A stretch of 27,718 bases of DNA from a virus: positions 1 to 27,718 of the IMG/VR virus record IMGVR_UViG_3300029922_001722; one strand, written 5' to 3'. Below the pieces are notes generated by a model that saw only the letters and a list, made by a program, of their open reading frames with translations, was not told the DNA's origin and did not search any database. Shown one piece after another: positions 1 to 27,718 of the stretch. The position numbers and the translations under genes are program-made. Positions within the stretch are counted from its first letter, which is position 1, and the number at the start of each line of letters is the position of its first letter.

Positions 1-193
1 CTACTCGAACGGCCAGCCCCCAGTATTTCCCGTGGCGCCTAAAATCACGCAGATCAATTTCCGCAAGAAGCGGGTTTCTGGAAGGTATGGGTGCATTTTC
101 TGTTAGAAGGTCGCTTGACCCGCTGGCAATTATTGAAATCATGGCGGTCAGTAGATAGCCGAGCTGCTCCAGGCGCGAGGGCTTTTTACTCAC
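1..193 (-). CDS. Partial hypothetical protein, 5' part only
   Basis: A leftward reading frame starts at GTG (193-191), and its first bases overlap the TGA stop of the upstream gene. It stays open for 64 codons to the window edge. A good SD (GAGGT, inside the last codons of the upstream gene) precedes the GTG, which decides the start. The protein begins MSKKPSRLEQLGYLLTAM, with a short hydrophobic stretch (about residues 12-24) and then a polar region rich in Leu and Arg. I do not recognise a family. The overlap indicates translational coupling to the small DNA-binding protein at 190-399, so the two form a leftward operon. The C-terminus lies outside the window. Confidence 0.6.
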   Translation of the reverse strand, partial: MSKKPSRLEQLGYLLTAMISIIASGSSDLLTENAPIPSRNPLLAEIDLRDFRRHGKYWGLAVRV

Positions 194-399
194 GCGGCCA
201 CCTCATCACTGTGCCGCTCGAACCGCTGCACCACGCGCTCAATGCGGGCATATTCCTTTGCCAGGGCCTTCTCGACGCGTGCCGACTTTCTATGGCCGTT
301 TGCAACAAGACATACGTGGGATCGGCTCAGATGGAGAACCCTCGCCACGCGGCTCTGGATGTTGCGGGTCAACTTCGTTCTATAGGTGTCTGTCTTCAT
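190..399 (-). CDS. Small helix-turn-helix DNA-binding protein (69 aa)
   Basis: This 69-residue basic protein starts MKTDTYRTKL. Residues about 13-40 (IQSRVARVLHLSRSHV and following) read as a helix-turn-helix: one helix, a short turn, then a recognition helix with SRSH, followed by a basic tail (HRKSARVEKAL). A longer frame upstream exists, but an AAGGA SD sits 3 nt before the ATG at 399, which favours the short form. Its stop overlaps the GTG of the next leftward gene, and it ends in EVAA, like two lysis-region proteins. Small proteins of this style are familiar from acidobacterial genomes (recalled, not searched). A Cro/Ner-like regulator of the divergent gene is a plausible role by position only. 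Confidence 0.65.
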   Translation of the reverse strand: MKTDTYRTKLTRNIQSRVARVLHLSRSHVCLVANGHRKSARVEKALAKEYARIERVVQRFERHSDEVAA

Positions 400-1180
400 G
401 TATCCTTCGGAAGGAAACGCTGTTTGCCTTGCGTTAAGAACATTAAAGGAAGCTCGAATTCCTGTCAAGCAAAATTATCGGATTCTTGAAAGGCGGGATC
501 GCCTTACCCTTTTTGCGGCCAAAATCGCCGATCTGCGGAAGTCCAGAAAAATGAAGCAGGCCCCAGTCGCCGCGCTCTGTGGGGTAAGCGTTGCGCAGGT
601 CTCTCGATGGGAGCGATCCCAGGACCTTCCCTCTGCTGCGGCGCTCCTCAAGCTCTCAGAACTTGCGCCTGAAAGTGAGCGGCAATGGTGGAGGGATAGA
701 GCCTCGGAGCAGGCCGGAATAAACTTGCAAGATACTGATTCTCCGGGCAGTTATATGGCAAGCAACTTGCTACGTAATATACCGTTGATCAAGTCACACA
801 GAGGGGTGGGTGAAGTGAGCAAAGTGGTGTCCGCGGACGTTGAAAGCTATATCCATTTTCCGGAGCAATGGTTTCCTGAGGGCGGCGCGATCAGGGCTTT
901 CCACATCATCGGAGAGACTGTCTCCAAAATGATCGCGATGGTGGACCTGAGCCGCCGGGACGCCGATCGACTCCTTGGACACATGGTGGCCGTGCAGACC
1001 CCGTCGGGCGTCGAGGTTAGATGGCTGAGCGGTCAAGACGGCGGATACATCCTGTTGCCGTTCCAGCCAGGGCAGCCGCCGAAGCTATTGCGCCCGCACG
1101 GCGAGAATAGTATCGTGGGCCTCGTACGCTGGATTGGCGATGAACTCGATATGCCGAAGCAAAAGGGCAAACCTCAGTAG
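398..1180 (+). CDS. XRE-family regulator with degenerate LexA/CI-like C-terminal domain
   Basis: An XRE helix-turn-helix occupies about residues 39-88 of the 260-aa form (FAAKIADLRKSRK..., VSVAQVSRWERSQ). It is followed by a linker and a C-terminal half resembling the S24 (LexA/CI) fold: HIIGETV where GDSM would lie, a short MVDLS strand, GHMVAVQT, and VRWLSG where the catalytic lysine strand would lie. Neither the Ser nor the Lys of the autoprotease dyad is present, so RecA-stimulated self-cleavage looks unlikely. An in-frame TAG lies directly before GTG 386, so only GTG 386 or ATG 398 can start the complete HTH; AGGTG 9 nt upstream supports ATG 398. The start overlaps the leftward gene's ATG in a shared CATG. 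It is probably the phage repressor or late-gene regulator. Confidence 0.75.
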   Translation: MYPSEGNAVCLALRTLKEARIPVKQNYRILERRDRLTLFAAKIADLRKSRKMKQAPVAALCGVSVAQVSRWERSQDLPSAAALLKLSELAPESERQWWRDRASEQAGINLQDTDSPGSYMASNLLRNIPLIKSHRGVGEVSKVVSADVESYIHFPEQWFPEGGAIRAFHIIGETVSKMIAMVDLSRRDADRLLGHMVAVQTPSGVEVRWLSGQDGGYILLPFQPGQPPKLLRPHGENSIVGLVRWIGDELDMPKQKGKPQ

Positions 1181-1202
1181 CGTGGCTAGAAAGTGAGATG
1201 CG

Positions 1203-1457
1203 ATGGCGAACTGTAAATATTGTGGCCAATGGGCTGGCGTTGCAAGCGATGAGCATCAAGACTGCGCCCAGGCTATTGCGGATGGTAAGAGCCTTGATGA
1301 GATCAGGGCGATGCGTTGCGCGTCGGCCGCACCCGCGCAGACTAAGCCTCTGACCGCCTGGTCGCTATTCTGGGTGATCTTCTTGGCACTTTGGTTATTC
1401 TCCTTAACCGCTGGATTGCTCTACGTCGTCCTCAAAAGCATCGCCAGTAATCTGTAA
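1203..1457 (+). CDS. Small zinc-ribbon membrane protein (84 aa)
   Basis: The protein begins MANCKYCGQWAG, a CxxC knuckle, with a further Cys/His pair about 15 residues on (DEHQDC), consistent with a small zinc-binding head. After an acidic/polar linker, one strong transmembrane segment follows (about residues 51-78, SLFWVIFLALWLFSLTAGLL). The topology suggests a cytoplasmic metal-binding head anchored in the inner membrane. The gene lies 22 nt after the regulator and 23 nt before the gpF-like gene, probably in one transcript. The SD is weak. No specific function is recognised. Superinfection immunity or membrane regulation would fit the position but is speculative. Confidence 0.65.
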   Translation: MANCKYCGQWAGVASDEHQDCAQAIADGKSLDEIRAMRCASAAPAQTKPLTAWSLFWVIFLALWLFSLTAGLLYVVLKSIASNL

Positions 1458-1480
1458 CTCGTCCCCTCGCGTCGCACAAC

Positions 1481-2209
1481 ATGAACAGTGACAATAAGCC
1501 AACGCCCTTTGATCTGCCCCCGTACGCGCAAATGCGCCGGATGGCTATGTTCAGGGCGTCTCTACGCTTGCAAGGAATTGAAACCAGCACAGAGGCGGTT
1601 GAAGAACTGGAGCGCATTTATTCATCCACGAGGACCTTGGGTGAGATGGATCGGGTCTGCAAGGAGTCGGAAGTTCCTGGTCTCAGTCTTATGTCGTGGT
1701 CATGGCGCACCGCCGTCTTTCAGACGGCGCAGTCGATTCAATCAGGCGCTGCCAGTGCAGAGCGGACAGCCGAGATGTATCCGCGTCAGGCTTCAAATTT
1801 CCCTTACCTTCGGATTTGGATGATACTCGACGGCTGCATGCGCTCGCCCCACGCGTGGTTAGATGGATTCGCAGCTAAATGGGACGATGAGGTGTGGAAG
1901 GTGCTCATTCCCCCTTTTGGATGGGAATGCGGCTGCATGATCCGGATGATGGGGAGACCGGTTCAGTCTGAAAGTTTTGAACCTGCGCTTCCTGGAATAG
2001 ATCGTGTTCCCAAGGACGTGCTGCGCGCAGCCACGGATTGGATGGATAGAAACCCCCGGTATCTCTGGGATAGAACAATAGTTCCCAAGCGTCCACATGT
2101 TCCGGCGGAACGCTGGCCGGAAGATCCCGACTTTCTCAAGCCCACCGAAAAAGAGCTTGAGATTCTAAGAAGCTACGGCATTTCAGTCACCACTAAGCAC
2201 ATAGACTAG
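1481..2209 (+). CDS. Stand-alone phage Mu gpF-like protein (second copy in the window)
   Basis: Residues about 108-155 carry the Mu gpF/SPP1 gp7-type core: FPYLRIWMILDGCMRSPHAW, an acidic W-containing loop, then IPPFGWECGCMIR. This matches the family pattern of an RxxH, then PP.GW.C.C. The last 23 residues (LKPTEKELEILRSYGISVTTK from about residue 219) closely match the C-terminus of the gpF-like head protein at 10757-11659 (LKPTDQERDLLKSYGLSVSTK). The N-terminal 100 residues differ from that protein and resemble no known toxin or enzyme domain that I can see. At 242 aa it is shorter than typical minor head proteins. The flanking DNA is less GC-rich than the late operon. It could be an ejected head protein, a decoy of the head copy, or a relic of another phage; confidence is good for the domain, low for the role. 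Confidence 0.7.
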   Translation: MNSDNKPTPFDLPPYAQMRRMAMFRASLRLQGIETSTEAVEELERIYSSTRTLGEMDRVCKESEVPGLSLMSWSWRTAVFQTAQSIQSGAASAERTAEMYPRQASNFPYLRIWMILDGCMRSPHAWLDGFAAKWDDEVWKVLIPPFGWECGCMIRMMGRPVQSESFEPALPGIDRVPKDVLRAATDWMDRNPRYLWDRTIVPKRPHVPAERWPEDPDFLKPTEKELEILRSYGISVTTKHID

Positions 2210-2250
2210 CCTCCCGGTCGCCCTCTATCCCATCTTTCCCTGATAAACCA

Positions 2251-2272
2251 GCCATGCCGATTGCCGCATGGC
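2251..2272. repeat. Short hairpin in the leader after the gpF-like gene
   Basis: Seven-base arms GCCATGC and GCATGGC flank an 8-nt loop. There is no T-run, so this is not a classical intrinsic terminator. It lies in the 237-nt non-coding stretch 2210-2446, which otherwise holds one stronger hairpin (2377-2413) and no gene or promoter I can support. Confidence 0.35.
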
Positions 2273-2376
2273 ACGGCGAAGCCGCGTCTTAATCTGGCCT
2301 CACCCAAACCGGGGAACTGACACCGTGAAATCCAAGAGACTGAGAGATCACGGAGAGCCAGAGCCGAGCGGATCGT

Positions 2377-2413
2377 GCCGTAGGAGCCGTAGCTTGCAGT
2401 TAGCTCCTACGGC
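2377..2413. repeat. 11-bp perfect inverted repeat upstream of the endolysin gene
   Basis: Arms GCCGTAGGAGC (2377-2387) and GCTCCTACGGC (2403-2413) are perfectly complementary around a 15-nt loop. The structure ends 33 nt before the endolysin ATG. No T-run follows, so it is more likely an mRNA leader structure or protein-binding site than a terminator. Confidence 0.55.
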
Positions 2414-2446
2414 CGCCGCGCGAATCCGCCCGGGGAGCGAGGCCGC

Positions 2447-2962
2447 ATGAACGCGCAGCAGAACACTTTTCTCCGATTGGTTGTTCCGCCGGCGCAGGCC
2501 GCGCAGCGCAAATGGGGCGTGCCCGCATCGGTCACCATTGCCCAGGCCATCCTGGAGTCGAGCAACCAGCTCGGCTGGGGCCAGAGCCAACTGGCGCGCG
2601 AGGCAAATAACTACTTCGGCATCAAGGCCGTGCACGCGACCGATCCCAACACCTACATCGAGCTGCCCACGCACGAGTACATCCACGGCGTGTGCGAGCT
2701 GGTGGAGGCGGACTTTGCCCGGTACCAGGACGCCGGCGAGAGCTTTGACGCGCATGCCCGGTTGCTGGCCACCGCCAGCCGCTATGCGCCGGCCATGGCT
2801 GTGCGCAGTGATCCGGCAAGCTTTGCCGGAAAGCTGCAGAGCTGCGGCTACTCGACCAGTCCCACTTACGCGTCGATGCTTACCAAGCTCATCTCCATCT
2901 ACGACCTGACCCAGTACGACATCCAGCCGGAAGACGGTCCGGCGAAGGAGGTAGCGGCTTGA
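2447..2962 (+). CDS. Endolysin, GH73 glucosaminidase (FlgJ/LytF-like)
   Basis: This 171-aa protein is a single glucosaminidase domain predicted to cut the glycan strands of peptidoglycan at host lysis. Typical family features are visible: VPASVTIAQAILESS, with Glu37 as the predicted catalytic acid; GWGQSQLAREANNYFGIKA (residues about 43-61), the conserved NNYFGIK block; and a YATDPxY-like C-terminal element (YSTSPTYASML). There is no signal peptide, so release would depend on a holin. GGAG lies about 10 nt before the ATG. The C-terminus KEVAA is encoded by the SD of the next gene, whose TTG start overlaps this stop. It opens the lysis block, equivalent in position to the Mu lys gene. Confidence 0.9.
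   Translation: MNAQQNTFLRLVVPPAQAAQRKWGVPASVTIAQAILESSNQLGWGQSQLAREANNYFGIKAVHATDPNTYIELPTHEYIHGVCELVEADFARYQDAGESFDAHARLLATASRYAPAMAVRSDPASFAGKLQSCGYSTSPTYASMLTKLISIYDLTQYDIQPEDGPAKEVAA
2945..2962 (+). repeat. Coupling junction repeat, copy 1 (SD + spacer + TTGA)
   Basis: The 18-nt sequence aaggaggtagcggcttga ends the endolysin and starts the next gene. It holds a near-perfect SD (AAGGAGGT), a 6-nt spacer and a TTG start overlapping the TGA stop. An identical copy occurs at 3133-3150. Confidence 0.9.
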
Positions 2963-3150
2963 ATCCCTACTCGGGTTTCGTTCACCTGGTCAAGCTATAC
3001 GGAACCGCTTATGGCCCACTACGAAGCACCAAGCCAAAGCGTCCTGCCGGTATGTCTGGCAGGCAATGGAAGAGGATGCGCAAAGCTCAGGGGCTGACAA
3101 CCAAGAGCGCGGGATTCACCCTCATGAATCGCAAGGAGGTAGCGGCTTGA
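2959..3150 (+). CDS. Basic 63-aa protein between endolysin and spanin-like gene
   Basis: TTG start overlapping the endolysin stop (TTGA), with AAGGAGGT 6 nt upstream; this strong SD decides the start. The protein is small and very basic (many Lys/Arg, for example TKPKRPAGMSGRQWKRMRKA), with no transmembrane segment or recognised domain. It ends KEVAA, encoded by a second copy of the same 18-nt junction that starts the next gene. The gene therefore looks like a cassette bounded by identical junctions. Function unknown. Confidence 0.7.
   Translation: MNPYSGFVHLVKLYGTAYGPLRSTKPKRPAGMSGRQWKRMRKAQGLTTKSAGFTLMNRKEVAA
3133..3150 (+). repeat. Coupling junction repeat, copy 2
   Basis: Identical to 2945-2962 over 18 nt, with no match beyond either end. 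It supplies the SD and TTG start of the spanin-like gene and the last codons (K-E-V-A-A-stop) of the 63-aa protein. Confidence 0.9.
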
Positions 3151-3803
3151 CGACGACACCCACACCGGTTTCGACAGTCGAGGCAGCGGTTGCCGCTCCG
3201 GCGAACCTGACGCGCGAGATCGTGATTGGCATTCTCGCGATCCTGCTCATTGCGGTTGCTGTCTTCTCCTGGATGCAGGAGCACGACGCCCGGCTGCAGG
3301 CCGAGGCGCAGACGGCGGCGCAGCAGAAGACGATTAACCAGGCCGCGAAGGATGCCCAGTCTGTGCAGCAGAATCTGGACGCGCAACTGAAGACGATTGA
3401 GACACAGAGGCAAGTGCCGGCGACGGCGCCGCAGATCGTGATTGACGCCGCAAAGCTGTTTCCTGGGCTACCCGCGCCGCTGCAGGTGGTGCAGCCTCCG
3501 CCGGTGCAGCAGACGGTGAACGGCAAAACCGAAGAAGTGCCCAGCGCGCCCGTGGTGCAGATCCCCCAGGTGGACTTTGCCACGCTCCAGGCCGGCGCAA
3601 TTACCTGCCAGGAAAATTCAGCCAAGCTGGACGCCTGTACGCAGACTCAGGCTGACAACGCTGTGCAACTGAAAGAGACCACGGCCCAGCGCGACGAGTG
3701 GGAGAAAACGGCCAAGGGTGGCACCTGGATGCACCGGACGCTGACCGCGGCCAAGTGGGTGGTGATCGGCGGGGTGATCGGGTACGTGGCGGGGAAGCAA
3801 TGA
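3147..3803 (+). CDS. Spanin-like membrane and coiled-coil protein (218 aa)
   Basis: TTG start at 3147, overlapping the previous stop, with AAGGAGGT 6 nt upstream; the frame is open further 5' but that start has no comparable SD. An N-terminal transmembrane segment (about residues 24-43, EIVIGILAILLIAVAVFSW) is followed by a Gln/Ala-rich coiled coil (about 44-90), a Pro-rich linker (QPPPVQQ), a second helical stretch (about 155-195) and a C-terminal hydrophobic segment (AAKWVVIGGVIGYVAG). An N-terminal anchor followed by a periplasmic coiled coil beside an endolysin is the architecture of inner-membrane spanins (Rz-type), which fuse inner and outer membranes at lysis. The second hydrophobic segment is atypical, so the call is by architecture and position only. 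Confidence 0.6.
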   Translation: MTTTPTPVSTVEAAVAAPANLTREIVIGILAILLIAVAVFSWMQEHDARLQAEAQTAAQQKTINQAAKDAQSVQQNLDAQLKTIETQRQVPATAPQIVIDAAKLFPGLPAPLQVVQPPPVQQTVNGKTEEVPSAPVVQIPQVDFATLQAGAITCQENSAKLDACTQTQADNAVQLKETTAQRDEWEKTAKGGTWMHRTLTAAKWVVIGGVIGYVAGKQ

Positions 3804-4090
3804 TGCCGGCGATTGACAACTGGGCGCGCGGCTACCTGCGCTCGATGCTGAGCGAGGCGGACGGAACCGGCAGCAGCACGCGGTTCTGTGTGGTGGCTGT
3901 GATCGTGTTCACGCTGGGCTTCAGCTCGGCACTGCTGTGGAAGATTCACGCGCCGGTATCGGTGGCGGAGTTCTGCCAGGCACTGGGAGCTTTGACGTTG
4001 TTCGCAACAGGAATCTGCGGGGCGCTGTACGGCATCAACCGCGCCGCCGATGTTTTCAACAACCGGGCCGGCAACGGCCCACAGCAATAG
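3800..4090 (+). CDS. Holin candidate, two transmembrane segments (96 aa)
   Basis: ATG 3800 overlaps the previous stop (ATGA), and a second ATG follows at once (3803); GGGGAA lies just upstream. A dual start (MM) could give two products differing by one residue. A soluble N-terminus of about 25 residues is followed by two hydrophobic helices (about 29-47, CVVAVIVFTLGFSSALLW; and about 56-76, CQALGALTLFATGICGALYG) and a short polar tail. Length and two-helix topology fit class II holins, which permeabilise the inner membrane to release the endolysin. Its location, two genes after a signal-less glucosaminidase, supports this. No family signature was recognised. Confidence 0.6.
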   Translation: MMPAIDNWARGYLRSMLSEADGTGSSTRFCVVAVIVFTLGFSSALLWKIHAPVSVAEFCQALGALTLFATGICGALYGINRAADVFNNRAGNGPQQ

Positions 4091-4099
4091 GAGAGAGCC

Positions 4100-4255
4100 A
4101 TGCATCTGTTTCTCATGTTTGTCATTGTCGCCGTCGTCGCCTTCATTTGCGGAGTCGTCTTCTCCGGCTACATCGGGAGTGCGATCAAGAGCCTGGAAGC
4201 CACTCTCGAAACCAAGTTGTCGGCGATCGAGACCGCCATCAAGAAGAAGCTGTAA
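4100..4255 (+). CDS. 51-aa membrane protein (possible antiholin or second holin)
   Basis: ATG 4100 is preceded by AGGAGAGAGCC, a good SD. The product starts MHLFLMFVIVAVVAFICG and has one transmembrane helix (about residues 3-25), followed by an amphipathic Lys/Glu-rich helix (SLEATLETKLSAIETAIKKKL) that ends the protein. A one-helix protein with a charged coiled tail next to a holin candidate resembles small holin partners. It is too short for family assignment, but the SD, spacing (9 nt after the holin stop) and composition support a real gene. Confidence 0.65.
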   Translation: MHLFLMFVIVAVVAFICGVVFSGYIGSAIKSLEATLETKLSAIETAIKKKL

Positions 4256-4304
4256 CAAAATAAACCCAACAGAGAGAAACACCCCAGATTGCTGCCGGAG
4301 ACAA

Positions 4305-4427
4305 ATGACGTCACTTCGGTTACTCCTTACGGGCGGATGCCTGAGCGCGTACCTGGGGAACTCAACCAACTCCGGGGCGCCCTGCATTGCAACAGGGCGC
4401 CACGGACCTCGCGGAGTGACCCGATGA
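4305..4427 (+). CDS. Possible 40-aa small protein
   Basis: ATG 4305 follows CCGGAGACAA, an acceptable SD, and the TGA stop overlaps the ATG of the next gene (ATGA), as is common in this operon. The product begins MTSLRLLLTGGCLSAYLG. A short hydrophobic stretch before a Cys suggests an outer-spanin-like lipoprotein, but the hydrophobic region is too short and the residues before the Cys (TGG) are a poor lipobox. The frame also contains the GC hairpin at 4376-4401, so chance cannot be excluded. Reported as possible only. Confidence 0.3.
   Translation: MTSLRLLLTGGCLSAYLGNSTNSGAPCIATGRHGPRGVTR
4376..4401. repeat. 9-bp GC-rich inverted repeat
   Basis: GGCGCCCTG and CAGGGCGCC flank an 8-nt loop, 22 nt before the ATG of the 85-aa gene. 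There is no T-run, so this is a leader hairpin rather than a terminator. Apart from the possible 40-aa frame, nothing else is seen in 4256-4423. Confidence 0.5.
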
Positions 4428-4681
4428 AACCAGACAAGCCGGTCAACTTCTTCGGGATTCCGCGATCGAAGTACAAGAAAATCCGCGCCCGCATACGCGC
4501 CCAGGCCGACGAAATGACGGTGCTGAACGATATGGGGACCGCAACCCTCGCCGGCGTCACTGTGGATTGGCTTTACAGCGAGGCTGAGCAGCTTTTGACC
4601 GTGACATGCACCAGGCGGCCGTGGTGGATCTCGGCATTCAGGGCGGCGGCCAGGATCAAAGAACAGGTGGAGGAATTATGA
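4424..4681 (+). CDS. Hypothetical 85-aa protein
   Basis: The start at ATG 4424 is chosen because GGAG lies 8 nt upstream and the next upstream ATG in frame runs through the hairpin. The protein begins MKPDKPVNFFGIPRSKYKKI, is basic at the N-terminus, has a short helical middle and ends in an amphipathic helix (ARIKEQVEEL). No transmembrane segment or motif is recognised. Its stop overlaps the start of the phospholipase D-like gene (ATGA), which implies co-translation. Function unknown. Confidence 0.6.
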   Translation: MKPDKPVNFFGIPRSKYKKIRARIRAQADEMTVLNDMGTATLAGVTVDWLYSEAEQLLTVTCTRRPWWISAFRAAARIKEQVEEL

Positions 4682-5310
4682 CCATGAGAATTCGTGGATG
4701 GGTTGGTATCGGGCTGGTCTTCGTGCTGACCTTGTGGATGGCGAGCTGCCTGCGCGAGGCCTATGCGCAGACCGCGCCGGCGCCGGGAACTTACTACGCA
4801 AACCCTGGCAGCCTCGAAAATGTGGACGTGGCGGCGATCAACTCCGCTCAGCAGTCGATTGACCTGGCTGCCTTCAGCCTGACAGACAAGACCGTGGTGG
4901 ACGCCCTGCGAACCAAAGCCGCATTCGGCGTGAAGATCCGAATCTACCTTGACCGCGGGGAGCTGCAGGCCGAGTGCCGCGGCGACGCAACCTGTGCCCG
5001 AATTGCTTTACACGAGCTGATCGGGTTTCCGGGGGTCACCATCAAGGTCAAATATTCCAAAGTTCTGATGCACCTGAAAAGCTACGCGATGGACGGCAGC
5101 CTGGTCCGGGACGGATCGGCCAATTTCAGCGAGCAGGGTGAACGCCTCCAGGACAATTCAGCCGTCCTCTCCGCCGACCCGCGAGCCTATGCCGTTTTCC
5201 AGGCAAAGTTCCGCGCGATGTGGGAGCGGCCGGACAATCTGACGGTCGCCCGGGCGGTGGCAGCCGGGACGGTCAAACCGGCTCTCGCGGAACCTGAAGG
5301 GGAGCATTAA
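4678..5310 (+). CDS. Secreted phospholipase D-family protein, Nuc-like (single HKD)
   Basis: The first 30 residues form a signal peptide: basic MRIRGW, hydrophobic VGIGLVFVLTLWMA, cleavage site AYA|QT. The mature part carries one complete HKD motif, HxK(x)4D(x)6GSxN, with His132, Lys134, Asp139, Gly146-Ser147 and Asn149. The preceding pattern (INSAQQSIDLAAFSLTD, VKIRIYLDRG) is the usual PLD beta-strand core. A single-HKD protein of about 180 mature residues resembles the Nuc/PLD6 group, which act as dimers on phosphodiesters. ATG 4678 has GGAGG 4 nt upstream; ATG 4684 is an alternative with better spacing. Export to the periplasm next to lysis genes suggests a role in envelope phospholipid or nucleic acid cleavage; the substrate cannot be told from sequence. 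Confidence 0.85.
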   Translation: MTMRIRGWVGIGLVFVLTLWMASCLREAYAQTAPAPGTYYANPGSLENVDVAAINSAQQSIDLAAFSLTDKTVVDALRTKAAFGVKIRIYLDRGELQAECRGDATCARIALHELIGFPGVTIKVKYSKVLMHLKSYAMDGSLVRDGSANFSEQGERLQDNSAVLSADPRAYAVFQAKFRAMWERPDNLTVARAVAAGTVKPALAEPEGEH

Positions 5311-5314
5311 GACC

Positions 5315-5335
5315 AAAAAACGCCAGGAGGCGTTT
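5315..5335 (-). terminator. Intrinsic terminator on the minus strand
   Basis: Stem AAACGCC/GGCGTTT with a 4-nt loop. Read on the minus strand it is followed by a run of six T (plus-strand A 5315-5320), the classic rho-independent form. On the plus strand the hairpin is followed by CAGGG, so it should not stop rightward late transcription well. It would stop antisense transcripts entering the lysis block. Confidence 0.6.
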
Positions 5336-5340
5336 CAGGG

Positions 5341-5360
5341 CGTCGGGGAGGTCGCCGACG
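5341..5360. repeat. 6-bp hairpin in the control region
   Basis: CGTCGG and CCGACG flank an 8-nt loop just after the minus-strand terminator. It is part of the 155-nt non-coding stretch 5311-5465. Confidence 0.35.
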
Positions 5361-5382
5361 TGGGGTAGGACCAAATAAATAC

Positions 5383-5397
5383 CGGTATGGCATACCG
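5383..5397. promoter_or_regulatory. 15-bp operator-like palindrome
   Basis: CGGTATGGCATACCG is two perfect 7-bp half sites around one central base. It sits in the intergenic gap before the packaging operon. The size and symmetry are those of a dimeric repressor or activator site. No convincing -35/-10 pair was found beside it, so the role is inference. Confidence 0.45.
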
Positions 5398-5465
5398 CAG
5401 GCCTTAGCGGGGCAAATCCGGGCGGTTTAAGGGGTTGGCCGGATGGCGAAAGCAGGTTTTGGGCG

Positions 5466-6044
5466 ATGGACGTGGAAAGTGGCCTCATGACAGGCATCGG
5501 GTTGGTGGGGGCGGACGCCCCCAAGGGCGAGGTGGCGGCCAGCTTCCGGCGTGGCTGGCTGAGGCACTTCAGGGTGGCGCTCAGCTCGGCCGGCGGAGCG
5601 GCGGTAGTCCTGTTGATTTTGGACCTGCTGCAGCGCCAGCCGGTCGAAGGTTTCAAGCTGTTGGGGGCTTGGGGCCCGTGGCCGGTAATCGCTCTGGTGG
5701 CTCTGGCGTTTCTGGGCCGTTTTATGGGCCAGATGAACGACACCATCCAGACGACGTTCAGCGCCGTTGTGACCAACGTGCAGCAGCAGACGGTGGCCAG
5801 CGTCAAGACAGCCGACGCGTTGACCAGGCTGGCTGACCAGGGCGGACGCCAGGCGGAGCAGGTTGAGCGGCTGGCGATCTACGCGGCACAGGAGTTTCCA
5901 GGCGTCTACGAGCGGCTGGATAAGCAGGACGAGATTTTGCTGGATGTGCAGCGCGGCATAAAGGGCCTGCACTCGATGTTGAGCAACGAAAAGGTTGCAT
6001 TTGATCGCAGGAACAAGGAGCCGGATGATCGCGATAGACACTGA
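5466..6044 (+). CDS. Two-TM coiled-coil protein in the Mu gene 25 position
   Basis: The 192-aa protein has two hydrophobic helices (about residues 38-55, VALSSAGGAAVVLLILDLL, and 68-86, WPVIALVALAFLGRFMG), then a long polar helix rich in Gln and Ala (about 90-180), probably a coiled coil. ATG 5466 has a weak SD; ATG 5487 with GGAAAG upstream is an alternative. Mu-like phages carry a short membrane-anchored coiled-coil protein (DUF2730) two genes before the small terminase, and this gene sits two genes before it here (three with the truncated duplicate counted). The relationship is by order and architecture, not by residue match. Function unknown. Confidence 0.6.
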   Translation: MDVESGLMTGIGLVGADAPKGEVAASFRRGWLRHFRVALSSAGGAAVVLLILDLLQRQPVEGFKLLGAWGPWPVIALVALAFLGRFMGQMNDTIQTTFSAVVTNVQQQTVASVKTADALTRLADQGGRQAEQVERLAIYAAQEFPGVYERLDKQDEILLDVQRGIKGLHSMLSNEKVAFDRRNKEPDDRDRH

Positions 6045-6195
6045 TCAAAACTTGATTAGGGCAAAGCGGCGCAAGGGCATCATTTTGAAACTGGTGCGCA
6101 AAGGGAAACCCCGCCTTAGCGACTTTGAGATATGGGCTGCGCTGGAGTTGATGGGGTTGAATCAGGAAGCAAATGGTGAGTGCGATGGATGTTGA
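6025..6195 (+). CDS. Truncated duplicate of the winged-helix protein (56 aa)
   Basis: ATG 6025 has AAGGAG 5 nt upstream, inside the end of the previous gene; the longer upstream frame lacks such a signal. Residues about 11-43 (RRKGIILKLVRKG..., RLSDFEIWAALELMG) are clearly homologous to the first half of the next protein (RRRGIILKLVREG..., RLDDFEIWAILLKMG). After that point it ends in an unrelated 13-residue tail, losing the second half. The arrangement is a tandem duplication with one shortened copy. It may be a dimerisation partner or antagonist of the full protein, or a decaying copy with an intact SD. Confidence 0.65.
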   Translation: MIAIDTDQNLIRAKRRKGIILKLVRKGKPRLSDFEIWAALELMGLNQEANGECDGC

Positions 6196-6505
6196 ACGTA
6201 GGGAAATTCAAGCGCGGCGGCGTCGAGGCATCATTCTCAAGCTGGTGCGCGAGGGCCACGAGAATCAGCTCTCGCGGCTGGATGACTTCGAGATCTGGGC
6301 GATCCTCCTCAAGATGGGGCAGACGGCTGGACGCCAGCAGGTCGTGACGCTCCTGCAGGATCTGCAGGTGCTCGAATATATCGACTTCAAATCGAGTACA
6401 GACCAGGAAACCGGGCGCGTGGAGCTGAGCCAGATCGTGCTCACCGCGACAGGTCTTCGCTTTTACACCCGGCGTCAGAGCAACGACGACGTGCTGTTCA
6501 ACTAG
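6173..6505 (+). CDS. Winged-helix-like protein in the Mu gene 26 position (110 aa)
   Basis: Start ATG 6173 (AGGA just upstream) or ATG 6185; the first overlaps the preceding gene by 23 nt. The pattern of a basic helix (RRRGIILKLVREG), two more helices (DDFEIWAILLKMG; RQQVVTLLQDLQVLEYI) and then strands (VELSQIVLTATGLRFYTR) fits a winged helix-turn-helix ending in a two-strand wing. It directly precedes the small terminase, the slot of Mu gene 26. A DNA-binding role in packaging initiation or late regulation is plausible. A truncated paralogue lies just upstream. Confidence 0.65.
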   Translation: MVSAMDVERREIQARRRRGIILKLVREGHENQLSRLDDFEIWAILLKMGQTAGRQQVVTLLQDLQVLEYIDFKSSTDQETGRVELSQIVLTATGLRFYTRRQSNDDVLFN

Positions 6506-6507
6506 CC

Positions 6508-7254
6508 ATGACCAAGCCCAGACCCAAAACCGGAGAGCAGCGGGTGACGCATCAGCCGCTCAAGATCGATCTGCTGCCGCAGAGCGCGCGGGATGCGATC
6601 GAGACCCTTTACGACTGGGGTCGCACCTGGATGGAGATTGCGGAGCAGTCCGCGCGGCCGTACAGCGATAAGTGGAAAGAGGACGGCGGCAGTTTCATCG
6701 ACTGGGAGTCGCTGGACCTGAAGGTGCTGGAGCAGTTTCCGGAGATGAAGCTGGCCAAGAGCAGCCTGCACCGCTGGTTCGATCTGCGCGTGAGCCAGGC
6801 GCGGAAGCAGGTGCTGGCGGAGAGCGCCCAGGCGCGCGAGTTCGCGGGAGCTTTTGCCGGCCGGGATCTGGCAGGCGCCAATAATGCCGTGGTCAATGCG
6901 TTGCGCGACCAGGTCTTCAACCTGATCCAGAGCGCGGGCATCGGCGACAAGGCGCAGTTTGCCAAAGGCCTGAAGGATCTGACCCTGGCCATGAGCCGGA
7001 TGCAGCGCGTGGAGCTGCAGGCCAAACGCGTAGACGCGGACCTGGCCAGGATCGATGCCGAGCGCGCCAAGCTGGCGGCCGAGGCCGGCGATCCGCGCGA
7101 GATTTACCTGCTGGCCTCGCAGGACCTGCTGAAGAAACTGCGCACCCGTGAGCTGGTGCGCGCTGTCATCGATCCCATCAAGGAAGAACTGATTCAGGAG
7201 TTCACGCATGGCGCTGAGGCCTTCTCAAAACAAATCGAAGCGTCAACAGCGTGA
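6508..7254 (+). CDS. Small terminase subunit, DUF3486 / Mu gp27-like
   Basis: The N-terminal region has the Mu gp27 pattern: KIDLLPQSARDAIETL, a helix-turn-helix-like stretch, then KLAKSSLHRWFDLRV (the SKSSLHRY-type motif). The rest is long helical coiled coil (QRVELQAKRVDADLARIDAERAKLAAE). At 248 aa it is somewhat longer than the usual family member because of an acidic insertion (KEDGGSFIDWESLDLKVLEQF, about residues 56-76). It should recognise phage DNA and recruit the large terminase. The gene overlaps the large terminase by 47 nt, an unusually long overlap, and follows gp25/26-like genes as in Mu. Confidence 0.8.
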   Translation: MTKPRPKTGEQRVTHQPLKIDLLPQSARDAIETLYDWGRTWMEIAEQSARPYSDKWKEDGGSFIDWESLDLKVLEQFPEMKLAKSSLHRWFDLRVSQARKQVLAESAQAREFAGAFAGRDLAGANNAVVNALRDQVFNLIQSAGIGDKAQFAKGLKDLTLAMSRMQRVELQAKRVDADLARIDAERAKLAAEAGDPREIYLLASQDLLKKLRTRELVRAVIDPIKEELIQEFTHGAEAFSKQIEASTA

Positions 7255-8824
7255 GGACGCGGCCGCCCAGCTCCGCGCAGTCTTTGGCGTGGTGCCCGGC
7301 GAGCTTAAGCCGGCGCGGAAAGATGCAAGCCAGGTACTGGACCAGGCGTGGGAGCTGGCCACAGACATCACCACGTTTGCCCAAAAGTACATGCGCCACT
7401 TCATGGTGGACCAGCAGACGGGCGCGGTCATCTCTCCGGCCGAGTTCCACCGCGAACTCTACCAGATCCTCCTGACGGAGCAGTTGGCCGCGATCGCCGC
7501 TCCCCGCGAACACGCCAAATCCACCTGCGTATCGGTGATCTTCGTTCTCTACTGCATTTGCTACAAGCTGCGCAAATTCATCGTGCTCATCAGCGATACA
7601 CAGCCCCAGGCCGCGCTGCAGCTCGCGGCCGTGAAAGAGGAGATGGAGTCGAACGCCGAGCTGCGGGCCGACTTCGGCAACCTGGTGGGCGACAAGAAGT
7701 GGGATGTGAACGACTGCCGGACGACGACGGGCGTCACCCTGGCCGCGCGCGGCGCCGGGCAGAGCCTGCGCGGGTTGCGCTTCCGGCTGTACCGGCCGGA
7801 CCTGGTCATCTGCGACGACATGGAAAACGAAGAGGATGTGGATAACCCCGAGACCCGCGAAAAGCTGGAGCGCTGGTTTGTGGGCACCGTCCTCAACCTG
7901 GGCAAGAAGTGCCAGGTCTTCGTGATCGGCACCATCCTGCACTACGACGGCCTGCTGGCCAAGCTGCTGGATCCGGAGAAATTCAAGAAGTTCATCAAAC
8001 GGCGCTACGAGGCGGTTGACCAGGAGTGGCGTCCGGAGACGGTGCTTTGGCCGGCGAAGTGGGACATCGAGAGCCTGCATGAGAAGGAAGAAGTTATCGG
8101 CTCGGTGATGTTTAATCAGGAGTTCCGCAACCTGCCCATCTCTGAATCGACACAGGTCTTCAAGGAAGAGTGGATCACGCGCCACGCCTTCCGCCGCGAG
8201 GAGCTGGTTGGGAAGGCGACGGTCAAGATCAGCTATAACGACCCGGCCATCAGCCAGAAGTCTACGGCTGACTTCTTTGCCAGCGTCACCATCGACATTG
8301 ACGCCCAGGGTTTTATCTATGTGACGCGGGCCGAGCAGGACCGGATGCCCTTCACCAAACAGGTGGAGTTCATCCTGCGCCGCGCCGACGAAGAACAGCC
8401 GATGGTGATCGGCATCGAGGACCAGGCGTACCAGACGGCGCTGAAGCAGGCAATCGAGGATGCGTCGCGCACGAGCGGCCGCTATCTGAATGTCGTCGGC
8501 GTGCCTCACCTGACTGATAAGTTTCTACGCATCTCCACCATGAGCCCGCTGGTGGAGAACGGCACCCTCCGCTTATGCCTGGACGGAACACAGAAGACGC
8601 TGATTTCGCAGCTCCTGTTCCTGGGCAAGATCAAGGACGATTTGGCCGACGCGCTGGAAGGCGCTGTGGAGTTGGCCAGGCGTTTCAACTTTCAGGCCGC
8701 AATCGCCAGCAGCAACGTGCAGGTGGGCGGACGTGAACAGACTTTTGGCCGCGAGGACGTGCTGGCCGGCAACCGCGGCGGCGGAGACTTTGTGCGCCGC
8801 GACAGGAGATCCAGATGGGCTTGA
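7208..8824 (+). CDS. Terminase large subunit (Mu gp28-type)
   Basis: The 538-aa packaging motor has a Walker A-like loop PREHAKST (residues 99-106), Walker B LVICDDME (199-206), a coupling motif GTILHYD (241-247), and a C-terminal RNase H-fold nuclease with acidic residues at SYNDPA (Asp345), GIEDQAY (Glu404/Asp405) and KDDLADAL (Asp477-481). It should translocate DNA into the prohead and cut it; Mu-type enzymes cut in flanking host DNA. CAGGAG lies 7 nt before ATG 7208. It overlaps the small terminase upstream and the portal downstream by 10 nt. Length and motif order are normal; no truncation. Confidence 0.93.
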   Translation: MALRPSQNKSKRQQREDAAAQLRAVFGVVPGELKPARKDASQVLDQAWELATDITTFAQKYMRHFMVDQQTGAVISPAEFHRELYQILLTEQLAAIAAPREHAKSTCVSVIFVLYCICYKLRKFIVLISDTQPQAALQLAAVKEEMESNAELRADFGNLVGDKKWDVNDCRTTTGVTLAARGAGQSLRGLRFRLYRPDLVICDDMENEEDVDNPETREKLERWFVGTVLNLGKKCQVFVIGTILHYDGLLAKLLDPEKFKKFIKRRYEAVDQEWRPETVLWPAKWDIESLHEKEEVIGSVMFNQEFRNLPISESTQVFKEEWITRHAFRREELVGKATVKISYNDPAISQKSTADFFASVTIDIDAQGFIYVTRAEQDRMPFTKQVEFILRRADEEQPMVIGIEDQAYQTALKQAIEDASRTSGRYLNVVGVPHLTDKFLRISTMSPLVENGTLRLCLDGTQKTLISQLLFLGKIKDDLADALEGAVELARRFNFQAAIASSNVQVGGREQTFGREDVLAGNRGGGDFVRRDRRSRWA

Positions 8825-10551
8825 TTCCGGGACGAATTAAATCGCTCTTCACGCGCAGGCCTACCTCGGAGCGCAACAGCCTCACCATGCTCAACCTTGA
8901 CGAGGCGCATCGCTGGGACGCGGCGCGCACGGATGCGGACGAGACCGCCGTGCGCCAGGCCATCGCGAAAACCGGCATGACCAATGTGGCGGAGAGCGAT
9001 ATTCCCATGCTGACCGCAGCGTTCAAGATGCTCGGGACGGGCAAGCTCTCAGAAGATCAGCGACTAGCGGCCGAGGCCGTTGCGCCGCAACTATTCACCT
9101 TGACAACGGGTGACGGCGAAGACCCAGGCTTCCGGCGCATTACGTCGCTGGCCACCCTCCGCGATCTGAATCCGCTGATGCATGACCGCATGTTGCAGGT
9201 TTGCTACTTCCTCGCGGTCACGACTCCCTTCGGAAAGCGGATCGTGGAGATCCTCACCGATTACACCCTGGGCAAAGGGGTGCGCGTCACTGCCAAGGAT
9301 CCACGCGTGCAGGAGGTAATAGACGACTTTTGGAACGACGAAATAAACGACATGGACGCCAACTGCGAGGCCTGGTCAGACGAGAAGACAATCTTCGGCG
9401 AGTTGTGTATTCCTGTGGCCGTTAATCCTGTCAGTGGCAAAGTGCGCCTGGGCTATATCGACCCCATGAACATTGACACCGTCCAGTTTGCCGAGATGGC
9501 TACGGCAGACGGAACGGCCAGCATTAACGTGCCCTATGCGGTAAGGCTGCGGCGCGAGGTGGGCGAGATCCTGCAGAAGCCGATGCTGATCGTCAGGCGC
9601 ATCGACGATCCGAACGATGAAAACTACGGCCGCTTGAATGGGGAGTGCTTCTACTGGACTCTTAACAAGGTCAAGTCCGCCAGCCGTGGATTCAGTGAAC
9701 TGTTTGCCCTGGCAGACTGGATAGATCTCTTCGACCAGATGATCTTCGACTTCGGCGACAAGGTCCGCTTTCTGAACTCGTTTGTGTGGCACTACACGCT
9801 CCAGGGCGCCGACGGCAAGAAGGTTGCCGATTTTAAAGACAAGCTCACCAAGGATCCGCCGAAGCAGGGCGGTGTCCAGGTGACCAACGAGCAAGTGAAG
9901 ATTGAGGCACAGACGCCGGACTTCAAAGGCCAGGACATGGCCGGCGGCAGCTCCATGGTCAAGAAGTACGGCCTCGGCGGCGCGGGCATTCCTCCAACCC
10001 TGATGGGCGATGGCGACGACGCGAACCGGGCCTCGGCGCTGGAGATGAACGCGCCTTTCACGAAGAAAATTCAGAAGCGGCAGAATTTGCTCTCGCGCTG
10101 CATCAAGGCTGTTCTGAACTTCGTGCTCGATTGCGCGCAGCGCGCCGGCGTGCTTCCGGAAAACATCGACCTCAGCTTCACGATCGAGTTCCCGGAGATT
10201 GCCGTTAAGGATCTCGAAAAAGGCGCGCAAACTTTGGTGGGTGCCGCTACAGCTCTGCAGACAGGGCAGGATCAAGGATGGGTCACCACACAGACGGCGG
10301 CCCGCGCCTTTCACACGTTGCTCTCGGAGATCGGCGTGCAGATCGACGACAGCCAAGAAGAATACCAGGCAGCGCAAGCCGAGAAGGCGGACCGCGCTGC
10401 AAAGGCTCAGGATCTGTTCTTTCCGCAGTCGGCCCTGGGCGCGGCCTTGAAGGCGTTGAAGACGCCGGCGCCGAACGCGGCCGAGGAAGCCGGCAAAGGT
10501 CCAGATGACGATCTGCTGGATGCGGACGAAGCAAGGACGAGGGTGAACTGA
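8815..10551 (+). CDS. Portal protein
   Basis: 578 residues directly after the large terminase. The middle shows portal features: VTTPFGKRIVEILTDYTLGKG, FGELCIPVAVNPVSGKVRLGYIDPMNID, a long helix region around FDQMIFDFGDKVRF, GGAGIPPTLMGDGDDANRASALEMNAPFTKKI (residues about 390-420) and a helical C-terminal tail ending acidic. It should form the twelve-fold ring at the capsid vertex through which DNA passes. GGAG sits 7-8 nt before the ATG, and the start overlaps the terminase stop. The stop overlaps the next start (TGATG). Exact portal subfamily is uncertain; position and length are decisive. Confidence 0.9.
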   Translation: MGLIPGRIKSLFTRRPTSERNSLTMLNLDEAHRWDAARTDADETAVRQAIAKTGMTNVAESDIPMLTAAFKMLGTGKLSEDQRLAAEAVAPQLFTLTTGDGEDPGFRRITSLATLRDLNPLMHDRMLQVCYFLAVTTPFGKRIVEILTDYTLGKGVRVTAKDPRVQEVIDDFWNDEINDMDANCEAWSDEKTIFGELCIPVAVNPVSGKVRLGYIDPMNIDTVQFAEMATADGTASINVPYAVRLRREVGEILQKPMLIVRRIDDPNDENYGRLNGECFYWTLNKVKSASRGFSELFALADWIDLFDQMIFDFGDKVRFLNSFVWHYTLQGADGKKVADFKDKLTKDPPKQGGVQVTNEQVKIEAQTPDFKGQDMAGGSSMVKKYGLGGAGIPPTLMGDGDDANRASALEMNAPFTKKIQKRQNLLSRCIKAVLNFVLDCAQRAGVLPENIDLSFTIEFPEIAVKDLEKGAQTLVGAATALQTGQDQGWVTTQTAARAFHTLLSEIGVQIDDSQEEYQAAQAEKADRAAKAQDLFFPQSALGAALKALKTPAPNAAEEAGKGPDDDLLDADEARTRVN

Positions 10552-10751
10552 TGGCTGAAACGCGCAGTTCAACCGATGTCCTGATTCAAGCGCTGGAGGA
10601 ATTCGGCAAGAGTGAAGCAAAAGCTGTCGTTGTCATTTTCACGGATGAAGCAAACGAAATCGTGATCATGTCGAACGCATCGAGATCGCAAGGGATTGGG
10701 CTCTGCGAATACGGCAAGCAAAGTATCATTCACCGGATTTTTAAGGACTGA
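10551..10751 (+). CDS. Conserved-looking small protein between portal and gpF-like gene (66 aa)
   Basis: ATG overlaps the portal stop (TGATG). The sequence has a helix (DVLIQALEEFGKSEAKAVVVIF), a strand with acidic turn (FTDEANEIVIMSNASRSQG) and a final helix (GLCEYGKQSIIHRIF), so it looks like a small alpha/beta fold rather than noise. No transmembrane segment. It is coupled to portal translation. I do not recognise a family. Confidence 0.7.
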   Translation: MAETRSSTDVLIQALEEFGKSEAKAVVVIFTDEANEIVIMSNASRSQGIGLCEYGKQSIIHRIFKD

Positions 10752-10756
10752 AGTTT

Positions 10757-11659
10757 ATGGCTGACTCCCGCGCACAGGCTTACGCTCAGCAGCTCGACTT
10801 GCTCACGAAGCAGGCGGAGGCGCTCACGCCAGAGGCGCGGCTGCGCATCCTGAAGCTGCTGGACCAGGCCAACCGCGAGATCCTGGTCGACGTGGCGCGC
10901 AGCCAGCCGTCGAGCTATAACGCCGCCCGGCTGCAGGCACTGAAGGCGCAGATCGATCGCGTGATGGCGGAGTTTGCCAGCCAGGCCGGCAGTCAGGTCA
11001 GCGAACTGGAGCAGAAAGCTTTTCTGCAGACAGCCGCGCAGATTGACGCCACGGTGGCGGCGGGCACAGGCACGCTGATGGTGCAGCCGGTTGTGGACCG
11101 CGCCCTGTTGCAGGTTGTGCAAGGCTATACGGCTGACCTCATCTCGGGACTCTCGCGCGACGCGAGCGCGAAGATCAACGCAGCGGTCCAGCGCGCAGCA
11201 TTGGGTGGGCTCAATCTGGAGCAGCTCGTCGCGCAAATAGGTTCGACGCTTGAAGGGGGAACCTTTAGCGGATTGTTCAGCCAGGTGGGCGAGCGGTCTA
11301 TGTCAATAGCCCTTAACGAAATCAGGCGCCTGCAGTCGGTGGTTTCCATGGCCCGGATAAATGATCTGGCCCCTCATCATCCTGGCTTAGGTAAAGGATG
11401 GCGGCATATTCCAGTGGCAAGAGTGCCGCGCATTTCCCATATTCTCGCCAATGGCCAAGTACGCAAGCCTGACGAGCCCTTTCTTGTGGGCGGCGAAGAG
11501 CTGCAATTTCCGCGCGACCCCAACGGTTCGGCGGAAAACACAATCGGTTGTTCTTGTCTTCTCTACCCGGCGCTCAGTGCCGATCAACTGAAACCCACCG
11601 ACCAGGAGCGCGACTTACTCAAGAGCTACGGGCTCTCGGTCTCAACCAAAGCAGCGTGA
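10757..11659 (+). CDS. Head morphogenesis protein, Mu gpF / SPP1 gp7-like
   Basis: The first 200 residues are helical and coiled-coil-like (QLDLLTKQAEALTPEARLRIL, long Gln/Ala stretches). The gpF core is at about 215-270: GWRHIPVARVPRISHILANG, then FLVGGEELQFPRDPNGSAEN and GCSCLLYP, the usual RxxH followed by a Cys-x-Cys end. The last 23 residues (LKPTDQERDLLKSYGLSVSTK) are shared with the gpF-like protein at 1481-2209. Following the portal is the normal place for this gene. The family is a minor head protein at the portal that may be ejected with DNA. Complete length, 300 aa. Confidence 0.88.
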   Translation: MADSRAQAYAQQLDLLTKQAEALTPEARLRILKLLDQANREILVDVARSQPSSYNAARLQALKAQIDRVMAEFASQAGSQVSELEQKAFLQTAAQIDATVAAGTGTLMVQPVVDRALLQVVQGYTADLISGLSRDASAKINAAVQRAALGGLNLEQLVAQIGSTLEGGTFSGLFSQVGERSMSIALNEIRRLQSVVSMARINDLAPHHPGLGKGWRHIPVARVPRISHILANGQVRKPDEPFLVGGEELQFPRDPNGSAENTIGCSCLLYPALSADQLKPTDQERDLLKSYGLSVSTKAA

Positions 11660-11669
11660 GGTACTTTCC

Positions 11670-12068
11670 ATGGGCAACACTTCGATCGCAACAGCCAACC
11701 TGAGTACGGCTTCGGCCGTCACCACGCCCCCTGCGCCAGCGCACCTGCCCGCAGAGGCCAAACAGCAGTGGATCGACACGTACAACAAGGCGTTCGCGCA
11801 AGCCCAGAACGACTATCCAGGGAATGCCCGCGCACAGCGCACAGCGGCGCAGAAGGCCGCGAACGCGCTGCTCGCCGTGACCGCGCCGAAGTCGGCCGCG
11901 GACATTGACGCGCTGCCGGCCTGGCAGGTGCTGCTCCGCTCCACGCGCACCGTGGGCGATGTACAGACCCGCTTATGCGTGACTGCGGACGGCCACAAGT
12001 ACAGCTTCCCCGTTGAGTCCGCGCCGCCCGATCCTCCGGCGAAGGACACCAAGAAGACGACGAAGTAG
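11670..12068 (+). CDS. ChaB-like domain protein (132 aa)
   Basis: After a Ser/Thr/Ala-rich N-terminus, residues about 25-68 (LPAEAKQQWIDTYNKAFAQA, then NARAQRTAAQKAANALL) match the ChaB family pattern of LP..a...w...fN.a followed by an Ala-rich helix. A second small domain (ALPAWQVLLRSTRTVGDVQT) and a Lys-rich tail follow. ChaB-like proteins occur in phages, but their role there is unclear. Here it sits 10 nt after the gpF-like gene and before the capsid gene, suggesting a minor virion or assembly part. Confidence 0.65.
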   Translation: MGNTSIATANLSTASAVTTPPAPAHLPAEAKQQWIDTYNKAFAQAQNDYPGNARAQRTAAQKAANALLAVTAPKSAADIDALPAWQVLLRSTRTVGDVQTRLCVTADGHKYSFPVESAPPDPPAKDTKKTTK

Positions 12069-12090
12069 TAGCAGCTATCCCAACTAACCC

Positions 12091-12131
12091 CGCTGTTGCC
12101 GTTGCCTCCAAAAGGGGCAGCGGCAACAGTG
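12091..12131 (+). repeat. Very stable hairpin (about 18 bp) before the capsid fusion gene
   Basis: Bases 12091-12108 pair with 12114-12131, mostly G-C, with three G-U wobbles if read as RNA, around the 5-nt loop CAAAA. No T-run follows; the next bases are AAAATGAGG, with the capsid gene's SD (GAGG) and ATG 12146. It fills most of the 77-nt gap after the ChaB-like gene. A 5' stabiliser, an RNase processing site or an attenuator would all fit. Confidence 0.7.
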
Positions 12132-12145
12132 AAAATGAGGCTGAA

Positions 12146-14569
12146 ATGAAGCAACCTATTCGATTCATGCTTACAGCGGAAGCGGACGGCGCCGAGCTTT
12201 CGCTCGACGAGCAGCAGTCCCGGCTCAATGAGGCTCTGCGCGAGCAGTTCGGCCTGGGCATGGACGGATGCTCGCGCTTCTATCTTTGCGATACCTTCAA
12301 CGATTACATCATCGCGCGCGGTCCGGAAGCGAAGCTCTACCGCATCCCGTACACCATGAAGGGTGACGAGGTGGACTTCGGCGACGCCCAGGAAGTGACC
12401 ACGGCATATGTGCCGGTGGCTGAGGCCTGCGAGTTTATCGCGGCAGAGGGCGACGCGCAGCCGCAGTCAGGCAAATACAAGATTGGCGCGCTCAAGGCCG
12501 GTTGGGGCAACGGCGCCATCAACGGCACATCTGCGCCTCACTACTATCCGCCGGCGTTTGTGGCGATTGTTGCCGAGGCGCTGAACGGCAAGCCTTTCGG
12601 ACGCCGGCATCCCGATCAGCGCGGTCCCGATCCAACGGGCGCCACCGATCCGGACCGTATTGCCGGCTGGCTTGAGGGCGGAGCCTTTGACGGCCAGCGC
12701 GCGATCGCGACGGTCAACCTCTTCACAGCCGAGGCTGCGCTCCGCTCCAGGCTGGACGAGGCGCGGGAGAAGCGCACGATCAACAACTTTGCCGTCTCCA
12801 TGCTGGCATCTGTGGGCTACAAGCCTGGCGTGGTCGAAGGCAAACAGTGCCTGGTGGCGGAGGATCTCGGAACGCTGTACTCCGTGGATCTCTGCGCACG
12901 GGCCGGAGCCGGCGGCGAGTTTTTGACCGCCGCGAGCTTTGCGGCCAACGATATTTCAGCGGCGCAACTACGCGCCGTCAACGCAGCAACCACCGCGATT
13001 GTTCCCAATCGCCCCAACCGCGGCGGCGCTGCCAGCGCTACCGAAGGAGCATTTCCAATGAAGAAGTCCATTCTTCGACTGCTCGAAGCGCTTCGGCAGA
13101 AGAATGCGTCGCGCTGCGCCGAGCTGAGCCTGCAATTTGCCAATACCGCGGAGGCCGATTATCCGGTCTTCATGGAAACAGTGACCACCGCCTTGACCGA
13201 AGCGCCAGACGCCGCGGCCGCAGCCGCAGTGGTAACCGCTGAAGCCGCCACCGCACAGCTTGCCGAGGCTCACAAGATCCAGAGCCGCAACCGCATTGAG
13301 ACCTCGCTTGTCGCATCCAAGCTGCCCAAGCCGGCGCAGGATCTGGCGCGGACTCACCTGGAGTCCGCCCTGGTCGCCGAGGCTGACCTGAAGCAGGAGA
13401 AAATCGACGCGGAGATCACCAGCGTGCGCGCCGCGTTCGCCGCATTCAACACCGTTGGCCGTATCCATCCGGCGGTGAATGTTGCGCTGGACAGCGCCGA
13501 CAAGCTGGCCCTGGCCATGGAAGCGGCCGTGGGCGTCAAGGCGTCGATGACCCAAGGCGTCCCGGCATTCCGCGGGCTGCGCGAGGCCTACCAGACGATC
13601 ACCGGCGACTGGAACCTTGACCGGCTCCGCGGCGGCGGCGGCGGGTTCACCGGCCATGTGCTGGCGTCGGAAGCCGTGCTGACCGGCGACTTCCCCAACA
13701 TCCTGCTCAACAGCATGACCAAGCGGCTGCTGCAGGACTGGGCGGAGCTGGCGCTCGACGGCCTGTCGAACCTGTACACGAAGGCATCCATCAGCGATTA
13801 CAAACTGCAGGATCGCGTGCGTGAAGGATACTTCGGCGAACTGCCGATCGTGAACGAAGGCGCGCCGGGATATACGGAGATTGCTCCGCCTACCGACGAG
13901 CTGGTGACCTACCAGGTACAGAAGCGCGGCAACCTGCTCTCGATCTCCGAGGAGACGATCCGCAACGACGACCTGGGCGCGATCGCACGCTTCCCCGGCC
14001 GCCTGGCGCGGGCCGGCCGCTGGACGCTGAAGAACTACATCACGTCGTTCTTCGCCAACAACCCGAACTACACCGGAGACTCTGTGGCCTGGTTCAACGC
14101 CGGGCATTACAACCTGGGCGCCGTGGCTCTCACGCAGGACGCTCTGATCACGGCCGAGGTTGCGCTGTTGACCCAGACCGAGAAGGACTCCTGTGAACCG
14201 CTGGGGCTTCCGCTCGACTGGCTCATGGTGCCCCCGGCGCTGGCCGCCACCGCGCGCCAGATCAACCAGACCAACACCGCCGGGTCGAACGCATTCTTCC
14301 AGCGTTTCGGCGTGAACAACGAGCGCATCTACGTCAACGAGAAACTGACCGACGCCAACGACTGGTATTACGGGACGAAGCAGGAAAACGCTCCGTTCCT
14401 TGAGATCGGTTTCCTCGACGGCATCGAGAACCCGCAGATCTTCCTGGCCAACCAGCCGACGATCGGCACCCAGTTCACGATGGATGAGCTGCAGTACAAG
14501 GTCAAGATGGTGTTCAACGGCGCCATCATCGACTTCCGCGGCGTGGGCAAGAACGTCGTAGCCGGCTAG
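12146..14569 (+). CDS. Prohead protease-scaffold-major capsid fusion protein (807 aa)
   Basis: Three parts in one frame. Residues 1-300 are a prohead-protease-like domain: GKYKIGALKAGWGNGAING, a likely catalytic His155 (FGRRHPD), a likely Ser218 or Ser222 (NNFAVSMLASVG) and SVDLCARAGAGGEF. Residues 305-470 are Ala/Glu-rich and helical, typical of scaffold. Residues about 470-807 are an HK97-fold capsid subunit (VPAFRGLREAYQTITGDW, QVQKRGNLLSISEETI and onward). Protease-capsid fusions are known in other phages. An excellent SD (GAAGGAG, 8-nt spacer) precedes in-frame Met305, so a 503-aa scaffold-capsid form may also be made. A strong hairpin lies just 5' and another just 3' of the gene. Confidence 0.9.
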   Translation: MKQPIRFMLTAEADGAELSLDEQQSRLNEALREQFGLGMDGCSRFYLCDTFNDYIIARGPEAKLYRIPYTMKGDEVDFGDAQEVTTAYVPVAEACEFIAAEGDAQPQSGKYKIGALKAGWGNGAINGTSAPHYYPPAFVAIVAEALNGKPFGRRHPDQRGPDPTGATDPDRIAGWLEGGAFDGQRAIATVNLFTAEAALRSRLDEAREKRTINNFAVSMLASVGYKPGVVEGKQCLVAEDLGTLYSVDLCARAGAGGEFLTAASFAANDISAAQLRAVNAATTAIVPNRPNRGGAASATEGAFPMKKSILRLLEALRQKNASRCAELSLQFANTAEADYPVFMETVTTALTEAPDAAAAAAVVTAEAATAQLAEAHKIQSRNRIETSLVASKLPKPAQDLARTHLESALVAEADLKQEKIDAEITSVRAAFAAFNTVGRIHPAVNVALDSADKLALAMEAAVGVKASMTQGVPAFRGLREAYQTITGDWNLDRLRGGGGGFTGHVLASEAVLTGDFPNILLNSMTKRLLQDWAELALDGLSNLYTKASISDYKLQDRVREGYFGELPIVNEGAPGYTEIAPPTDELVTYQVQKRGNLLSISEETIRNDDLGAIARFPGRLARAGRWTLKNYITSFFANNPNYTGDSVAWFNAGHYNLGAVALTQDALITAEVALLTQTEKDSCEPLGLPLDWLMVPPALAATARQINQTNTAGSNAFFQRFGVNNERIYVNEKLTDANDWYYGTKQENAPFLEIGFLDGIENPQIFLANQPTIGTQFTMDELQYKVKMVFNGAIIDFRGVGKNVVAG
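13044..13060 (+). promoter_or_regulatory. Internal SD and start codon inside the capsid fusion gene
   Basis: AAGGAG (13044-13049), an 8-nt spacer and ATG 13058-13060 are in frame with the 807-aa protein at Met305, exactly at the protease-scaffold boundary. This would make a nested scaffold-capsid product without protease. The site is as good as the SDs of independent genes here. Confidence 0.65.
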
Positions 14570-14624
14570 GGCTTAGCCGGCGCGATTGCCTTACGCACCC
14601 GCTGCAGGTGAATGCAGCCACGGC

Positions 14625-14652
14625 TGCCGGGCCGAAGCAATTCGGTCCGGCA
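14625..14652 (+). repeat. 12-bp hairpin with GCAA tetraloop after the capsid gene
   Basis: A stem of 12 pairs (one G-U wobble) is closed by GCAA, a GNRA tetraloop that stabilises RNA hairpins. It lies in the 107-nt gap 14570-14676, 25 nt before the next ATG. No T-run follows, so it is unlikely to be a full terminator. It may protect the 3' end of a capsid mRNA. Confidence 0.6.
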
Positions 14653-14676
14653 TTCCAGTAAACAGGAGCGATTCCC

Positions 14677-15252
14677 ATGCAGGACAGTTTCCGCAGAAGC
14701 ACCATCACTCTCCCGCTGCCCGCGCCGCTGGCGGCAAGCAACGGCCAGGTCACCATCATCTCGCCACGCCCACAGCGCATTGTGAGCGCACAGCTCTGCC
14801 TCAGCGACACCGGGGTAGACACACCACACGCCACGGCGTTGGCCACCGCACAGGCCACGCTCACCGCTGACACGGCCGCCGCTGCGATCGCGGATGCGGC
14901 GTATACGGCAAACCCTGCCGGCGTAGGCTTGCTGGCGGCAAAGACGGCTGCAGACGCCCTGGTCGTGACTGACCAGGCGGCGGTTGTGGCCGCACAGGCC
15001 GCTATCACCTCAACCGTGGCGGTCGTGAACGTGAACGGTACGGCGATTACCAACACGGGCGCGCTTTCAATCAAAGCCGCAGCGGCCGGCAAATCCGTGA
15101 GCACAACCATCACCAAGGGGTCCAACCAGTACCCTGGCGGCGCCCGGCTGAACGCCGGCGACGTGGTGACCGTTGACCTGGCCAGCGTGCCGGCGACGAC
15201 CGTGCCCAAGGCCGGATTTGTGTTGCTGGACATCGTTGAGGTGGACGTCTAA
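14677..15252 (+). CDS. Capsid decoration (cement) protein candidate
   Basis: 191 aa, directly after the capsid gene, with AGGAG 6 nt before ATG 14677 (CAGGAGCGATTCCC). N-terminal and C-terminal parts look beta-rich (STITLPLPAPL, GQVTIISPRPQRIVSAQLCL; GGARLNAGDVVTVDLASVPA, AGFVLLDIVEVDV). Between them, about residues 50-110, is a low-complexity Ala-rich helical stretch. A beta domain interrupted by an Ala-rich segment after the capsid gene suggests a decoration or spike protein binding the capsid surface. I see no specific family motif. Confidence 0.55.
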   Translation: MQDSFRRSTITLPLPAPLAASNGQVTIISPRPQRIVSAQLCLSDTGVDTPHATALATAQATLTADTAAAAIADAAYTANPAGVGLLAAKTAADALVVTDQAAVVAAQAAITSTVAVVNVNGTAITNTGALSIKAAAAGKSVSTTITKGSNQYPGGARLNAGDVVTVDLASVPATTVPKAGFVLLDIVEVDV

Positions 15253-15262
15253 CAACAGCCTT

Positions 15263-15316
15263 CAGCTTCTAGCTTCTAGCTCTCAGCTAGAGGCTAGAGG
15301 CTAGGAGCTTGGAGCT
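15263..15316. repeat. Heptamer-based palindromic repeat upstream of the connector gene
   Basis: Two AGCTTCT units and a variant are followed by two AGAGGCT units and a variant. Read as RNA, the left half (CTAGCTTCTAGCTCT) pairs with the right half (AGAGGCTAGAGGCTAG) with G-U wobbles, giving one hairpin. The GGAG used by the next gene (15311-15314) is at its 3' foot. Repeats of this AGCTTCTAGC style recall intergenic repeats of acidobacterial chromosomes (recalled, not searched). Confidence 0.6.
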
Positions 15317-15322
15317 GCACCT

Positions 15323-16063
15323 TTGCCTTTCCCTTACGCCATAGCGGACTTCGCCAACGAGATTCCGAACGTCCTTTCGGATGACGCCAATCGGCTTGGC
15401 GGCCCTACCGGGACTATCTTCCCGGCGCTGGTGGCGCGCGCAATCATCCAGCGTTATTCGGCGGATTCGCCGCTGTGGATCGTAAGCGACATCGAGGGGA
15501 ACAGCACCAACTACATTCCGCTGCCGGTTGCCCCAGGCGAGGGCGACGATCTGCCGGTCTTCGAGCCGAACTTCTCAGTGATCTCACAGATTGAGTTCCC
15601 TATCGGCCAGCAGCCGCCGCAGCTCATTCTCGACTCGGACTTCCGCATCTATCGCGCGCCCGGACAGCCGACGAAGATCCTCATCAACTTCGACACTCCG
15701 GAGCCGGGTGACTCTCTGCGCTGCACCTGGTCCGCCCGTCACCTGGCCGATGGATCCACGGTGCCGGATAAGGACTTCTACGCGGTGGTTGACTTTGCCG
15801 CGAGCCTGGGCGCGGAGCGGCTTGCCAGCTTCTATGTAGGCACGGGCGACTCGACCCTGCAGGCCGACGTGGTGCAGTACCGCTCGAAGTCGGCAGAGAT
15901 GCTGTCCGTGGCCAAGGCGCTGCGCAAGCGCTATTACAACCATATGGGCATCGAAGAAGGCGCAACCGAAGCTGATACCGGCCCGGCCTTCGCAATCGGC
16001 AACCAATATCTGGAGCAAAACTCCGGAGTGGACCGCATGGTCCACAACAAGTATTCGAGGTAA
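15323..16063 (+). CDS. Head-tail connector/adaptor candidate (246 aa)
   Basis: Begins at TTG 15323 with GGAG 8 nt upstream; no ATG is better placed. The N-terminus is helical (YAIADFANEIPNVLSDDANRL, FPALVARAIIQRYSADSPLW), as in head-tail adaptors. The middle is beta-rich (LILDSDFRIYRAPGQPTKILINFDT) and the C-terminal third helical (VAKALRKRYYNHMGIEEG). It occupies the slot of Mu gp36-like or HK97 gp6-like connectors, before a gp10-like gene. Longer than usual adaptors (100-150 aa). Call is by position. Confidence 0.55.
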   Translation: MPFPYAIADFANEIPNVLSDDANRLGGPTGTIFPALVARAIIQRYSADSPLWIVSDIEGNSTNYIPLPVAPGEGDDLPVFEPNFSVISQIEFPIGQQPPQLILDSDFRIYRAPGQPTKILINFDTPEPGDSLRCTWSARHLADGSTVPDKDFYAVVDFAASLGAERLASFYVGTGDSTLQADVVQYRSKSAEMLSVAKALRKRYYNHMGIEEGATEADTGPAFAIGNQYLEQNSGVDRMVHNKYSR

Positions 16064-16066
16064 CCG

Positions 16067-16606
16067 ATGGCCTGGAGCGCGCAAATCCGCGGAGAAGAGA
16101 ATCTGGCGCCCGAGATGCGCGCGGCCTACGAGGCCGGCGTGCAAGCGGGCCTGGAGGCTCTGGGCGTGAAAGGCGCGGAGATGGTGCAGGAGAACATCGC
16201 CACGCCCTATAACGGTCTTCCGCCTGCGGTCTGCTTCGGCAACCTGGCCAGTTCCGTCGCCTCAGAGTTTGTGCGCGATGCTTCGATGGCAACCGAGATA
16301 GTCGGCGTCAGTCCCAATGTTGGCGCAAATGTGTACGCGGCGCCTGTTGAAACCGGCGCGCGCCCGCACTTCCCGCCGGCGTCGGCGCTTGTGCCGTGGG
16401 TGCAGAAGAAGTTTGGCATCGACGATGAAAAGCAGGCCCTGGGCGTGGCCTTTGCTATCAGCAAGAAGATGAGCCAGCGGGGCACGCAAGGGCACTTTAT
16501 GTTTGCCCGCGCGCTGGATTCGCTGGAACCGATGGCCGCGCCGGTGCTTGAACATGAGCTGGCGCTTGCTTTCACGGCGCATGGATTCACGGGGACAATG
16601 GCATGA
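16067..16606 (+). CDS. Tail completion/connector protein, HK97 gp10-like
   Basis: 179 aa, 3 nt after the previous gene. The central block (VYAAPVETGARPHFPPASALVPWVQKKFG begins at about residue 89) is the typical gp10/Mu gpG-like pattern: Y...E.GT..., P.p.L..W..k. A conserved-looking C-terminal part (MSQRGTQGHFMFARALDSL) matches the GT....F...A.. end of that family. Such proteins join the tail to the head. The next start overlaps its end by 4 nt (ATGA). Confidence 0.72.
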   Translation: MAWSAQIRGEENLAPEMRAAYEAGVQAGLEALGVKGAEMVQENIATPYNGLPPAVCFGNLASSVASEFVRDASMATEIVGVSPNVGANVYAAPVETGARPHFPPASALVPWVQKKFGIDDEKQALGVAFAISKKMSQRGTQGHFMFARALDSLEPMAAPVLEHELALAFTAHGFTGTMA

Positions 16607-17067
16607 GCGCATCCGCCGCAATCACCGCTGTCTCAAACCTGCTGAAGACTGTTGCGGGTGTAGGGCCTAACGTCTACTCGATGATCCGCTTCTCGAATGA
16701 CGATGCACTGTTCAAGACGCTCTTTGTGGACGCAACTACGGACCCGGCAGAGCCGATCGTGCGCACCTGGATGGTGAGCCGCGAAGCGAGTCCCGCCCTG
16801 GACCAGGCGATGCAGGCATGGAAGGCGACGCACAACATCGTCATCACCGGCTTCATGAGTTTTCAGGACGGTGTATCGGAGCCCGTGTGGCAGGCACAGA
16901 TCGACGCTATCACCGCAACCTTTGGCGCATTTGCAGACCGCCATCTCGGCGGCTTTGACTGGTCGGGGCCGCCAACGGTTGAGGGCGTGAAACTGGTTTT
17001 TTTTGGCAATGTGCTTTGCCACACGGCGCGCATCATTCACCCGGTTCAGGAATTTCCGCTCAATTGA
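16603..17067 (+). CDS. Tail terminator candidate (154 aa)
   Basis: Overlaps the gp10-like gene by ATGA. N-terminal helix (AAITAVSNLLKTVAGVGPNVYS), central alpha/beta part with RTWMVSREASPALDQAM, and a C-terminal beta segment (VKLVFFGNVLCHTARIIHPVQEF). The position directly before the tail tube gene, the size and the alpha/beta pattern fit the lambda gpU / Mu gp37 tail-terminator group, which caps the tail at the head end. No diagnostic motif. Confidence 0.6.
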   Translation: MSASAAITAVSNLLKTVAGVGPNVYSMIRFSNDDALFKTLFVDATTDPAEPIVRTWMVSREASPALDQAMQAWKATHNIVITGFMSFQDGVSEPVWQAQIDAITATFGAFADRHLGGFDWSGPPTVEGVKLVFFGNVLCHTARIIHPVQEFPLN

Positions 17068-17097
17068 GCGACGCTCTCACGAGCAGAAGGAGCAACC

Positions 17098-18120
17098 ATG
17101 GCAACGACGTTCACCACCCAGAGGTCGATCGCCCGCAATATCGTGCTGAGCGCCAACGCTCAGGAAACGTGGGGCGAGGCACTCGCCGATGCCGCGTTCA
17201 CCTACCGCGCGCGGCCTGAGACATCAGGCTTCGCCAAACAGACGTACGAGAAGGAAACCGACTATCAGTACGCCGGCAAGGGCAGCTCCATGGCCACGGA
17301 GAGCCGCCTGATTACCGAGCAATCGTCCCTGGACCTGAACACGCGCCTTGACGACTTCCTGGCCGGATGGATGTTTGCCTTTTGCCTGGGAACGGAAGTC
17401 TTCACCGCCGGCGCAGTGGGACCGCCGCAACTGCCGAATACCCACGTCTTCACCTGGAAGGATACGGGCGATCCTGCCACGGCGACCAACGCCTACATCG
17501 AGGACACGGCCGGCCTGAAGCGGAAGTGGAGCGACCTCTGCCTTTCGCAGTTGGTGCTCTCCGGCGCCGACAAGGGCTCCATCATGGCAAAGGCAACCTT
17601 ACTGGGCACCGGTGTCGTGATCGACGCGACGATCGCGGATCTGCCTGCGCTGCCCACCGCGCAGTACCTCTACGGCTCCGACTCCATCGTGTCGATCGGG
17701 CCGGTTGGCGCTCCGGTTTCGCTCTCGCCACGCGTGCTGAGCTGGGAAGCCACCTTCGATCACCAGCTCGAACTCTTCCGCGCGGTGGGCTGCGGCACCA
17801 AGCCATACTTCGTGCGCCTGGGCAATCCACTGAACAAGCTGAAGCTGGTGATCGCGGCCGATGGCACTGCGGACGTGCGCACCTGGATGATCAACCAGAC
17901 GCCGCTGGAAGTGAAGATTGCGGGACAGTCCGGAGCGGCAAGCCTGCTGATCGACTATCCCAACGTCATTCTGCCGAACGCGGACCTGGGCGAACAGGAT
18001 AAGTACGTCGCTTACACGGTGCAGCTCGATCAGAACTCGATTCTGCAGCCGGCGGGCGGCGGCGAGTCTGTCACCGTCACCGTGAAGAACACGGATGAGG
18101 CCTACCTGACTGCGGCCTAG
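17098..18120 (+). CDS. Major tail tube protein
   Basis: 340 aa, with AGAAGGAG 6 nt before ATG 17098. Beta-rich with family-like pattern: an N-terminal block FTTQRSIARNIVLSANAQETWGEAL, RPETSGFAKQTYEKETD, a conserved middle (VLSWEATFDHQLELFRAVG) and a C-terminal Ig-like run (NSILQPAGGGESVTVTVKNTDEAYLTA). It lies between terminator and chaperone/tape measure genes, as expected, and is followed at once by a rho-independent terminator, as is common after a highly expressed tube gene. No sheath gene accompanies it, so the tail is non-contractile. Confidence 0.85.
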   Translation: MATTFTTQRSIARNIVLSANAQETWGEALADAAFTYRARPETSGFAKQTYEKETDYQYAGKGSSMATESRLITEQSSLDLNTRLDDFLAGWMFAFCLGTEVFTAGAVGPPQLPNTHVFTWKDTGDPATATNAYIEDTAGLKRKWSDLCLSQLVLSGADKGSIMAKATLLGTGVVIDATIADLPALPTAQYLYGSDSIVSIGPVGAPVSLSPRVLSWEATFDHQLELFRAVGCGTKPYFVRLGNPLNKLKLVIAADGTADVRTWMINQTPLEVKIAGQSGAASLLIDYPNVILPNADLGEQDKYVAYTVQLDQNSILQPAGGGESVTVTVKNTDEAYLTAA

Positions 18121-18137
18121 CGAGTGGCTTTTCTCCA

Positions 18138-18170
18138 AGGGGCGCGGTGGACAGGCGCGCCCCTCTTTTT
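18138..18170 (+). terminator. Rho-independent terminator after the tail tube gene
   Basis: Nine-bp stem AGGGGCGCG/CGCGCCCCT around a 9-nt loop, then CTTTTT. Located 17 nt after the tube gene's stop and 26 nt before the next gene's ATG. Leaky termination here would lower tail chaperone and tape measure levels relative to tube protein. Confidence 0.85.
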
Positions 18171-18195
18171 GAACCGCTGAACCTTGGAGGGCACG

Positions 18196-18933
18196 ATGAA
18201 GAAAAAGACTGAAGAAGTTGAGAATGAAAAGGCGATGCTGCCGCTGGACATGCCGCGCTCCATCACGCTGAAGAGCGGCAAGCATACATTTACCTATCAC
18301 CTGCGCCGGGTGACCTGCGCCGACTGGCTCAGCTACTTCCAGGGCATTGTCAACCAGACCCTGCAGGTGAATGGACAGCGCGAGCAGGTTTTTGAATCCG
18401 ATTCGGCGCTGCTGGAGCTGGTGGACAGCGTTCTTACGGACGTGGAAGGTTACGGCGACATCGGCGCTATGAAGGAGTGGCGCGTGGCTGTGCCTCTCAA
18501 GTACCGCATGGCCGTGGGTATCGCGCTGCTCAGCGTGGGCGTATCCAAAGCCAAGGACATCACGCCCAGCCTCTGCGACCTGGTGGAAGTGACTCTGGAT
18601 GCGACCTGGGCGGTCGGCGGCAAAACGCTCTTCTTCTCCGGCCTGGTGCACCGTTTCCGGCAGCCATCGATTGCCGATCTGAAACGCTTCAATTTTGAGG
18701 CCTCGCGGGTGAAGGTGACGGGATCGGCGAAGGACGGCATCACCGTTTATCCGCCTCACCAGGCAATCGCCATGAAGATCTACGACGATCTGATTGAGAG
18801 CGTGGACGGCTACTCGGTGCATGGAAAGCCGCTGGAAGGCGTGGACGAGATCAAGCGGGAGATGGATGGCGCACACAAGGCCAAGGCGGCGCTTGAACTC
18901 TTTCGCGGCGAAGAAGACGTCACCATCGAATGA
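18196..18933 (+). CDS. Tail assembly chaperone candidate (245 aa)
   Basis: The start is ATG 18196, with TTGGAGGG 6 nt upstream. Acidic and helical overall: a highly charged N-terminus (KKKTEEVENEKAML), then a beta-containing block (PRSITLKSGKHTFTYHLRRV) and helices (AVPLKYRMAVGIALLSVG; LFFSGLVHRFRQPSIADL). The gene follows the tail tube gene, the slot of lambda gpG-type chaperones that guide the tape measure. Its last codons overlap the next start (ATGA), in the -1 frame, but no slippery heptamer was seen, so a GT-style frameshift product is not supported. Confidence 0.6.
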   Translation: MKKKTEEVENEKAMLPLDMPRSITLKSGKHTFTYHLRRVTCADWLSYFQGIVNQTLQVNGQREQVFESDSALLELVDSVLTDVEGYGDIGAMKEWRVAVPLKYRMAVGIALLSVGVSKAKDITPSLCDLVEVTLDATWAVGGKTLFFSGLVHRFRQPSIADLKRFNFEASRVKVTGSAKDGITVYPPHQAIAMKIYDDLIESVDGYSVHGKPLEGVDEIKREMDGAHKAKAALELFRGEEDVTIE

Positions 18934-19295
18934 ACGCCGAGCTGCTGCGCCGCGCGGCCGCCGAGTACTTCAATGAAGGCTTCGTCTATGCAGAGATTCA
19001 CCGCATCCTCGAAAACACACCTCCGGAGAATCGCCAGGCCGCGCGCGATTCGCTGCTGCCGCCGCGCAGCGTTCCAGACGGCTGCTTTATCTGGATCGGC
19101 CACCTTGTCTGGCTGGAACGGGTCCTGGAGATTGCCAATGTGCCTCTCACTGCAGCCGAGGCCGAAGGCTTGCTGGTGCTTCAGCGGGAACGCAATCGCT
19201 TCCAAGCTGGACACCCGCCGTGTCCCAGGTGCGGCATGCCCAACGAACCGCACGCACTCAACTGCCGCGAGTGCATGGCGGAGATCAACCGATAG
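18930..19295 (+). CDS. Small zinc-ribbon protein in the tail chaperone block (121 aa)
   Basis: ATG 18930 overlaps the previous stop. A helical N-terminal part (RRAAAEYFNEGFVYAEIHRIL, WIGHLVWLERVLEIA) is followed by a C-terminal zinc ribbon (CPRCGMPNEPHALNCREC, residues about 99-116). The CxxC pairs are complete, so metal binding is likely. The second chaperone gene of siphophages occupies this slot, but a zinc ribbon is not usual there. It may be a chaperone with added metal-binding end or a regulator. Confidence 0.65.
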   Translation: MNAELLRRAAAEYFNEGFVYAEIHRILENTPPENRQAARDSLLPPRSVPDGCFIWIGHLVWLERVLEIANVPLTAAEAEGLLVLQRERNRFQAGHPPCPRCGMPNEPHALNCRECMAEINR

Positions 19296-19309
19296 GAAGA
19301 GGCACTGAG

Positions 19310-19579
19310 ATGGAAGCTGTTTCGCCAGTCATGCCGGGATCTGAACCAATCGAAATCATCCTTGGCAAAGATCAGCCCGAATATATGCCTCTGCCTGTTG
19401 TCTATCTGAACTCGCCCTCAGTGCCGATGCTGTCGCGCTGGCGGCTCAGCGAGGAAGAGCGCGCGGCGGTGGCTGAAGGCGCGGATATTGTTCTTACGCA
19501 GCTCACATTCGGAGGTTTGTTCCGGCCTGTAAATTTGCAGATTGTTGCGCCGGATGCGATGCCGGCCTTGTTGGAGTAA
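19310..19579 (+). CDS. Small protein before the tape measure gene (89 aa)
   Basis: The start is ATG 19310 with AGGAAGAGG upstream; the frame runs further 5' inside the previous gene without an SD. Sequence: MEAVSPVMPGSEPIEIILGK, a beta-rich first half, then an acidic helix (SEEERAAVAEGADIVLTQLT) and a hydrophobic end (FRPVNLQIVAPDAMPALLE). It lies directly before the tape measure gene. Function unknown; no domain recognised. Confidence 0.65.
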   Translation: MEAVSPVMPGSEPIEIILGKDQPEYMPLPVVYLNSPSVPMLSRWRLSEEERAAVAEGADIVLTQLTFGGLFRPVNLQIVAPDAMPALLE

Positions 19580-19582
19580 GCG

Positions 19583-22500
19583 ATGGCGACGGCCGTACAG
19601 ATCGAGCTGAGGGTTGACGAGCAGGGCGCCGTCCAGGGCGTCCGCGCGTTCGATACCTCGGTAAAAGGAACCACGGGATCTGTGCGCCAACTCGGCAATG
19701 AACTGCAGATCGTGGGCGGAAGGGCCACGACCGCAGGCCGGCAGGCAAAGGCGGCGCTCGACCAGACGGGCGTCGCCGCGCTGTCGAGCGTCGAAAAGAC
19801 GCGGCTGCTCACGGAAGAGTTTGGCATCCGGCTGCCGCGCGCCATGGTGCGCCTGGCTGCCGAGAGCAAAATCACCCAGGCCGCAATCAGTGCGATCGGT
19901 CCTGGCCTGATTGCGCTGGGCTCCATCCAGATCGGCGCCATGGTTTTTACGCAGCTCGTGGGCGGCGCCAAGAAGCTGTGGGATAACTACATCTCCCTCG
20001 ACAACGCCGCGAAGGCGTATCGGGACACGCTGGAAAAGACCAGGGAAGAGGACTACTGGAAATCTGATTCGATCGAGACCACCACGCTGCGGATCAGGGA
20101 AGCCACCGAAGCTGCGCGGAGCTACCGCTCAGCGGCGGAAGGCGCGAACTCGGCCGGATGGGGAATGGTTGGAAACGGCATTCTCAGCGGCAACCTGGGC
20201 AATATAGGATCTGGCGTCGGGATGTTGATGGGCGCGCATCAATTTGCCGGAACTTCCGTTTCAAAGCAACAGGGCGTTGATAAACTCACGCCCCAGCAGG
20301 CTGCACAGCAGCACGAGCTGAACGTACAAACAATTGAGTACAACCACGCGGGCGATGCAGCGCTGAATACCGATCAAAAGCGCAATGCCGAGCTACAGAA
20401 GCGCATCCAATTAGCCGCCGAGGAGCGCAGTTACGAGGTATCTCGAAATAAAGCGCTGGGCAACCCAGTGGCTGCGGACGCTGGCGCGGCGAAAGAAAGG
20501 CTTGCAGTTCAAACCGCGCAGCGCGAGGCAGATGCCGAGACCGCCAACGAGCGCAAAGAGCAGGGTGAAAAGGCAAAGTCTCAAGCACTGGAGCTGCGGC
20601 ACATCCACGAGGAAGCGCTACAAAGCGGCCTGCGTGGATCGGCGCTTTACCACGAGCAGGAATCCGCGGCGATCGAAGATCTGAGGCAGAAGGGAATCAC
20701 GTCCGCACAGGCGGTCAACGATATTCATCTCAAGTTTCATAACGAGGAGATGAAGCGGCTGGCGGATCAGACCCGCGAGACCGAGAAGATGGAGCGCACG
20801 GCTGCGATGGCCGGCATGACGGGCCTTGCGAGGACTCAGGCCACGGGCGCGGGCCGCATTGCGGACATCAACGCCAACCAGGATCTGACTCCGGAAAACC
20901 GCGCCAGGCAGATTGCTGCCGCCAACCTGGAAACGCATCAGGAGATGCAGGCCGAAGAACTGGGCTTTACCCAGCACATCAACCAGCTTGCCGACGAAAG
21001 CGCGGAACACCAGATCTCCGGCTTCGCGCGGATCCGCGCCCAGGCCCAGAAGCAGATCGATGCATTGCGCTTGGAGTACCAGAAGCTTTATGGCACAAAT
21101 GTCAATGCACCGGAGTACCAGGCGCACATCGGCGAACTGAACCGCGGGGTGGGTCTGATCAACTCCGGGGCTTCTGAACAGACATCTCAACTGCGCCAGC
21201 GCAACTCTGACGAGACCGCACAGATTGAACTGGAAGCGCGCGCTCACGCCATGTCTGCCGAGAAACAGCAGACACTGGCCATCCAGGCCGAATACCAGGC
21301 TCGGCTGGAAAAGTACAACGAAGAGCTGAAGCAGCAGGAGATTTCGCAGGACGATTACAACCGCCGCGTGCTGGCGGCCGAGCAACTGCGCGACGCGCAG
21401 ATGGTAGAAGCGGCCAAGGCCGCGCGCGAAAAGATGGCCGGCGAATTCACCAGCCTGTTCAAGAGCCTCGACCATCCGATGGTGGCGCTGAAGGATCTGG
21501 GCGATAAGGCTGCGGGCCAGGCTGCGGCCGCGATGGTGCAGCGCATGCAGGTGCATTTTGGCGGCTCAACCGCTGCCGAAGGCCAGCCCGGCAAAGGTTT
21601 GATGGATGGCATCTTCGGCCGCATTGCCGGCGCGCCGAAAGCCGGCGCAGCGCGCAAGTCGGAGACTGGCTCGCATGGCGCCGCGGCTGGCTTGTTGTCT
21701 ATCGGCACCGCTCAGATCCACATCGGCTCCGCGAGTGTCGCTTTTGGCGGCTCGACAGGCCGGCCAGCCTATTCCGGCGCGCGCGGCTACAGCACATCCG
21801 GCTCGACCGCGGGGATCGGATACGGGACTTCAAGCGGATCGGGGGCCGCAGGTAGCACGGCAGCCGAAGCGGGCTTGAGCGGCGGAATGGGCGCCGGCAT
21901 CATTGGCAGCACTGGCTCAGCGCCAGCGCAAAGCAACACCCTCAGCACCGCGATGGGCGATGTGGGTTCAGGTTTCGGTCTGGCCGAACAGGGAATGGGC
22001 CTCTTCGGCAGCCAAAAATCCAGCAGCACAACGAACGCGGGCAGCAGCTTTCTGGGCGGCGGTTCTACAGGTGCGCTGGGAGGCAGCTCCAAGAATGGCG
22101 GCATGCTTGGCGGCGGTGGTTTTGGATCAAATGCAATGGGCGCTGCCAGTGGCGCGATGGGTCTCTTTAGCGCTTACGAAGGTAACGGCGGCGTGGGAGG
22201 CGCACTGAGCGGCGCCATGAGCGGAATGCAGCTCGGCATGGCCCTGGGCGGTCCGATGGGCGCGGCGATCGGCGCGGCGGCCGGCGCAATTGTGGGAGCG
22301 ATTGGATTTGGCGGCCGGGAGAAGGCGCGCGTCTACGATCTGAAGCAAGTGCGCCCGCGTATGAAGAGCGACACGGACAGCTACGAACAGGGCAGCATGG
22401 ATTACCTGACTGCTTACAGCGACATGCAGAGTCTGGACGTGGAAGCGCGCAAAACAACAAGCTCGATGGGGCCTGCCGCCACCAGCTACTACAACGACAC

Positions 22501-22924
22501 CATCAAGAAGGAGCTGCAGCAGGCCGAAGCAAAGTTCACATCCATGCAGAAGGCCGGCCGCAGCCAGTTCACTTCCACGGCGGCGCAATTCGCATCCGGA
22601 ACCGACCGTGTGCTTGGCACCGGCTACGCACTTCTGCACCAGGACGAAAGCGTGAACACGGCCGATCGCACAGAGCGCGCCACTCGGGCGTTGGAGCGCG
22701 GCGCGGACCTGGACAATGTTGCAGCGACCTACCGCACAACCATGCAGAGCAACAATGCGCGGCAGACCTCCAGCAGCGGCAGCGCCTGGACAGGCGATCT
22801 GCACATTCACGCTCTGGACGCAAAATCGAGCGTGCAGTGGGCCATGCAGAACAAACACGTCATTCGCTCGGCCGTGAACGCGAGCTACTCCGAGAACTCC
22901 GGAGGCGCGGATGCCGGCTACTGA
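19583..22924 (+). CDS. Tail tape measure protein (1113 aa)
   Basis: Longest gene in the window, with GGAG before ATG 19583, in the usual place. Residues 1-80: start of a helical N-domain (AVQIELRVDEQGAVQG, typical of tape measures). About 95-130: hydrophobic segment (AISAIGPGLIALGSIQIGAMVF). About 330-640: long Gln/Glu/Lys/Ala coiled coil. About 690-850: Gly/Ser/Ala-rich low complexity. About 851-912: Gly/Ala-rich hydrophobic region (GMALGGPMGAAIGAAAGAIV), a possible membrane-insertion part. At roughly 1.5 angstrom per residue it predicts a tail near 165 nm (rule-of-thumb inference). Its stop is overlapped by the next gene. Confidence 0.9.
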   Translation: MATAVQIELRVDEQGAVQGVRAFDTSVKGTTGSVRQLGNELQIVGGRATTAGRQAKAALDQTGVAALSSVEKTRLLTEEFGIRLPRAMVRLAAESKITQAAISAIGPGLIALGSIQIGAMVFTQLVGGAKKLWDNYISLDNAAKAYRDTLEKTREEDYWKSDSIETTTLRIREATEAARSYRSAAEGANSAGWGMVGNGILSGNLGNIGSGVGMLMGAHQFAGTSVSKQQGVDKLTPQQAAQQHELNVQTIEYNHAGDAALNTDQKRNAELQKRIQLAAEERSYEVSRNKALGNPVAADAGAAKERLAVQTAQREADAETANERKEQGEKAKSQALELRHIHEEALQSGLRGSALYHEQESAAIEDLRQKGITSAQAVNDIHLKFHNEEMKRLADQTRETEKMERTAAMAGMTGLARTQATGAGRIADINANQDLTPENRARQIAAANLETHQEMQAEELGFTQHINQLADESAEHQISGFARIRAQAQKQIDALRLEYQKLYGTNVNAPEYQAHIGELNRGVGLINSGASEQTSQLRQRNSDETAQIELEARAHAMSAEKQQTLAIQAEYQARLEKYNEELKQQEISQDDYNRRVLAAEQLRDAQMVEAAKAAREKMAGEFTSLFKSLDHPMVALKDLGDKAAGQAAAAMVQRMQVHFGGSTAAEGQPGKGLMDGIFGRIAGAPKAGAARKSETGSHGAAAGLLSIGTAQIHIGSASVAFGGSTGRPAYSGARGYSTSGSTAGIGYGTSSGSGAAGSTAAEAGLSGGMGAGIIGSTGSAPAQSNTLSTAMGDVGSGFGLAEQGMGLFGSQKSSSTTNAGSSFLGGGSTGALGGSSKNGGMLGGGGFGSNAMGAASGAMGLFSAYEGNGGVGGALSGAMSGMQLGMALGGPMGAAIGAAAGAIVGAIGFGGREKARVYDLKQVRPRMKSDTDSYEQGSMDYLTAYSDMQSLDVEARKTTSSMGPAATSYYNDTIKKELQQAEAKFTSMQKAGRSQFTSTAAQFASGTDRVLGTGYALLHQDESVNTADRTERATRALERGADLDNVAATYRTTMQSNNARQTSSSGSAWTGDLHIHALDAKSSVQWAMQNKHVIRSAVNASYSENSGGADAGY

Positions 22925-23765
22925 CATCCTCAATCCGACGATGGGGTGGGATCAGAATCTGGGCGACTCAATGAATCCCAGCTTCGGGTTCACGCGCAAG
23001 CGCGCCACGACGCTGCTCCATAAAAAGCCGGTGGGCGGGACGCCCTGGTCGCGCGAAACGCAGAACACCGGCCATATCTTTTCCTTATCGTGGCTGGGGC
23101 GCTCGCTGGCCGTTGCGCTGAAGCTGAAGTGGTACTACGAGCAATATGAAAACGGTTTTTTCACCTTTATAGACTGGGATGGTTCCTTCGGGCTTGCGGG
23201 CAGGCATTATGTTGGCCGCTTCACATCCGAGGTCACTCCGGTGGAAACCGCAAACAATCGCTGGGACGTGCAAAGCGTCACCTTTGAGGAGATGCCGACA
23301 GTTGGGATGGTTCAATTTCCCAGCGACTGGGATCACGAGGCAGTCACCTTTTATCCATTCGACGACTTTGGCGATCAGCAACTCGCGCCCTACAGCACCG
23401 GCCTGGTACCTGGATGGTCTGCTAACGCGCGGCTCATTCAAGGCGTTCCGGTTACCACACTGGACAACCCTGGAGCCGGCGGCAATCTGAACGATTGGGC
23501 GTGCTACGAGTACCGCGGCTACGGATTCAAGCTGTTTCTGATGAGCGGCCCAGAATTTGGCCAGTGCACCGTCTCGCTCGATGGCACGGCCGTGGGCGGA
23601 ACAATCGACTGCTACATGGCGGCGGATAGCGGTCCGCAGATGGTGTTGATGCAGCAGAACGTGCCGCTCGACTTTCATCGCGTGCAGGTGAATGTGAGCG
23701 CCGCAAAGAATGCGCTGGCCACCGCGCCCACAATTAGCTGGCACTCTCTGCAGGTGATGCGATGA
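22911..23765 (+). CDS. Distal-tail-like protein with C-terminal beta-sandwich (284 aa)
   Basis: ATG 22911 lies inside the end of the tape measure gene; GGAGG is 5 nt upstream. Residues 1-135 (SMNPSFGFTRKRATTLLHKK, WSRETQNTGHIFSLSWLGRS, YYEQYENGFFTFIDWDG) occupy the slot of the lambda gpM/Dit tail-tip ring. Residues 150-284 look like a carbohydrate-binding or laminin-like sandwich: YEYRGYGFKLFLMSGPEFGQ, VSLDGT, DCYM, VPLDFHRVQVNVSA. A sugar-binding addition to the tail ring would help in first contact with the host surface. Domain calls are by pattern. Confidence 0.65.
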   Translation: MPATDILNPTMGWDQNLGDSMNPSFGFTRKRATTLLHKKPVGGTPWSRETQNTGHIFSLSWLGRSLAVALKLKWYYEQYENGFFTFIDWDGSFGLAGRHYVGRFTSEVTPVETANNRWDVQSVTFEEMPTVGMVQFPSDWDHEAVTFYPFDDFGDQQLAPYSTGLVPGWSANARLIQGVPVTTLDNPGAGGNLNDWACYEYRGYGFKLFLMSGPEFGQCTVSLDGTAVGGTIDCYMAADSGPQMVLMQQNVPLDFHRVQVNVSAAKNALATAPTISWHSLQVMR

Positions 23766-24418
23766 TCGTCTTTCCTCCATCGCTGCTGGCTGTAGGCGGT
23801 TCACGCGAGGGCATCGCGCCCGTGCACCTGCTGGACGTGCAGGACATCAACGGGAATAACTACTTCTGGTCCGATCGCAAAGGTCAATTCCCGTCGGCAA
23901 TGATAGCGGGCGTGCAAACGTATCTTCCCTGGGTGCTTGCGGCAGGCCCGTTCAGCTTCAATCGTTCTCTGGCCACAAATCTCGGCAGCTTCAAGTTGCA
24001 AAATATTTCCGGCAACACCATGGCGCGCGACATGGAAACGCAGCTCCGGGCCTCGGCAATCGAGGGCGCGGCTTTTGTTTACCGGCTGTGGCAGGGCAAC
24101 GCACAGGCATCATGGATCACGGTGATGGGGAGTCTCACATTCGACGACGGCACGGACGACACCGCGACCTTCAAGACAAAGCCATTTTCCAATCCAGCCG
24201 AGGAAGATACGCCGGCTGAAGTCTATTGTGAAACCTGCCAGTTGAACTGGGGCGGCCCGCGCTGCGGTTCGACCGAATCAGACGAATGCCTCTACAGTTT
24301 TCAGAGCTGCCAGGTGGTTGAACGCATCATGGTGGCGCTGAACGATTACGAGAAAAACTACGGCGAAACCACCGCCAACAGCCCTATGACCGTGATCAAC
24401 CGGAGCCGGAGAATCTGA
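23762..24418 (+). CDS. Tail-tip protein, lambda gpL-like with cysteine cluster
   Basis: ATG 23762 overlaps the previous stop (ATGA); 218 aa. N-terminal and middle parts are beta-rich (TFDDGTDDTATFKTK). The C-terminal third carries Cys156, Cys159, Cys168, Cys176 and Cys183. The pairs Cys159-x8-Cys168 and Cys176-x6-Cys183 have the same internal spacings as the iron-sulfur cysteines of lambda gpL as I recall them. The WGGPRCGS context also fits gpL/DUF2163-type proteins. A 4Fe-4S or zinc site is likely. No NlpC/P60 peptidase gene follows, although lambda has one next to L. Confidence 0.72.
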   Translation: MIVFPPSLLAVGGSREGIAPVHLLDVQDINGNNYFWSDRKGQFPSAMIAGVQTYLPWVLAAGPFSFNRSLATNLGSFKLQNISGNTMARDMETQLRASAIEGAAFVYRLWQGNAQASWITVMGSLTFDDGTDDTATFKTKPFSNPAEEDTPAEVYCETCQLNWGGPRCGSTESDECLYSFQSCQVVERIMVALNDYEKNYGETTANSPMTVINRSRRI

Positions 24419-27400
24419 TGCCCAACGCTTCGACGACACAGTCATCTTCGGCCTGCGAAACCACCGGAACCCCTATTCCGCTGAGCTACGGCTACGTTTG
24501 GGCAACGGGCAAACGCCACGCTTATTACATGCTCCAGGACACACTCAACAATAATATGGATTACACGCGCCTGGGCATCTGGCTGCTTGGGCACGGAGAG
24601 TGGGATGGTCCCATCGAGCTGTGGATCAACGATCTGCTTGCCTGGACCGGAAATATACCTCCGGACTCTGGCGATACTCCCTGGCTGGATGGCACCAGCT
24701 TCTCTGGACAGAACTGGCTGCACGGCCTTGAGAACAATCGCCAGCCTCTTGTTTTCAACTTCCACAGCGGCTGCGATGCGGTTATAGGCTCTGGGCTCAC
24801 ACCTTCATCGAGCGGAGCAGACCAGGGATGCGACGTGTTGTGGGGGCAGTTTCCGAGCGCCATTCAGCCGCTTTGTTTCTCGCGCATTGCCTATTACGCC
24901 ATCATGCGGAAGCAGCCGGTTGCCTCCCCCACCAACGCCAGCCAGGCTGATCCAACGCAGTTTACAGATATTGCGCCCATTGGCCTCTGGCGTGCGCTGC
25001 GCTGCCGGCTCTTCGACGGCGATGGCAATGTGACCGGGTACGCTTTTACGCGCAATCCTATATGGCACTGGGTAGATGTGACGCTGCGCCGCGAGCTGTT
25101 CCCTGATTACAAATTGCCCTATAACGTGGGGCCTGATCCACTGCCGGCCGCTGTGAGTGCGCGGTTCAACTGGGATGCGCTCTACGCCTCCGCGCAGTAC
25201 TGCAACGCCCTCCTGGCAAACGGGCAGCCACGCTTTTCGGGCGATTACAGCTTCACGGGTCAAACATCTCTGCAGGCGATCAAAAGTCAGATCATGCTGG
25301 TGTGTCGTGGCTACGAGAGCGAGTCACAGGGAAAGATCGCGTTGAACTGCGACATGCCGCGCGCCTCAGTCTTTGTCTTTTCCCGCAACCATATGTTACC
25401 CGGCTCTTTTGAAGCATCGGATCAGTCGCTGAACACGGGAGGAAACCGCATCCTTGGCCAGTTCAGAGATATTCTGGTACCTGCCTGCTCTGTCATCGCC
25501 AGCATTGAATTCACGATCGGCAGCAACCCTGTCGTGACGACGGAAGATCCCCATCCCTTCCAGCCAAACGATCAGATAGCTATAGGCGGAACAGGAACGC
25601 CCTACGATGGCACCTGGCAGGTTAGCACTGTTCCTGACGTCCTCAACCCCGGAACTCCCGAAGAGACTGACCCAACAACTTTCACCATGGTAAACAAAGG
25701 GGCGAATTACCCCACGAGTGTTGGTTCGGGCGGTGCAGTTGGCCTGCTTTACTCGCGCTTCAAAGAGCGCACGCCTGAATTCTGGCATAAGACAAACATG
25801 CTCGCGCGTGGCTCGTTTGGACTAAATATTGCGCGGATGCGGAACAAGGTAAAACAGTTACTTGACTTCGCCACCTCCACCTATGACCAGGTGAGCCGGA
25901 TATCGCGCTATGAGCGTGATCGCATATTGGGCTTTGACCAAATGCCGTACCAGACACCGGCCCGTCTTAAGTTCCGCACCTCGATGTTTGCAAAGGACGT
26001 GCTCGGAAACCTTGCCTGCGGAATCGAGCCGGGGGATCATGTCTCGGTCGATAACACCTTCCGCTATCCCTACGCGGGAGACTATGAGGTTGTGGGCATC
26101 CCCACTGTAACTCCGCCAGGATGTGAATTGTCCGGATCTGGAAACAGTCTCGGCCGGGCTCCATCCACGGATAGCGGCGAGATCGAGTTTGCATTGCAGA
26201 CGTACGATGAAGACTATATGTACGACACCAGCGACGCACTGGAGGCCGGATGGCCCAGTGTCCCTGGAAGCTACCCCGGAAACGACACTTATTTTGTGGA
26301 GATTCCTCTAGCCAACGGCGGCAATTTCGTTTTCTTCACGGGACAGCTCCCTTCCGGCTCACCCTTTCAATTGCCCTCCACCGGCTACCCTGCCAATAAC
26401 TTCTTAGCCTGGGCTTCACCGGCAGGCGCAAATGTGGCCTACCATTCCGCCCATGTTGTTCAGCTTTGCGAGGTTGGCTCAGACAGGCTGCTGACCTTGA
26501 TCTACGCCGACGACGAAGGCACAACGTGGGGTGGCGACATCAACTATGCCGCTGTAACCTGGCTGAGCACCGATGTTACAAACACCGACAGCAATGGAAT
26601 GACCTGGCTGCCACTCACCCTCTCCGGCGGCGAGGAGATATTGTTTGGTCAGGGAGTTTTGGCGGATGGCGCAACAATTGAGTTGCCTTCCGGCTGGACA
26701 ACAGCACAGAGCTTTGCTGTGGCATTCATTCACGACATGCCCCCGAGCGGCAACATCATGTTTCTGGTGGGAGCCTATGTAGACGCCGAGATGGTGGTGC
26801 ACCTGAACTGCTCTGACGACTCGGGCCACATCTGGCACGGGAACGCGGCGGTGATGGTCTTCGCGTGGAAAAACAACATGGGCACGGTGACGAGCCAAAC
26901 TCTCGGCGTTGATCCAGTTACCTGGCTCTCTATTCCTCTCCCAACCGGAAACACCTTTAATATTGGCTGCGGAAAGAGCTTAGCCAACATGGCTCCGCTC
27001 GAAATGCCCGAGAACTACTCTTACGCGTCTGCGATGGAAGCAATTCTTGGGTCCAGCGATGGCAGCTATGAAGCTGGCTCAAACCATGCCCAGGGCGTCG
27101 GGACATGTTATCTGGATTCAGAAAATGTAGTGCACATCACTTTTAACGATGGATCGGGGGATATCTGGCCCGGGACTGCCGATCTCTTTGCCTCTTTTGT
27201 TGCTTCCGCGGCCCCTCTGCCAGTATTCGTGCTAGTTTCGCCTGGATCTGCATCGGTGGGGACTGCGGCTGTAACTAGCTTTACCGCTTCCGTGGAGAAC
27301 AATTCTGACCAGGCGGTGACTTGGTATGTGGATGGAATCCTGGGGGGCAACGACATGGTTGGAACTATCGACACATCAGGCAACTACACAGCACCGAACA

Positions 27401-27519
27401 CTGCCGGGACCCATCTGATCCAAGCCACCAGTGTTGCTGACACCAGCGCGTCGGGGCAGGCTTGGGTGACCGTCTACGGAACCATCACAGGTTCCATTCG
27501 GGTGCTGATGACCCCTTGA
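24418..27519 (+). CDS. Tail-tip hub / host-specificity protein (gpJ-like), 1033 aa
   Basis: TGATG start after the gpL-like gene. N-terminal gpJ-like opening (TGTPIPLSYGYVWATGKR), and long mixed alpha/beta hub region to about residue 600. An inserted small beta-barrel at about 357-441 (NPVVTTEDPHPFQPNDQIAI ... TFTMVNKGANYP) matches the FCCH-like domain seen in phage tail proteins. Residues about 624-935 hold three tandem repeats of about 105 aa. Residues about 935-1020 are an Ig-like domain (VSPGSASVGTAAVTSFTASV, VTWYVDGILGGNDMVGTIDT), common in acidobacterial surface proteins. The C-terminal part is the likely receptor-binding region. It is the last gene of the late operon. Confidence 0.82.
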   Translation: MPNASTTQSSSACETTGTPIPLSYGYVWATGKRHAYYMLQDTLNNNMDYTRLGIWLLGHGEWDGPIELWINDLLAWTGNIPPDSGDTPWLDGTSFSGQNWLHGLENNRQPLVFNFHSGCDAVIGSGLTPSSSGADQGCDVLWGQFPSAIQPLCFSRIAYYAIMRKQPVASPTNASQADPTQFTDIAPIGLWRALRCRLFDGDGNVTGYAFTRNPIWHWVDVTLRRELFPDYKLPYNVGPDPLPAAVSARFNWDALYASAQYCNALLANGQPRFSGDYSFTGQTSLQAIKSQIMLVCRGYESESQGKIALNCDMPRASVFVFSRNHMLPGSFEASDQSLNTGGNRILGQFRDILVPACSVIASIEFTIGSNPVVTTEDPHPFQPNDQIAIGGTGTPYDGTWQVSTVPDVLNPGTPEETDPTTFTMVNKGANYPTSVGSGGAVGLLYSRFKERTPEFWHKTNMLARGSFGLNIARMRNKVKQLLDFATSTYDQVSRISRYERDRILGFDQMPYQTPARLKFRTSMFAKDVLGNLACGIEPGDHVSVDNTFRYPYAGDYEVVGIPTVTPPGCELSGSGNSLGRAPSTDSGEIEFALQTYDEDYMYDTSDALEAGWPSVPGSYPGNDTYFVEIPLANGGNFVFFTGQLPSGSPFQLPSTGYPANNFLAWASPAGANVAYHSAHVVQLCEVGSDRLLTLIYADDEGTTWGGDINYAAVTWLSTDVTNTDSNGMTWLPLTLSGGEEILFGQGVLADGATIELPSGWTTAQSFAVAFIHDMPPSGNIMFLVGAYVDAEMVVHLNCSDDSGHIWHGNAAVMVFAWKNNMGTVTSQTLGVDPVTWLSIPLPTGNTFNIGCGKSLANMAPLEMPENYSYASAMEAILGSSDGSYEAGSNHAQGVGTCYLDSENVVHITFNDGSGDIWPGTADLFASFVASAAPLPVFVLVSPGSASVGTAAVTSFTASVENNSDQAVTWYVDGILGGNDMVGTIDTSGNYTAPNTAGTHLIQATSVADTSASGQAWVTVYGTITGSIRVLMTP
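26287..27222 (+). repeat. Three tandem ~105-aa protein repeats in the tail-tip gene
   Basis: Units start at 26287, 26602 and 26920 (residues 624, 729 and 835). Each goes: IPL-type strand after Trp or Tyr (WLPLTLSGG, WLSIPLPTG, YFVEIPLANG), a Phe/Gly turn, then ELP/EMP/QLP, a variable helix, a strand, and DDSGHIWHG / DGSGDIWPG / DDEGTTWGG near the end. Divergence is high at the DNA level, so these are old protein repeats. Confidence 0.7.
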
Positions 27520-27550
27520 GGCTGAAAATCTATGGAAAATGGAATACCGT

Positions 27551-27581
27551 AATTAAGCTGCACTACCGGTGCAGCTTAATT
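27551..27581. repeat. 13-bp perfect inverted repeat after the late operon
   Basis: AATTAAGCTGCAC and GTGCAGCTTAATT flank a 5-nt loop, starting 31 nt after the last stop. It could act as a weak bidirectional terminator (AT-rich ends but no T-run), or it may belong to a mobile-element end together with the direct repeats beside it. Confidence 0.65.
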
Positions 27582-27613
27582 CCTGCAATCGGTGCAGCGT
27601 AAATCCGGCAGCC
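27568..27613. repeat. Tandem 23-bp imperfect direct repeat
   Basis: Units 27568-27590 and 27591-27613 match at 18 of 23 positions; both start GGTGCAGC. An inverted copy of the first part overlaps the palindrome at 27551-27563. From 27614 to the window end (105 nt) I see no gene or further motif. Such multiple repeats occur at IS21-family ends and at transposable-phage ends; neither is proven here. Confidence 0.5.
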
Positions 27614-27718
27614 ACAGTGGTGGTCAGGGATCTGGCGAATATCCGGTTAGCCGATATCCCATGAGCCATGAGCGGATGCCCTTTCTCAGCCTGGAATAGA
27701 GAATTCAAGAGCGGTTTA

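Follow-up and report, generated by a model that had tools for sequence, protein, structure and literature searches.

A conserved internal ATG and Shine-Dalgarno sequence predict a nested scaffold-capsid gene within a viral protease-scaffold-capsid fusion

In phage lambda C/Nu3, an in-frame start inside the protease gene yields protease-free scaffold in excess. The lambda capsid protein E is encoded by a separate gene, and C is a protease of another type than that of the fusion gene described here. Nested in-frame scaffold starts led by a Shine-Dalgarno (SD) sequence have also been described within the protease genes of phage Mu (I/Z) and the Mu-like siphophage PaMx73 (gene 27) (PMC4378225), and in these phages the major head protein has a gene of its own, unlike in the fusion. 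Pseudomonas phage MD8 and its relatives carry a tripartite protease-scaffold-capsid gene (PMC8508860); the terms 'internal' and 'start codon' are absent from the text of that paper. Gp5 of MD8 and F10 shares with the fusion gene the three-part order in one ORF and the capsid Pfam family, but its protease is of the ClpP/S14 type, whereas the N-terminal domain of the fusion gene has no S14 Pfam match. Protease-capsid fusions are also known from Paracoccus phages (PMC6536676) and, as cited in the same paper, from Lactococcus phage c2. Gp8 of Stenotrophomonas phage S1, a major head and protease protein, is likewise a protease-capsid fusion with an ATG and SD at the junction, but its N-terminal domain is weakly Peptidase_S78-like and not gp21-like by the searches made. 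Such fusion products are currently annotated as one long 'protease' or 'hypothetical' protein. One-gene fusions pose a dose problem, since with a protease on every shell subunit the prohead would be crowded and digestion might begin too early. The nested start in tripartite fusions, and its recurrence with gp21-like, ClpP-type (F10) and S78-like (S1) proteases, are apparently new; no report of a nested start within a tripartite fusion was found in searches confined to the open literature.

The window analysed here is the whole of a 27.7 kb stretch (27,718 nucleotides) of IMG/VR virus record IMGVR_UViG_3300029922_001722, in which the fusion gene follows the other genes of a head module of standard type (Table 1). 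Just before the fusion lies a small gene that matches ChaB below threshold (E 3e-4), which is odd for a head module. Matches to Phage_capsid_4 on the source contig are confined to the fusion gene, and the number of capsid-family matches is exactly one per contig in 12/12 records (the source and 11 related phage contigs of 37–45 kb). The original prediction was that Met305 carries a near-ideal SD at the domain boundary, so that an 807-aa fusion and a 503-aa form would be produced. The ORF bears out both lengths, and every coordinate proved right. Met305 lies in a disordered linker between protease and scaffold and follows a GAAGGAG sequence with an 8-nt spacer. The anti-SD duplex energy is −8.0 kcal/mol at Met305 vs. 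−5.6 at the annotated start.

Table 1. Coordinates of the head genes, predicted domains and translation signals in the window.
Feature	Position	Strand	Remarks
Large terminase gene	7208-8824		
Portal gene	8815-10551		
Mu-F-like head gene	10757-11659		
Small gene directly upstream of fusion gene	11670-12068		
GAGG, weaker SD of full-length start ATG 12146	12137..12140	+	duplex −5.6 kcal/mol
Full-length protease-scaffold-capsid fusion	12146..14569	+	open frame, 807 aa
Prohead-protease-like domain (predicted), ~residues 20-290	12203..13015	+	AF2 model, Foldseek
His155 codon, candidate catalytic residue	12608..12610	+	invariant in 38 sequences
Ser218 codon, candidate nucleophile	12797..12799	+	invariant in 38 sequences
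Asp248 codon, candidate third catalytic residue	12887..12889	+	invariant in 38 sequences
Internal SD GAAGGAG	13043..13049	+	spacer to ATG 8 nt
Internal start ATG (candidate), codon 305 (Met305)	13058..13060	+	in-frame junction ATG in 49/49 distinct homologues
Nested scaffold-capsid gene (predicted)	13058..14569	+	503 aa, predicted major product
Predicted scaffold (delta-like) domain, residues 305-509	13058..13672	+	mostly helical in AF2 model
Conserved Ser-Glu-Ala 508-510, candidate maturation cleavage site after Glu509	13667..13675	+	preceded by Gly-rich linker; capsid domain begins
HK97-fold major capsid domain, residues 510-807	13673..14566	+	Pfam PF25209, Foldseek

The AlphaFold model of residues 1–304 has a mean pLDDT of 83 and is confident to about residue 290, with residues 294–304 disordered. 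With this model, the top solved match in Foldseek is T4 gp21 (5JBL; E 4.5e-4, probability 1.00), with a TM score of only 0.29/0.48. Among the viral structures of BFVD, 58 match the N-terminal domain with E ≤ 0.001, many of them named prohead protease. Neither the N-terminal domain nor its profile has a match among Pfam and PDB sequences, so the protease assignment rests on the fold search and on links between PHROG families. The fusion family corresponds to phrog_29592, whose function is listed as unknown; 8/38 of its members have weak matches to phrog_15531, a head maturation protease family, and the member in Microcystis phage Mae-JY22 matches phrog_15531 at 5.6e-11. Single-sequence hhalign against T4 gp21 gave no useful alignment and the A2 profile a weak one, and only the broad A5 profile was collinear. 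In this weak-scoring alignment (hhalign E 0.0067, probability 5.7%), His155 and Asp248 are paired with His85 and Asp168 of gp21, and Ser218 is placed in the GVSS motif, within one residue of Ser140. The fold matches support the prediction of a prohead-protease-like domain with a gp21-type fold, and the PHROG links agree with it. T4 gp21 is the closest solved fold to this domain, but its sequence kinship is marginal and, unlike the fusion, it is encoded by a stand-alone gene. T4 gene 21 itself (L260, 2015–2587) is annotated with a second translation start within the gene that yields a shorter product.

The model of residues 305–807 is of moderate confidence (mean pLDDT 71). It opens with a helix at model residues 2–15, and its first ~180 residues (fusion residues 305–487) are mostly helices, as expected for a scaffold or delta domain. 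Residues 510–800 match Phage_capsid_4 (PF25209) with an E value of 5e-33, and Foldseek retrieved HK97 and other HK97-fold capsids with E values down to 5e-7. Fold and profile searches therefore support the earlier reading of the gene as protease, scaffold and capsid domains. At the scaffold/capsid border, (S/T)EA is near-invariant, and Glu509 is kept in 96% of 48 sequences. Related proteases of giant phages cleave after A/S/G/T-X-Glu (PMC5694885), which makes residues 508–510 a plausible maturation site with a cut after Glu509. Motifs resembling [IL]xE cleavage sites are only modestly enriched in the scaffold region and were set aside as proof. A capsid of this family in a prophage-like locus on an Acidobacteria MAG contig (L256, 3812–5074) matches from residue 444 only, has no protease and looks truncated or rearranged.

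A profile scan retrieved 80 viral loci with relatives of the fusion, and removal of near-duplicates left 49 sequences spanning the junction. Their pairwise identity ranges from 38 to 88%, with 19 clusters below 70% and 8 clusters below 60%; because the homologues share kinship, the 49 cases are not 49 independent events. An in-frame ATG with an upstream SD is present at the protease/scaffold junction in 49/49 distinct homologues, and the original proposal, which was to fall if relatives lacked the SD, thus withstands this comparison. The mean anti-SD energy at the junction is −8.35 kcal/mol, whereas 656 further in-frame ATGs in these genes average −2.85; in one homologue (L051) the SD at the junction is weak (−5.4). 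In sequence pairs of 60–95% identity, codons at identical amino acids differ in 15% of cases over codons 300–306 vs. 42% gene-wide, so that few other stretches of seven codons in the gene show as little synonymous change, and the GGA codon 301 within the SD shows 0 synonymous changes in 343 comparisons. Across the family the SD is always present, with varying spacer length and in any of the three codon phases; the linker between protease and scaffold varies in both length and peptide. In 35/45 homologues the internal SD pairs more strongly than that of any upstream candidate start; in the other 10/45, an upstream candidate is equal or stronger. In several loci (L030, L033, L040, L075 and others) the frame stays open for ~100 codons upstream of the Met1 position and offers more start candidates; some members of the family therefore have a different or uncertain full-length start. 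Of two scans of genome contigs, the first gave no relatives and the second a distant Acidobacteria MAG locus (L257), which also has the internal junction ATG and SD, as do Microcystis phage Mae-JY22 and Nostoc phage Nsp-JY21. PHROG 29592, the family of the fusion gene, includes Mae-JY22 and the Acidobacteria MAG locus and is annotated only as unknown or hypothetical; the present results suggest a function for it. All members examined (the source gene, L094 and L257) are protease-scaffold-capsid fusions.

These data bear on the possibility that only the full-length fusion is translated and that cleavage in the linker yields the scaffold-capsid form, the SD-like sequence being incidental. Prohead proteases do cut themselves and their substrates, and a conserved [ILV]xE(A/S) motif lies just past the junction, at residues 312–315. 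Cleavage, however, leaves without explanation both an invariant ATG with a synonymously constrained SD in all these homologues and the recurrence of the element in two fusion families whose proteases are of other types. It would also put a protease domain on each capsid subunit, leaving the prohead nearly full. We consider this explanation improbable.

A hypothesis-blind scan was performed in which the fraction of sequences with an ATG and an SD within 6 columns was recorded for each alignment column. In the fusion gene, the junction reached 98% and the next best column 29%. Each of five neighbouring genes from these phages had its top column at its own true start (49–84%); the best internal column reached 60% in one of them (mean energy −4.8) and 16–33% in the others. 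The internal start is thus at least as conserved as the true starts of the neighbours. The ATG and SD might instead be an unused relic of two formerly separate genes fused through loss of a stop codon, as many phages have separate protease and scaffold-capsid genes, and L098 and L089 are examples of related capsids that are not fused. A relic would be expected to decay over the divergence seen among the homologues, yet this element is conserved beyond the real starts of the neighbouring genes, which makes an unused relic very improbable. Protease, scaffold and capsid form a single open frame in every relative examined, where the contig covers it, and none of the relatives' loci examined carries the gene divided at Met305 into two ORFs.

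When codons were redrawn synonymously according to family codon usage, the mean junction energy was −6.47 ± 0.32 kcal/mol, and the real value was reached in 0/400 redraws (z about −5.8). This supports retention of the SD at the nucleotide level beyond the encoded peptide. A Glu-Gly-Ala linker peptide is found in many members, and its conservation could be the source of part of the constraint. That Met and Glu-Gly-Ala are kept solely for the protein, e.g., as a recognition sequence, with the SD a by-product of their codons, would fit the Gly-Ala encoded by SD codons in 33/49 members, but elsewhere in the family the SD coincides with other dipeptides and other codon phases, and the real codons pair with the anti-SD almost 6 standard deviations more strongly than redrawn ones, a synonymous null that largely refutes this least probable of the explanations.

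Judged by these comparisons, the internal ATG and SD are under strong selection, and the tripartite head gene very probably has two in-frame translation starts, which would yield many protease-free capsid chains and a few with protease. Ribosomes starting at 12146 would produce the 807-aa protease-scaffold-capsid protein, and those starting independently at 13058, with its stronger SD, would produce the 503-aa scaffold-capsid protein in excess. Since the capsid domain is common to both products, they are expected to co-assemble, and the minority of full-length chains would supply the prohead with protease in a controlled proportion. After closure of the shell, the protease would digest the scaffold and remove itself, the probable cut being after Glu509. 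Initiation at 13058, the ratio of the two products, their co-assembly and the site of cleavage are all inferred from the fusion and its relatives, and the ratio does not follow from SD strength alone. The comparison with lambda C/Nu3 made in the original prediction is apt as an analogy, the common feature being a nested in-frame start at the protease/scaffold boundary, but it does not extend to the capsid, which in lambda is separate and here belongs to both products, the nested one being the predicted capsid precursor.

The packing of the prohead was estimated for a T=7 shell with an interior radius of 18–22 nm, both assumed. Under these assumptions, 415 full-length chains would fill 63–115% of the interior, which makes one protease per subunit implausible, whereas scaffold-capsid chains with one tenth full-length would fill 29–53%. 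In T4, about 55–100 copies of the protease compare with 960 shell proteins (PMC9958956, PMC5694885). A conserved nested start would be a simple answer to the protease dose, and it predicts the true capsid precursor.

The junction was also examined in protease-capsid fusions with other N-terminal domains. This domain has a CLP_protease Pfam match in F10 and mEp213 and is weakly Peptidase_S78-like in S1 and Bordetella phage PBb001. Among F10-type fusions, an ATG with an SD-like sequence is present at the protease/scaffold border in 15/15 distinct genes, with a mean energy of −6.7 against a null of −5.0 ± 0.6. Other columns of this family reach 47–80% for ATG and SD in the blind scan because protease residues are conserved, so the F10 family alone is weaker evidence. 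Among 44 S1-type (S78-like) genes, the border column reaches 82% vs. 30% in the next column, and the border energy of −6.9 lies about 6 standard deviations beyond the synonymous null (−4.6 ± 0.4). We think it reasonably likely that a nested border start is a general rule of single-gene fusions, across at least three protease types, that the real major-capsid precursor is the product of an unannotated internal gene, and that the ratio of protease to capsid is governed by how strong the two starts on a single message are relative to each other. The fusion records of F10, mEp213, S1, Nsp-JY21 and PBb001 (L095, L096, L097, L099 and L100) each contain an unannotated ATG and SD at the border.
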